Source of the DNA: an uncultured Pelagibacteraceae bacterium
GTDB lineage: Bacteria > Pseudomonadota > Alphaproteobacteria > Pelagibacterales > Pelagibacteraceae
Assembly (NCBI GenBank): GCA_902598015.1
Contig: CACJZT010000002.1
Coordinates: forward strand, 120,199-184,198
DNA: 64,000 nucleotides
Direction of reading: 5' to 3'
Of this stretch, positions 1 through 64,000 are shown piece after piece; position 1 is the first letter of the stretch, and every line of letters starts with the position of its first letter. Below the pieces are notes generated by a model. It searched no databases, was not told the DNA's origin, and saw only the letters and a program-made list of their open reading frames with translations. A program made the position numbers and the translations under genes.

Positions 1-378
1 CAAAAGAAATTAATGGAAAATAAAAAAATTGAAATAATTTGGGACTCTGTTGTTGATGAAGTTATTGGGGATAATGATCCTAAAAATGTAACTGGATTAA
101 AAATTAAAAATGTTAAGACAAATAAAGTAGATGAACTAAAAATTGATGGATTGTTCATAGCTATAGGACATGATCCAGCAACCTCATTATTTAAAGACCA
201 ACTAGAAATGGATAAAGAAGGATATTTAGTAACAAAGAATGATTCGACAGAAACAAATATTCCAGGTGTATTCGCCGCTGGAGATGTAAAAGATAAAATA
301 TTTAGACAAGCGGTAACAGCGGCCGGAATGGGATGTATGGCTGCTTTAGAGGCAGAAAAGTTTCTCTCCCACGATTGA
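1..378 (+). CDS. trxB: Thioredoxin-disulfide reductase, C-terminal part (truncated by window edge)
   Basis: Reading frame is open from base 1 (QKKLMENKKIEIIWDSVVDEV...); C-terminal motif GVFAAGDVKDKIFRQAVTAAGMGCMAALEAE typical of TrxB. Confidence 0.9.
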   Translation, partial: QKKLMENKKIEIIWDSVVDEVIGDNDPKNVTGLKIKNVKTNKVDELKIDGLFIAIGHDPATSLFKDQLEMDKEGYLVTKNDSTETNIPGVFAAGDVKDKIFRQAVTAAGMGCMAALEAEKFLSHD

Positions 379-437
379 TTATATTCCAATAAATTTGATC
401 TAGAATAAATATTTGAATTAAATTATAAATTAATTAG

Positions 438-812
438 ATGGAAAATATAGTAAAACAAATCCAGCTTGTAGCGTTAGTAATCATTTTGGTTAGTACAGTG
501 ATTGCTTTTGGACAAGAGATGTATCAGATGATACTAGTGCAAAGGGTTACTTTAGCTGATCTTCTTTTACTTTTTCTATATCTTGAAGTGCTTGCAATGG
601 TTAGAGTTTTTTGGGAGAGCCAATCAATTCAAATTACACTGCCATTATTTATTGCCATAACTGCACTTGCTAGATTTATTATTTTACAAGGAAAATCTCT
701 AAATCCAGAGATATTACTGTATGAAGCTGGTGCAATTGTTTTAATTGCTTTAGCAATTGTAATTTTAAGATTTAGAAATTCTTCTCTAATTGGACTAAAT
801 AAAAAAAAATAG
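438..812 (+). CDS. PsiE-family (phosphate-starvation-inducible) membrane protein
   Basis: 124 aa, four hydrophobic segments, YLEVLAMVRVFWES pattern resembling PsiE. Confidence 0.7.
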   Translation: MENIVKQIQLVALVIILVSTVIAFGQEMYQMILVQRVTLADLLLLFLYLEVLAMVRVFWESQSIQITLPLFIAITALARFIILQGKSLNPEILLYEAGAIVLIALAIVILRFRNSSLIGLNKKK

Positions 813-814
813 GT

Positions 815-2002
815 TTATCCTAAATCCTCACAAAACTTTTTAATTCTAGACATTGCTATTTTAAGTTTTGCCATTGAAGTTGCATATGAAATTCTAAAAT
901 ATCCATCTAAACCAAATGCTGAGCCTTGAACAGCGGCAACATTTTGTTTTTCTAAAAGCTTTTGGACAAAATCAGTATCTTTTTTAAGTTTAGTTCTTTT
1001 ATTTAAAAGTTTTTTACAATTTGGAAATACGTAAAATGCACCATTAGGTTTCAAGCAGCTAATACCATCAATATTATTTAAACTTTTTACAACAAAATCT
1101 CTTCTTTCTTTAAATGATTTTGCTCTTTTCTTAATAAAGTCTTGTTTTCCATTTAAAGCTTCAACAGCTGCTGCTTGACTAATTGATGATGGATTCGAAG
1201 TAGACTGAGACTGAATTTTTCTAATTGCAGAAATTATTTCTTTTGGTCCAGCCGCATAACCAATCCTCCAACCAGTCATTGCATAAGATTTACTCACTCC
1301 ATTCATTGTTAATGTTCGAGATTTTAATTTTGAAATTTGAGCAATAGTAAAAAATTTAAAATTATCATATTTAACATGCTCATAAATATCGTCGCTCAAA
1401 ATGTGAACTTTTTTGTTTTTTATTAAAACCTTTGCTAATTTTTGAATTTCTGATTTGCTGTATCCAGATCCAGTTGGATTAGATGGTGAGTTAAGGATTA
1501 TCCACTTCGTTCTTTTTGTAATTGCAGCTTTTAATTTTGCAGGTGTAATTTTAAATCCATCTTTTTCATCACATTTTACTATTTTTGGTTTTCCTCCTGC
1601 TAAGAGAACCATATCCGGATATGAAACCCAGAATGGAGCAGGAATAATAACTTCATCTCCTTTATTTAAAGTTGCCATAAAAGTGTTATAGAGAACTTGT
1701 TTCCCTCCAGTTCCAACTGTGATTTCATCTAGTTTATAATTTAGTTTATTTTCTCTTTTAAATTTTTTTAAAATTGCTTTTTTTAATGCTGGAGTTCCAT
1801 CAACTGCTGTATACTTTGTATCTCCGTCTCTTATTGCTTTAATAGCTGCATTTTTAACATTGATAGGAGTATCAAAATCTGGTTCCCCTGCCCCAAGTCC
1901 AACTACATCTTTTCCTGCAGCTCTTAATTCTCTTGCCTTTTGAGTAACTGCAATAGTTGGGGATGGTTTAATTCTTTTTAAATTATTAGATATTATGCTC
2001 AT
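815..2002 (-). CDS. aspC: Pyridoxal-phosphate aspartate aminotransferase (class I)
   Basis: N-term MSIISNNLKRIKPSPTIAVTQKARELRAAGKDVVGLGAGEPDFDTP; NSPSNPTG; SKSYAMTGWRIGYAAG. Confidence 0.9.
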   Translation of the reverse strand: MSIISNNLKRIKPSPTIAVTQKARELRAAGKDVVGLGAGEPDFDTPINVKNAAIKAIRDGDTKYTAVDGTPALKKAILKKFKRENKLNYKLDEITVGTGGKQVLYNTFMATLNKGDEVIIPAPFWVSYPDMVLLAGGKPKIVKCDEKDGFKITPAKLKAAITKRTKWIILNSPSNPTGSGYSKSEIQKLAKVLIKNKKVHILSDDIYEHVKYDNFKFFTIAQISKLKSRTLTMNGVSKSYAMTGWRIGYAAGPKEIISAIRKIQSQSTSNPSSISQAAAVEALNGKQDFIKKRAKSFKERRDFVVKSLNNIDGISCLKPNGAFYVFPNCKKLLNKRTKLKKDTDFVQKLLEKQNVAAVQGSAFGLDGYFRISYATSMAKLKIAMSRIKKFCEDLG

Positions 2003-2038
2003 TGAATTATGAAATTATTCAATTACGTTGTTTAATAT

Positions 2039-4213
2039 ATGGAGAATACATATCAAGACCTAATTACAGACATTCAGAGTAAAAACCCAAAAATCGGTGG
2101 AAAACTCGAAGGTGGAAAAAAATTCAAAATAAAGTCAGATTTTACCCCGGCTGGTGACCAGCCAGATGCAATTAAAAGGCTTGTTCAAGGAGCTAAAAAA
2201 AATGAGTTTAATCAAGTATTATTAGGAGTAACTGGATCTGGAAAAACTTTTACAATGGCAAAAGTTATAGAAGCTACAAATAGACCAGCATTAATATTGG
2301 CACCAAATAAAACTTTGGCAGCTCAACTTTACGGTGAGATGAAAACTTTTTTTCCAGATAATGCTGTTGAGTATTTTGTATCTTACTATGATTATTACAC
2401 TCCAGAAGCTTACGTACCAAGATCAGACACATACATCGAAAAAGAAGCATCAATAAACGAACAGATTGATAGAATGAGACACTCAGCAACGAGATCTCTT
2501 CTTGAAAGAGACGATGTTTTAATTGTTGCAAGTGTTTCCTGTATTTATGGTTTGGGGTCAGTAGAAGCTTACAGCAAAATGACTTTAACTCTTCAGAAAA
2601 ACTATGAATATAATAGGGAACAAATAATAAAATCTCTTGTTGCTCTTCAGTATAAGAGAAATGATCAAAATTTTTTTAGAGGAACATTTAGGGCAAGGGG
2701 AGAATATTTAGAAATATTTCCATCTCATCTGGAGGATAGAGCATGGAGACTAAGTTTATTTGGTGATAAACTTGAGAAGATTGAGGAATTTGATCCTTTG
2801 ACAGGAGATCAGGTTAGAGATCTTAGTCTAGTAAAAGTTTATGCTAATTCTCATTACATCACTCCTAAACCAACTGTAGAACAAGCAATTATAAAAATAA
2901 GAAAAGAATTAGAGGAAACTTTAAAAAAACACAAAGCTGAAAACAAGTTATTGGAGGCGCAACGATTAGAGGAGAGAACTAAATTTGATTTAGAAATGAT
3001 TGAAGCAACTGGATCTTGTGCAGGAATTGAAAATTATTCAAGATTTTTATCTGGTAGAAAACCAGGAGAGCCTCCACCTACTCTTTTTGAATATTTTCCT
3101 GATAACACATTAGTTTTTGTAGATGAGTCTCATGTTACAGTTCCCCAACTTAATGGGATGTTTAAGGGAGATAGATCTAGAAAAAGCACATTAGCTGAGT
3201 ACGGTTTTAGATTGCCATCTTGCATGGATAACAGACCTTTAAAATTTGAAGAGTGGGATTTGATGAGAACACAAACTGTATTTGTTTCAGCAACTCCTGG
3301 ACCGTGGGAGTTAGAACAAACGAAAGGCAAGTTTATTGATCAGGTAATAAGACCTACAGGATTAATAGATCCACCAGTTGAGATTAGACCAGCAAAAAAT
3401 CAAGTAGACGACCTTATGCATGAATGCAAAAAAGTAGTTGAGAATAATTATAGAGTTTTGGTTACAACACTTACAAAAAAAATGGCAGAGGATTTAACCG
3501 AGTATCTTCATGAAAATGGGATAAAAGTAAGATACCTTCATTCTGATATAGATACACTTGAGAGAATAGAGATTATGAGAGATCTTAGAATGGGTGTATT
3601 TGATGTTCTTGTTGGAATAAATTTATTAAGAGAAGGTTTAGATATTCCAGAATGTGCATTAGTTGGAATACTAGATGCTGATAAGGAAGGATTTTTGCGA
3701 TCAGAGACTTCACTAATTCAAACAATAGGAAGAGCTGCAAGAAACGTAGATGGAAAAGTTATTCTTTATGCCGATAAAGAAACCAAAAGTATAAAGAAAG
3801 CAATTAAAGAAACTGAGAGACGAAGAAAGATTCAATTAGAGTACAATAAGAAAAATAAAATCGATGCTAAATCTGTAAAAAAAGAAATAAGTGATATTTT
3901 AGAAAGTGTTTACGAGAAAGATTACGTCAAAATAAGCGAAGGTTCCAATATTGGTGGTAACCTTAAAAAACATTTAAAAGGATTAGACAAAAAGATGAAG
4001 GAAGCTGCATCTAATCTGGAATTTGAAGAAGCTGCTAAAATTAGAGATGAAATGAGAAAACTTCAAAGTACCGAATTAGAAATTACTTTAAACCCTAAGA
4101 TTAGACAGTACGATGTTAAAAATAAAATTTATCCCAAAGGTAGATCTACATTGGGTATGCCAGGAACAAGGGTTACAAAAAAAAGAGATAAAAAATGGAA
4201 GCACGGAAGATAA
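2039..4213 (+). CDS. uvrB: Excinuclease ABC subunit B
   Basis: [15 protein letters not shown] Walker [39 protein letters not shown]-terminal UVR domain. Confidence 0.98.
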
Positions 4214-4950
4214 TAATTACTGGAGCAGCAACTCGAATGGGAGCTGCCATAGCTAAAAAATTATCTGGACCTAATATTGAAATTGTTATCCATTATAACA
4301 AATCTAGATCCAAAGCAGAAAATCTTAAAAAAGATTTAACTAAAAGTGGTACAAAAATTTATTTAGCAAAAGCAGATTTAACTAAAGAAAAAGAAATAGA
4401 AAGAATGCTTAAATTTTCAAAATCAAAGTTGAAGTATTTTGATTGTTTAATTAATAATGCTTCATTATTTGAGAACGATAAACTTGAAAATATCACAACA
4501 AAAAGTTGGGAAAGCCATTTAAAAGCGAATTTAAAAGCACCAGCTTTATTATCAAAGGGTTTTGCTAAAAATATTAGAGGCAAAAACAATAATATTATTA
4601 ATATAATTGACCAAAGAGTATTCAAGTTAACTCCATATTTTTTTTCATATACATTAAGTAAATCTGGTCTTTACACTTTAACCAAAACAAGCGCTATGAG
4701 TCTTGCCCCAAATATTAGAGTGAATGGAATTGCTCCAGGTCCAACTATTAAAAATAAAAGACAGTCTGACAAGCACTTTAAAAAACAATACATGGCAACA
4801 CCTCTTAAAAAACAGACAGATGTTGAAGAAATCTGCAATGCTGTTGACTTTTTTATTAAAAATAGATCTATTACAGGTCAAGTTTTAGCAATTGATAGTG
4901 GCCAAAACTTAAACTGGCAAACTCCAGACGTAATGGGTGGTAAGGAATGA
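4195..4950 (+). CDS. Short-chain dehydrogenase/reductase, pteridine reductase / FolM-like
   Basis: [15 protein letters not shown] Rossmann motif, [22 protein letters not shown] catalytic YxxxK; close to folB. Confidence 0.75.
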
Positions 4951-5957
4951 AAAAATTAATACTTACAATTTCAATATTTTTTACATTAATTTCTTTAGCA
5001 GAAGCTAGAGAATGTAGATCTGGAGATATCAAGGGAGACGCATTTATTTATAGTGATGGAAAAAAAGTAACTGTAATAAAAGGAACTGATATTCCAAATC
5101 CAGAAAATAAAATCATAATGATCTATAATACAGGAGGATGGACAGTCAAAAAGAAATGGGGAGAATGTAAAGATTTTCTTCCAAAGTATTTAGGTCAAAT
5201 ATCAGGAACTAAAATTAAAGGTAAAGAACTGGTTTTAATGCTTAATAGAAGGTTACATAAAGCAGGTGGAGATGATGGATATGGTTGTGCGTGGAAATTG
5301 AAAGGTGCATTTCACAAACCTTGGTATGATTGTATTTTAGAAAATTGGGGAATAAGTAAAAGAGTCGATGTAAATAAAGAAATAATTGATGAATTAGTTT
5401 CAAAAGGAACTCCAAGAAATCAAATATTTATGTCTGGATTGTCTTGCGGAGGTATTGATACACTTAGACACAAAGGTCTTTATCCAGAGGACTTTAATGC
5501 AACTATTTCCTTCATGCCTAATTGTTGGGATAGAAATCCAAACACTCCAATTAGAAAAATGCAAATTGACGAACTGAAAAGTTTTAAAAGAATTGATGCT
5601 CTAGTTTTTCATAGCCCCGTGGACGGTGAGGGAGATTGGCGTAGCAATAGTGTCTGGATGAAAAAAGATTTAGGAAATATCCCGGGTATAAAATGGATTG
5701 ATACACCTGGTCACACAAATAGAAAAATTTTTGTCAATGGAAAAGATTGTAAAGTTAGAGAGAAAATGAAAGGAGGATGGGAAGAAGCTTGGCCAGAAGG
5801 TAAAGAAAAACTAACAAGTGAAAAAAAATTTGTAGTTCTTGATAAGAAATTAAAGAAAGAAATGAAAAAGAGTGCTGCAGGCCATCAACTTGTTAAATAT
5901 AGCTGTTTTAGTTATTACCATCCAGAAATTATTAAATTTATAGAATCTAGAATGTAA
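4947..5957 (+). CDS. Secreted protein of unknown function, possible alpha/beta-hydrolase fold
   Basis: N-terminal signal peptide ([20 protein letters not shown]); GLSCGG matches GxSxG nucleophile elbow; multiple Cys. Confidence 0.6.
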   Translation: MKKLILTISIFFTLISLAEARECRSGDIKGDAFIYSDGKKVTVIKGTDIPNPENKIIMIYNTGGWTVKKKWGECKDFLPKYLGQISGTKIKGKELVLMLNRRLHKAGGDDGYGCAWKLKGAFHKPWYDCILENWGISKRVDVNKEIIDELVSKGTPRNQIFMSGLSCGGIDTLRHKGLYPEDFNATISFMPNCWDRNPNTPIRKMQIDELKSFKRIDALVFHSPVDGEGDWRSNSVWMKKDLGNIPGIKWIDTPGHTNRKIFVNGKDCKVREKMKGGWEEAWPEGKEKLTSEKKFVVLDKKLKKEMKKSAAGHQLVKYSCFSYYHPEIIKFIESRM

Positions 5958-5959
5958 AT

Positions 5960-6385
5960 ATGAAAAAAAATAATCTCAAAGTTGTAAAAATAGATAAAAA
6001 TAAAAGTTTATTTAACTATGAAAAGAAGGTCTTAATAAAAGAATTAGTGTTAGATTTAAAACTTGGTTATTTTGATTTTGAAAAAGAAAAGCCTCAAAAA
6101 GTAAAATTTAATTTAGAAGTAAATTATCAAGATAAACAGCCATCGAATGATAAAGATATTAAATCGATAGTTAACTATGCTAAAATAGTAAAATTAATAA
6201 AAAAACTAGTAAAAAACAAACATTACAATTTTCTTGAAACATTGGCAGAAGATGTTTTTGATGAGCTATTCAAAGATAAAAGAATAGATAAAATTACTCT
6301 TCAAATCGAAAAATTAGAAATAATGAAGGATTGCAGCTCTGTTGGGATCCAAATTTCTAAAAAAAGAAGCCATGATCAGCTCTGA
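5960..6385 (+). CDS. folB: Dihydroneopterin aldolase family protein
   Basis: FolB-like pattern: ...[20 protein letters not shown]...[28 protein letters not shown]... Confidence 0.75.
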
Positions 6386-8207
6386 TATAGGTAAAGAAGT
6401 AATTAAAAAAGAATTGCCCTTGGTTCCTAAGTTGCCAGGTGTTTATAGGATGCTAAATTTAAAAGGAGAAATTCTTTATGTGGGTAAAGCAAAAAACCTT
6501 CCAAACAGACTTAAAAGTTATGTATCAGAGAAAAATCATATCATTAGGACTGAGAGAATGCTCTCTCAAACAAAAAGACTCGAAATTACTACTACTTCAA
6601 ATGAAAGTGAGGCTTTACTTTTAGAGGCAAATTTAATTAAAAAGTTTAAACCAAAATTTAATATTTTACTAAGAGATGATAAATCCTTTCCTTTTATTTT
6701 TATAGGCGACAAAGATAAATGGCCACAAATCAAAAGGCACAGAGGGAAAAAAGGCAAAGAAGGATTTTATTTTGGACCATTTGCATCAGCTGGATCTGCA
6801 AATTGGACTATAAAAATGATCCAAAAAATATTTCATCTTAGAATTTGTGATGACACTGTTTTCAAAAACAGAGAAAGGCCCTGCATACTTTATCAAATTA
6901 AAAGGTGCTCAGGACCTTGCGTTGGTTACGTAACTGAGAGTGATTATAAACAAACTGTTGATGATGCAATTGAGTTTGTGTCAGGCAAATCTAGAAAAAT
7001 TCAGAAAAGCTTATCTAATCAAATGGAAAAGGCTAGTGAGGATTTAGACTTTGAAAAAGCAGCAATATTAAGAGATCGAATTAAATCATTAAATATTATC
7101 CAATCTTCTCAGAGAATTAATGAAGCAAATTTAGTCGAAGCAGATGTTATCGCGGGATATAAAGAGTCTGGAAAAACTTGTATTCAAGTTTTTTTTTATA
7201 GGTCAAAACAAAATTGGGGTAATCAAGCTTTTTTTCCAAAGCATGATCCAGAAGAAAATTTAAGTGATATCATTAATTCTTTTGTATCTCAATTTTATGA
7301 AAATAAAAGTGTGCCATCTTCAATAATTTTATCAAATGAAATTAAAGAGAAAGAATTAATTGAAAAAACACTTACACAAAAAGAAGGTAAACAAATCGCA
7401 ATTACTGTTGCAAAAAAAGGGACAAAACTAAAAGTTATTAATCAAGCAATAAATAATGCAAAAGATAGTTTGAATAGAAAACTTTATGAGAGTCAGAATA
7501 ATAGAGATCTTTTTGATGCAGTATCAAAAAAATTCAATCTTGAAACTAATATTAATTTAGTCGAGGTTTACGATAATAGCCATATTCAAGGCACAAATAG
7601 TGTGGGCGCTTTAATTACTTATAGCGATGAAGGGTTTGTTAAAAAAAGGTATAGAAAATTCAATATAAAAATTCAAAAAAATGCTCAAGATGATTATGGA
7701 ATGATGAAAGAAGTTCTTAACAGAAGATTTAAAAGAGCAGTTCAAGAGAAAGATAACTATTTAACTTTCCCTGATTTAGTTTTAATTGATGGAGGGAAAG
7801 GTCAATATTCAGTGGCAAGAGAAGCGATGAATGAACTTGGTCTACATGAAATTCCTATTATTGCAATAGCGAAGGGTAAAATGAGAAATAGTGGGAATGA
7901 AACATTTTTTCATAATGGAAAAGAGTTCAAATTTGAAAAAAATGATCCAACATTATTCTTTTTACAAAGATTAAGAGATGAGTCTCATCGATTTGCTATA
8001 AGTGCCCATAGAGCAAAAAGGAAAAAAGGTATAAGCAAATCATTATTAGATCAAATTGATGGTATTGGATCTATCAGAAAAAGGGCATTATTAAATCATT
8101 TTGGTTCGGCTAGAGCTGTGGAATCAGCTAGTTTAGATGAAATAAAATCAGTTGATGGAGTTGAGGAAAAAGTTGCAAAAAAAATATATAACTTCTTTCA
8201 CGAATGA
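6372..8207 (+). CDS. uvrC: Excinuclease ABC subunit C (ATG at 6372 preferred over TTG at 6342)
   Basis: [36 protein letters not shown] domain; [27 protein letters not shown]-terminal HhH. Confidence 0.97.
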
Positions 8208-8788
8208 AATTTAAAATACCTAATTATTTAACAATTGGACGAATAATAATTGTTCCAATATTTGTTTTTACATTCTACCTTCCTGGATTTTATGGAGACG
8301 TTATACCATTTGCTCTTTTTTTAATTGCCTCATTTACAGATTTTTTAGATGGCCTTTTAGCGAGGATGTTTAAAGAAGAGTCTAAACTTGGTGAACTTTT
8401 AGATCCTATTGCAGATAAAATTATTGTTGCAACAGCGTTAATTTTGTTAGTTATGGACCAAACAATAAAAAATTACGAAGTTATTGCAGCTATTATAATT
8501 CTTACAAGGGAAATACTAATTTCAGGTTTAAGAGAATTTCTAGCGAAAGGAAAAATAAAGCTTCCAGTTTCTAATTTAGCAAAACTTAAAACATTCTTGC
8601 AGATGTTTTCGATAGCAATACTTCTAACTGGGGAAACAGGAAATAAATTAATAAATTTTCAAGATTATAATGCTCAAACAATTGGCATTATTATTTTATG
8701 GCTATCTGCGTTTTTAACGCTCTATACTGGATATGATTATCTTAGAAAAGGAATAGACCATGCAATATCTGAAGATAACAAGGATTAG
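8204..8788 (+). CDS. pgsA: CDP-diacylglycerol--glycerol-3-phosphate 3-phosphatidyltransferase
   Basis: CDP-alcohol phosphotransferase motif DFLDGLLAR...[10 protein letters not shown]. Confidence 0.93.
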
Positions 8789-9666
8789 GCAGCTTTTTTC
8801 TGTCTAACCAACTGATCAAAACTTTTTGATAATCCTAATATAACATCACAAATTTTGTATTTGTGATCTGCAATGCTTGCAACAGGTGTTATTTCAGCTG
8901 CTGTACCAGTTAAGAAACATCCATCAAAATTACCTAGTTCATCTGGAGAAATTTTTCTTTCATGAACTTTAATATTTTTTGATTTGGCTAATTCAATTAC
9001 AGCTTGTCTTGTAATACCATTTAAAAAAGAATCTGGTGTTGGTGTATGTAATTCATTATTTTTATCTTTAAAAAAAATGTTTGCACTTGTTCCTTCTGCA
9101 ACATTGCCTTCAAAATCTAACATTAATGACTCTGAATACCCTTGTTGTTCAGCTTCGTGTTTTGAAAGAGTACAAATCATATATAATCCTGCTGCTTTTG
9201 CATCCCAAGGAATAGTATTTGGAGCTGGTCTTCGCCATTTAGAAATATTTAATCTTATTCCTTCAGCTTTTAATTTTGGATCAAAATATGCAGGCCATTC
9301 CCACGTAGCTATTGCTACATTAATTGTATTTTTCTGTGCAGACACTCCCATCATCTCACTTCCTCTCCACGCAAATGGTCTTACATATCCATTTTGAATA
9401 TTTTGAACCGCCACTATTTTTTTAGAAGCTTCATTTATTTCATTTTTTGTATAAGGAATATTAATGTCTAATCTTTTTGCAGAATAAAATAATCTATCTG
9501 TGTGCTCTTCTAACTTAAATATTTCTCCGTCGTATACTCTTTCACCTTCAAAAACTAAACTTGCATAATGAAGTCCGTGACTGATTACATGGCATTTTGC
9601 ATCTTGCCATTCAACAAGCTCATTATTGTACCAAATTTTTCCTGATCGTTTATCGAAAGGTATCAT
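8785..9666 (-). CDS. ilvE: Branched-chain amino acid aminotransferase
   Basis: Class IV aminotransferase: HGLHYASLVFEGERVYDG, EGTSANIFF, GITRQAVIELA. Confidence 0.92.
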   Translation of the reverse strand: MIPFDKRSGKIWYNNELVEWQDAKCHVISHGLHYASLVFEGERVYDGEIFKLEEHTDRLFYSAKRLDINIPYTKNEINEASKKIVAVQNIQNGYVRPFAWRGSEMMGVSAQKNTINVAIATWEWPAYFDPKLKAEGIRLNISKWRRPAPNTIPWDAKAAGLYMICTLSKHEAEQQGYSESLMLDFEGNVAEGTSANIFFKDKNNELHTPTPDSFLNGITRQAVIELAKSKNIKVHERKISPDELGNFDGCFLTGTAAEITPVASIADHKYKICDVILGLSKSFDQLVRQKKAA

Positions 9667-9725
9667 TATTTAATTTTATAAAAAAATATATTTGTATATA
9701 TAATATGTCAATATAACTTACCAAT

Positions 9726-10169
9726 ATGAAAAAACTTTTATATTTAAAAGATGATGATCTTAAACAATATATTGAAAAAATATTTCTTGGATACAGAGAG
9801 ACGGTCTCAGATGCTAGAAATGTGTTGAATAAATACTCCATAGGTGTCGCGCATAACAAGGTTATTCATCTAATTTCATTATATGAGGGTATTACAATAT
9901 CTGAACTTTTAAGAAAATTGAAAGTTACAAAGCAAAGTTTGAATAGAGTTTTGAAAGATTTAATAAATTTAAAAGCTATAAAATATGAAAAGGATCAAGT
10001 AGATACCAGAATAAAACATGTCTTCTTAACAGAGGAAGGAGAAAAATTATTTAACGAAATTTTCTCAGCTCAAAAGAAAAGAATTTACCAAGCATTTTCT
10101 GCATCAAAAGCAAATGAGGTTGTCAGTTTTGACAATGTTTTAAAAAAAATAATTAATGGAAAAATTTAA
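9726..10169 (+). CDS. MarR-family transcriptional regulator (PetP-like)
   Basis: wHTH pattern ISELLRKLKVTKQSLNRVLKDL...; overlaps the OmpR-type regulator as in alphaproteobacterial petP-petR. Confidence 0.75.
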   Translation: MKKLLYLKDDDLKQYIEKIFLGYRETVSDARNVLNKYSIGVAHNKVIHLISLYEGITISELLRKLKVTKQSLNRVLKDLINLKAIKYEKDQVDTRIKHVFLTEEGEKLFNEIFSAQKKRIYQAFSASKANEVVSFDNVLKKIINGKI

Positions 10170-10833
10170 AGCACATATTTTAGTTGTAGATGATGATGAT
10201 GGTATAAGAGAATTAGTTAAAGAATATCTTTGTCAAAATAATTATCTCGTAACCAGTTCAAATAGCGCCGAAGATGCCCTTGAAAAAGTTAAAATTATAA
10301 AATTTGATTTAATAGTGCTTGATATAATGATGCCAGGCAAAAGTGGTTTAGAATTTACAAAAGAAAATAAAGACAAAATTTCAACCCCAATAATTCTTTT
10401 AACAGCGAAAGGTGAAGCCTCGGAAAGAATAGAGGGTTTAGATATTGGTGCAGACGATTACCTCCCAAAACCTTTTGAGCCAAAAGAATTAATACTTAGA
10501 ATTAATAATATCTTAAATAAAACAAAATATAGAAATACAAAGAGAAAATTTAAATTTGGTAAAATTGAGATAGATCTTAACAAGCAATTTATTTTGAAAA
10601 ATGATAAATCAATAAAAATAAATAATACAGAAAAAATTATTTTAGATAAAATGGTTAATTCCCCTGGAAAAATTTTTAAAAGAGAGGAGATTGGAAATCT
10701 TATAAAAATTGATAAAGAAAGATCTGTAGATGTAATAATTACAAGACTTAGAAAGAAAATTGAAGAAAACCCAAAAAGCCCAAATTATTTACAAACAATA
10801 AGAGGTGAAGGTTATGTTTTATGGATTGAGTAA
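10156..10833 (+). CDS. OmpR/PetR-family response regulator
   Basis: Receiver domain VVDDDDGIRELV, DLIVLDIMMPG, LTAKGE; C-terminal wHTH VDVIITRLRKKIE. Confidence 0.9.
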   Translation: MEKFKAHILVVDDDDGIRELVKEYLCQNNYLVTSSNSAEDALEKVKIIKFDLIVLDIMMPGKSGLEFTKENKDKISTPIILLTAKGEASERIEGLDIGADDYLPKPFEPKELILRINNILNKTKYRNTKRKFKFGKIEIDLNKQFILKNDKSIKINNTEKIILDKMVNSPGKIFKREEIGNLIKIDKERSVDVIITRLRKKIEENPKSPNYLQTIRGEGYVLWIE

Positions 10834-12127
10834 ATATATAAAAAATATCTTACCTAAAAGACTTTTTTATAGAGGTCTACTTATAGTTGCTGTTCCAATA
10901 GTAGTTATGCAAATAACTATATCGTTAGTTTTTTTTGATAGTCTATGGATCAAAACTAATTCAGGAATGACAAGAGCACTAGTTTCTGAAGTCAAAACAT
11001 TTGTAGATGCTTATGATAACGATGAAACAAATAAAGATTTTATAATAATTTTATTTAAAGAACATTTAGGTTTTAATATCAAATATGAAAAAGATAAAAT
11101 CTTACCAAATAAAATTCCAGAAAGATGGTTCAGTCCAGTGGATAGATCACTAAGAAGAGAATTAAAGAAAAAAAATTTAACCTACTGGTTTAATACAACA
11201 AACTTTAAGGAAGTTGTTGATTTGAAAATAGGATATTCAAAAGGATATTTTCAATTTTATATTCCAAGAGATAGATTAACTACAAGTTCAGCTAGATTAT
11301 TTGGTCTTTGGATAACATTGCCAGCATTGTTAATGATAGCTGTAGCAATAATTTTTTTAAAGAATCAAACTAGACCCATAACTAAACTTGCAGAAGCATC
11401 TGAAAGATTTGGTCGAGGGGAAGATATTGATGAGTTTAGACCTTCTGGAGCACTTGAAATTCGAAAAGCTGGTTATGAGTTTGACAAAATGAGAAAAAGA
11501 ATAATTAGACACCTTAATCAAAGATCTGAAATGTTATCAGGTATCAGCCACGATTTAAGGACACCTTTGACAAGGATAAAACTTCAAATAGCAATGATTA
11601 AAGACAAGAGTGTCGTGGAGAAACTCTCAAGAGATGTCGATGAAATGGAAAAAATGTTGAATGAATATCTTCAATTTGCAAGATCCGGGGCAAAAGATAA
11701 GACTGAAACATTTGATATTTCTATTCTTCTTGAGGATATTTGTAAAAAATACGAGAAACCAAATATAAAATATTTCTTAAAAGAGAGGGTTTATTTTGAT
11801 GGAAGAAAGAATTTAATTAGTAGGTGTATTAATAACCTTATAGATAATTCTCTAAAATTTGCTGACAATGTTGAGTTGTATCTAAAAAAAGGAAGATCAA
11901 CAATTAATATCTTAATAGAGGATGATGGTCCAGGAATACCACAGAAAGAACATCAAAATGTTTTGAAGCCATTTTATAAAATTGACAAAAGTAGATCAGA
12001 AACAAAATCAAGTGTTGGTCTTGGCTTAGCTATATCATCAGATGTCGTAAAATCACATGGGGGAGATCTTAAATTTGATAAGTCTAGTTTAGGTGGATTA
12101 AAAGTTATTATTTCTTTGCCCGTTTAG
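10805..12127 (+). CDS. EnvZ-like sensor histidine kinase
   Basis: Two TM segments, HAMP, H-box SGISHDLRTPLTRIKLQ, N-box, DDGPGIP, GLGLAIS. Confidence 0.92.
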   Translation: MKVMFYGLSKYIKNILPKRLFYRGLLIVAVPIVVMQITISLVFFDSLWIKTNSGMTRALVSEVKTFVDAYDNDETNKDFIIILFKEHLGFNIKYEKDKILPNKIPERWFSPVDRSLRRELKKKNLTYWFNTTNFKEVVDLKIGYSKGYFQFYIPRDRLTTSSARLFGLWITLPALLMIAVAIIFLKNQTRPITKLAEASERFGRGEDIDEFRPSGALEIRKAGYEFDKMRKRIIRHLNQRSEMLSGISHDLRTPLTRIKLQIAMIKDKSVVEKLSRDVDEMEKMLNEYLQFARSGAKDKTETFDISILLEDICKKYEKPNIKYFLKERVYFDGRKNLISRCINNLIDNSLKFADNVELYLKKGRSTINILIEDDGPGIPQKEHQNVLKPFYKIDKSRSETKSSVGLGLAISSDVVKSHGGDLKFDKSSLGGLKVIISLPV

Positions 12128-12350
12128 TTTTTTTTTTTATTTTTTTTTCAGCAATTTTTTTTTCTAATTTTTCAATTCTTTTATTTAATATATCTATTTC
12201 ATCTTTGCTTACTAAATTCATTTTAAGGATAATTTCCTCTTTTTTTGATCGTAAAATATTTACAACCTCGTCACTAAAATCTTTGTAATTTACGAGTCCT
12301 TCTTCCAAGAACTTTGCAAATTTATCAAATACGAATCTTGATTTTGACAT
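12108..12350 (-). CDS. UbiK/BMFP-domain accessory factor-like small coiled-coil protein
   Basis: 80 aa; KDEIDILNKRIEKLEKKI coiled coil after a short N-terminal domain, as in the YqiC/UbiK family. Confidence 0.7.
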   Translation of the reverse strand: MSKSRFVFDKFAKFLEEGLVNYKDFSDEVVNILRSKKEEIILKMNLVSKDEIDILNKRIEKLEKKIAEKKIKKKTKRAKK

Positions 12351-12398
12351 AATAATTTCTTATCAAAGTTTAAGTAATATTTATAATATTACAATTAA

Positions 12399-13175
12399 AT
12401 GTTTATTAATAATTTTGACCCAGTCGCTTTTGAGATCTTTTCATTTGAAATTAGATGGTATTCTTTGTCATATATAATTGGCTTAGTATTTGGTTGGTAT
12501 TTCGCAAAGAACAAACTAATTAAAGATAGCACTCAAAAAGAATATTTTGACGATTATATAACTTATTTGATCCTAAGTATCATCCTTGGTGGAAGACTTG
12601 GATATGTAATTATTTATGATCCAATCTATTTTATTAGTAATCCAGTTGAGATTATTAAAATCTGGCAAGGGGGTATGTCTTTTCATGGGGCATTAGTTGG
12701 AATTATTATTGGAACTTATTTTTTCTGCAAAAATAAAAATCAAAATATTTTTAGTTATTTAGATGTGGTTGCTGTTTGTTCTCCTATAGGAATTTTTTTA
12801 GGAAGAATATCAAATTTCATAAACTCAGAACTTTACGGCATAGAAACAAATGTACCATGGTCAGTAAAGTTTATAAAAATTGATGATTTAAATCGACATC
12901 CATCACAAATTTATGAAGCAATATTTGAGGGAGTTGTTCTATTTATTATTTTAAGTATGTTGTTTAATAGATTAAAGAAAATACCTGGGATTATTTCGGG
13001 GTATTTTTTAATTTTATACTCTTTTTTTAGATTTGTTATCGAGTTCTTCAGAGAACCTGATCAACAACTAGGTTATTTATTTTTCAATTTAAGTATGGGG
13101 CAAATAATAAGTTGTATAGCACTAACCTGCGGATTAATTATCGTCTATTATAAAAATGCTAATAGGACACAATAA
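12399..13175 (+). CDS. lgt: Prolipoprotein diacylglyceryl transferase
   Basis: IRWYSLSYIIGL, GGRLGYVIIYD, GGMSFHGALVG, RISNFINSELYG, RHPSQIYEA. Confidence 0.96.
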   Translation: MFINNFDPVAFEIFSFEIRWYSLSYIIGLVFGWYFAKNKLIKDSTQKEYFDDYITYLILSIILGGRLGYVIIYDPIYFISNPVEIIKIWQGGMSFHGALVGIIIGTYFFCKNKNQNIFSYLDVVAVCSPIGIFLGRISNFINSELYGIETNVPWSVKFIKIDDLNRHPSQIYEAIFEGVVLFIILSMLFNRLKKIPGIISGYFLILYSFFRFVIEFFREPDQQLGYLFFNLSMGQIISCIALTCGLIIVYYKNANRTQ

Positions 13176-14196
13176 AAAAATCTCATTGGATAGATTTATT
13201 TACAAATCTTTGTATGACAAAGATAATGGTTATTATATTAAAAAAAATCCTTTCGGAAAAAAAGGTGACTTCATAACATCTCCTAATATTTCTGTTCTTT
13301 TTTCAGAAATGATATCTATTTGGTTAATTTCATTTTGGGAGAATTTAAAAAAACCAAAAAAAATAAATATTGTAGAGCTGGGTGCAGGTAATGGTGAGAT
13401 GATGTCACAAATTATAAAAACTCTAAATAATTTTAGTGAAATTAGTTTATCTGCTAATTTCTTAATTTTAGAAAAAAGTCCATTACTGATAAAAATTCAG
13501 AAGAGTAAAATAGATAAGAAAAAAGCAAGTTGGATAAGAAATTTAAAAGAAATTCCAAAGGCTCCCACTATATTCTTGGCTAATGAGTTTTTTGATGCTT
13601 TTCCTATCAAACAGTTTTTAAAAAAAAGTGATAATTGGTATGAAAAATATGTAGCATACAAAAAAAATAAGTTTGAAGTTTGTGATCAAAAAGTGTCATC
13701 AAAAATAATTGAGAAATATTTAGGTAAAAATATAGAAAAAGAAAAATTTGTTGAATATTCACCTTTAGCAATGAAATTTGTTAACGAAATAGCAAATTTT
13801 ATTTTTAAAAATAATGGTGGTTTACTAATGATAGACTATGGCTTTACAAGTGGAAAAATGAAAAATACTTTGCAAAGTGTTGAGAAGCATAGAAAAATTA
13901 GTTTTTTAGAAAATCCCTATAACTCGGATATTACTCATTTGATAAATTTTAAAATGTACAAGAAAGAGTTTGCAAGTTCTAATTTGAAGTCTTTAATAAC
14001 TACCCAAGGTAATTTCTTAACAAAATTAGGAATATTAAAAAGAGCTGAGATAATAAGTGAAAATTTACAATTTAGTAAGAAAGCGGACATATTTTATAGA
14101 ATAAAAAGATTAATTGATGAAAAATATATGGGCTCTTTGTTTAAAGTTTTATTTGTAAGCAAATCTAAAAATAATTTTAATTTGGGTTTTAAGTGA
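13156..14196 (+). CDS. MidA/NDUFAF7-family SAM-dependent methyltransferase (DUF185)
   Basis: GDFITSPNISVLFSEMI, ELGAGNGEMM, ANEFFDAFPI, LLMIDYGF. Confidence 0.88.
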   Translation: MLIGHNKKISLDRFIYKSLYDKDNGYYIKKNPFGKKGDFITSPNISVLFSEMISIWLISFWENLKKPKKINIVELGAGNGEMMSQIIKTLNNFSEISLSANFLILEKSPLLIKIQKSKIDKKKASWIRNLKEIPKAPTIFLANEFFDAFPIKQFLKKSDNWYEKYVAYKKNKFEVCDQKVSSKIIEKYLGKNIEKEKFVEYSPLAMKFVNEIANFIFKNNGGLLMIDYGFTSGKMKNTLQSVEKHRKISFLENPYNSDITHLINFKMYKKEFASSNLKSLITTQGNFLTKLGILKRAEIISENLQFSKKADIFYRIKRLIDEKYMGSLFKVLFVSKSKNNFNLGFK

Positions 14197-14945
14197 TTAA
14201 GTCAAAAATTTTTGGAGATCAAAAATCCATTTCACATTATTTTTTCAATAGATTAGGAGGTGCCTCAAAAGGAATCTACAAAAGCTTAAATTGTGGAAAA
14301 GGTTCAAAAGATAAAATTGCTAATATAAGTAAAAATTTAAAAATAGTTTCAAAAAAAATAGGTTGTACAAGTGGGAATCTAGTTTCTCTTAATCAAATTC
14401 ACAGCAATAAAGTTCTTAAAATTAATAATGTTCCAAAGAAAAAATTGACTGGAGATGCGATGATTACAAATAAGCAAAATATTGCGATTAGTATACTTAC
14501 TGCAGATTGTGCGCCAATTCTAATTATAGAAAGAAAGCAAAAATTTGTTGGTGCAATACATGCTGGGTGGAAAGGTGCTTTTAAGGGAATAGTAAAAAAA
14601 ACAATTCAGCTTTTAAAAAAAAATGGATGCTCAGAGAAAGATATGATTGCTTGCATTGGACCATGTATAAAAAAAAATAGTTATGAAGTAAAAAATGATT
14701 TTTTTAAATTGTTTAAGTATAAAAATAAAAAAAATGTGAATTTCTTCACATTTAAAGGGAAAAAAATTTACTTTGATTTAAGCGAATATATAAAATCTCA
14801 ATTTTACGAAAATGGAGTTAAAAAAATAGATATAATAAAAAAGGATACCTACGCTCCAGAAAATAACTTTTTTAGTTCTAGGAGATCAAAAAAAAATAAT
14901 CATAACGATTATGGTAGAAATATTTCTGCAATTATGATTAAATAG
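14193..14945 (+). CDS. pgeF: PgeF/YfiH-family multicopper polyphenol oxidase (GTG start)
   Basis: HSNKV, TADCAPILI, GAIHAGWKGAFKGI, CIGPCIKKNSYEV. Confidence 0.9.
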   Translation: MIKSKIFGDQKSISHYFFNRLGGASKGIYKSLNCGKGSKDKIANISKNLKIVSKKIGCTSGNLVSLNQIHSNKVLKINNVPKKKLTGDAMITNKQNIAISILTADCAPILIIERKQKFVGAIHAGWKGAFKGIVKKTIQLLKKNGCSEKDMIACIGPCIKKNSYEVKNDFFKLFKYKNKKNVNFFTFKGKKIYFDLSEYIKSQFYENGVKKIDIIKKDTYAPENNFFSSRRSKKNNHNDYGRNISAIMIK

Positions 14946-14955
14946 GACATCTCGA

Positions 14956-15888
14956 ATGAAAATTCTCACAGGAAACAGTAATAAACATCTTAGTCAAAAA
15001 ATATCTAAATTTTTAAAAAATAGACTAGTGAATTCAAACATAAGAAAATTTGCAGACGGAGAAATCTATATAGAAATTAATGAAAATATTAGAGGCAATA
15101 GTATTTTTTTGATTCAATCTGTTTCATCTCCTGCAAATGATAATTTAATGGAATTACTACTATCGATTGATGCTTTAAAAAGATCATCGGCCAAAAACAT
15201 AACTGCTGTGATCCCATATTTTGGATATGCAAGACAAGATAGAAAGGTGGTTCCTAGAACATCTATATCTGCAAAACTTGTATCTAACCTTATTGCAAAA
15301 GCAGGAGCAGATAGAGTCGTTACAGTTGATTTACATTCTGGACAAATTCAAGGATTTTTTGATATTCCAGTAGATAACTTATTTGCAACTCCAATATTTG
15401 CTAGACATATAAAAAAGAAATTAAAAAAAAATAATATAATCTGTGTTGCTCCGGATGTCGGTGGTACTGCAAGAGCAAGAGCTTTAGGAAAATTGTTAAA
15501 TGTAGATTTAGCAATAGTAGACAAAAGAAGACCCGCACCTGGAAAGTCAGAAGTAATGAATGTAATTGGAAATGTGAAAAATAAAACTTGTATATTAGTT
15601 GATGATATAATCGACTCTGGTGGAACAATTGTAAATGCAGCTTCTGAATTAAAAAAAAGAGGAGCTAAAGATGTTCATGTGTATGTAACACATGGTGTAT
15701 TAAGTGGTAATGCTGTTGAAAAAATTAAGAAATCTTCGATAAAAAATTTAGTTGTAACTGATACGATAGATAATTCAATGAAAGTTAAAAAAGCTAAGAA
15801 TATTGAGGTATTAACAATCTCTAATTTGGTTGGAGAAGCTATTAAAAGAATATCAAATTCTACCTCAGTATCAGATCTATTCAAATAA
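14956..15888 (+). CDS. prs: Ribose-phosphate pyrophosphokinase
   Basis: RKFADGEIYIEINENIRG, PYFGYARQDRK, VDLHSGQIQGFFDIPVDNL, ILVDDIIDSGGTI. Confidence 0.97.
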   Translation: MKILTGNSNKHLSQKISKFLKNRLVNSNIRKFADGEIYIEINENIRGNSIFLIQSVSSPANDNLMELLLSIDALKRSSAKNITAVIPYFGYARQDRKVVPRTSISAKLVSNLIAKAGADRVVTVDLHSGQIQGFFDIPVDNLFATPIFARHIKKKLKKNNIICVAPDVGGTARARALGKLLNVDLAIVDKRRPAPGKSEVMNVIGNVKNKTCILVDDIIDSGGTIVNAASELKKRGAKDVHVYVTHGVLSGNAVEKIKKSSIKNLVVTDTIDNSMKVKKAKNIEVLTISNLVGEAIKRISNSTSVSDLFK

Positions 15889-15933
15889 TTTACTTGTAAA
15901 ATTTAGTTTCATAAGTTAAAAACCCGACACTTT

Positions 15934-16650
15934 ATGAGTTTATTAGCAGCCACAATAAGAGAAACAAAAACTAAGGGTGAAGTAAAATCACTCAGAAGTA
16001 AAGGTATGGTTCCAGGAATTATTTATGGAGGAGAAGAGCCAAATCAAAAAATCTCTGTCTCTGTTAAAGAAGTAAAAAATTTATTAAATAAAGAAAATAT
16101 TTTATCAAATATAATTTCAATTAATATTGATGGGAAAGAACAAAAAGTTTTACCAAGAGTTATTGATTTTGATACGGTTACAGATGAGCCCATACATTTA
16201 GATTTTTTAAGAATTGTTAAAGGTGCGAAAGTAATTTTAGAAATTCCAGTCAAATTTATAAACCACGAATTGTCACCAGGACTAAAAAGAGGTGGGGTTT
16301 TGAATATCGTAAGACGTAAAGTTGAATTAAGATGTCCTACAGAAAATATACCAACAGAGTTAGTTGTAGATTTAAATAACTTAGATATTGGAGCAAGTAT
16401 TAAAATATCTTTTATAAATTTACCTGAAAATGTAACACCTACAATTCAAGGAAGAGACTTTGTAATCGCAACAGTCGCAGCACCAACGGTTGTTAAAGAA
16501 CCTGAAAAACCAGCAGAAGCTGAGGGAGAAGGTGGAGAAGCTGCGGAGGCAGCTGCGGATGGAGATGCTAAACCTGTAGAAGGTGCAGAAAAAGCTGCAG
16601 AAGGCGATAAAGGAAAAGAAGAAGGAAAAGCTCCAGCAGAGAAAAAATAA
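15934..16650 (+). CDS. rplY: 50S ribosomal protein L25/CTC-type, with Ala/Glu/Gly-rich C-terminal tail
   Basis: VKSLRSKGMVPGIIYGG, PIHLDFLRI, CTC-type C-terminal domain; followed by pth and ychF. Confidence 0.93.
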   Translation: MSLLAATIRETKTKGEVKSLRSKGMVPGIIYGGEEPNQKISVSVKEVKNLLNKENILSNIISINIDGKEQKVLPRVIDFDTVTDEPIHLDFLRIVKGAKVILEIPVKFINHELSPGLKRGGVLNIVRRKVELRCPTENIPTELVVDLNNLDIGASIKISFINLPENVTPTIQGRDFVIATVAAPTVVKEPEKPAEAEGEGGEAAEAAADGDAKPVEGAEKAAEGDKGKEEGKAPAEKK

Positions 16651-16678
16651 TAATCTGTGAAAATAATAATAAAATAAA

Positions 16679-17239
16679 ATGTTGTTAATCGTAGGCTTGG
16701 GCAATCCAACACCAAACAGTCATAATAATAGACATAATATAGGTTTCAAAATTGTAGATGCAATAAATCAAAAATTTGGTCTTTCAAAGCAAAAACCAAA
16801 ATTTAAGGGTTTACTTACAACAGGCAATATCGGGGAAAAGAAAATTTATGCTATCAAACCCCTGACTTTCATGAACAACTCAGGAATATGTATAAGAGAA
16901 TTACTTGAATATTTCAAAATAGATGCAGAAGATGTCATTGTTTTTCATGATGATCTAGACGTTGAATTTGGAAAAATAAAGGCAAAATTTGGTGGATCAA
17001 GTGCAGGTCACAATGGAGTTGCTTCAATAGATAAATTTATTGGAAAAGACTATTCAAGAGTGAGGATCGGGATTGGAAAGCCAGAGAATAAAATGTCTGT
17101 ATCAGACTTTGTTTTAAATGATTTTTCTGATGATGAACAAGAACACTTAGAAAAAATTACTCACAATATAATAGACTCTATTGCTATTTTGATAGATAAA
17201 AAATTAGATTTATTCTCAAGCAAAGTTAACAATAATTAA
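16679..17239 (+). CDS. pth: Peptidyl-tRNA hydrolase
   Basis: LLIVGLGNPTPNSHNNRHNIGF, KPLTFMNNSG, FHDDLDVEFG. Confidence 0.96.
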   Translation: MLLIVGLGNPTPNSHNNRHNIGFKIVDAINQKFGLSKQKPKFKGLLTTGNIGEKKIYAIKPLTFMNNSGICIRELLEYFKIDAEDVIVFHDDLDVEFGKIKAKFGGSSAGHNGVASIDKFIGKDYSRVRIGIGKPENKMSVSDFVLNDFSDDEQEHLEKITHNIIDSIAILIDKKLDLFSSKVNNN

Positions 17240-18313
17240 ATGGGTTTTAAGTGTGGTATAGTTGGTTTACCAAATGTTGGTAAATCTACTTTATTTAATG
17301 CACTTACAAATTCAAGTAAAGCCCAAGCAGCAAATTTTCCTTTCTGTACGATAGATCCAAATATAGGCGTAGTGCCTGTACCAGATTATAGGTTAGATGA
17401 ATTAGTTAAAATTTCAAATTCAAAAAAAAAAATAAATACCACAATATCTTTTGTTGATATAGCAGGATTAGTCGAAGGAGCCTCTAAAGGTGAAGGATTA
17501 GGTAACAAATTCTTATCCCACATAAGAGAAGTAGACGCTGTTATTCATTTAATTAGGTGTTTTGATTCTGATGATATTCAGAATGTAAATCCAACAGTTG
17601 ATCCAATTAGAGATTTAGAAATAATTGAAACAGAGATGTCTTTAGCAGATTTGGAATCTATTCAAAAAAGACTAGATAAGAAAAATAAAAAAAATAATGA
17701 CGAAAATCAAAACCAAATTCTAGAAAGAGCTCAGAATTTAATTAATAATAACGATGATATAAATAAATTATACGAAGAATTTGATAAAAAGGATGTTAAA
17801 TTATCAGGATTATTGTCAACAAAACCTAAATTGTATGTTTGTAATGTTGACGAAAATAGCATTGATAAAGGCAATGATTATACAAAAAGTTTTATTGAAA
17901 AATATGGTTCTAAAAACACTCTAACTATTTCAGCTGAAATAGAAAATCAATTAAATGAACTAGAAAATGAAGAAAGAAAAAACTATATGAAAATGATCAA
18001 CGTAGATGATACTGGATTAAATTTATTAATCAAAAAAGGATATGACCTTTTATCTTTAGAGACGTTTTTTACCTCAGGAGTTGAGGAGACAAGGGCTTGG
18101 ACAATTAACAAAAATTGCATGGCGCCTCAAGCAGCAGGTATAATTCATACAGATTTTGAAAAGGGTTTTATAAGAGCAGAAACTGTGTCTTATAAAGATT
18201 TCGTTGGTAGTGGTGGTTGGTTAAAATCAAGAGAAAACGGTAAAATGAGATTAGAGGGTAAAGATTATATTGTTAAAGATGGGGATGTTCTAAACTTTAG
18301 ATTCAACACGTGA
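17240..18313 (+). CDS. ychF: Redox-regulated ATPase YchF
   Basis: GIVGLPNVGKSTLFNALT, FPFCTIDPNIGVV, AWTINKNCMAPQAAGIIHTDFEKGFIRAE. Confidence 0.97.
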   Translation: MGFKCGIVGLPNVGKSTLFNALTNSSKAQAANFPFCTIDPNIGVVPVPDYRLDELVKISNSKKKINTTISFVDIAGLVEGASKGEGLGNKFLSHIREVDAVIHLIRCFDSDDIQNVNPTVDPIRDLEIIETEMSLADLESIQKRLDKKNKKNNDENQNQILERAQNLINNNDDINKLYEEFDKKDVKLSGLLSTKPKLYVCNVDENSIDKGNDYTKSFIEKYGSKNTLTISAEIENQLNELENEERKNYMKMINVDDTGLNLLIKKGYDLLSLETFFTSGVEETRAWTINKNCMAPQAAGIIHTDFEKGFIRAETVSYKDFVGSGGWLKSRENGKMRLEGKDYIVKDGDVLNFRFNT

Positions 18314-19072
18314 CCATATCTTCTTCATTGTAAAGTAAACCAATACAGTCAATATTATCAAATAAGCTATAACTCTAAATCCTGTTTTATGTCTTTGCTC
18401 TAAATGTGGTTCCGCTGACCACATCAGAAAATTTGTAACATCTTTAGACATTTGCTCTGCGGTAGCTTTTGTTCCATCTGTATACTCAATTAAATCATCA
18501 GATAAAGGAGCTGGCATTTTAATTTTATTACCATACATATACTTGTTGTAATAAACACCATCATCAAGTTCTACACCCTCTGGTGGTTCAGAATATCCTA
18601 ACAGTAAGGAATAAATATAATCTGCTCCGCCCTTTCTTGCCTTAACTAGAACAGACATATCTGGTGGATAAGCACCACCATTAGCAGCTTTAGCTTCTTG
18701 CTCATTAGCATATGGCATCACAAATTTATCAGACAATTTGGCTGGTCTTACAAACATTTCTCCAGTGCTGTCAGGACCATCTGTTACCTCAAAACTTGCA
18801 GCTATTGCTTTAGCCTCTGCTTCAGAAAATTCTGGTCCACCCTTTTCTGCCAAATTTCTATAGGTTAAATATTTCATAGAATGGCAAGATGCACATACTT
18901 CTGTATATACTTGATAACCCCTTTGAAGTGATGCTCTATCAAATTTTCCAAAGAGACCTTTAAAAGTCCATTTAGTCTCTAAAAAAGGAGTTGATTTTTC
19001 AGCAGAGTTAGATGAATTTAGTACTATAACTGAGAATATTAATACAAAAAAAATATTTTTTAACTTTCTCAC
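18290..19072 (-). CDS. petC: Ubiquinol-cytochrome c reductase cytochrome c1
   Basis: [16 protein letters not shown] heme c site; [18 protein letters not shown]-terminal TM anchor. Confidence 0.96.
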
Positions 19073-20340
19073 TTTATTGTTTTTTCTATTTTTTCATCAC
19101 TCCTTACTGCAGCTAAATTTGGCGAGCCTCCTAAAACTGGCTCGGTAATACTCAAAGGCAGTGGGGTAGTTTTTTCTTTCCATCCTAAAACTGGAAGAAT
19201 AATTAAAAAATGCGCAAAGTAATACGCTGTAGCAACTCTTGCAATTAACAAGTACAATCCTTCAGCTGGCATAGCCCCTACATATCCTAGAATTAAAACA
19301 TCAGCTACCAGGATCCAGTAGAACTGTCTAAATAACGGTCTGAAAACTGCTGATCTAACTTTTGACGTATCCAACCATGGTAAAGCAGCTAAAATTAAAA
19401 TAGCTGATAACATAGCAACAACACCCATAAGTTTATCAGGAACAGATCTTAAGATCGCATAAAAAGGTAATAAGTACCACTCAGGAACTATATGAGCAGG
19501 AGTTACAAGTGGATCCGCCTCGATATAATTATCAGCATGTCCTAAAATATTTGGCTGATAAAATACAAACATCGCAAAAACAATACAAAACATTAATAAC
19601 GCAAAAGCATCTTTAATCACGATGTACGGATGAAACGGAACTGTATCTTTAGATGGCTTTTTAATATCAATACCAACTGGATTGTTATTTCCAGGAACAT
19701 GTAATGCCCATATGTGAAGTACTACAAGCCCTAGTATTAAAAACGGTATCAAGTAATGCAGAGTAAAAAATCTTGTTAAAGTTGGATTGTCAACTGAGTA
19801 ACCACCCCATAACCAAGTTGTTATACTCTCTCCCACAAGTGGTATTGCACTAAATAAATTTGTTATTACTGTTGCTCCCCAAAAACTCATTTGTCCCCAA
19901 GGAAGAACATACCCCATAAAAGCAGCTGCCATCATTAGCAGATAAATTATAATTCCAAGTATCCAAATTATTTCTCTAGGAGATTTATATGATCCGTAAA
20001 ATAAAGATCTAAAAATATGAATATAAACTGCAAGGAAAAACATAGAAGCACCATTTGCGTGAACATATCTTAACAACCATCCATAATTCACATCTCTCAT
20101 TATATGTTCAACACTGCTGAATGCCATATCTGCATGAGCAATGTAGTGCATAGCCAAAACTAATCCTGTAACTATTTGGGTAATTAAGCAAAAAGTTAAT
20201 ATCCCACCAAAAGTCCACCAGTAATTTAAATTTTTTGGTGTAGGGTAATCTGTTAGGTGATTTGCCAATGTAAGCAAAGGCAATCTATCATTAAACCATT
20301 TACCAAACTTTGAACTAGGTGTGTATTCGTGATCACTCAT
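19069..20340 (-). CDS. petB: Ubiquinol-cytochrome c reductase cytochrome b
   Basis: [62 protein letters not shown]. Confidence 0.98.
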
Positions 20341-20342
20341 AT

Positions 20343-20864
20343 TTATCCAATCTTAATCGTGTTAGTATTTACAAATTCGTATTTAGGTATCTCCATATTA
20401 GTTGGAGCTGGTCCTTTTCTAATTCTACCAGATGTATCATAATGAGAACCATGGCAAGGACAAAACCAACCATCATAATCACCTTTATCTGTTAATGGAA
20501 CACATCCTAGATGAGTACAAATCCCAAGCATCACTAACCATTCAGGATTCTTTGCTCTATCTTCATCTTTTTCAGGATGCTTAAGATCATTGATGTCAAC
20601 TGCTCTCGCTTTTTTAATTTCATCATCCGTTCTTCTCTTTATAAAAACAGGTTTACCTCTCCAAAGAACCGTTAAAGATTGTCCTGGTTGCATTGAACTT
20701 ACATCTACTTCTGTGCTTGCTAATGCTTTTACAGAGGCATCTGGGTTCATTTGATCGACTAATGGCCAAACAGCAGCACCTACTCCAACTGCACCTGCTG
20801 CGGCAGTAGCAGTAAACAAGAAATCTCTTCTGTTGGTCTTTTTTTCGTCTTTTTGATCTGACAT
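20343..20864 (-). CDS. petA: Ubiquinol-cytochrome c reductase Rieske iron-sulfur subunit
   Basis: CTHLGC and CPCHGSHYD [2Fe-2S] ligands; N-terminal Tat-like RRDFLF. Confidence 0.98.
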
Positions 20865-20924
20865 CTTTAATATTTTATAACTTTGGTAATATATGATTTC
20901 ATATAATAAAAAAGAGATATTTCT

Positions 20925-21401
20925 ATGGTAACAATGACACAGAAACCTTTAAAACACGGTCTAAAAGTAGCTCTATATCAGCCGGATATTCCTCAAAATA
21001 CAGCTTCAATTATTCGAACTTGTTCTTGCCTAGGTGCTAGTTTAGAAATCATTGAACCTTGTGGGTTTTTATTTAGCGATAAAAGGTTCAAGAGAGTTGT
21101 TATGGATTATTTAGATTACAGTGAAATTAAATTTTACAAGAGCTCTAAAGAATTCTTTGATGAAAATAGTAAAAATAGAGTAGTTTTAATGACGACAAAA
21201 GCTAGCAAAGTTTATACAAAGTTTAAATTTAAGCGTAATGATATATTGCTCTTTGGCAGAGAAAGTGCTGGTGTTCCAGAAGATGTACATTCTAAGGTTA
21301 ATGAAAGAATTAAGATTCCAATGCTAAAAAATAAAAGATCGTTAAACATTTCAATATCAGTGGCCATAGGAGCTTCAGAATTTATAAGACAGTTAGGTTA
21401 A
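20925..21401 (+). CDS. trmL: tRNA (cytidine(34)-2'-O)-methyltransferase, SPOUT family
   Basis: [53 protein letters not shown]. Confidence 0.9.
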
Positions 21402-22226
21402 ATGGATCAATATATAAAAAAGAAATTAGCAAAAAATTGGTTTAAAACTTTACAAGAAGTGCTTTGTAGAGAAATAGAGGAAAAAGAGGGCAAAAAAACC
21501 AAATTTAAAATTACTAATTGGAATAGAAGTAAAAGTAATGATGAAGGTGGAGGACAATATAGAATTTTAGAAAACGGTAAAATTTTTGATAAAGTTGGAG
21601 TAAATTTTTCAGAAGTTTATGGAAAATTTTCAAATGAATTTAAAAATAAAGTTCCAGGCACTAAAAAAAGCTCCAAATTTTGGGCATCTGGAATATCTGT
21701 TGTTATGCATATGAAAAATCCTCATGTGCCGGCAATGCATTTTAACACGAGGTATATAGTTACTTCATTTGGTTGGTTTGGAGGTGGAATGGATGTTACA
21801 CCTTGTATGAAAGATAAGAAATTAGAAAATTGGTTTCATTCAGAACTAAAAAAATCATGTAATAAACATAACAAAAATTATTACAAAAAATATAAAAAGT
21901 GGTGTGATGAATATTTTTATTTGCCACATAGAAAAGAGCCAAGAGGTATTGGCGGGATTTTTTTTGATTATAAAAAAAATAATTGGGAAAAAGATTTTTC
22001 TTTTGTTCGAGAAGTGGGAATAAGTTTTAAAAACATTTCTAATGAAATAATTGAGAAAAAAAATAAATTAAAATGGACAATTAAAGATAAAGAAATCCAA
22101 TACAAAAAAAGAGGTAGATATGTTGAATTTAATTTATTACATGATAGGGGGACAAAATTTGGTTTACAAACTGGTGGAAATGTTGAAGCTATACTTATGT
22201 CATTACCACCAACAGCTAAATGGTAA
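21402..22226 (+). CDS. hemF: Oxygen-dependent coproporphyrinogen III oxidase
   Basis: GISVVMHMKNPHVPAMHFNTRYI, RGIGGIFFDY, GRYVEFNLLHDRGTKFGLQTGGNVEAILMSLPP. Confidence 0.97.
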   Translation: MDQYIKKKLAKNWFKTLQEVLCREIEEKEGKKTKFKITNWNRSKSNDEGGGQYRILENGKIFDKVGVNFSEVYGKFSNEFKNKVPGTKKSSKFWASGISVVMHMKNPHVPAMHFNTRYIVTSFGWFGGGMDVTPCMKDKKLENWFHSELKKSCNKHNKNYYKKYKKWCDEYFYLPHRKEPRGIGGIFFDYKKNNWEKDFSFVREVGISFKNISNEIIEKKNKLKWTIKDKEIQYKKRGRYVEFNLLHDRGTKFGLQTGGNVEAILMSLPPTAKW

Positions 22227-22229
22227 ATT

Positions 22230-22706
22230 ATGGATAAAGAACCAATTACTACTGAAGGATTAGAAAAATTAAAAAGTGAATTAATTTTTTTGAAAGAAAA
22301 AAAGAGACCCGAAATTGTTGCAGCTATTGCTGAAGCAAGATCACATGGAGATTTGAAAGAAAATGCTGAATATCATGCAGCAAAAGAACAGCAATCTCAT
22401 AACGAGGGAAGAATTCAAGAAGTTGAGGATTTAATTGCAAGAGCAAATGTAATTGATATCACCAAGATTAGTAATGATGGGAAGGTGATTTTTGGATCTA
22501 CAGTCTACCTTCAAAATTTAGATACAAATGAAAAAATAAATTACAAAATTGTTGGTAAAGACGAGGCAGATCTAAAACAAAAGCTTCTTTATTTTCAATC
22601 ACCAATAGGAAAAGGTCTTATAGGTAAAAATAAAGGAGATCTTGTAGAGATAAATACACCAGCAGGGACAAAAAATTTTGAAATTGTAGACGTAAAATAC
22701 GTTTAA
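22230..22706 (+). CDS. greA: Transcription elongation factor GreA
   Basis: [35 protein letters not shown]. Confidence 0.97.
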
Positions 22707-23974
22707 TTTGATAAAACTTTTTCCATATCTTTTTTTGATAAATTAAAATTATTTTCAATCCATTTCATTTCTAAATTTTTTAATTTTTGACCCAATTCCC
22801 TTCCCTCCTTTAATCCATAATCATTTATTAATAACTGAGCTTTTATTGGAAATTCTGGTTTATCTAATTTTTCAAAGTAAGTTTTTAATTCTGAAAGTTT
22901 TTTACTTTGTTTAAAATATAATAAATTGAAATCAATTAAATCGATTGTGCTAGATTTACCCTCATAATAAAATATTTTTTGTAAATCTTTCTTGTTAAAA
23001 ATTTTAGTACTATCTTTATTTAGCGAATTATTTTTTAGAAAATTAATTTTATCTTTTAACTCATTGGGTAAATTATATTTATACACAAAATAGTCAGAAT
23101 TGTCAGTTTCATCGATTACAAGAAAAGAAACGACGAAATTTAAACTTTTATTTTTTAATATCTTTTCTTGTGGTTTTGATAACTTGCTCAATTTTTTAAA
23201 ATTTTTTAGTTGAGGGAAAATTAATGAAAATAATTCACAAGAGGTTTTATTTTTAAATAACTTTAAAAAGTTATCCAATTTGAGAATTTTTTTTAATTCA
23301 TTGAATTGTCTTTCTTTTGATATTTTTCCTAAACCCTCTATATTTTTTTTAATGATTTTTATTATATTAATTTCATGATCGATTTTGCTATATTCAGTAT
23401 AAAATCTTAAATATCTAATAATTCTTAAATAATCTTCTTTTATTCTAGTTTCTGGATCACCTATAAATTTAATTATTCCAACATTTAAATCTTTATGACC
23501 AGAATTTGGATCATATAAATTACCGTCTAAATCTGAATATATTGAATTTATTGAAAAATCTCTCCTTAATGAATCTTCCTTCCAATTAGTTGTATATTCT
23601 ACGACAGCATGCCTTCCATCTGTTTTTACATCTTTTCTTAATGTTGTAATTTCAAAATTTTGATCATCAATCACTGCTGTGATTGTGCCATGTTCAATTC
23701 CTGTTTCAAAAAACTTTATTTGGTTTTTATCTAAACATTGCCTAACCTGATCAGGGGTTAAATTAGTTGCAAGGTCGATATCATCTGTTTTTTCATCATT
23801 TAAAATTTTTCTTACGCAACCACCAACATATCTAATCTCGCTGGTTTCATTGTGGTTATTTATTGCACCAAATATTTTATTTACTCCCTTATTATTTTTT
23901 AAATCCAGAAATTTGAGATCTTTATCGCTTGAAATTTTTTTGTTTTGAAAAATTTTTTTAAGTAAAGCTTTCAT
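22703..23974 (-). CDS. cca: CCA tRNA nucleotidyltransferase / poly(A) polymerase family
   Basis: [26 protein letters not shown] nucleotidyltransferase motif; [29 protein letters not shown]. Confidence 0.93.
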
Positions 23975-23977
23975 AAA

Positions 23978-24052
23978 TGGCTGGGGTGCTAGGATTCGAA
24001 CCTAGGAATGGCGGTACCAAAAACCGCTGCCTTACCACTTGGCTACACCCCA
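23978..24052 (-). tRNA. tRNA-Gln (TTG anticodon), CCA encoded
   Basis: Minus strand: TGGGGTGTAGCCAAGTGGTAAGGCAGCGGTTTTTGGTACCGCCATTCCTAGGTTCGAATCCTAGCACCCCAGCCA folds as a cloverleaf; 7-bp acceptor stem, TTCGAAT T-loop, anticodon TTG, 3' CCA. Confidence 0.95.
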
Positions 24053-24084
24053 AGATGTTTTTCGTATAACACAAAAAAAAAGCT

Positions 24085-24927
24085 TTATATAGTTTTAGAG
24101 TAAATACACCAATAGTTTTTATATTTATTTTTTAATTTTTTTTGAGCTTTTATTGCCGCATTTTTGGTTAAAAAATAACCAATTATAGTCGAACCCGAGC
24201 CTGTCATATTTGCAAAGTAAATATTATCTAAATTTTGCAAATAACTTTTGATTCTTCTTAAAATTGGATATTTATTAAAAGCTGCTCTCTCTAAATCGTT
24301 ATTCGAAACTTTTAATAAATCTTGTCTGTTAATGTTGTTTGATTTATGGAACAGGCTCTTTGAAAATCCTCTGTGTTTTGCATAAATCATCTTAGTAGAA
24401 CATCCAAAATTAGGCTTTATTATTAACAAATGAAAATTTAATTTTTTATTAATTTTACTTATATTTTGCCCTTGTAGGATCATTGGACTCTCATAAAGAC
24501 CCAAAATTACATCTGAACCAACTTTATTTGCAATTTCAATTAAATTATTTTTTGTAGTTTTAATTATTCTTTTTTTAAATAGGTAGTTCAAAATGGATGC
24601 TGCATTCATAGATCCTCCCCCCATACCAGAAGATTGGGGTATATTTTTTTTTACTTTGATATTGAATTTTTTATTTTTAATATAATTTTGATCATTTAAG
24701 ATTTTTAGTAGTTTTGAAATTGTATTTGTATTTGAAATATTTGAGGAAAATTTCCCACTAAACGATATTCTATTTTTTGAACCTTGTGTCTCTTTTATTA
24801 AAATCTCATCAGCCAAATTGATCTTAGATATTAAACTTTCGATTTTATGATAACCATTTGAGTATTTATTTAAAATTTTTAAAGTTAAGTTTACTTTTGC
24901 AAATGATTTTATTTTATGAAACTTCAT
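24085..24927 (-). CDS. ispE: 4-diphosphocytidyl-2-C-methyl-D-erythritol kinase
   Basis: SFAKVNLTLKIL...GYHKIESLI, IPQSSGMGGGSMNAASIL, MTGSGSTIIGYF (GHMP kinase). Confidence 0.93.
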   Translation of the reverse strand: MKFHKIKSFAKVNLTLKILNKYSNGYHKIESLISKINLADEILIKETQGSKNRISFSGKFSSNISNTNTISKLLKILNDQNYIKNKKFNIKVKKNIPQSSGMGGGSMNAASILNYLFKKRIIKTTKNNLIEIANKVGSDVILGLYESPMILQGQNISKINKKLNFHLLIIKPNFGCSTKMIYAKHRGFSKSLFHKSNNINRQDLLKVSNNDLERAAFNKYPILRRIKSYLQNLDNIYFANMTGSGSTIIGYFLTKNAAIKAQKKLKNKYKNYWCIYSKTI

Positions 24928-26607
24928 TTAAGAATTATTATTTAAGCCATTATATAATTTTTCCTTAACTTTAATTTTCAATTCTTCATCTGCTTCATCG
25001 CTATTTAAAGCACTTTTCCAAAAATAATTAGCTTGGATTTTTCTATTTAATTGCCAAAGAACATCTCCGTAATGATCACTTGCAACAGGATCACTTGGTA
25101 ACAATTCAACAGCTTTTCTTAAATATTTTTCTGCTTCAATATAATTTCCTGTCAAATAATAACCCCAACCAACAGAGTCTGTTATGTAAGGGTCTTCTTC
25201 TTTACCTTTGTAAGCTTGATTTAACATTTCTATTGCTTCTTCAATTTTATATCCTCTTTCTAACCAACTATAAGCGAGATAGTTAAGTGTATAGGGCTCG
25301 TCAGGTCTAATTTTAATTGAATTTAGCAAATCCTTATCCGCCAAATCATAATTTTTTAATCTTTCATATGCTCCACCTCTGCGATAAAGAACATCTGCAT
25401 AAGCCATAGAATTTTTATCCAAATTTTTTAAGGCCAAAGTATAATAATTTATAGCCTCATCATATTTTTTAAAGTTTTTGTAAATATTTGCCAAATCATA
25501 AATCATCTTTGTCGATTTATTATTAAATTTTTCAAGATTTTTTAATATATAGTTCAAACTTGCATCATAATTTTCTTCCTCTGCTATAATTCTGGCAATC
25601 TTCTTTGTTTTGTACCAAAAAAATATTTCATCCTTATCATCAAATTTTTCGAAAGTTTTTTTTGCTAGATCATAATTATTATTAGACTGATAGTTTTCAG
25701 CTATTAATGATAAATTAAAATAAAATTTTGGATTTAAATAATTTGAAATATTTAAATATATGTTTGAGTAATCAAATCTACTTTGAGATGAATAAAAATT
25801 AGATATAAGGAAAAAGAATTCTGCCAAAATATCATTCTCATTTTGACATGAAAAATGCTGTGTTAATTTTGTATATTTTTTTTCATCTATCCATTTTTTT
25901 ACTTGAGAAATAAGCAAACTACTTCTTAAAGGATCTATTGTATCTGCAAAATTATCAACTGTTGCAAGGTCGTTATTAGACACTTCGTTACTCAAATAAA
26001 AAAAAGTATATCTAGAGTAATCACTTTGAGGATCGTTAATTAAATTTAAAAAATAAGACTCAGTTTGTTTGGAATTCAAATAACAATTTTGAAAAGCCAT
26101 GTTTATCAAATCTAATTTTCCAAATTGCTCAACAATGTCAGATTTTTTATATATAAAAAGATCAATGTAACTTTTTAAGCTAGAATAAATTATAAATTTG
26201 TATGAGTCGTCCTCTTTGAACTTTTCCAATTTTTTTAACTTCAAAGCTGCTTGTTTAAACTTTTTCTTGTTAATGCTATCTAAAATTAATAATAAATTTC
26301 CTTCAAAAAAATCTCCTCCTATTGAGGTATTAGAATATTTTACTTGTTTAATTGCTTTTTTAACCTGTCCATCCAAAAGTAAAGAAAATACATATTCTTG
26401 CAAAAAACTATCATGTGATTGAATTAATATTTTTGAATTTTCAAAAAACTTAAGAGCATCGTTATTTTTCTGGTTATCAAATGATAATAATGCTGAAAAA
26501 TAATTTGATAGATACTTCTGGTTGAATTCTTTTTCATTCGCTGCTTTTGAATAGAGATTTGTTTGGTATAGAATTAATATTATAAAACAAAAAATTTTTA
26601 AGAACAT
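24928..26607 (-). CDS. TPR-repeat protein with N-terminal signal peptide
   Basis: Several TPR motifs (e.g. AYADVLYRRGGAYERLKNYDLADKDLLNSIKIRPDEPYTLNYLAYSWLERGYKIEEAIEML); hydrophobic N-terminus. Confidence 0.85.
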   Translation of the reverse strand: MFLKIFCFIILILYQTNLYSKAANEKEFNQKYLSNYFSALLSFDNQKNNDALKFFENSKILIQSHDSFLQEYVFSLLLDGQVKKAIKQVKYSNTSIGGDFFEGNLLLILDSINKKKFKQAALKLKKLEKFKEDDSYKFIIYSSLKSYIDLFIYKKSDIVEQFGKLDLINMAFQNCYLNSKQTESYFLNLINDPQSDYSRYTFFYLSNEVSNNDLATVDNFADTIDPLRSSLLISQVKKWIDEKKYTKLTQHFSCQNENDILAEFFFLISNFYSSQSRFDYSNIYLNISNYLNPKFYFNLSLIAENYQSNNNYDLAKKTFEKFDDKDEIFFWYKTKKIARIIAEEENYDASLNYILKNLEKFNNKSTKMIYDLANIYKNFKKYDEAINYYTLALKNLDKNSMAYADVLYRRGGAYERLKNYDLADKDLLNSIKIRPDEPYTLNYLAYSWLERGYKIEEAIEMLNQAYKGKEEDPYITDSVGWGYYLTGNYIEAEKYLRKAVELLPSDPVASDHYGDVLWQLNRKIQANYFWKSALNSDEADEELKIKVKEKLYNGLNNNS

Positions 26608-26617
26608 TTTTTACTTT

Positions 26618-27322
26618 ATGACTTTAAATGAAAAAAATCAAAATGACATATTTGATAGTGATTTAATAAACGAACTAGGTATTGAATATGAATTTAGTGA
26701 TGAGCCAATAAATAGATTTAAAAATAATGCTTCTAATGAGGAAAAATCTGAAGAATTAGCAAAACTTAGAGTTGAAATAGAAAAGATTGAAGATTGTGAA
26801 CTAAAAAATAGTGCAAAAAATCTTGTTTTCAGTGATGGAAATTCATCTTCAAAAATAATGATTGTAGGTGAAGGACCTGGACAAAAAGAAGATGAATTAG
26901 GAAAACCTTTTGTTGGTGATGCAGGAATGCTTTTAAATAAAATGTTGAAAGCTATTAATTTAGATAGAACTAACGTTTATATAACTAATGTTGTAAATTA
27001 TAGACCTCCAAATAACAGAAAGCCTGAAATATCAGAAATAAATAGATACTCTGAATATTTAAGAAAACATATTTCGATTATAAATCCCGAAATACTTATT
27101 CTAATGGGAAGCACAGCAATGGAAGCGCTCTTCGGGAATAAAATTAAAATCTCTAAAGAAAGAGGAAAATGGAAGGAAGTAATAATTAATAATAAAACAT
27201 ATTTAACAATGATAACTTTTCACCCAGCATATCTACTAAGACAAGCAGAGCAAAAAAAATATTCTTGGGCCGATCTTAAAGAAATTAGAAAAAAAATAGA
27301 TGAAACTGGTTTAGAGATTTAA
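26618..27322 (+). CDS. Uracil-DNA glycosylase, family 4
   Basis: IVGEGPGQKEDELGKPFVGDAGMLLNKML, NVVNYRPPNNRKP, TFHPAYLLR. Confidence 0.92.
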   Translation: MTLNEKNQNDIFDSDLINELGIEYEFSDEPINRFKNNASNEEKSEELAKLRVEIEKIEDCELKNSAKNLVFSDGNSSSKIMIVGEGPGQKEDELGKPFVGDAGMLLNKMLKAINLDRTNVYITNVVNYRPPNNRKPEISEINRYSEYLRKHISIINPEILILMGSTAMEALFGNKIKISKERGKWKEVIINNKTYLTMITFHPAYLLRQAEQKKYSWADLKEIRKKIDETGLEI

Positions 27323-27341
27323 ATTTTTAATAATATTTTAT

Positions 27342-27914
27342 ATGAAAAAAATTATTGCTGGGGTTGATGAAGTTGGAAGAGGGAGCCTTGTAGGACCAGT
27401 TTATGCAGCTGCTGTTATATTAAATAAAGAAATTAATAGAAAAATTCTTAAAGATTCAAAAAAACTTAACAAAATTCAGAGGGAAACTTTAGCTAAATAT
27501 ATAAAAAAAAATTCAGTTTGGGCGTTAGGATCTGCATCAATAAAGGAAATTGAAAAAATTAATATTTTAAATGCTAGCCTACTTTCAATGAAAAGAGCAA
27601 TTAAGAAACTCAAATTGAAACCTAAAAAAGTTTTAATAGATGGTAATAAACCACCAGACTTAAAAAATTATGTAATTAAAACTATTGTAAAAGGTGATGA
27701 AAAAATTCCTGAAATTTCAGCCGCATCGATTATTGCTAAAGTTGAAAGAGATAAGCTAATGAAAAAGATGTCTTTTTCTTTTAAAAAATACGGCTGGGAT
27801 AATAATGCAGGTTATGGAACCAAGGATCATATTAAAGCTATTAAAAAATTTGGAGTGACTAGATTTCATAGAAAAACCTTCCAACCAATACACAAGATAT
27901 TGAGTCTTAAATAA
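27342..27914 (+). CDS. rnhB: Ribonuclease HII
   Basis: AGVDEVGRGSLVGPVYAAAVIL, DSKKL, ISAASIIAKVERD. Confidence 0.96.
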   Translation: MKKIIAGVDEVGRGSLVGPVYAAAVILNKEINRKILKDSKKLNKIQRETLAKYIKKNSVWALGSASIKEIEKINILNASLLSMKRAIKKLKLKPKKVLIDGNKPPDLKNYVIKTIVKGDEKIPEISAASIIAKVERDKLMKKMSFSFKKYGWDNNAGYGTKDHIKAIKKFGVTRFHRKTFQPIHKILSLK

Positions 27915-27954
27915 TAATCATAACAATTATCAATCAATAAATTCAATCACAGGT

Positions 27955-27983
27955 TGACGTAGACTCCTGACTGGAGTCTAATT
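27955..27983 (+). promoter_or_regulatory. Putative sigma70-like promoter of ccrM: TTGACG-N17-TCTAAT, spacer filled by an inverted repeat with GANTC sites
   Basis: TTGACG at 27955-27960, TCTAAT at 27978-27983; perfect 8-bp inverted repeat TAGACTCC-TGACT-GGAGTCTA at 27961-27981. Confidence 0.6.
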
Positions 27984-27995
27984 CAAAAATATAAA

Positions 27996-29069
27996 ATGAT
28001 CATTTCAGACATAAAAAATAAAATTATTAATGGAGATAGTATTAAGGAATTAAAAAAAATTCCGGCTGAAAGTTTTGATCTGATATTTGCAGATCCCCCT
28101 TACAACCTTCAACTGAAAAAAGAATTAAGTCGACCTGACAGATCTAAAGTCGATGCTGTAGACGATGCGTGGGATAAATTTGATAGTTTTAAAAGTTATG
28201 ATGAGTTTTCAGTTCAATGGCTTAAAGAATGTAAAAGAATTTTAAAAAAAAATGGATCTATATGGGTCATAGGAAGTTATCATAATATTTTTAGAGTTGG
28301 TTCAAAAATGCAAGATTTAGGTTTTTGGATACTAAATGATGTGATTTGGAACAAAAATAACCCTATGCCAAATTTTAGAGGAACACGTTTTACGAATGCG
28401 CACGAAACACTTATATGGGCATCAAAAAGTGAAGGCTCAAAATATACTTTTAATTATCAATCACTTAAATGTTTAAACGATGATCTACAGATGAGATCTA
28501 CATGGAATTTACCTATATGTAATGGAAAAGAAAGACTTAAAAATAATGGTAATAAAGTTCACTCAACGCAAAAGCCAGAGTCTTTATTGCACAGAATTAT
28601 ATTAGCATCGTCTAATAAAGGCGATTTAATATTGGACCCGTTTCTCGGTACGGGAACAACTGCTGTAGTTTCAAAAAAGTTAGGTAGAAATTATTTTGGG
28701 ATAGAAAAAGAAAAAAACTATTTTGAAGCTGCAAGTAAAAGAATTAAAAATACAAAAATTATAGAAGATGAATATTTAGATACTATAAAAAATAATAGAT
28801 CCAAACCAAGAGTGCCATTTGGATCTTTGGTTGAATTAGGAATTATTAAACCTGGTACTGAAATTTTTGATCAAAAAAAACAAATCAATGCGAAAATTAT
28901 GATTGATGGTAGTATAAAATATCGGAAATCAGAAGGATCAATTCATAAAGTTGCTGCACAAATATTAGGTGCTGAGAGCTGTAATGGTTGGACTTTTTGG
29001 TATTATAAATCAGGTAATTCACTCAAACCAATTGATGATTTGAGGCAAAGACTAAGGCCAACTACTTAA
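27996..29069 (+). CDS. ccrM: Adenine-specific DNA methyltransferase, CcrM type (predicted GANTC)
   Basis: DLIFADPPYNLQL, DPFLGTGTTAVVSKKLGRNYFGIE; C-terminal extension ending NGWTFWYYKS... typical of CcrM; next to rnhB. Confidence 0.95.
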   Translation: MIISDIKNKIINGDSIKELKKIPAESFDLIFADPPYNLQLKKELSRPDRSKVDAVDDAWDKFDSFKSYDEFSVQWLKECKRILKKNGSIWVIGSYHNIFRVGSKMQDLGFWILNDVIWNKNNPMPNFRGTRFTNAHETLIWASKSEGSKYTFNYQSLKCLNDDLQMRSTWNLPICNGKERLKNNGNKVHSTQKPESLLHRIILASSNKGDLILDPFLGTGTTAVVSKKLGRNYFGIEKEKNYFEAASKRIKNTKIIEDEYLDTIKNNRSKPRVPFGSLVELGIIKPGTEIFDQKKQINAKIMIDGSIKYRKSEGSIHKVAAQILGAESCNGWTFWYYKSGNSLKPIDDLRQRLRPTT

Positions 29070-30190
29070 TTTCTATAAATTTTTCCAAGATAACTCTCTA
29101 GAAATTTTTTATTTTTTGATAAAAATTTCAAAACAATATTTCTAATTAATATTATTATTGGATTAGTTAAATGGAAGGCAAAATGGTTTAATTTTGATCT
29201 TTTATTTACTAGTAATATTTTACTTATCTTATCTTTATAAATACTATTTGAATTTGTAATATTTTCTAAAATACCATTTGCTGTTTCAATACTTTGAGAA
29301 GCACCTTGTGCAAAAGAAGGTGGAAAAGCAAATAAAGCATCACCACTCAAATAAGTATTTTGATATTTTAGTGTGGGTAATTCAGTGCTTACAAATACAG
29401 GAAAACACTTTATATTTGCTAAACTTTCCAAATTAATAATAGAATTTTGTGAAATAAAGTCTTTTAAAGATTTTATAAATGTTTCTGAATTAAGAATATT
29501 TTTATTTTCAATTTCTTTAGTAGTTAGTTTCTTTTTGATTATAGCAACGAAATTATATTCGAGTTTTTGATTTACAGGATAAGTTACATAGTGAAAATTT
29601 GACCCCATATAAACAGAAATATTATCTTTTTCATGTTGTATTAAATTCGCCCTTAAAGCAATGTTCCCATTAAAAATTGGGTTTAAATGATTATTTGATA
29701 TTTGAGATTTTAATTTTGAAAAAACACCGTCTGCAATTACTATATAATCGAAACTTTCATTCTTATTACTCCAAGAAATCTTTATTTTTTCATTATATTC
29801 GATATTTTGAATATCGGCTTTAAATTGAATTTTTTCCTCAGGTATATTGCCAATTAAAAACTTTATTAATGTTGATCTTTTAAGTGTTGTGTAACGGTCG
29901 TTTACATTGTTGAATTGCTTTAAATCAATTTCACAAATCTTTTTAATATTTTTAGCCTGGAAAAAATTTACTTTTGTTGGATAATAAACATCTGATGCTG
30001 AAATATTTTTAAATCCTACTTTATTTAACAAATTAATACTATTAACTGAAAGTTGAATGCCATAACCTTCGTTTAAATTAAGATAATCTTTTTTTTCAAA
30101 GATTTTATAATCTATTTCAGTATTTTTGTTTAATTCATTTGCAAGATACAAACCAGATATACCAGCTCCTACAATTGCAACTTTTTTCAT
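29066..30190 (-). CDS. FAD-dependent monooxygenase (UbiH/salicylate hydroxylase-like)
   Basis: N-terminal VAIVGAGISGLYLANEL; YLSGDALFAFPPSFAQGASQSIETA GD motif. Confidence 0.8.
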   Translation of the reverse strand: MKKVAIVGAGISGLYLANELNKNTEIDYKIFEKKDYLNLNEGYGIQLSVNSINLLNKVGFKNISASDVYYPTKVNFFQAKNIKKICEIDLKQFNNVNDRYTTLKRSTLIKFLIGNIPEEKIQFKADIQNIEYNEKIKISWSNKNESFDYIVIADGVFSKLKSQISNNHLNPIFNGNIALRANLIQHEKDNISVYMGSNFHYVTYPVNQKLEYNFVAIIKKKLTTKEIENKNILNSETFIKSLKDFISQNSIINLESLANIKCFPVFVSTELPTLKYQNTYLSGDALFAFPPSFAQGASQSIETANGILENITNSNSIYKDKISKILLVNKRSKLNHFAFHLTNPIIILIRNIVLKFLSKNKKFLESYLGKIYRN

Positions 30191-31179
30191 TCAGATTTTG
30201 AGATGGTATAAAATATTTTTTTAGTAAATGATGGAATTATTTCTGAGCTTAATTTATCTTTTTTAATTAATATTTTATTTTTAATCTTTGGAGGTCTTTT
30301 CGAGTTATTTAACAAAATTTTCATTTCCATATTAGATAATTTTATATTAATTTTTTTATTATTTGAATAATTATACTTACTTTCTCGAACTTCAGTCATT
30401 GGAAAAATTGGCATATTTTTTAAAAATTTAAATTTATCATTTTTGACTAATAAGTAGTTATTATGTTTTTTGTAAATAGTCGCTTCGAAATATTTAGTTT
30501 TTATTTCTTTATTAAATTTGGTCAATTCAAAGTCATTTTTTTTTAGAGATATACAATTTTTATTTAAAGGACATTCCTTACAACTTGGATTTTTTGGTTT
30601 GCATATTAAAGCACCTATCTCCATGATTGCTTGGGAGTAATCACTAGCACGATTGGACAGTCCAAAAAAATTAATTTTTGTTTTTAAAAAATCTTTAGAT
30701 ATTTCATTCTGCTTTTTTAAATATAGAGTTCTTTTAAGAATTCTCTCTACATTTCCATCTAAAGGAATAGTTTTAAGGTTAAATGCTATAGACATTATTG
30801 CTTTGGATGTATATTCACCTACTCCTGGTAATTGTATTAACTTTTCATAAGATTTTGGCAACTTACCATAGAAATCTCTAACAATTATAATTGCACTTTT
30901 TTTTAGATTTCTTGCTCTTGAATAATAACCAAGACCTTCCCAATGTTTCATTAAGATCTTTTCGTCGACATTTGCCAATGATTGAAAGGTTGGAATTTGT
31001 TTTACAAATTTTTTAAAATAAGGAATAACAGTTTTTACTTGAGTTTGCTGTAACATAAATTCACTAACAAACGTAAAATATTCTTTTTGCCTCTGAGAAA
31101 CTTTTTTTCTCCAAGGTAAAATTCTTTTATTATTATCGTACCAAAGTAGAATTTTATTTGGTATGTTTTTATTATTCAT
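30187..31179 (-). CDS. mutY: A/G-specific adenine glycosylase (ATG at 31179 preferred over 31224)
   Basis: FMLQQTQVKTVIPYF, WEGLGYYSRARNLKKSA, LPGVGEYTSKAIMSIAF, four-Cys cluster CKPKNPSCKECPLNKNC. Confidence 0.95.
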   Translation of the reverse strand: MNNKNIPNKILLWYDNNKRILPWRKKVSQRQKEYFTFVSEFMLQQTQVKTVIPYFKKFVKQIPTFQSLANVDEKILMKHWEGLGYYSRARNLKKSAIIIVRDFYGKLPKSYEKLIQLPGVGEYTSKAIMSIAFNLKTIPLDGNVERILKRTLYLKKQNEISKDFLKTKINFFGLSNRASDYSQAIMEIGALICKPKNPSCKECPLNKNCISLKKNDFELTKFNKEIKTKYFEATIYKKHNNYLLVKNDKFKFLKNMPIFPMTEVRESKYNYSNNKKINIKLSNMEMKILLNNSKRPPKIKNKILIKKDKLSSEIIPSFTKKIFYTISKSE

Positions 31180-31662
31180 ATGAGTCAAAAATGTAATACT
31201 AAGCAGAGATATAACTCCATTCAAGGTTTAAGATCTTTTAAAGATACTTTACCCACAGAGGCAAAAAGAATAATTAGTAAAAAAGGTAAAATTTATAATG
31301 AAACTTTAGATAATTGGAAATATTTAGTAGGTAAAGATTTATTTAAAGTAAGTTTTCCTAAGTCATATAAAAGTTCAAACAAGTTATCGGGCAGTCGTTT
31401 AAATATTTTAGTAAAGAGGGGAAATGAAATTGACGTTGAGTATTCTAAAAAAGAAATAATAAAAAAAATTAATGTTTTTTTTGGCTATCATGTTTTAGAT
31501 GACATTAAATTGAATACATTTGATGGGAAAATTGAAGAAAGCCATAAAAATACCGCTATTAATGCGACAAAAAATAAACATATAAAGAGCATAAATAATA
31601 TTAAAAATGACAAAATAAAAAACTCACTGTTAGAGCTAAGTAAACATTTTAAAATAAAATGA
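31180..31662 (+). CDS. DciA/DUF721-family protein
   Basis: DNWKYLVGKDLFKVSFPKSYK... DUF721-like domain; order mutY-DUF721-dsbA-smc is common in alphaproteobacteria. Confidence 0.75.
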   Translation: MSQKCNTKQRYNSIQGLRSFKDTLPTEAKRIISKKGKIYNETLDNWKYLVGKDLFKVSFPKSYKSSNKLSGSRLNILVKRGNEIDVEYSKKEIIKKINVFFGYHVLDDIKLNTFDGKIEESHKNTAINATKNKHIKSINNIKNDKIKNSLLELSKHFKIK

Positions 31663-32234
31663 AAAAAATAATTATTGTCTCAATTTTAATTTTTTTTAAT
31701 TTCATTAATGCTAATTCTGAAGTTAAACCAATTTTAGTAGGGAATGCAGACTCAAAAGTTAAGTTGATGGTTTTTGAATCTTTAACTTGCAGTTTTTGTG
31801 CAAATTTTCATAAAAATATTTATCCTAAACTAAAAGAGGATTTTATTGATAAAGGATTGATCTCAATAGAATTTAAAAGCTTCCCATTAGATATCATTGC
31901 ATTTAATGCAACTAAATTAGCGCATTGTAGAAATGATGGTGAGCATGAAATTTTGCATCACCTTTATTTAAATCAAGATAAGTGGATCAAGGGAAAAAAT
32001 GAATTAGAAGCAAATCAAGCTATGAAAAAATTTATTAATAATACTGAATATAATCTTGATTTTGATAAGTGCTTGGCGGATAAAAAAATAGAGGATCATA
32101 TTTTAGAAGACCGAATCGAAGGTGTTAAAAAGTACAAAGTGGACTCTACTCCTACAGTCATAATTAATGGAAAAAAGTTTGAAAATCACTCAAACTACAA
32201 AAAATTAAAAAAATACATAGAAAAACTGATATAA
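31659..32234 (+). CDS. DsbA-family thioredoxin-fold protein, exported
   Basis: Signal peptide; ESLTCSFCANFHKNIYP CxxC site; KYKVDSTPTVIINGKKF. Confidence 0.9.
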   Translation: MKKIIIVSILIFFNFINANSEVKPILVGNADSKVKLMVFESLTCSFCANFHKNIYPKLKEDFIDKGLISIEFKSFPLDIIAFNATKLAHCRNDGEHEILHHLYLNQDKWIKGKNELEANQAMKKFINNTEYNLDFDKCLADKKIEDHILEDRIEGVKKYKVDSTPTVIINGKKFENHSNYKKLKKYIEKLI

Positions 32235-32242
32235 GTCAGTGA

Positions 32243-34816
32243 ATGGAATTTAAAAAAATCCAACTAAATGGATTTAAGTCTTTTGCTGAAAAAACAAATT
32301 TCCTCATTGAAGAAGGTTTAACTGGGATAGTTGGCCCAAACGGTTGTGGCAAATCAAATATAGTGGAGTCGTTAAGATGGTGTATGGGTGAGACATCGGC
32401 AAAAAGTATGAGAGGTTCAGGAATGGAAGACGTTATATTTTCTGGAACTTCAAACAAACCATCAAAAAATATTGCAGAAGTTTTGGTGAGCTTATCAAAT
32501 GACAACAAGGATGGTCCTCTACAATATAATGAGCTCGATGAAATTGAAATAAGAAGAAAAATAGAAAAAGATAAAGGCTCAAAATTTTATATAAATGGGA
32601 AAGAAGTAAGAGCTAAAGATGCTCAAATGTTTTTTGCTGATTTATCAACAGGTGCCCATTCACCTTCAATTATTAGTCAAGGTAGAATTGGAGCATTGGT
32701 CACAGCAAAACCTTCTGATCGAAGAGCTATTTTAGAAGAAGCAGCTGGCATAGCAGGTTTACATGTTAGAAGACACGAAGCAGAATTAAGATTAGGCGCG
32801 GCTGAAAATAATTTAAAAAGGGCAGATGAATTAAGAAGACAACAGGAAAGACAATTAGCAAATTTGCAAAAGCAAGCTGAAGAGGCTGCAAAATACAAAT
32901 CTATTTCAGAAGAAATAAAAAAAGTTGAGGCAGGTTTATATTATTTACGTCTTTTAGAAATTGATAATGAAATTAAAGTAGAGAATGAGATCAACAATGA
33001 GGCTGATGATCAAGTTAAGTCCTTCAATGATAAATTAGAGAATTTAAGCATGAAGATTATTGAAAAGAATAAGAATGTAAATCCTATAAGAGAAAAAAAT
33101 CAAGAAAACTTGTCAAAAATACAAAGGTTAAATTTAGAGTTAAAGAGCTTAGATGAAGAAAAAGACAGGGTTAATGATGAAATTCAATCAATTAGAAAGG
33201 CTTTAAGTGTAATAGATGAAGATATTGTTAGAGAAAAAAGCATAATCATTGATGCAAACTCTAATGAAAAAAGACTTAGAGAAGAAAAAGAAAATTTAAT
33301 TACAGTCGACTCAAAATATTATGAAACTGAAAAATTGTCAGGTTTAGATTTGGTAAATGCAAAAGGAAAATTAAAAGATGAGCAAGATAAGTTAGAGAGA
33401 ATACTAGAAAATCTAAACCTTGATACTCTAAAAAAGAACTCAGAAACTATTGATTTAGCAAGTGAGCAGTTAGATAAAGCAAAAGAAATGCTCTCAGAGA
33501 ACAATATCAATGGTGCAACTAATTTAATAGATGAATGCAAAATAAATCTTTCATTTTTAAAAATGAAAATTAATGAAATGCATGATGATGATTTAGCGAT
33601 AACAGTAACTAAGAAAAATGATGAAATCAAAAGTCTACAAGAAGAATACGCTGAAGCATTTAGTACAAATCAAAATATCAAAAAAGAATCAATTAAGAGA
33701 AGTGAAAGAATTAAAATAATCGATCAAGAAATAGAAAGTTGGAAAAACTTATTGGTAAATTCTGAAAAAATGATTAATGAATTAAATAGTAGAAAAGATA
33801 CTCAACAAAAAAAATTAGATAGCCTAGAAAAACAACCTCAAACACAAGCTGAAAGAAAAGGACAAATATCTGAAAGTTTAAGAATTTCTGAAAAAGAAAA
33901 AAGTGATAATGAAATATTAATAGATGAACTAGATAAAGAGATTAACGAATTAAGAAGCAATCTTAATACAACAAAGGAAGAGTCTATTGAAATAAGAGAG
34001 CGAAAAGCAAGCTCTGGAGCAACAATCGATGGTTTGAATAAAAGAAGAAATGATTTGTTAGAAAGAGTATCAACAGAACTTAATTTAAAAGAAGAAGAGA
34101 TACTAAATTTTTCAAATTTAAAAGATGCATCTGAATATCCAGATACAGTAACACAAGAGGAATTGCTTGATGAAAAAAAAAGAGAAAGAGAAAAATTAGG
34201 CTCAGTCAACTTAAGAGCAGACGAAGAGACTTCAAAATATGAAGATGAAATTAAGAAAATGGAAAAAGATAGACAAGATTTAGTAACTGCAATTATAAAG
34301 TTAAAAGAAAGTATTACTGAACTCAATCAGAAAGGTAGAGAAAGACTTCTAAATGCTTTTGAAAAAGTGAATAGAAAGTTCAATGAAGTTTATACCAAAC
34401 TATTTAATGGAGGTAGTGCAAAACTAGAATTAGTAGACTCTGATGATCCTTTAGATGCAGGATTAGAAATGTTGGTAAGTCCACCAGGAAAAAGATTACA
34501 ATCAATAACTTTATTATCTGGAGGTGAACAAGCCCTGACTGCTTTATCTTTAATCTTTGCAGTGTTTCTTACTAATCCAGCTCCAATATGTGTTCTCGAT
34601 GAAGTAGACGCACCTCTAGATGATGCGAATGTAACAAGATTCTGCAATCTTTTGACGGAACTAACTAAAATTACATCTACAAGATTTATTATTGTAACTC
34701 ACCACGCTTTAACCATGTCTAAAATGGACAGACTATATGGTGTAACAATGCCAGAAAAAGGAATTAGCCAACTAGTTGCTGTAGATCTTCAAAAAGCAGA
34801 GAGTATGGTTGCTTAA
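32243..34816 (+). CDS. smc: Chromosome segregation protein SMC, unusually short (857 aa), no recognisable hinge domain
   Basis: GIVGPNGCGKSNIVESLRWCMGE Walker A; IISQGRIGALVTAKPSDRRAILEEAAGIAGLHVRR; LLSGGEQALTALSLIFAVF signature; CVLDEVDAPLDDANV Walker B. Confidence 0.95.
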   Translation: MEFKKIQLNGFKSFAEKTNFLIEEGLTGIVGPNGCGKSNIVESLRWCMGETSAKSMRGSGMEDVIFSGTSNKPSKNIAEVLVSLSNDNKDGPLQYNELDEIEIRRKIEKDKGSKFYINGKEVRAKDAQMFFADLSTGAHSPSIISQGRIGALVTAKPSDRRAILEEAAGIAGLHVRRHEAELRLGAAENNLKRADELRRQQERQLANLQKQAEEAAKYKSISEEIKKVEAGLYYLRLLEIDNEIKVENEINNEADDQVKSFNDKLENLSMKIIEKNKNVNPIREKNQENLSKIQRLNLELKSLDEEKDRVNDEIQSIRKALSVIDEDIVREKSIIIDANSNEKRLREEKENLITVDSKYYETEKLSGLDLVNAKGKLKDEQDKLERILENLNLDTLKKNSETIDLASEQLDKAKEMLSENNINGATNLIDECKINLSFLKMKINEMHDDDLAITVTKKNDEIKSLQEEYAEAFSTNQNIKKESIKRSERIKIIDQEIESWKNLLVNSEKMINELNSRKDTQQKKLDSLEKQPQTQAERKGQISESLRISEKEKSDNEILIDELDKEINELRSNLNTTKEESIEIRERKASSGATIDGLNKRRNDLLERVSTELNLKEEEILNFSNLKDASEYPDTVTQEELLDEKKREREKLGSVNLRADEETSKYEDEIKKMEKDRQDLVTAIIKLKESITELNQKGRERLLNAFEKVNRKFNEVYTKLFNGGSAKLELVDSDDPLDAGLEMLVSPPGKRLQSITLLSGGEQALTALSLIFAVFLTNPAPICVLDEVDAPLDDANVTRFCNLLTELTKITSTRFIIVTHHALTMSKMDRLYGVTMPEKGISQLVAVDLQKAESMVA

Positions 34817-34818
34817 TA

Positions 34819-35094
34819 ATGGATGAAGACCAGTTTAAAACTCGCCTAAAAATTGCAAAAAAAAAAACCGATAAAGACAAAAAATCTGAAGAGGGAAATA
34901 AAGGCTCAAGTATGGGTTCAGCCTTCAAAATGAGCACAGAATTGGTATCTGCAGTGGCTGTTGGGACAATTATTGGGTTTATTTTAGACAATTGGTTTGG
35001 TACTAAACCCTGGTTAATTTTAATATTTTTTTTTATTGGTGTAATAGCTGGAATTATGAACGTTATTAGATCAGCAAAAAAAATGCAAAAATAG
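34819..35094 (+). CDS. atpI: ATP synthase subunit I
   Basis: Small two-TM protein directly upstream of atpB; SAVAVGTIIGFILDNWFGTKPWLILIFFFIGVIAG. Confidence 0.88.
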   Translation: MDEDQFKTRLKIAKKKTDKDKKSEEGNKGSSMGSAFKMSTELVSAVAVGTIIGFILDNWFGTKPWLILIFFFIGVIAGIMNVIRSAKKMQK

Positions 35095-35101
35095 TAGGCA
35101 A

Positions 35102-35833
35102 ATGGCAGCAAATCCAATGTACCAATTCAACGTTTATAGAATTGGTCCAGAAATTAAAATAAATAACATAGATATTTCGTTCACAAACGCGAGTTTGTTT
35201 ATGGTCATAAGTTCATTAGCAATATTAATTATTTTTAATTTAGGCACGAAGAGATCTATCATACCAAATAAAATTCAATTACTTGCGGAACTCAGTTACT
35301 CTTTTATTTCAAAAATGATAAGTGATACAGCTGGATCGAAAGCTAAGCCTTACTTTTCTTTCATATTTTCTTTATTCATGTTTGTTTTATTTTGTAACAT
35401 GTTTGGGATGATACCATACTCTTTTACTGTCACTAGCCACATCATTGTAACTTTCGTATTAGCAGCATTTATATTTATAGGAGTAACAATAATTGGATTT
35501 ATTAAACATGGGCTTGGATATCTAAAACTTTTTGTGCCAAGTGGAGTTCCAATGGTTTTATTGCCATTAATAGTTGTTATAGAAATAATTTCATACTTAA
35601 GTAGACCAATTAGTTTATCAGTAAGATTGTTTGCAAATATGATGGCAGGCCATACGATGATGAAAGTTTTTGGAGGTTTCGTAGTTAGCTTAGGAATTGT
35701 TGGGGGCTGGCTACCACTAGGTTTTTCAGTTGCATTAACAGGTTTGGAGATATTAGTTGCTTTTCTTCAAGCATATGTATTTGCAATTTTAACATGTATC
35801 TATTTGAATGATGCATTAAATTTACACCATTAA
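35102..35833 (+). CDS. atpB: F0F1 ATP synthase subunit a
   Basis: SLSVRLFANMMAGHTMMKVF; LEILVAFLQAYVFAILTCIYLNDA. Confidence 0.97.
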   Translation: MAANPMYQFNVYRIGPEIKINNIDISFTNASLFMVISSLAILIIFNLGTKRSIIPNKIQLLAELSYSFISKMISDTAGSKAKPYFSFIFSLFMFVLFCNMFGMIPYSFTVTSHIIVTFVLAAFIFIGVTIIGFIKHGLGYLKLFVPSGVPMVLLPLIVVIEIISYLSRPISLSVRLFANMMAGHTMMKVFGGFVVSLGIVGGWLPLGFSVALTGLEILVAFLQAYVFAILTCIYLNDALNLHH

Positions 35834-35852
35834 TTAACATAAGGAGGATATA

Positions 35853-36080
35853 ATGGAATTAGAAGCAGCAAAAATGATAGGAGCAGGACTAGCAGCAATT
35901 GCACTTGCAGGTGCAGGAGTTGGAATTGGGATAATTTTTGGAAATTATCTCTCAGGTGCAATGAGAAATCCATCTGCAGCTCAAAAGCAGTTTCCAAACT
36001 TGCTATTAGGCTTTGCATTAGCGGAAGCGACTGGTTTATTTGGATTAGTTGTTGCATTAATTATTCTTTTCGCGTTTTAA
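35853..36080 (+). CDS. atpE: F0F1 ATP synthase subunit c
   Basis: 75 aa; GAGLAAIALAGAGVGIGIIFGNYLSGAMRNPSAAQ; ...FALAEATGLFGLVVALIILF. Confidence 0.97.
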   Translation: MELEAAKMIGAGLAAIALAGAGVGIGIIFGNYLSGAMRNPSAAQKQFPNLLLGFALAEATGLFGLVVALIILFAF

Positions 36081-36083
36081 TTA

Positions 36084-36674
36084 ATGTTGAAAAAGATAAT
36101 TTTTCAATTTCTAACTTTAAGTCTTATCTTTACTTATAGTGCTCAAAGCGCTGAGAGTGGAGGCATGCCCCAGCTTAATCCCGAGTTTTGGATATCTCAA
36201 ATTTTTTGGTTAGTACTTACTTTTGGATTATTGTTTATAATTTTATCTAAGTTCATACTACCAAAGATTAGTAACAATCTTGAAACCAGAAAATCACAAA
36301 TCTTAGAGAATATCGAAACTGCAGACAAGCAACGGGAAGAAACAGAAAAAAAAGTTAAAGAATTTGATAAAATTATCAATGATAAAAAAATCGAAGCAAA
36401 AAACTTCTTTAATAGTGAAAGACAAAAAGTTTTGGACGATATAAACAATAAAAGATTATCTTTAGAAAAGGATATCGAAAAAGAAATAATAAAAGCTGAA
36501 GAAGAAATAGACCAATTAAAAAAAACTTCTCAAGAGAAAGTTACTAAAATTGCAATTGAGACATCCTCCGATCTAGTTAAACAATTAATTGGTGAAGATA
36601 TAAATAAAAGTAGTCTTTCAGCCATAGTTGAAGATCTTTCTAAAAAAGAAATGGAAAAACATAATGGCATTTGA
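36084..36674 (+). CDS. atpG: F0F1 ATP synthase subunit b'
   Basis: N-terminal TM and long coiled coil; position between atpE and subunit b. Confidence 0.88.
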   Translation: MLKKIIFQFLTLSLIFTYSAQSAESGGMPQLNPEFWISQIFWLVLTFGLLFIILSKFILPKISNNLETRKSQILENIETADKQREETEKKVKEFDKIINDKKIEAKNFFNSERQKVLDDINNKRLSLEKDIEKEIIKAEEEIDQLKKTSQEKVTKIAIETSSDLVKQLIGEDINKSSLSAIVEDLSKKEMEKHNGI

Positions 36675-37161
36675 TGCAACATTTTGGGTAGCAGTTTCTT
36701 TTGTAATATTTTTTGGAGCGCTAATTTATTTAAAAGTTCCGCAAAATGTTAATAATTTATTGAGCAAAATGATTACTGATATCAAAAATGAAATTGATGA
36801 AAGTGAAAAACTCCGAGCTGAATCTAAAAGACTATTGGATGACGCGCAAAAGAAGCTAGATACTGCAAAAATTGAGAGTGAAAAGATTATGCAGCAGTCA
36901 AAAGATGAAACTGAGAGATTTGTAATTGAAATGAATGACAAATTTCATAAATCAGCTGAACTAAAGAAAAGTCTAGCAGAAACTAAAATCTCTCAAATGA
37001 AGGATAATGCCATTAAAGAAATTAAAGATACATCAATTAACATTGCTGTAGAATCTGTGAAAAAAATTATTACAACATCTGTTGATAAGTCTAAACTTGA
37101 CAATTTGTTTAATAAAAATCTTGAAGAAACAAAGACAGAATTAAAGAAAATAAGTTCTTAA
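36664..37161 (+). CDS. atpF: F0F1 ATP synthase subunit b (ATG at 36664 preferred)
   Basis: MAFDATFWVAVSFVIFFGALIYLKVP; coiled-coil domain; overlaps subunit b'. Confidence 0.88.
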   Translation: MAFDATFWVAVSFVIFFGALIYLKVPQNVNNLLSKMITDIKNEIDESEKLRAESKRLLDDAQKKLDTAKIESEKIMQQSKDETERFVIEMNDKFHKSAELKKSLAETKISQMKDNAIKEIKDTSINIAVESVKKIITTSVDKSKLDNLFNKNLEETKTELKKISS

Positions 37162-37209
37162 ACTAAGATAGTTTATCAAATTTTATAAAAATAATGTAAA
37201 TTAAGGAAT

Positions 37210-38667
37210 ATGAATTCAATTGTAATTGGATCAGGTTTTGGTGGCATAGCAGCAGCTCTTAGACTTCGGGCAAAAGGTCATAAAGTCACTTTAATTGAAA
37301 AACAAAAAGATTTAGGTGGAAGAGCGAGAGTATTTAAAAGTAATGGGTTTACTTATGATGGTGGACCAACTGTAATAACTGCTCCTTATTTAATATATGA
37401 AATTTTTAAACTTTTTAATAAAAATCCAGATGATTACATAAAAATAAAAGATTTGGATACTTGGTACAGATTTGTTTTTGAAGATGGAAGCCATTTTGAT
37501 TATTCAGCTGATGAAAAGAAAATGGAAGAACAGATTGAAATAATTAATCATAAAGATGTTGTGGGTTACAGAAATTTACTTAAATTTACAAAAAAAATAT
37601 TTGATAAGGGTTATTCAGAATTATCAGATGTGCCATTTGATAAACCTTCATTTATGTTTAAGCAAATTCCTGCATTGCTAAGTTTAAAAAGTTATAAATC
37701 TGTTTATTCTTTAGTTAGTGGTTTTATTGAAAATGAAAAACTAAGAAGGCTATTTAGTATGCACCCATTATTGGTGGGTGGGAACCCTTTTACTACAACC
37801 TCTATATATGGATTAATTTTGTATTTAGAAAAAAAATGGGGAATTCATTATTCTATGGGTGGAACGGGACAAATCATAAAAGGTTTTGAAAAATTGATGT
37901 TAGAAGAAGATGTTACAATTATTAAAGGTAAAGAAGTTAAAAACTTGCTTACAAAAAATAAAAGAGTTGTCGGGGTTGTAACAAGTGAAAATGAAGAAAT
38001 TAAAGCAGATAACATAATTTGTAATGCAGATCCTCCCGGTGTTTATTCAAAAATGCTAAATAATCAAAAATATAACACTCTATTTAATTGGAAAATAAAT
38101 AGAATGGAATATTCAATGGGATTGTTTGTTTATTATTTTGGAACAAAGAAAAAATACGAAAATGTTGAACATCATACTATAAAGTTTGGCGATAAGTACA
38201 AAGAACACTTGGATGATATATTTGTAAACAAAAAATTAAATAACGATATAAGCTATTACCTACATAGGCCTACCGCGACTGACTCGAGTATGGCACCAAA
38301 AGACCATGATTGCTTTTATGTATTAGTGCCTGTACCTAATAATAAATCAGGAATAGACTGGTCAGTCGAAGGCGAGAATCTAAAAAAACTTGTAATAGAT
38401 AAAATGGAAAAAAGTTTATTACCAAATTTAAGAGAAAATATTGTAGATGATTTTTATTTAACCCCTGATTATTTTGAAAAAGAGTTAAATACAAAATATG
38501 GCTCGGGTTTTTCAATTCAGCCCAAATTTTCTCAATCAGCGTACTTTAGATTTCATAACAAATCTGAGGTTTATGACGGTTTATATTTTGTTGGAGCAGG
38601 CACTCATCCTGGAGCTGGTGTTCCAGGGGTCCTATCATCCGCAAAGGTCTTAGATAAAATTTTGTAA
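37210..38667 (+). CDS. crtI: Phytoene desaturase
   Basis: IVIGSGFGGIAAALRLRAKGHKVTLIEKQKDLGGRARVF; C-terminal YFVGAGTHPGAGVPGVLSSAK. Confidence 0.96.
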   Translation: MNSIVIGSGFGGIAAALRLRAKGHKVTLIEKQKDLGGRARVFKSNGFTYDGGPTVITAPYLIYEIFKLFNKNPDDYIKIKDLDTWYRFVFEDGSHFDYSADEKKMEEQIEIINHKDVVGYRNLLKFTKKIFDKGYSELSDVPFDKPSFMFKQIPALLSLKSYKSVYSLVSGFIENEKLRRLFSMHPLLVGGNPFTTTSIYGLILYLEKKWGIHYSMGGTGQIIKGFEKLMLEEDVTIIKGKEVKNLLTKNKRVVGVVTSENEEIKADNIICNADPPGVYSKMLNNQKYNTLFNWKINRMEYSMGLFVYYFGTKKKYENVEHHTIKFGDKYKEHLDDIFVNKKLNNDISYYLHRPTATDSSMAPKDHDCFYVLVPVPNNKSGIDWSVEGENLKKLVIDKMEKSLLPNLRENIVDDFYLTPDYFEKELNTKYGSGFSIQPKFSQSAYFRFHNKSEVYDGLYFVGAGTHPGAGVPGVLSSAKVLDKIL

Positions 38668-39518
38668 TGAATGAACAAAATTATTTGTCGATATACGCTA
38701 AATCTTTTAATTGGGCAGGTTTCTTTTTACCAAAACAAGTCTACTCTGATTGCTCTAATTTGTACGATTTTTGTAGATACATAGACAATATAGCAGATGA
38801 AAAAGGTGATCTTGATACGAAGTTAAAAAATTTCAATACATTCAAAGAAGATTTCAAATTAAAAAATGAAAATAACCAAATAATTAAAAATATGTGGGCT
38901 TTAATAAATAAATTTGAAATATCACAAAAAATAATTGATGATTTATTCGATGGCGTTGAGGCTGATATAGAATCAAAAGTAGAAATCAACACTGACAAAG
39001 ATCTATATGTTTATTCATATAGAGTGGCTGGAACAGTTGGATTAATGATGGCAAAAATTTTAAATGTCAAAGAAAGATCAGCACTTTTAGGAGCTATTGA
39101 CTTAGGTATTGCAATGCAATTAACTAATATTTCAAGAGATGTTATTGAAGATGAAAGCAATAATAGGTTTTATATAAAAAAGAATTTTGATGAAATTAAA
39201 AGAATTCTAAAAATAGCTGATAAATTTTATAATAATTCTTTTATATCAATTAAAAAAATTCCATTCTTTTTAAGATTTTCGATATTGGTTGCAAGACGAG
39301 TATATAGACAAATTGGAAATGAAATCTTAAAAAAAGGAAACTTAGAAAATTATAATAAATCAGGAAAAATTTATGTAAACAATTTGGGAAAAGTCTTACA
39401 TACAGTGCTATCTATTGGTGATTTAATTAAGTTATATTTTGTAAAAGAAGATAAAAAACTTACAATAAAAGAACATGAGATAATAATGCAAGATATTGAG
39501 TATAATGAAAGATTTTGA
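38667..39518 (+). CDS. crtB: Phytoene synthase
   Basis: SFNWAGFFLPKQ, LYDFCRYIDNIADE, YSYRVAGTVGLMM, AMQLTNISRDVIEDE. Confidence 0.95.
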   Translation: MNEQNYLSIYAKSFNWAGFFLPKQVYSDCSNLYDFCRYIDNIADEKGDLDTKLKNFNTFKEDFKLKNENNQIIKNMWALINKFEISQKIIDDLFDGVEADIESKVEINTDKDLYVYSYRVAGTVGLMMAKILNVKERSALLGAIDLGIAMQLTNISRDVIEDESNNRFYIKKNFDEIKRILKIADKFYNNSFISIKKIPFFLRFSILVARRVYRQIGNEILKKGNLENYNKSGKIYVNNLGKVLHTVLSIGDLIKLYFVKEDKKLTIKEHEIIMQDIEYNERF

Positions 39519-40572
39519 TTACATAATTATTGGAGGAGGCTGTGCTGGTTTAACATTGGCTTATGAGTTAGAGTATCACGATAAACTTAAAAATAAGACT
39601 TTAGCAATTATTGAAAAAAGAGATGAATATAAAAGAGATAAAACTTGGTCTTATTGGAAAACTGTACCTCACAAGTTTGATGACTGTGTAAAAAAAAGAT
39701 GGAAAGATTATACAATCAATTTTAAAGGAAATGTTGAATATAAAGATTGTAAAGAAACTCCTTACGAAAGTATTGATAGTGGACTATTCTACAAAAAAAT
39801 TTTAAATAAAATCAATAAAAATCCTAATATTCAATTCTTTAAAGATATTAGTCAAGTAAATACAGAAAACGCAATTTTATTTAACAGTTTGCCAGATCTT
39901 GAGGATAAAGATTCTAATTTATGGCAACACTTTCAAGGTGTTGAGATTGAAACCGAAAAAGATTTTTTTGATGATCAAATAATGAATTTAATGGACTTTG
40001 ATTGTGATCAAAAAAAAAGTGTTCATTTTTTCTATACACTGCCCTATTCAAAAAAATCAGCTTTAATCGAAACTACGTGGCTTTCAAAAATGGAAGATGA
40101 TAGTGAAAAAGATTATGATAAACAAATTACTGATTACATCGAAAACACTTTAAAATTAAAAAAATATAAAATTAATTATAAAGAAGTTGGGGCCATACCA
40201 TTATTTTATCCAAAATTTAAAAACGACAAAAATACGATTAATATTGGAACTGCTGGAGGTATGACGCGTTTAAGTACTGGCTATACTTTCCTAAATATTC
40301 AAGAACAAGCAGAATATATTACCCAAAACATTGATAAAATAACCCAAACTAGAGCTTTCAATATAAAAAGTAAGTATAAGTTTTTAGATAATGTTTTTTT
40401 GAAAGTCCTAGCTGAAAAGCCAGAGATCATGCCAAATATTTTCTTCAAAATGTTCAAAAGCAAGTCAAAAACAGTAATAAATTTCCTTTCCAATAAAAGT
40501 AATATTTTCGAGGACTTATCCATTATATTAAAGATGCCAAAATGGATTTTTATTAAAGCTGTATTTAAATAA
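39505..40572 (+). CDS. crtY: Lycopene beta-cyclase, CrtY type (ATG at 39505 preferred over 39496)
   Basis: DYIIIGGGCAGLTLAYEL; KTWSYWK; FDCDQKKSVHFFYTLPYSKKSALIETTWLS; GTAGGMTRLSTGYTFLNIQ. Confidence 0.93.
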   Translation: MKDFDYIIIGGGCAGLTLAYELEYHDKLKNKTLAIIEKRDEYKRDKTWSYWKTVPHKFDDCVKKRWKDYTINFKGNVEYKDCKETPYESIDSGLFYKKILNKINKNPNIQFFKDISQVNTENAILFNSLPDLEDKDSNLWQHFQGVEIETEKDFFDDQIMNLMDFDCDQKKSVHFFYTLPYSKKSALIETTWLSKMEDDSEKDYDKQITDYIENTLKLKKYKINYKEVGAIPLFYPKFKNDKNTINIGTAGGMTRLSTGYTFLNIQEQAEYITQNIDKITQTRAFNIKSKYKFLDNVFLKVLAEKPEIMPNIFFKMFKSKSKTVINFLSNKSNIFEDLSIILKMPKWIFIKAVFK

Positions 40573-41465
40573 TGATCAACAAAATAAATTTTTTTCATTC
40601 TATTATTTTTTTTAATATCTGTATTTTTTTTTCTGCCTTTGAAGTATTGAGGAATAATTCGTTTATACTTTTTAGTTTTTTTTTAATTCTTACAATTGGT
40701 ATCTCTCACGGTGCGCTGGATCATGAAAAGGGTAAAAAACTTTTAAAAATTTATAAAATTAAAAATACAGAAGTGTTCTATATAGCTTATATAGGTATTG
40801 CTATTTTTGTTATTTTAATTTGGATTTTAAGTCCAATATTGCTGCTTTCGCTTTTTTTAATAGTTGCAGCATATCATTTTGGCAAAGAGGATAGTGACTT
40901 TATCGAAACAAAAAATGCTAATTTTTTAGAAATTTTTTATTTTATTAAAGGATCATTAGTTATTTCAGCACCCTTACTGTTTCATAAAGCTGAGACAATC
41001 GAAATTTTTAAAATGTTAAATTTTTCAATAGACGAAAATATTATGGCTAATAATTTTTTAATTCCTTTAGTTATATTATCAGTGCTAAGTAATTTTCTTA
41101 TATATAGAGGTAATAATCATGATTTAAGATCAATTCTTTTTTTAGATAGTTTTTCAATAATTATTTTAAACTATTTTATTAACCCTATATTTGCTTTCAC
41201 AATTTATTTCTGCTTTCTTCATTCTATAAGACACTCACTAAGTTTAATTAGTGAAATAAATAAAAATTTGATGAAAGGATTTCCTATTTTTTTACGAAAA
41301 ATTATTCCACTTACAGTAATTACAGCAATAATGTATTTAATAGTTTTTTATTTTATTTCAGAAAAATTTGGTATAGATGAAAGTATTATTAAAATAATAT
41401 TTGTTGGATTGGCTTCATTGACCTTTCCTCATATTTTACTTGAATTCATGGTAGAAAAAAAATGA
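40572..41465 (+). CDS. blh: Beta-carotene 15,15'-dioxygenase, Blh family (retinal synthesis)
   Basis: Polytopic; conserved His motifs GISHGALDHEKG, AYHFGKED, FLHSIRHSL, TFPHILLE. Confidence 0.93.
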   Translation: MINKINFFHSIIFFNICIFFSAFEVLRNNSFILFSFFLILTIGISHGALDHEKGKKLLKIYKIKNTEVFYIAYIGIAIFVILIWILSPILLLSLFLIVAAYHFGKEDSDFIETKNANFLEIFYFIKGSLVISAPLLFHKAETIEIFKMLNFSIDENIMANNFLIPLVILSVLSNFLIYRGNNHDLRSILFLDSFSIIILNYFINPIFAFTIYFCFLHSIRHSLSLISEINKNLMKGFPIFLRKIIPLTVITAIMYLIVFYFISEKFGIDESIIKIIFVGLASLTFPHILLEFMVEKK

Positions 41466-41632
41466 AAAATAAAACTATAAATCTAATTGGATGGATATTG
41501 TTCGTTATATCTTCAATTGGTTTCATCATCTCAAGTGTAGGAAGTTTTTGGGCTATGTTCGGAAGCCTGTTTTTTTTTATTGCCTGTATAGTATTTTTAA
41601 TTCCATTTTTTAAAAAGAATGAAAATGAGTAA
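41462..41632 (+). CDS. Small two-TM protein of unknown function (56 aa), coupled to blh and ispH
   Basis: ORF below the supplied track's size cutoff: MKNKTINLIGWILFVISSIGFIISSVGSFWAMFGSLFFFIACIVFLIPFFKKNENE; ATG overlaps the blh stop (ATGA) and its end overlaps the ispH start. Confidence 0.7.
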   Translation: MKNKTINLIGWILFVISSIGFIISSVGSFWAMFGSLFFFIACIVFLIPFFKKNENE

Positions 41633-42569
41633 CAAAAATTTAAAAATTTATTTAGCTGCACCAAGAGGATTTTGCGCAGGAGTTGATAGAGCAATTGAAA
41701 TTGTAAAAAAGAGTATAGATAAATTTGGTGCTCCAGTTTATGTGAGACACGAAATTGTGCATAACAAACATGTTGTAGAAAGTTTAAAAAAAATAGGAGC
41801 GATATTTGTTGAAGAATTAGATGAAATCAAAGATAAGTCTAGACCAGTTATATTCTCAGCACATGGAGTGCCAAAATCTGTCCCAGAGGAAGCTTCTGAT
41901 TTAAATATGATGTTTGTAGATGCAACGTGTCCTCTAGTATCTAAGGTTCATAGAGAAGCAGAAAACTTAAACAAACAAGGTCATCATATATTATTAATAG
42001 GACACAAAAACCATCCAGAGGTCATAGGAACTATGGGTCAATTACCAAAAGGTTCAATAGATTTGATTGAAAATATTGAGGACGCAAATAGGTATGAAAA
42101 TATCTCAAATAAACAGCTATCTTTCATAACTCAAACAACACTCTCTGTAGATGATACCAAAGATATAATTGCAGCTTTAAAATCTAAATATCCAGATATT
42201 AAAGAGCCTAAAAAAGATGACATATGTTATGCAACAACAAATAGACAATCAGCGGTTAAAGAAATAGCAGATAAATGTGATATGTTTTTTGTAATAGGAA
42301 GTAGGAATTCATCTAACTCAGTAAGATTAGTTGAAGTTGCAAAAAATTCTGGTTGCAATTCTGCTGAGTTAATACACTCAGAAAGTCCAGTGCCAATAGA
42401 TAAGATTAAAGAATGTAACACAATTGGAATTTCATCAGGTGCTTCAGCACCAGAAATACTTGTTGAAAAATTTATAGCAGAGTTAAAAGATCAATTTACA
42501 GTTAACATTGAAGAAGTTGAAATCGTAAAAGAAAATATTACTTTTAAAATTCCTGGAAAATTAAACTAA
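41625..42569 (+). CDS. ispH: 4-hydroxy-3-methylbut-2-enyl diphosphate reductase (start 41619 or 41625)
   Basis: LAAPRGFCAGVDRAIEIV, HEIVHNKHVVESL, SAHGVPKSV, DATCPLVSKVH. Confidence 0.97.
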   Translation: MSNKNLKIYLAAPRGFCAGVDRAIEIVKKSIDKFGAPVYVRHEIVHNKHVVESLKKIGAIFVEELDEIKDKSRPVIFSAHGVPKSVPEEASDLNMMFVDATCPLVSKVHREAENLNKQGHHILLIGHKNHPEVIGTMGQLPKGSIDLIENIEDANRYENISNKQLSFITQTTLSVDDTKDIIAALKSKYPDIKEPKKDDICYATTNRQSAVKEIADKCDMFFVIGSRNSSNSVRLVEVAKNSGCNSAELIHSESPVPIDKIKECNTIGISSGASAPEILVEKFIAELKDQFTVNIEEVEIVKENITFKIPGKLN

Positions 42570-43534
42570 TGGCTGTTTATACTAAAATTAATAATAAGCA
42601 GATAAAATTTATCGAGAAGAAATATAATATTGGAAAAATTATAAATTATTCAGGTATAAAAAAAGGTATTGAAAATACCAACTTCCTTTTAAAGACAAAG
42701 AAAAATAAATATATTTTAACTATTTACGAAAAAAGAGTTCAGAAAAAAGATCTTCCATTTTTTGTTAATCTTATGTCTGGTCTATCTAGATTAAAAGTAA
42801 AATGTCCGGTTCCTATAAAAGATAAAAAGGGTAAATATTTATTTAACTTAAAAAATAAAAAGGCTTGTATTGTCAGTTTCTTGGAAGGAAAAGATAAAGA
42901 TCAACTAAGTAATAAAGATTGTTTTATAGTTGGAAAAAATGCTGCACTTCTTCATAAAGCTTCAAAAAAATTGAAATTATATAGAAAAAATTCTCTATCA
43001 ATAAATTCATGGGGGTCAATTCTAAATAAAGTCGACAATAAAATTAATAAAATATCTAAAAACTTAAAAGATTTAATGAGAGATGATTTGAAAGATATCA
43101 AAAAAAAATGGCCTAAAAAACTGCCATATGGAATAATTCATAGCGATCTTTTTATTGATAATATTTTTTTCAAAAGGGGTAAATTTCATGGATTTATAGA
43201 TTTTTATTTTTCAGCTAATGATTTTTTATCTTATGAATTAGCAACTTGCATTAATGCTTTATGCTTTAAAAAGAAAAATAGAAAATTTGTATTAGATAAA
43301 AAAAGATCTTCAAATTTATTAAAGGGCTACCAATCTGTTAGAAAATTAAGTGAAATTGAAAAAAGAAATTTAAATACATTATGTAGAGGATCGGCTTTAA
43401 GATATCTTTTGACTAGATCCTATGACTATTTAAATACTCCTAAAAATGCTGTCATTAAAATTAAAGATCCAAAGGAGTATATAGATAAGTTGAATTTTAA
43501 TAGAAATCTGAGCACATTTAAGGATTATTCTTAA
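42569..43534 (+). CDS. thrB: Homoserine kinase, type II ThrB (aminoglycoside phosphotransferase fold)
   Basis: GIENTNFLLKTKKNKYILTIYEKR, YGIIHSDLFIDNIFF, GFIDFYFSAND; order ispH-thrB-rnhA. Confidence 0.92.
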   Translation: MAVYTKINNKQIKFIEKKYNIGKIINYSGIKKGIENTNFLLKTKKNKYILTIYEKRVQKKDLPFFVNLMSGLSRLKVKCPVPIKDKKGKYLFNLKNKKACIVSFLEGKDKDQLSNKDCFIVGKNAALLHKASKKLKLYRKNSLSINSWGSILNKVDNKINKISKNLKDLMRDDLKDIKKKWPKKLPYGIIHSDLFIDNIFFKRGKFHGFIDFYFSANDFLSYELATCINALCFKKKNRKFVLDKKRSSNLLKGYQSVRKLSEIEKRNLNTLCRGSALRYLLTRSYDYLNTPKNAVIKIKDPKEYIDKLNFNRNLSTFKDYS

Positions 43535-43956
43535 TGATTAAAATCTACACAGATGGTTCTTGCATTGGAAATCCAGGAAATGGTGGCTGGGCAGCCATTA
43601 TTATTGAAAACGGCAGGAAAACTCAAATTAAAGGAAGCAAAAAAGTAACAACAAATAATCAAATGGAGTTGCTAGCTCCTATTAAAGCATTAAAAAAAAT
43701 TCCAAAAGGTAGCAAGGTTCAAATATTTACAGACTCAAAATACGTAAAATCTGGCATAACTGAATGGATACATAATTGGAAAAAAAATGGTTGGAAAACG
43801 GCTAATAAAAAAGAAGTTAAAAATAAAGAACTTTGGAATGAATTAGACAATCTATCAAGTTCATTCGAAATAAAATGGAGCTGGGTAAAAGCACATTCAA
43901 CAGATAAAATAAATAACGAAGTTGATATTCTTGCAAGAGAGATTGCTAAAAATTAA
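43534..43956 (+). CDS. rnhA: Ribonuclease HI
   Basis: IYTDGSCIGNPGNGGWAAIII, NNQMELLAPIKALK, WVKAHSTDKINNEVDILAR. Confidence 0.97.
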   Translation: MIKIYTDGSCIGNPGNGGWAAIIIENGRKTQIKGSKKVTTNNQMELLAPIKALKKIPKGSKVQIFTDSKYVKSGITEWIHNWKKNGWKTANKKEVKNKELWNELDNLSSSFEIKWSWVKAHSTDKINNEVDILAREIAKN

Positions 43957-43994
43957 TTGTTGAATTATTAAAATTATATATTTAAAATGAATTT

Positions 43995-44360
43995 ATGAGA
44001 TTATTAGCTGCTTGTTTAATTAGTTTATTTCTAACTTCATGTGCAACAATAGTTAACGATGCTAATGTTCCAGTAGCTTTATCTTTTTCTGATGGTAGCA
44101 CCGGTGAATGTCAATTATCAAATAAAAGAGTTTCGTTAAATGTTAAAATTCCTTCTCAGCCAATGGTTAGAAGATCAGATGATGCACTAAAATTTAATTG
44201 TAAAACTGCAGATGGAAAGACAGGTTTCGGAAGTATACCTAGTGAGATTGAGTCCGGTAAACTTGCAGGAAGTGTTGTATTTTTTGATTTAGGTATTACT
44301 GATTCTATTACTGATAAGCACAGGAGATACCCCTCGAGTTTCGTTATTCCTGTAAATTAG
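43995..44360 (+). CDS. Putative lipoprotein of unknown function
   Basis: Signal peptide with lipobox-like LTSC (MRLLAACLISLFLTSCATIV). Confidence 0.75.
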   Translation: MRLLAACLISLFLTSCATIVNDANVPVALSFSDGSTGECQLSNKRVSLNVKIPSQPMVRRSDDALKFNCKTADGKTGFGSIPSEIESGKLAGSVVFFDLGITDSITDKHRRYPSSFVIPVN

Positions 44361-44365
44361 ATAAT

Positions 44366-44851
44366 TTACAGAATTTCTAAGACACCCTCTGCTGATGACA
44401 AACCACATTGTTTAGTTTCTTTCTCAACTTGAATATTAATCACTTCTAAGTTTTCAATTACCATTGCATAACGATTTGATCTAATACCCATTCCTTTTGA
44501 ATTTCTATCTACTTCAGCGCCAATGGCTTTTGTAAATAATAGATATGGATCTGATAACATTGTAATTTTACTAGCTGCATTATTTGCTTCTCCCCAAGCA
44601 TTCATAACAAAAGGGTCATTAACAGATAAACAAAATATATTATCTATTCCTTTAGCTTTTATTTTATCGGCATTAGCAACATATCCAGGAAGATGGAGTT
44701 TTGAACAAGTAGAAGTAAAAGCACCAGGCAATCCGATCAAAACAACTTTACCATTTCCTAATATATCTCTAATTTTACTAGTTTGTGGTTCACTATCTAC
44801 TAAATGAAAAATGTCTATATCTGGGATCTGATCTTTTATTTTTAATTTCAT
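44366..44851 (-). CDS. Peroxiredoxin (Prx5/redoxin family)
   Basis: GKVVLIGLPGAFTSTCSKLHLPGYV; SVNDPFVMNAWGE. Confidence 0.93.
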   Translation of the reverse strand: MKLKIKDQIPDIDIFHLVDSEPQTSKIRDILGNGKVVLIGLPGAFTSTCSKLHLPGYVANADKIKAKGIDNIFCLSVNDPFVMNAWGEANNAASKITMLSDPYLLFTKAIGAEVDRNSKGMGIRSNRYAMVIENLEVINIQVEKETKQCGLSSAEGVLEIL

Positions 44852-46221
44852 ATGGAATTAATTACGTAATCTTTAACTTTATTTATATCATTTGATATAA
44901 CTTCAAATTTTTCTTCTCTATCATAAACATATTTAAGACTATCTGGTAATTCTTCAGTTTTTGAGATTGCATCTTCTATTGCTTTCGGAAACTTACAAGG
45001 GTGTGCTGTGGATAAAACAACACAATTTTGTTCTAATCCAAGTTTTTTTGCAGCACCAATTCCAACTGCGGTATGTGGATCAACTACAACATTATATTCT
45101 TTATTTATATCTTTTATCATTTGGATAGTTTCGTTTTCATCTAACATTTCAGATATAAAATTCTTTTTTATTTCATCTAAGTCACTATTATCAATTTTAT
45201 AAGTATTATTTTTTATCTTACTCATAACATCTCTCGTAACATCTGAATTACAGTCTTTAACATCATATAAAAGCCTCTCAAAGTTACTTGCTATCTGGAT
45301 ATCCATACTAGGAGTATTTGTTTCCTCAACTTTCTTTTGAGTATAATCCCCACCAGAAATTGCTCTATGGAGAATGTCATTTTTGTTAGTAGCTACAATA
45401 AGTTTGTCAATTGGAAGTCCAAGTTTTTTTGCCAAATAACCAGCATAAATATCTCCGAAATTTCCAGTCGGAACGGAGAAAGATAGAGGCTGTCCATTTC
45501 CTATTTTAAAATATGCATAAAAATAATAAACAGCCTGAGCAACAATTCTTGCCCAATTAATCGAATTAACACCTGACATATTTATTGAGCTAGAAAATTT
45601 TTCATCATTAAACATTGCTTTAACCAGATTTTGACAGTCATCAAAATTCCCCTCAATAGCAATATTGAATACATTTTTTTCTTCATGGATTGTCATCAGT
45701 CTTCTTTGTACTGGTGAAATTCTGTTATTTGGATGTAATACAAAAACATTTAAATTATTTTTGCCTTTTAAAGCATCAATAGCAGCCGCACCCGTGTCTC
45801 CTGAAGTTGCTACAATAATATTAATTTTTTCTTGCTTATTTCCTAGATGATATTGATAGAAATTTCCTATTAATTGCATTGCAATATCTTTAAAAGCAAG
45901 TGTTGGACCATGATAGAGCTCTAAAATTTTTAAATTTCCTAAATTAGAGATTTTTACAACATCCTCCGCTCTAAAATTTGAATAAGATTTTGATACTATA
46001 GAGATTAACTCTTCTTTAGTCATAAAATCACCAATAAATGGGAAAATTATTTCGGCTGCTAATTCATTGTAATTAAGACCACTCAGTTTGTTTAATTCAT
46101 CTTTACTAAATGGTTTGATTGATTTTGGTACAAAAAGACCTCCATCATCAGCTAAGCCTTTCAGAAATACGTTTTTAAATGAAAAATGATCTGAATTATT
46201 TCTAGTGCTTATATATTCCAT
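44848..46221 (-). CDS. thrC: Threonine synthase
   Basis: MEYISTRNNSDHFSFKNVFLKGLADDGGLFVP; HGPTLAFKDIAMQL; ATSGDTGAAAIDAL. Confidence 0.96.
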   Translation of the reverse strand: MEYISTRNNSDHFSFKNVFLKGLADDGGLFVPKSIKPFSKDELNKLSGLNYNELAAEIIFPFIGDFMTKEELISIVSKSYSNFRAEDVVKISNLGNLKILELYHGPTLAFKDIAMQLIGNFYQYHLGNKQEKINIIVATSGDTGAAAIDALKGKNNLNVFVLHPNNRISPVQRRLMTIHEEKNVFNIAIEGNFDDCQNLVKAMFNDEKFSSSINMSGVNSINWARIVAQAVYYFYAYFKIGNGQPLSFSVPTGNFGDIYAGYLAKKLGLPIDKLIVATNKNDILHRAISGGDYTQKKVEETNTPSMDIQIASNFERLLYDVKDCNSDVTRDVMSKIKNNTYKIDNSDLDEIKKNFISEMLDENETIQMIKDINKEYNVVVDPHTAVGIGAAKKLGLEQNCVVLSTAHPCKFPKAIEDAISKTEELPDSLKYVYDREEKFEVISNDINKVKDYVINSI

Positions 46222-46874
46222 CAGTAATTTTTTTTTCTAAAATATAAATATATTAAAAAAATGGAAACAGCTAATGAAAACCATGTAAGAGCATACTTTA
46301 AGTGGTTGTTTGAAATATTGGCTCCTATTTGTTTTGACTGGGGATAAATTCCTTCTTGCTTGCTAATATTGTTGATAATGAATGGAGAAAATTCTTTTCC
46401 CGTATAGGTCAATAAATCTTCATCTTTAAGAGTGAACCAGTAATTCTTATTTACGTCATTATCTGGCTTGAAATAATTAAATTTACTTTTTAATTTTAAA
46501 ACTCCCTCGAATTTACTTTCATTTGAAACATACTTTTTAGATTTAAGGTCTCTTGGGACCCAACCCCGATTTATTAAGTAGCTTTTATTATTAATACTAA
46601 CTGGATTTACAATATCAAATCCTGGCTCTCCTTTTTCATTTAAGGAATATAGATAAATTATTTTTGAATTATCTAATATTCCTTCAAATTTGATTTTTTT
46701 AAAGTTAATTGGATTACTTCCATTAAATTCTACTGGATCGCTTTTTAAAGATTGATCAATTGAATTTATTAAATCAAGCTTCCAATTTAATCTTACAATT
46801 TGCCAAGTGCCTAATGACAAAAAAACTAAAATAAAAAAGTATACAAAGATTGAAAAAGAAAGCTTATTTTTCAA
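46221..46874 (-). CDS. SURF1-family cytochrome oxidase biogenesis protein
   Basis: LGTWQIVRLNWKLDLI; SYLINRGWVPRD; two terminal TM segments; cox operon context. Confidence 0.92.
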   Translation of the reverse strand: MKNKLSFSIFVYFFILVFLSLGTWQIVRLNWKLDLINSIDQSLKSDPVEFNGSNPINFKKIKFEGILDNSKIIYLYSLNEKGEPGFDIVNPVSINNKSYLINRGWVPRDLKSKKYVSNESKFEGVLKLKSKFNYFKPDNDVNKNYWFTLKDEDLLTYTGKEFSPFIINNISKQEGIYPQSKQIGANISNNHLKYALTWFSLAVSIFLIYLYFRKKNY

Positions 46875-46880
46875 GAACTG

Positions 46881-47672
46881 TTAACTTCCCCAAATATAAA
46901 TGGCAGCAAACAAAAACAACCAGACAACATCAACAAAGTGCCAGTACCAAGCAGCGGCCTCGAAACCAAAGTGATGTTCTTTAGTAAAATGTCCTAATTT
47001 ACCTCTCCATAGGCAAACTGCTAAGAAAATAGTCCCAACTAAGACGTGGAAACCATGAAACCCTGTGGCCATATAGAATGTAGCTCCATAAATATGACCT
47101 GAAAAACTAAATGTAGCGTGTTGGTATTCGTATATTTGCAATAACGTAAAGAATGCTCCTAAAATTACTGTACAGATTAGACCATTTATAAATCCTTTTC
47201 TATCATCCTCTAATAAAGAATGGTGTGCCCAAGTTACTGTTGTACCAGATAAAAGTAGGACAAGAGTATTTATAAGTGGGATGTCCCATGGATCAAAAGT
47301 TTCAATATCTTTTGGTGGCCATACATTTCCCATAAATTCATTTGGAAACAAACTTGCATCAAAGTATGCCCAAAACCATGCAACAAAAAACATTACCTCA
47401 GAAGCAATAAATAATGTCATTCCATATCTATGATGAATTTGAACAACAGGTGTATGATGACCTTTGTGCTCAGCTTCGATTACAACATCTCTGAACCACA
47501 TAAATGCACAATAAATTATAAGTAAAAAACCTAAAACCATTGCCCACATAACTTTACTGTGAAAATAATAAACAGATCCAACAGCTGTAACTAGTGTTGC
47601 TATAGATGTGGCTAAAGGCCAAGGACTAGGGTCAACTAAATGATAATCATGTTTTTGACCTGATGCAGACAT
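46881..47672 (-). CDS. ctaE: Cytochrome c oxidase subunit III
   Basis: HDYHLVDPSPWPL; GFHGFHVLVGTIFL; WYWHFVDVVWLFLF. Confidence 0.97.
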   Translation of the reverse strand: MSASGQKHDYHLVDPSPWPLATSIATLVTAVGSVYYFHSKVMWAMVLGFLLIIYCAFMWFRDVVIEAEHKGHHTPVVQIHHRYGMTLFIASEVMFFVAWFWAYFDASLFPNEFMGNVWPPKDIETFDPWDIPLINTLVLLLSGTTVTWAHHSLLEDDRKGFINGLICTVILGAFFTLLQIYEYQHATFSFSGHIYGATFYMATGFHGFHVLVGTIFLAVCLWRGKLGHFTKEHHFGFEAAAWYWHFVDVVWLFLFAAIYIWGS

Positions 47673-47677
47673 TTATT

Positions 47678-48226
47678 TTAACTCTCTTTTTTTTCGTTTT
47701 TATAATATTCAGATGAGAAAAAAGTATATGACATAGTAACATCTTCAACTCTAGATGTTTTTGGATCATTTACTAATTCTGGATCTAGGTAAAAAACTAG
47801 GGTGTAACTTGCCTTTTCCCCTGGATCTAATGTTTGTTTTTCAAAGCAAAAACAGCCTAATTTATTAAAATATGCTCCAAATGATGATGGAGAAACATTA
47901 TATGTAGCTACAGCAGATGAAATTTCATCTCCCGTGTTTTCCACTTCAAATTTAATTCTGTATACCTTGCCTGGCTGAACATCCATTGTTTTTTGATCAA
48001 CATCAAAATTCCAATCAAGAGCACTGTTAACGTTAGTATCTAATCTTACATTTATTTTTTTATCTAAAACTATATTTGGAGCCTCTTTAGATATTTGTGT
48101 TGTTCCACCAAAGCCAGTTACTCTGCAAAATAGATCATACAAAGGCACAGCTGCAAAAGATAATCCCAACATAAAGACAAAAATTCCTGCAAGAATTAGT
48201 GGGGTTAAAGTATTTTTTTTAATCAT
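47678..48226 (-). CDS. ctaG: Cytochrome c oxidase assembly protein CtaG/Cox11
   Basis: FAAVPLYDLFCRVTGFGGTTQ; KLGCFCFEKQTLDPGE copper site. Confidence 0.96.
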   Translation of the reverse strand: MIKKNTLTPLILAGIFVFMLGLSFAAVPLYDLFCRVTGFGGTTQISKEAPNIVLDKKINVRLDTNVNSALDWNFDVDQKTMDVQPGKVYRIKFEVENTGDEISSAVATYNVSPSSFGAYFNKLGCFCFEKQTLDPGEKASYTLVFYLDPELVNDPKTSRVEDVTMSYTFFSSEYYKNEKKES

Positions 48227-48348
48227 AGAGGTCTTTCAAATACTCCAATATTAAATAGTGTAAAAATGAATAAGAAAATTATAAATGCAACCAAACCAAC
48301 TGCTGTCCATAAATTTTTCTTTTTTAATTTCTGATCTTTGACTATCAT
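48223..48348 (-). CDS. Small single-TM protein of the cox operon (41 aa; CoxF-like position)
   Basis: ORF below track cutoff: MIVKDQKLKKKNLWTAVGLVAFIIFLFIFTLFNIGVFERPL; ATGA overlaps with ctaB upstream and ctaG downstream. Confidence 0.75.
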   Translation of the reverse strand: MIVKDQKLKKKNLWTAVGLVAFIIFLFIFTLFNIGVFERPL

Positions 48349-49253
48349 AAAACTTTATCCACTAAGAAAAAAACAAATATTAAAAATAAGTAAATAATTG
48401 AATAACTGAAAATATGTCTAGCTTTCTTTATGTTAAATTTTCCAACTTTATAGTTGTAAAGCTGGTAACAAATTAAATTATAATAAAATGTAAGTAGTAA
48501 GCTAAGTGTTAAGAATACTTCACCGACAAATCCAATGAAATATGGGAAAACAATTGAAGGTATCATTAACAAAGAATAAATTAGAATATTTTTTTTAGTA
48601 TCCTGAATTCCATTAGTTACTGGAAGCATTGGAATACCTGCTTTTTTATAATCATCAGCTTTATATAAGCTTAATGCCCAAAAGTGTGATGGTGTCCAAA
48701 AGAAAATTATTAAGAAAAAAGCAATCGACTCCAATGAAATAGAATTTGTTGCTATTGCCCATCCAATTACTGGTGGTAAAGCTCCTGATGCTCCACCTAT
48801 AACAATATTTTGTGGAGTTTTTCTTTTTAACCAGATTGTATAAACAAATACGTAAAATAAGATCGTAAACAATAATAGAAATGCTGATAAAGCATTTGTA
48901 ACAAAGTATAAGCTTACAACTGAAATAATCGACAGAGATGTTCCAAAATATAATGCTTGGTTTCTGTTCAGCTTCCCTCTTGGAATTGGACGCAGGCAAG
49001 TTCTAGACATTAATTTATCTAAGTCAGCTTCATACCACATGTTAAGTGCTCCTGCTGCTCCAGCACCAAAGGCTACAATTAATATCCCAAACACTGATTG
49101 TTGAAATGAAACTGAGGTAGGAGCTGTTAATAGACCAACTGCACAAGTAAAAATAACAAGAGACATTACTCTTGGTTTCATTAATTTTAATAATTCAGGA
49201 ATAATACCTAGTTCGTAATACGATTTTTTTACTTTAGAATACGTCGTAGCCAT
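48345..49253 (-). CDS. ctaB: Protoheme IX farnesyltransferase
   Basis: LMKPRVMSLVIFTCAVGL; NMWYEADLDKLMSRTCLRPIPRGKL; GGASGALPPVIGW. Confidence 0.96.
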   Translation of the reverse strand: MATTYSKVKKSYYELGIIPELLKLMKPRVMSLVIFTCAVGLLTAPTSVSFQQSVFGILIVAFGAGAAGALNMWYEADLDKLMSRTCLRPIPRGKLNRNQALYFGTSLSIISVVSLYFVTNALSAFLLLFTILFYVFVYTIWLKRKTPQNIVIGGASGALPPVIGWAIATNSISLESIAFFLIIFFWTPSHFWALSLYKADDYKKAGIPMLPVTNGIQDTKKNILIYSLLMIPSIVFPYFIGFVGEVFLTLSLLLTFYYNLICYQLYNYKVGKFNIKKARHIFSYSIIYLFLIFVFFLVDKVL

Positions 49254-49279
49254 TTTAATTTTTATATCTTAAGACGTTA

Positions 49280-51729
<2,450 letters not shown>

Positions 51730-51788
51730 TTATTTTCTATATAGATCGAAAATATTATAAAAAATACTAGAGAATTCGCGACAATTTA

Positions 51789-52487
51789 TCAATTTTGCAA
51801 ATAATTGATCACAGATAACGCGGATATAACTGCAGTTTCAGACCTTAAAATGTTATCGCTTAGTTTTATCGATTGAGACCCTTTAAAGTTTAGAATCTTT
51901 TTAATTTCACCGGCTGAATAATCCCCTTCTGGACCAATTAAAAGACAATTTGGTTTTGAATTTGAAATTTTAATTTTTTTATTATTTGTATTTAAATCTC
52001 CAAAAATTAAATTGATATCTGAATTGTTAGATAGGAATTTATCTAATGATTGAGGTTTTTCAATTGAAGGAATATTTATTCTATTACTTTGCTCACACGA
52101 CTCTATAATTATTTTATTTAATCTCTCATTATTTACTTTTCTAACAATTGTCCTTTCAGAAATAATTGGTACAAATTTTGTTACTCCAAGCTCAGTTGCT
52201 TTTTGCATCATGAAGTTAAAATAATTTGATTTAATGGGTGAGAAGGCTAACCAGATTTCTTGCTCTATATCTTTTTGTCTCAACTGTTCAACAACCTTGA
52301 AATTTAAACTGCTTTTTGAAATTTCAGTTACAATTGACTTCCATTCTCCAGATTTATTAAAAACAGAAAAGGTCTCTCCTTGTTTAATCCTCATTACTTT
52401 CAATAAATAATGTGATTGAGACTTAGTTAAATTAGTTTCTAAATTAATTGATAATTTTTCTGGATAAAATATTCTAATATTACTCAT
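51789..52487 (-). CDS. rsmE: 16S rRNA (uracil(1498)-N(3))-methyltransferase
   Basis: QKATELGVTKFVPIISERT, ESCEQSNRINIPSI, LLIGPEGDYSAGEI, LRSETAVISAL. Confidence 0.94.
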   Translation of the reverse strand: MSNIRIFYPEKLSINLETNLTKSQSHYLLKVMRIKQGETFSVFNKSGEWKSIVTEISKSSLNFKVVEQLRQKDIEQEIWLAFSPIKSNYFNFMMQKATELGVTKFVPIISERTIVRKVNNERLNKIIIESCEQSNRINIPSIEKPQSLDKFLSNNSDINLIFGDLNTNNKKIKISNSKPNCLLIGPEGDYSAGEIKKILNFKGSQSIKLSDNILRSETAVISALSVINYLQN

Positions 52488-52504
52488 TATAATTAAATTA
52501 ATTT

Positions 52505-53167
52505 ATGAAAAATATTAAAGCAATCATATTTGATGCATACGGAACTTTATTTGATGTTAATTCTGCTGCCGAAAAATGCAAAGAAAGATTGGGCGATAAA
52601 TGGGAAGGATTTGCTAGTTATTGGAGAACTACACAGCTTGAATATACTTGGCTTAGAAGTTTAATGAGAAGACATAAGGATTTTTGGCAAATCACTGAAG
52701 ATAGTTTGGATAAATCTATGAATTTTTACAATATTGATAATTCCATGAGATCAGAACTATTAAATTTATACAAAGTACTTTCGCCATTTACAGAAGTTAA
52801 GGATGCGCTACAAAAATTAAAACAATCAAATTATAAATTAGCAATTCTATCAAATGGTACACCTGACCTTTTAAATGAACTTGTTGTTAGTAATGGGTTA
52901 AAAGATATTTTTGACGATATTTTTTCTGTAGAAGAAGTTGGTATTTTTAAACCAGATTCAAAAGTTTACGACCTTCCAATAAATAAATATAATATTGAAA
53001 AGAACGAAGTTTTATTCTTAAGTGCAAATACATGGGATGTATCTGGCGCAGGTAATTATGGGTACAACACTGTTTGGGTGAATAGAAATAATAATATTTT
53101 TGATAAATTAGATTTTGAACCTATCAAACAAATAAGCAATTTATCAGAATTACTTGATTTAATTTAG
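52505..53167 (+). CDS. HAD-superfamily hydrolase, (S)-2-haloacid dehalogenase type II-like
   Basis: IIFDAYGTLFDVNSAAEKC; YWRTTQLEYTWLRSLM; LSNGTPDLL; SANTWDVSGAGNYGYNTVWVNR. Confidence 0.88.
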   Translation: MKNIKAIIFDAYGTLFDVNSAAEKCKERLGDKWEGFASYWRTTQLEYTWLRSLMRRHKDFWQITEDSLDKSMNFYNIDNSMRSELLNLYKVLSPFTEVKDALQKLKQSNYKLAILSNGTPDLLNELVVSNGLKDIFDDIFSVEEVGIFKPDSKVYDLPINKYNIEKNEVLFLSANTWDVSGAGNYGYNTVWVNRNNNIFDKLDFEPIKQISNLSELLDLI

Positions 53168-53178
53168 ATATATCCTAT

Positions 53179-54024
53179 ATGAACAACATGATAAATATCG
53201 AAGTAGAAAAAATTATATACCCAACACCAGCATCAGATGGTGCAGGAGTTAAATTAAAAAGAAGTATTGGTGTTGAACCAAATTATTATGATCCATTTTT
53301 AATGTTAGATGAATTTGGATCAGAAAATAAAGATGATTATATTGCAGGCTTTCCTCCTCATCCACATAGAGGAATTGAAACAGTTACATATATGTTAGCT
53401 GGGAGTTTTGAACATAAAGATAGTACAGGTGGTCAAGGAAAAATGACTGCAGGAGATGTACAGTGGATGAAAACTGGCAGTGGAATAATTCATTCTGAGA
53501 TGCCGGCTATGAATGATGGAAAACTTCATGGTTTTCAATTATGGATTAATATGCCTGCTAGCGAAAAGATGAGCAAACCAGAATACCACTATATTGACTC
53601 TGATAAAATGAGCACACATAAGGATGAAGATAAATTTATAAAAGTAATAGCTGGAAAGTTTGAAAATTCAGAAGGTCCAATAAAAAAACACAATGTGGAT
53701 CCAATTTATTTTGATGTAGAATTAAACGAAAGTAAAATTTTTAATCATCAAATTCCATCCACACACAATTCATTCATATATTTAATTGAAGGTGAGATAG
53801 AAATTGGAAACAATAAACATGAAAGTGTTAAGGACTCTACTTTAATTTTATTATCTAAAGGTGAAAACTTGAAAGTAACTGCTTTAACAAACGCTAAATT
53901 TTTACTAATATCTGGAAAACCGATAGGAGAACAGATTGCAAGAGGTGGCCCATTCGTCATGAATACCAAACAAGAAATACTTCAAGCAATTGATGATTAC
54001 CATAATGGTAATTTCGTAAAGTAA
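53179..54024 (+). CDS. Pirin-family protein
   Basis: FPPHPHRGIETVTYMLAGSFEHKDS; GDVQWMKTGSGIIHSEMP; C-terminal RGGPFVMNTKQEI. Confidence 0.94.
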   Translation: MNNMINIEVEKIIYPTPASDGAGVKLKRSIGVEPNYYDPFLMLDEFGSENKDDYIAGFPPHPHRGIETVTYMLAGSFEHKDSTGGQGKMTAGDVQWMKTGSGIIHSEMPAMNDGKLHGFQLWINMPASEKMSKPEYHYIDSDKMSTHKDEDKFIKVIAGKFENSEGPIKKHNVDPIYFDVELNESKIFNHQIPSTHNSFIYLIEGEIEIGNNKHESVKDSTLILLSKGENLKVTALTNAKFLLISGKPIGEQIARGGPFVMNTKQEILQAIDDYHNGNFVK

Positions 54025-54026
54025 AT

Positions 54027-54998
54027 ATGAAAGCTATAAGATTTGAAAAGTTTGGAGGTCCAGAAGTCTTAGAATATAAGGATATTGAAATTGGTAAACC
54101 TGGTCCAAAGGAGGTTCTAATTAAAAATTTGTCAATTGGACTTAATTATATTGATGTTTACCATCGAACAGGTTTGTATCCGATTGAATTACCAAGTGGA
54201 CTTGGATTAGAAGCCTCTGGAGTAGTTGAAGAAATTGGCTCTGAAGTGACTCTTTTTAAAGTTGGAGATCGAGTAAGTCATGCATCTGCTCCGATAAGCG
54301 GGTACTCAGAAAAACAAATAATGCCAGAGGAAAAATTAGTCACGGTGCCAGAAGGTATTTCAGATGAAATAGCTTCCTGTATTTTATTGAAAGGAATAAC
54401 TTCAGAATATTTATTGCACAGGTCATATGCTGTAAAAAAAGGAGATAAAGTTTTATTTCATGCCGCAGCTGGTGGTGTTGGTCAAATATTATGCCAGTGG
54501 GCTAATGCTTTAGGATGTGAAGTAATTGGGACAGTTGGATCTAAAGAAAAAGTTGAAATAGCAAAAAAAAATGGGTGTCATCATGTTATCAATTATACAG
54601 ATCATAATTTTGTGGAAGAAGTTGAAAAAATAGTAGGTAAAAATGGAATAGATGTTGTCTATGACGGTGTAGGAGCAAAAACTTTTGAGGGATCAATAGA
54701 ATGTTTAAAAATTAGAGGGATGATGGTAGCATTTGGAAATGCATCTGGATATGTTCACACTATAGATGTTAAAAAACATATAAATACAAAAGGTCTTTTT
54801 TTTACAAGACCGTCAATAATGCATTATACAATCACAAGAGATGAATTAAAAAAATCTGCTGAATTGGTTTTTGATGCTGTTCTCTCAGGGAAAATAAAAA
54901 TTGAAGTTTCTAAAAAATACAAATTAAGTGAAGCTAAACAAGCTCACATAGATTTAGAGAATAGGGTTTTAACAGGACCAGCAGTTATTATTCCTTAA
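54027..54998 (+). CDS. NADPH:quinone oxidoreductase (zinc-independent MDR)
   Basis: GLGLEASGVVEEIGSEV; LFHAAAGGVGQILCQWANALG; GNASGYV. Confidence 0.92.
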   Translation: MKAIRFEKFGGPEVLEYKDIEIGKPGPKEVLIKNLSIGLNYIDVYHRTGLYPIELPSGLGLEASGVVEEIGSEVTLFKVGDRVSHASAPISGYSEKQIMPEEKLVTVPEGISDEIASCILLKGITSEYLLHRSYAVKKGDKVLFHAAAGGVGQILCQWANALGCEVIGTVGSKEKVEIAKKNGCHHVINYTDHNFVEEVEKIVGKNGIDVVYDGVGAKTFEGSIECLKIRGMMVAFGNASGYVHTIDVKKHINTKGLFFTRPSIMHYTITRDELKKSAELVFDAVLSGKIKIEVSKKYKLSEAKQAHIDLENRVLTGPAVIIP

Positions 54999-55395
54999 AT
55001 TGATCATCCATATCTGAAAGATGAAGTCTTAACGCTCTAGTCGATATTTGTATTTCTCTTATAAAAAATATTATTGAAACCATCATAGATAAACAACAAG
55101 AGCCAAAAATAATTCTAGCTAAAAAATATGTCTCTAAATAAAGAGCAAAAACAGTAAGCATATTAAATAAGAAACCAAATGCTGCGAAAAGTATAGTAAT
55201 CCTTAAATTTTTTACTCTATCATTTAAATTAATTAGCTGCTGCTTCCACTCTGGTGGGGTATGCTTTTCAAAAACATATTCGTCATGTATTTTTCTAATC
55301 AAACCACTTAATGTATGAAATCTGTTACTATATACAGCCATAATCAAAGGAATGGCGGGAAACATTAATGCGGTAACAGTGTAATCAATATTCAT
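54988..55395 (-). CDS. DUF2721-like membrane protein
   Basis: Three hydrophobic segments; family call from general resemblance only. Confidence 0.6.
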   Translation of the reverse strand: MNIDYTVTALMFPAIPLIMAVYSNRFHTLSGLIRKIHDEYVFEKHTPPEWKQQLINLNDRVKNLRITILFAAFGFLFNMLTVFALYLETYFLARIIFGSCCLSMMVSIIFFIREIQISTRALRLHLSDMDDQFKE

Positions 55396-55444
55396 GCGAA
55401 TCAGTTTGATTATGAATCTACGCTTTGTTATTTACAAGTAAATT

Positions 55445-56314
55445 ATGTCTGAAAAGGTTAGAATTTTTATTGAATTAACAAGACTTAATAAACCAATTGG
55501 TTTCATGCTTTTATTTTGGCCATGCGTTTGGGGTTTAACAATTTCATATGATTTTTCTCTTTCTTTAAATAAATATTTTATTTATGCTTTTTTATTTTTT
55601 TCTGGATCTGTTCTAATGAGATCAGCTGGCTGTATTGTTAACGATATAAGTGATAGAAAAATTGATAAGTTAGTCGAAAGAACAAAAAATAGACCAATCG
55701 CGTCAGAAAAAATTTCAGTATTTAATGCTTCAATATATGCTGCAATCTTGTGCTTAATTGCATTTTTAGTTTTAATAAATTTTAACAAATTTACTATTTA
55801 TATGGCTCTTCTTTCAATGCCATTGGCTTTTACATATCCACTAATGAAAAGATTTACTTACTGGCCTCAACTTTTTTTAGGTATTACTTTTAATTACGGC
55901 CTAGTTTTGGCATGGATATCCATTCAAAATGAAGTTTCTATTATACCAATTATATTTTATTTAGGAGCCACATTTTGGACATTAGGATACGACACAATAT
56001 ATGGATATCAAGATATTAATGATGATGAAATAATTGGAGTTAAATCAACATCGATTAAATTTAAAAATAACCCAAAAAAATTTATATCGCTTTGTTACAT
56101 TATATTTTTAATATCATTGTTTCTTGTTGGTTATAAAATGAATTTTAGTTATTTATATTACATTGCTTTAATAGTGCCTTTAACCCATTTGTTAATTTTT
56201 CAATCTCTTAAATTAAAAACTGAAAGTGGGAATGACTGCTTAACAAAATTTAAAAGCAACAATCTTTTGGGTCTTATTATTTTAATAATTTTGTTAGTGG
56301 GAAAATTAACTTAA
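55445..56314 (+). CDS. ubiA: 4-hydroxybenzoate polyprenyltransferase
   Basis: LTRLNKPIGFMLLFWPCVWGL; RSAGCIVNDISDRKIDKLVERTKNRPIAS; YDTIYGYQDINDDEIIGVKSTSI. Confidence 0.95.
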   Translation: MSEKVRIFIELTRLNKPIGFMLLFWPCVWGLTISYDFSLSLNKYFIYAFLFFSGSVLMRSAGCIVNDISDRKIDKLVERTKNRPIASEKISVFNASIYAAILCLIAFLVLINFNKFTIYMALLSMPLAFTYPLMKRFTYWPQLFLGITFNYGLVLAWISIQNEVSIIPIIFYLGATFWTLGYDTIYGYQDINDDEIIGVKSTSIKFKNNPKKFISLCYIIFLISLFLVGYKMNFSYLYYIALIVPLTHLLIFQSLKLKTESGNDCLTKFKSNNLLGLIILIILLVGKLT

Positions 56315-58056
56315 TGAAAAATATCGATATTATAAAAAGATTGTATAGTGATTATACGACAAAACATCTTAACAAAATTATACTTGCTATAATTTTTTCT
56401 ATTTTTGTTGCTGGTGCCACATCAGCAACAGCATGGTTACTCGACCCTGCGATAGAAAAAATTTTTATAAATAAAGATCAAAGTTTAATTTTTATAATTC
56501 CACTTTTAATCATAATAGCTTTTGCTACTAAAGGTATATCTCTATATTTAGCAAAGGTTTTAATGATAAAAACTGCAGAAGAAGTGAAAAAAAATATTCA
56601 AATCGATATGTTATCTTCTTTCATAAAAGCTGATACTGAAAAAATTGAGGATAAACATTCAGGTAAATATATTTCAAATCTCAACTTTGATGTAAATCAA
56701 ATAACGGGAATGTTAAGTAACGCAGTTTTAAATTTATTCAAGGATGGCTTAACACTCATTGGCTTATTATTTGTAATGTTCTTCCAGAATTGGAGGCTTT
56801 CACTTATAGCTTTAATTATGCTTCCTATAGCATCAATTACTGCTAAAAAATTAGGTAAGCGTATTGTAAAGGTTGCTACAGAAGCACAAGAAAAATCTGG
56901 TGATTTAAACAAATATTTAATTGATCTTTTTAAAAACCACAAAATTATAAAAATCTTCCAAAGAGAAAATTATGAGAATGAAAGATCGGAAAAATTTGTA
57001 AATGAGCTAAAAGAAAAAACAATAAAAATTCATAGTGTATTTATAAGGTCAACACCTATTATGGAAGTTGTAACTGGAATTATGATTGCAATATTAATTT
57101 TTTATTCTGGTAAATTAATTATGAATGATCAACTGAGTATAAATAATTTCTTTTCTTTTTTAGCTGCAATGATGCTTGCATATCAACCGGTTAAATCTTT
57201 GGCGAATGTAAATGTTTCATTTGGCCAAGGTTTGTCTGCTGGAAAAAGAATACTACCTATTATAGATCAAAAGAATAAGATTTCATCAAATGAAAATGGC
57301 AAAGTATTAGATATAAGCAATGCATCAATAAAATTTCAAAATATTAATTTTAGTTATAAATCAAATCTTAACAATATAGTGCTTAAAAATATTAATATTG
57401 ACATAGCTGGCAGAAAAATGACAGCTTTAGTGGGTCACAGCGGATCTGGCAAATCTACAATATTAAATTTAATTCCAAGAATTTATGATGCAGACTCCGG
57501 GGAAATTCTAATTGATAATCAAAAAGTACAAAACCTTAATCTGAAATCATTAAGAAAAGAAATATCTATAGTTGATCAAAATACAACACTTTTTGATGAT
57601 ACAATTTTTAACAATATCAAATATGCCAAACCAGAGGCGAGTGATGAAGAAATTTTTAAAGCTGCAAAAATATCAATGTGTACAGATTTTATAGAAAAAT
57701 TAGAAGATAAATTTCAGACTGTTATTGGAGAAAATGGAATAAAATTATCAGGTGGTGAAAAGCAAAGACTTTCAATAGCCAGAGCTTTGTTAAAGGATAG
57801 CAAAATAATTCTTTTAGACGAAGCAACTTCATCTCTTGATTCTGAAACAGAAGAAAAAATACAAAAAGCTATTGACGAATTAACAAAAAATAAAACAACA
57901 GTAGTTATTGCTCATAGATTATCAACTATTCTTAATTCAGAAAAAATTTATGTGGTTAATAAAGGTTCTATAGAATCATCAGGGAAACATGATGATTTAA
58001 TCAAAAATTCATTGCTTTATAAAAACTTCTACGAAAGGCAAATAAAAAATAACTAA
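56314..58056 (+). CDS. msbA: ABC transporter ATP-binding/permease, MsbA-like lipid A exporter
   Basis: TM domain; ALVGHSGSGKSTILNLIPR; LSGGEKQRLSIARALLKDSKIILLDEATSSLDSE; adjacent to waaA-lpxK. Confidence 0.92.
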   Translation: MKNIDIIKRLYSDYTTKHLNKIILAIIFSIFVAGATSATAWLLDPAIEKIFINKDQSLIFIIPLLIIIAFATKGISLYLAKVLMIKTAEEVKKNIQIDMLSSFIKADTEKIEDKHSGKYISNLNFDVNQITGMLSNAVLNLFKDGLTLIGLLFVMFFQNWRLSLIALIMLPIASITAKKLGKRIVKVATEAQEKSGDLNKYLIDLFKNHKIIKIFQRENYENERSEKFVNELKEKTIKIHSVFIRSTPIMEVVTGIMIAILIFYSGKLIMNDQLSINNFFSFLAAMMLAYQPVKSLANVNVSFGQGLSAGKRILPIIDQKNKISSNENGKVLDISNASIKFQNINFSYKSNLNNIVLKNINIDIAGRKMTALVGHSGSGKSTILNLIPRIYDADSGEILIDNQKVQNLNLKSLRKEISIVDQNTTLFDDTIFNNIKYAKPEASDEEIFKAAKISMCTDFIEKLEDKFQTVIGENGIKLSGGEKQRLSIARALLKDSKIILLDEATSSLDSETEEKIQKAIDELTKNKTTVVIAHRLSTILNSEKIYVVNKGSIESSGKHDDLIKNSLLYKNFYERQIKNN

Positions 58057-59285
58057 TGTATTTTTTGTATAATATATTAGGAATTATTTTTTTTTTAATC
58101 TCACCATTTATATTATTTTTTAGAATGATTAATGGAAAGGAAGATTGGAGAAGAATCTTAGAAAAATACGCTTACTATATTAAAAAAAAGCCTGATACAA
58201 CTGTATGGTTTCACGGTGCAAGTGTTGGGGAAATCATGAGTATTCTCCCTTTGATAAATAAGTTTGAAAAAGATAAATCTATAAAAAAAATTTTACTTAC
58301 TTCATCTACATTAAGTTCTGCATCAATAATTGCAAAAAAACCATTAAAGAAAACAACTCATATTTACTATCCATTTGATATTGGATTTATATGCAATAAC
58401 TTTTTAAATTATTGGCAACCAAAAATCGCAATATTTGTAGATTCTGAAATCTGGCCGAATATGTATGAAAAATTAAATTCAAAAAAAATACCTCTTATTT
58501 TAATCAATGCTAGAATTACGAGTAAAAGTTTCAAAAGATGGCAAATCTTTTCATCTTTTGCAAAAAATGTTTTCAGTAAAATAAGTATAGCTTTACCTCA
58601 AAATCAAGAAACCCAAAAATATTTAAAAAGATTGGGTGTTAAAAAAATTAAATTTATAGGAAATTTAAAGTATTTTAAAAATGATAAACAAAGTTTAAAG
58701 AAAAATGTTAAAAACTTATTTAAAAATAAAAAAGTATTCTGTGCAGCTAGCACTCATTATAATGAAGAGAAAATTATTGGAAAATTACATTTAAAATTGA
58801 AGAAAAAGTTTAAGAATTTAATTACAGTATTGATTCCACGTCACATAAATAGATCAGAGGAAATAAGGCAACAACTTAGAAAATTAAAACTGATAGTTAC
58901 CGAAAGATCAAGCGGACATAAACCATCTGATAATTGTGACGTATATATTGTTAATACATATGGAGAAATGTCAAAATTTTTAAGACTTTCAAATGTTACA
59001 TTTATTGGTGGATCTTTAGTAAACCATGGAGGACAAAACCCATTAGAAGCTGTAAGAATGGGTAATTACGTGATGCATGGTAGAAAAGTTCATAATTTTA
59101 AAGAAATATATAAGGAATTAAAAAAATTAAAAATATCCTCAGAGATTAAAAATATTGATCAAATGGAAAAAGTATTTGTAAAAAATCATAATTACAAAAT
59201 ATCAAACAGTAAAATTAATAAAATTAATTATTTAGGCTCTAAAATTTTTAAAAATAACGTTAAAGAAATTAAAAATTATTTATAA
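58056..59285 (+). CDS. waaA: 3-deoxy-D-manno-octulosonic acid transferase
   Basis: TVWFHGASVGEIMSILPLI; DSEIWPNMYEKL; LINARITSKSFKRW; GGSLVNHGGQNPLEAVRMG. Confidence 0.95.
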   Translation: MYFLYNILGIIFFLISPFILFFRMINGKEDWRRILEKYAYYIKKKPDTTVWFHGASVGEIMSILPLINKFEKDKSIKKILLTSSTLSSASIIAKKPLKKTTHIYYPFDIGFICNNFLNYWQPKIAIFVDSEIWPNMYEKLNSKKIPLILINARITSKSFKRWQIFSSFAKNVFSKISIALPQNQETQKYLKRLGVKKIKFIGNLKYFKNDKQSLKKNVKNLFKNKKVFCAASTHYNEEKIIGKLHLKLKKKFKNLITVLIPRHINRSEEIRQQLRKLKLIVTERSSGHKPSDNCDVYIVNTYGEMSKFLRLSNVTFIGGSLVNHGGQNPLEAVRMGNYVMHGRKVHNFKEIYKELKKLKISSEIKNIDQMEKVFVKNHNYKISNSKINKINYLGSKIFKNNVKEIKNYL

Positions 59286-60208
59286 TGAAAGTAAAAAGAC
59301 CCATTTTTTGGGATAGTTTCAATTTCATATCATTATTACTCTTACCATTTAGTTTGATAACAATTATTTTCAATTTTTTTAAATCTTTAAGTCTTAAAAA
59401 ATATTTCAAAATAAAAACAATCTGTGTTGGAAATATTTACCTAGGTGGAACTGGAAAAACACCTTTAGTTTTAAAAATAAATGAAATGTTAAAATATAAG
59501 TTTAAAACTGTATTTATAAAAAAAGAATATAATGATCAAATTGATGAGCAAAATATTTTATCAAAATATGGAAATCTGATTTGTTTAAGTTTTAGAGATA
59601 TCGCGCTGAGAATTGCTGAGAAAAAAAATTACCAGTTAGCTATATTAGATGATGGTTTACAAGATAAAAGTTTAAATTATGATATTTCTATTGCTTGTTT
59701 TAATAGTTCAGAGCTAGTTGGAAATGGGCTAGTTTTGCCTGCTGGGCCATTAAGGGAAAGAATTACAAATATTTTAAATTATGATCTTGCATTTCTTAAT
59801 GGTGAAAAAAATAATAAAACTTTCGAGAAAACTCTAAAGAGATTGAATCCAAATTTAAAAATATTTAGAGCTAAATACACTCCTAGAAATCTTGAGTCTT
59901 TCAAATTTAAAAATAACTTTCTAGTTTTTTCAGGCATAGGTAATCCTTTGGAATTTCAACAAACATTAAAAAAATATAATTTTAAGATAAAAAAAACAAT
60001 GACTTTTCCTGACCATTATAAATATAAAAATTCTGATATAAATAATATAAAAAATATAGCTAAGACTAATAAATTAAAAATTATAACAACCGAAAAAGAC
60101 TACAATCGATTGTCAAATATACAAAAAAAGAATATCCAATTTTTAAAAATAGGATTAAAAATTGAAAAAGAAAAAGAATTTAAAAATTTTTTATTAAAGA
60201 AATTATGA
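59285..60208 (+). CDS. lpxK: Tetraacyldisaccharide 4'-kinase
   Basis: VGNIYLGGTGKTPLVLKI; AILDDGLQDKSLNYDISIACF; FPDHYKY. Confidence 0.94.
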   Translation: MKVKRPIFWDSFNFISLLLLPFSLITIIFNFFKSLSLKKYFKIKTICVGNIYLGGTGKTPLVLKINEMLKYKFKTVFIKKEYNDQIDEQNILSKYGNLICLSFRDIALRIAEKKNYQLAILDDGLQDKSLNYDISIACFNSSELVGNGLVLPAGPLRERITNILNYDLAFLNGEKNNKTFEKTLKRLNPNLKIFRAKYTPRNLESFKFKNNFLVFSGIGNPLEFQQTLKKYNFKIKKTMTFPDHYKYKNSDINNIKNIAKTNKLKIITTEKDYNRLSNIQKKNIQFLKIGLKIEKEKEFKNFLLKKL

Positions 60209-60226
60209 GGAAGTTTTTTTATTTAA

Positions 60227-61060
60227 TTGAATTTAATAAAATTGTTTTTTTTTATACTTATTATAATTGGTTATAAAAATGGATCTAATTTAGGAGATTT
60301 CATTGGGCGCTTGTTTGGTCCAATATTTAGATCAAAAAAGTTAATTGAAAATAATTTGGAACAATCTGGCATTGTAGACAAAAAAAATTACAATAAAATT
60401 ATCAGCAAAATATATGGAAATTATGGAAGAATACTTGCTGAATATCCTTTTCTTAAAGCATTTAGAAATAACAATTTAAATAAATTTATTGAAATAGAAG
60501 GGCTTGAAAACCTAAACAAAATTAAAAAAGAAAAAAGACGAGCTGTATTTATATCTGGTCATTTCAATAATTTTGAATTAATGGCGCTCCAAATAGAAAA
60601 GGCTGGTATAAATTTGTGCGCTATTTATAGACCGCTAAATAACGTATTCCTTAACAAAACCATGGAAGAAATTAGAGAAAATTTCATATGCAAAAATCAA
60701 ATTAAAAAAGGAAGATCAGGCACAAGACAGATTATTGAAAATATAAAAAAAGGTAACTCAGTAGCTTTAATGATAGACCAAAGGGTAAGGGAAGGAATAA
60801 AAATTAATTTTTTTGGTAAACCAGCTAGTACTACGACCATACCCGCACAATTAATTAAAAAATATAAATGTGATCTAGTGCCTATTTATATAGAGAGAAG
60901 AAAAAATAATTATTTTAAAATGTTTGTTTCAGAACCGATTAAAATCGGGAACAATAAATCAATCAAAGAAATCACTGAACATCTAAATAAGATACTTGAA
61001 AAAATGATTTTAAAAAATATAGACCAGTGGATCTGGACTCACGATAGGTGGAAAACATAA
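60227..61060 (+). CDS. LpxL/HtrB-like lysophospholipid/lipid A acyltransferase; in-frame ORF starts at TTG 60227, natural start probably ATG 60205 in another frame (see findings)
   Basis: NLGDFIGRLFGPIFRSKKLIENNLEQSG; FISGHFNNFELMALQIEKAG; AIYRPLNN; GRSGTRQIIENIKKGNSVALMIDQRVREGI. Confidence 0.88.
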   Translation: MNLIKLFFFILIIIGYKNGSNLGDFIGRLFGPIFRSKKLIENNLEQSGIVDKKNYNKIISKIYGNYGRILAEYPFLKAFRNNNLNKFIEIEGLENLNKIKKEKRRAVFISGHFNNFELMALQIEKAGINLCAIYRPLNNVFLNKTMEEIRENFICKNQIKKGRSGTRQIIENIKKGNSVALMIDQRVREGIKINFFGKPASTTTIPAQLIKKYKCDLVPIYIERRKNNYFKMFVSEPIKIGNNKSIKEITEHLNKILEKMILKNIDQWIWTHDRWKT

Positions 61061-61258
61061 TCAGTTTTTATCTAATAAATCTCTTTTCATTGAGGCCTCA
61101 ACATACGAAAAATAGGCTTCCTGTTCTTCAACGTTCCAGTAAGCTAAGTTTTCAAGTGGTATTTTTTTTTTTGAGATTGCACAAATCACATGATCACCAT
61201 CTTCAATGATCTCAAAATTGTTTGCTAAGTATTTTAATTTAGCTAACTTATTTAACAT
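61061..61258 (-). CDS. DUF2093-family small protein
   Basis: 65 aa; EDGDHVICAISKKKIPLENLAYWNVEEQEAYFSYVEASMKRDLL resembles alphaproteobacterial DUF2093. Confidence 0.7.
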   Translation of the reverse strand: MLNKLAKLKYLANNFEIIEDGDHVICAISKKKIPLENLAYWNVEEQEAYFSYVEASMKRDLLDKN

Positions 61259-61280
61259 ATTTAAGATATATATTTACTAA

Positions 61281-62546
61281 ATGAAAATTGCAATTATTGG
61301 AAGTGGAGGACGAGAGCATGCTTTAGTTCATCACTTAAGTAATTCAAATAAAATAACAAAAATATATTCAATACCTGGTAATGCTGGTACCGAAGAAATA
61401 TCTGTAAATATTGATTTAAATTTGGAAAATTTTCAAGATTTGTATAATTTTATTAAGAAAGAACAAATAGAATTGGTGATTGTTGGTCCAGAAAAACCAT
61501 TAGTCGAAGGATTAGTAGATTTCCTAGAGTCAAAAAATATTAAAGTTTTTGGTCCTAGAAAAAAAGTAGCTCAATTAGAAGGCTCAAAAATATTTACAAA
61601 ACAAATTTGTGAGAAATTTAACATACCAACTGCTAAATTTAAAATTTGTAAATCCAGAGAAGACACATTTTTATTTCTATCATCATCTAATTTTCCTCTA
61701 GTTGTAAAGGCGGATGTTCTTGCTGCAGGCAAAGGTGTTTATATATGTCAAAATGTCGATGAGGCTAGAACTGCTGTTAATGAAATATTTGATGGTAAAT
61801 TTGGTAAAACAGATCAAGTGTTAATTGAAGAATTTTTAGAAGGTGATGAGATGAGTTTTTTTATTATTTCAGATGGAATTAGTTTTAAAACTTTTAATAC
61901 AGCTCAAGACCATAAAAGAGTTGGTGAAGGTGATACTGGAAAGAACACGGGAGGAATGGGAGCTTATTCACCTTCAAGCTTAATTAACAATGATTTAGAA
62001 AATAAAATTTTAAACAAAATAATTGAGCCAACTTTAAAAGCTATAAGTGAAATGAATGAGAAATACGTCGGTTTTTTATATGCCGGCTTAATGATAAAAA
62101 ATAATGAACCATACCTAATTGAATATAATGTCAGGATGGGTGATCCTGAATGCCAAACTATATTACCTTTGGTTGACAGTGATTTGTTAGAAATAATAAA
62201 TGCTTGTTGTAATTCAAAATTAGAGACACACAAAATAAAATGGAAAAATAAAAAAAGTATGTGCATTGCTTTATGCTCAAAAGGATATCCTGAAAAATAT
62301 AATAAGAATGTTGAAATTAAAAATTTAAAAAAATTCAAATCAACCAAAGATAATTTTATTTTTCATGCTGGAACTAAAAGTTATGGAAATAAAATTGTAG
62401 CAGTTGGTGGTAGAGTAATAAATTTTGTAAATATCTCAGATAGCTATTTATCAAGCAGAAAAGAAATCATCAATCAGATTAAGAAATTGAATTGGGAAGA
62501 TGGTTTTTATAGATCAGATATAGGTCATAAAGTCATAGATAAATGA
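61281..62546 (+). CDS. purD: Phosphoribosylamine--glycine ligase
   Basis: IIGSGGREHALVHHL; VKADVLAAGKGVYIC; QDHKRVGEGDTGKNTGGMGAYSP; EYNVRMGDPECQTILPL. Confidence 0.97.
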   Translation: MKIAIIGSGGREHALVHHLSNSNKITKIYSIPGNAGTEEISVNIDLNLENFQDLYNFIKKEQIELVIVGPEKPLVEGLVDFLESKNIKVFGPRKKVAQLEGSKIFTKQICEKFNIPTAKFKICKSREDTFLFLSSSNFPLVVKADVLAAGKGVYICQNVDEARTAVNEIFDGKFGKTDQVLIEEFLEGDEMSFFIISDGISFKTFNTAQDHKRVGEGDTGKNTGGMGAYSPSSLINNDLENKILNKIIEPTLKAISEMNEKYVGFLYAGLMIKNNEPYLIEYNVRMGDPECQTILPLVDSDLLEIINACCNSKLETHKIKWKNKKSMCIALCSKGYPEKYNKNVEIKNLKKFKSTKDNFIFHAGTKSYGNKIVAVGGRVINFVNISDSYLSSRKEIINQIKKLNWEDGFYRSDIGHKVIDK

Positions 62547-63109
62547 GAGTAATTGGTGGAAAACTAAGAGGGAAGTTTATTCATAATCCCACAGATAAAA
62601 CAACAAGACCTTTAAAGGATATGGTTAGAGAGTCGATATTTAATATTTTAGAGCATTCTAAGAATGAAAAAATTAAATTCAAAAATGATATAGTTTTGGA
62701 TTTATTTTCTGGCTCTGGTTCGTTTGGCATTGAATGTTTGTCTAGAGGGGTAAAAAAAGTTTTTTTTTTTGAAAATTACAGGCCCTCTTTAAAAGTTTTA
62801 GGAAAAAATATTAAGGATTTAAAAATTGATAAAGATTCAGTTATTAAGGAAATAAACGCTTATGAAATTTCTAAAGAAAATATAGATAATGAAAAAATTA
62901 ATTTAATATATTTGGATCCACCATTTAAAGATAAAAATATAAATAAATTATTAAGGAAAATTTTAGACCTAAAAATTGCTCACAAAAGTACATTAATAGT
63001 AATACATAGAAATAAGAGATTTAAAGAAAATTTTATAAGAGAATTTAAAGTTCTTAGAGAAAAAAAATATGGATTATCAAAAATAATATTTGGTAAATTA
63101 CTATTTTAG
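62543..63109 (+). CDS. rsmD: 16S rRNA (guanine(966)-N(2))-methyltransferase
   Basis: MRVIGGKLRGKFI...TRPLKDMVRESIFNIL; VLDLFSGSGSFGIECLSRG; IYLDPPF. Confidence 0.94.
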   Translation: MRVIGGKLRGKFIHNPTDKTTRPLKDMVRESIFNILEHSKNEKIKFKNDIVLDLFSGSGSFGIECLSRGVKKVFFFENYRPSLKVLGKNIKDLKIDKDSVIKEINAYEISKENIDNEKINLIYLDPPFKDKNINKLLRKILDLKIAHKSTLIVIHRNKRFKENFIREFKVLREKKYGLSKIIFGKLLF

Positions 63110-64000
63110 AATTTTTTTTGTTTCTATTTTTATCAATTCAACTGAAGGTTGGTTAATTGGATTTACATTTAACAAGGAACTTAGCATTAAAGTTTCTAAA
63201 ATAAAAAATGTAAATAGTTCACCTAAAGTTTCCTCGTTTTTATTAATAATTTCAAAACTTCTAAATGATAACTTTTTCTTATTAAATACATTTTGTGTAG
63301 CTTTTTTTTGAGCGTACAACACTTGATTTAAGCTACTCTTTTTTAAGTGCTCCAATCCATCGAATAAATATGCATTATTAAATTTAAGTCGACTTCTCTC
63401 TCTAGTAGAAAAAAAACTAAAGAAATTATTTTTTGGACCATCTAAATAAAGTTGTAAAAGACTATGATTGTCCTTTGGCATTGTAGAGATTATTGGAAAA
63501 AAGCCATTACCCTTTTTTCCTAAACTTTCGGCAGATAATTGCTGGTACCATTTCAAAAAGTTATTTAATTTTTCATCATAATTTAAAATTACGCAATTCT
63601 TTTTTCCTTTAATAATATTTGAGTGAATTGAAGAAACATTTTCAATTAAAAAATTAACAAATGTTTTATTTTTTATTAGATAATTTAATCGTTTAAATTT
63701 TTTTTCATTTAAGCCCATCAATTCTGCTGGAATCATTCCGACTTCAGATAATACTGCATATCTTCCTCCAATATAATTTTTATGGTCTATTACATCAGAT
63801 TTCATTTTATTCGCTATGGCTCTTAGAATATTATTTTTATTTTCGGTGATTATTAAATTTTTATTTCTTTTTTGTTTTGTTAAAATCAAGTTTAAATTTG
63901 ATAATGTTTCTAGAGTATTACCTGATTTTGATATAATTATATTTAAACGTTTTTTGTTTGATTTTGTAATTCTAATGCTCTGTAGGTTATTATAAAAGAA
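63101..64000 (-). CDS. pgi: Glucose-6-phosphate isomerase, partial (N-terminus beyond window)
   Basis: Frame open to base 64000 upstream of the listed ORF: ...IIISKSGNTLETLSNLNLILTKQ...; GGRYAVLSEVGMIPAELMG. Confidence 0.9.
   Translation of the reverse strand, partial: FFYNNLQSIRITKSNKKRLNIIISKSGNTLETLSNLNLILTKQKRNKNLIITENKNNILRAIANKMKSDVIDHKNYIGGRYAVLSEVGMIPAELMGLNEKKFKRLNYLIKNKTFVNFLIENVSSIHSNIIKGKKNCVILNYDEKLNNFLKWYQQLSAESLGKKGNGFFPIISTMPKDNHSLLQLYLDGPKNNFFSFFSTRERSRLKFNNAYLFDGLEHLKKSSLNQVLYAQKKATQNVFNKKKLSFRSFEIINKNEETLGELFTFFILETLMLSSLLNVNPINQPSVELIKIETKKILK

Follow-up and report, generated by a model that had tools for sequence, protein, structure and literature searches.

In Pelagibacteraceae (SAR11), the gene of the CCA-adding enzyme, cca, lies directly behind the gene of tRNA-Gln. 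In our view this arrangement is best explained, with a probability of roughly 0.6, as a tRNA-mRNA dicistron made by genome streamlining, in which the tRNA would punctuate a cca message that has no Shine-Dalgarno site. The starting point was a 64,000-nt stretch of DNA (the window) from a genome of this family that is 80% complete and whose nearest matches are single-cell genomes of the same family. The original prediction that tRNA-Gln ends 3 nt before the cca ATG was borne out by ARAGORN (Table 1). On the minus strand the junction reads ...CACCCCAGCCA-TTT-ATGAAAGCT, the encoded CCA occupying 23980-23978, and the tRNA-Gln (G000:C2:144179-144250) scores above the Rfam RF00005 cut-off. Upstream, 32 nt separate the tRNA from the stop codon of ispE, which is the upstream neighbour also in G001, in the sister-family genome G002 and in g3. 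On the far side, the 3' ends of greA and cca overlap by 4 nt, and the position of greA is kept in G002 and g3.

Table 1. Features at the tRNA-Gln/cca junction, in window coordinates
Feature	Position	Strand	Basis
ispE, upstream gene	24085..24927	-	ORF and family search
Extended -10 TGTTATACG of the putative tRNA-Gln promoter	24063..24071	-	Consensus match only
tRNA-Gln(UUG)	23978..24052	-	ARAGORN; Rfam RF00005; cloverleaf in fold
3-nt spacer TTT, CCA end to cca start codon	23975..23977	-	Sequence reading
cca, CCA-adding enzyme (tRNA nucleotidyltransferase), 423 aa, ATG	22703..23974	-	ORF and family models
greA, convergent with cca	22230..22706	+	ORF and family search

The start codon of cca is secure, because the ATG at 23974 is the first in-frame ATG, GTG or TTG past the upstream stop, inspection of the 423-aa ORF found no second one near the N-terminus, and every intact cca junction in relatives uses ATG. 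The conserved downstream start that could have undone the predicted geometry is thus not seen. The product carries both the class II nucleotidyltransferase head and the RNA-binding domains, exceeding the Pfam cut-offs for PolyA_pol (PF01743) and PolyA_pol_RNAbd (PF12627). Since the NCBIfam equivalog models match below cut-off (PRK13299 at 184 bits against 290), its putative specificity, CCA-adding as opposed to A-adding, is assigned by homology only. In four genomes, each of the 117 tRNAs examined has its CCA encoded, so Cca presumably serves repair. Genus g4 has three cca matches, of which two (G146 and G032; L122, L123) contain internal stop codons, two TAA in one and a TAG plus a TAA in the other. 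All three g4 matches span a shorter stretch than elsewhere, and those of G146 and G032, both near-complete genomes, do not extend beyond the N-terminal two thirds; in these genomes cca may be in decay or may have been replaced.

We surveyed the gap by locating tRNA-Gln with ARAGORN, together with the start codon that follows, in two sets of relatives that may share a few genomes. It is 3 nt in 57 of 57 close-relative loci. Among 43 divergent loci from across the genus, whose cca genes share about 50% identity, 39 have a gap of 3 nt, one has 4 nt and three have 5 nt. The variable gap in close relatives that would have spoken against the original prediction therefore did not occur. Seven of the eight other Pelagibacteraceae genera sampled have gaps of 3-12 nt (3-4 in g7 and g9, 4 in g8, 4-7 in g6, 6-7 in g5 and g2, 6-12 in g4). 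Since the junction persists while the Cca protein diverges to 36-50% identity, chance is a poor explanation for it.

The spacer itself is conserved unevenly. When 45 genus loci are placed on a tree computed from the flanking ispE and cca sequence, position -3 changed at least 15 times and position -2 at least 10 times, similar to nearby third codon positions (mostly 7-12 changes), and gap length changed at least twice; position -1, by contrast, did not change at all, being T in 45 of 45 loci. Because of this invariance next to the turnover at -3 and -2, and because, in two genomes of the genus, T stands at -1 before no more than 35-45% of the unambiguous starts, selection appears to maintain the U at -1 of cca. 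It might allow UAUG to extend its pairing to A37 in the initiator tRNA, or might be preferred for cleavage. An invariant T at -1 as a general mark of genes abutted by tRNAs was considered and rejected, hisS having mostly A there. As a separate observation, the acceptor stem of this single-copy tRNA-Gln reads TGGCCCA... in some genus members (L140, L142, L143, L144) rather than TGGGGCG or TGGGGTG, which is a multi-base change.

The sequence of events that we envisage is as follows. RNA polymerase would start just upstream of tRNA-Gln, in the genus on an extended -10 promoter, and would read through into cca, as neither a terminator nor a promoter lies between the two genes. RNase P and a 3' endonuclease, for which RNase E is the likely candidate, would then excise the tRNA, leaving a cca message that starts 0-3 nt from its AUG and is translated without a Shine-Dalgarno site. 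Genome streamlining would account for the arrangement: genes between tRNA-Gln and cca would have been lost, and the leader could shrink to 3 nt unopposed because the translation system rarely uses such sites. For SAR11 the median intergenic distance is 3 nt (PMC2704228). What the sequences show is the geometry of the junction, its conservation, the want of space for a leader, the recurrence of the pattern and the gene order of the outgroups; co-transcription, cleavage, the choice of enzyme and translation of the cleaved product are what we infer from them. Release of a near-leaderless cca mRNA by 3' cleavage, as had been proposed, is plausible, while translation before cleavage could also take place through transient unfolding of the tRNA. 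It is tempting to go further and speculate that tRNA excision is a routine source of near-leaderless mRNAs in Pelagibacteraceae, and that the U at -1 of the tRNA-cca junction is needed for cleavage or for Shine-Dalgarno-independent initiation, which would make translation depend on tRNA maturation; we put this forward as a tentative idea, with the odds against it.

As to the cutting enzyme, five complete relatives carry RNase E/G, and no RNase E match was found in the window's own genome, 80% of which is covered. RNase Z was rejected for this role, as its matches are weak and none reaches the cut-off in six genomes. RNA-seq of P. acnes points to cuts a few nucleotides downstream of tRNAs with encoded CCA (PMC3848588). 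Given the presence of RNase E/G, the lack of an RNase Z match over cut-off and the inference made in P. acnes for such tRNAs, a cut by RNase E in the AU-rich spacer, just past the CCA, fits. In folding calculations the free 5' region, UUUAUG..., has almost no structure, and the intact tRNA folds at about -28 kcal/mol and ends 7 nt before the AUG. A tRNA folded so close to the start would be expected to hinder the 30S subunit, making cleavage before translation the more likely order.

The strongest competing explanation is plain compaction, whereby initiation takes an ordinary route that needs no Shine-Dalgarno site, on a tRNA-cca transcript still uncleaved or with its tRNA partly unfolded, and cleavage merely destroys the message. 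Starts independent of a Shine-Dalgarno site are indeed common in SAR11 genomes: the core motif precedes only 3-15% of unambiguous starts in four of them, although these percentages rest on simple start calls with which the controls themselves reach only 25-30%. The folded tRNA would, however, sit in the upstream part of the 30S footprint. The comparison of tRNA neighbourhoods, made with simple ORF and start calls in four SAR11 and two control genomes, bears on the same question. Same-strand gaps of at most 12 nt between a tRNA and the next coding sequence make up 5/14, 7/16 and 11/17 in three Pelagibacteraceae genomes (range 1-12) and 3/13 in G002, whereas two other Alphaproteobacteria, of which one has a genome of 1.39 Mb, have none (0/16 and 0/13), their smallest gaps being 13 and 24 nt. 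For 23/47 against 0/29, Fisher's test gives p = 1.2e-6, a value uncorrected for shared ancestry of the junctions. In SAR11 and the 1.39-Mb control alike, opposite-strand genes end within 0-12 nt of tRNAs, as compaction would have it. Yet this control, equally tight on the opposite strand (0-11 nt), keeps its same-strand gaps at 13 nt or more, so compaction alone is insufficient to account for same-strand junctions of 1-12 nt. We therefore regard this reading as unlikely, though it deserves more weight than those that follow.

Alternatively, cca could have a promoter of its own inside ispE or the tRNA gene, with the tRNA merely serving as 5' UTR; intragenic promoters are common in bacteria generally. 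Nevertheless, we consider it improbable. No promoter-like match was found on the minus strand at 23900-24200, and none on that strand meets the stricter two-hexamer rule. The GC-rich 3' half of the tRNA has no -10-like sequence at the needed spacing, and any transcript starting upstream of the tRNA would make the tRNA as well. A cca promoter or Shine-Dalgarno sequence would have to lie within the tRNA's own 3' arm (CACCCCAGCCA), which tRNA function holds fixed. With the 16S tail, the 19 nt preceding the cca ATG form an unfavourable duplex (+1.2 kcal/mol), that is, there is no Shine-Dalgarno site, and no terminator-like site was found on the minus strand at the junction. In favour of a start upstream of the tRNA, the TTATAC proposed earlier as a -10 is present, but is better read as part of an extended -10, TG-T-TATACG; the end of its hexamer, TATACG, lies 10 nt ahead of tRNA-Gln. 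In 100 of 100 genus loci TGnTATA occurs 9-11 nt upstream of tRNA-Gln, and in g5, g6, g7 and g9 the distance is 9-14 nt. The motif is absent upstream of the tRNA in g2, g4 and g8; since no promoter-like element precedes the tRNA in these genera, their transcript may begin further upstream, with ispE. A NUDIX identity for the gene upstream of the tRNA in these three genera was ruled out, as ORF and family searches identify it as ispE. In other words, the two genes lie on the same strand with a putative promoter upstream of the tRNA and no terminator between them, as in bacterial tRNA-mRNA dicistrons. At the level of sequence there is thus good support for a tRNA-Gln-cca dicistron that leaves no space for a Shine-Dalgarno site, as the original prediction had it: the pattern is family-wide and no separate cca promoter or Shine-Dalgarno site was found.

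The outgroups suggest how the two genes came together. In G002, TPR, ispE and tRNA-Gln are followed by AhpD-like, CrcB, exo/endonuclease-like, MaoC-like, DUF1285 and CoA pyrophosphatase genes and then by cca, with convergent greA and hemF beyond; the outer order ispE-tRNA-Gln-...-cca-greA is common to G002 and the window. In g3 a single acetyltransferase (GNAT) gene lies between tRNA-Gln and cca. The gap from tRNA-Gln to the next gene is 15 nt to the AhpD-like gene in G002, 17 nt to GNAT in g3 and 3-12 nt to cca. In other loci of the sister family (f2) the sequence upstream of cca reads as the C-terminus of CoA pyrophosphatase. No tRNA was found within 1.5 kb upstream of cca in f2, nor within about 1.5 kb of cca in 27 loci of other Alphaproteobacteria. 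Because G002 keeps several genes, and g3 GNAT, between tRNA-Gln and cca, the adjacency probably arose through loss of intervening genes in Pelagibacteraceae.

These same arrangements ruled out a functional tRNA-Gln/Cca pairing as the leading idea; that these two genes became partners seems to be accidental, a by-product of gene loss. The least probable of the readings is regulatory coupling, in which binding of Cca or a tRNase to the tRNA-Gln-cca precursor would make cca expression a readout of the state of tRNA 3' ends: Cca must bind the tRNA acceptor end, here 3 nt from its own start codon, and the persistence of the junction and its invariant -1 base would suit such a role, but the same architecture precedes unrelated genes, tRNA-Gln in g3 and the sister family precedes other genes with cca elsewhere, gene loss explains the adjacency, and with CCA encoded in all tRNAs tRNA-Gln is no special substrate of Cca. 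The special link between tRNA CCA ends and Cca, physical or by feedback, that was originally envisaged finds little support, given that the same kind of junction is found before hisS (TIGR00442, over cut-off), an NDUS4-like gene and others; nor does tRNA-Gln stand out among the checked tRNAs in respect of CCA.

The streamlined tRNA-mRNA dicistron that we favour has a close counterpart in the tRNA punctuation of animal mitochondrial transcripts (Ojala et al. 1981, as cited in PMC4633059). In both, a tRNA directly precedes an ORF with no room for a leader, the 5' end of the mRNA is expected at the 3' end of the tRNA, and the pattern is genome-wide rather than confined to one locus; in SAR11, too, the tRNA 3' end lies a few nucleotides from the start with no promoter between. 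The differences are that SAR11 is a free-living bacterium with encoded CCA and many separate promoters instead of one polycistron, and that cleavage is predicted to involve RNase E and exonucleases, whereas mitochondria use RNase Z (ELAC2). The tRNA-mRNA operons of E. coli, such as thrU-tyrU-glyT-thrT-tufB and leuU with secG, likewise combine a tRNA and a protein gene in one transcription unit, but there leaders with ribosome-binding sites extend over tens of nucleotides, in contrast to 1-12 nt in SAR11. Leaderless mRNAs of mycobacteria and Propionibacterium (PMC4633059, PMC3848588) resemble the predicted cca message in beginning at or near the start codon without a Shine-Dalgarno site; however, their 5' end is a transcription start, whereas that of SAR11 would be a processing product, the leaderless geometry at cca being expected only after cleavage. 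In the open literature we found no report of the tRNA-Gln/cca junction and no SAR11 transcription start maps, which is weak evidence.

SAR11 cells are among the most abundant in the ocean. Should roughly one to two thirds of the same-strand junctions between a tRNA and a gene in these cells yield leaderless mRNAs made by processing, tRNA maturation would be mechanically coupled to housekeeping genes (cca, hisS and others), and streamlined bacteria would have reached a solution thought typical of organelles.

Among the other junctions, tRNA-His lies 3-6 nt before hisS in 24 of 24 Pelagibacteraceae loci (L305-L328) and does not adjoin hisS in four f2 loci. The window's own genome has tRNA-His(GUG) before hisS, its cognate synthetase (G000:C6:20605-20683). 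The tRNA-His that precedes hisS varies strongly within one genus, with several unlike backbones (L305, L314, L315, L319, L321), and the window's genome has a hisS that resembles copies from its own genus (50-56%) no more than those of other genera (53-58%). The tRNA and hisS may have been replaced together; co-transfer of the pair into SAR11 was considered by Wang et al., according to the discussion in PMC3937112. Even tighter junctions occur in G001 (L216) and G003 (L187), where the gap is 1 nt between tRNA-Leu(CAA) and the ATG of a 515-aa ORF and 2 nt between tRNA-Glu and the ATG of an 84-aa ORF, respectively.
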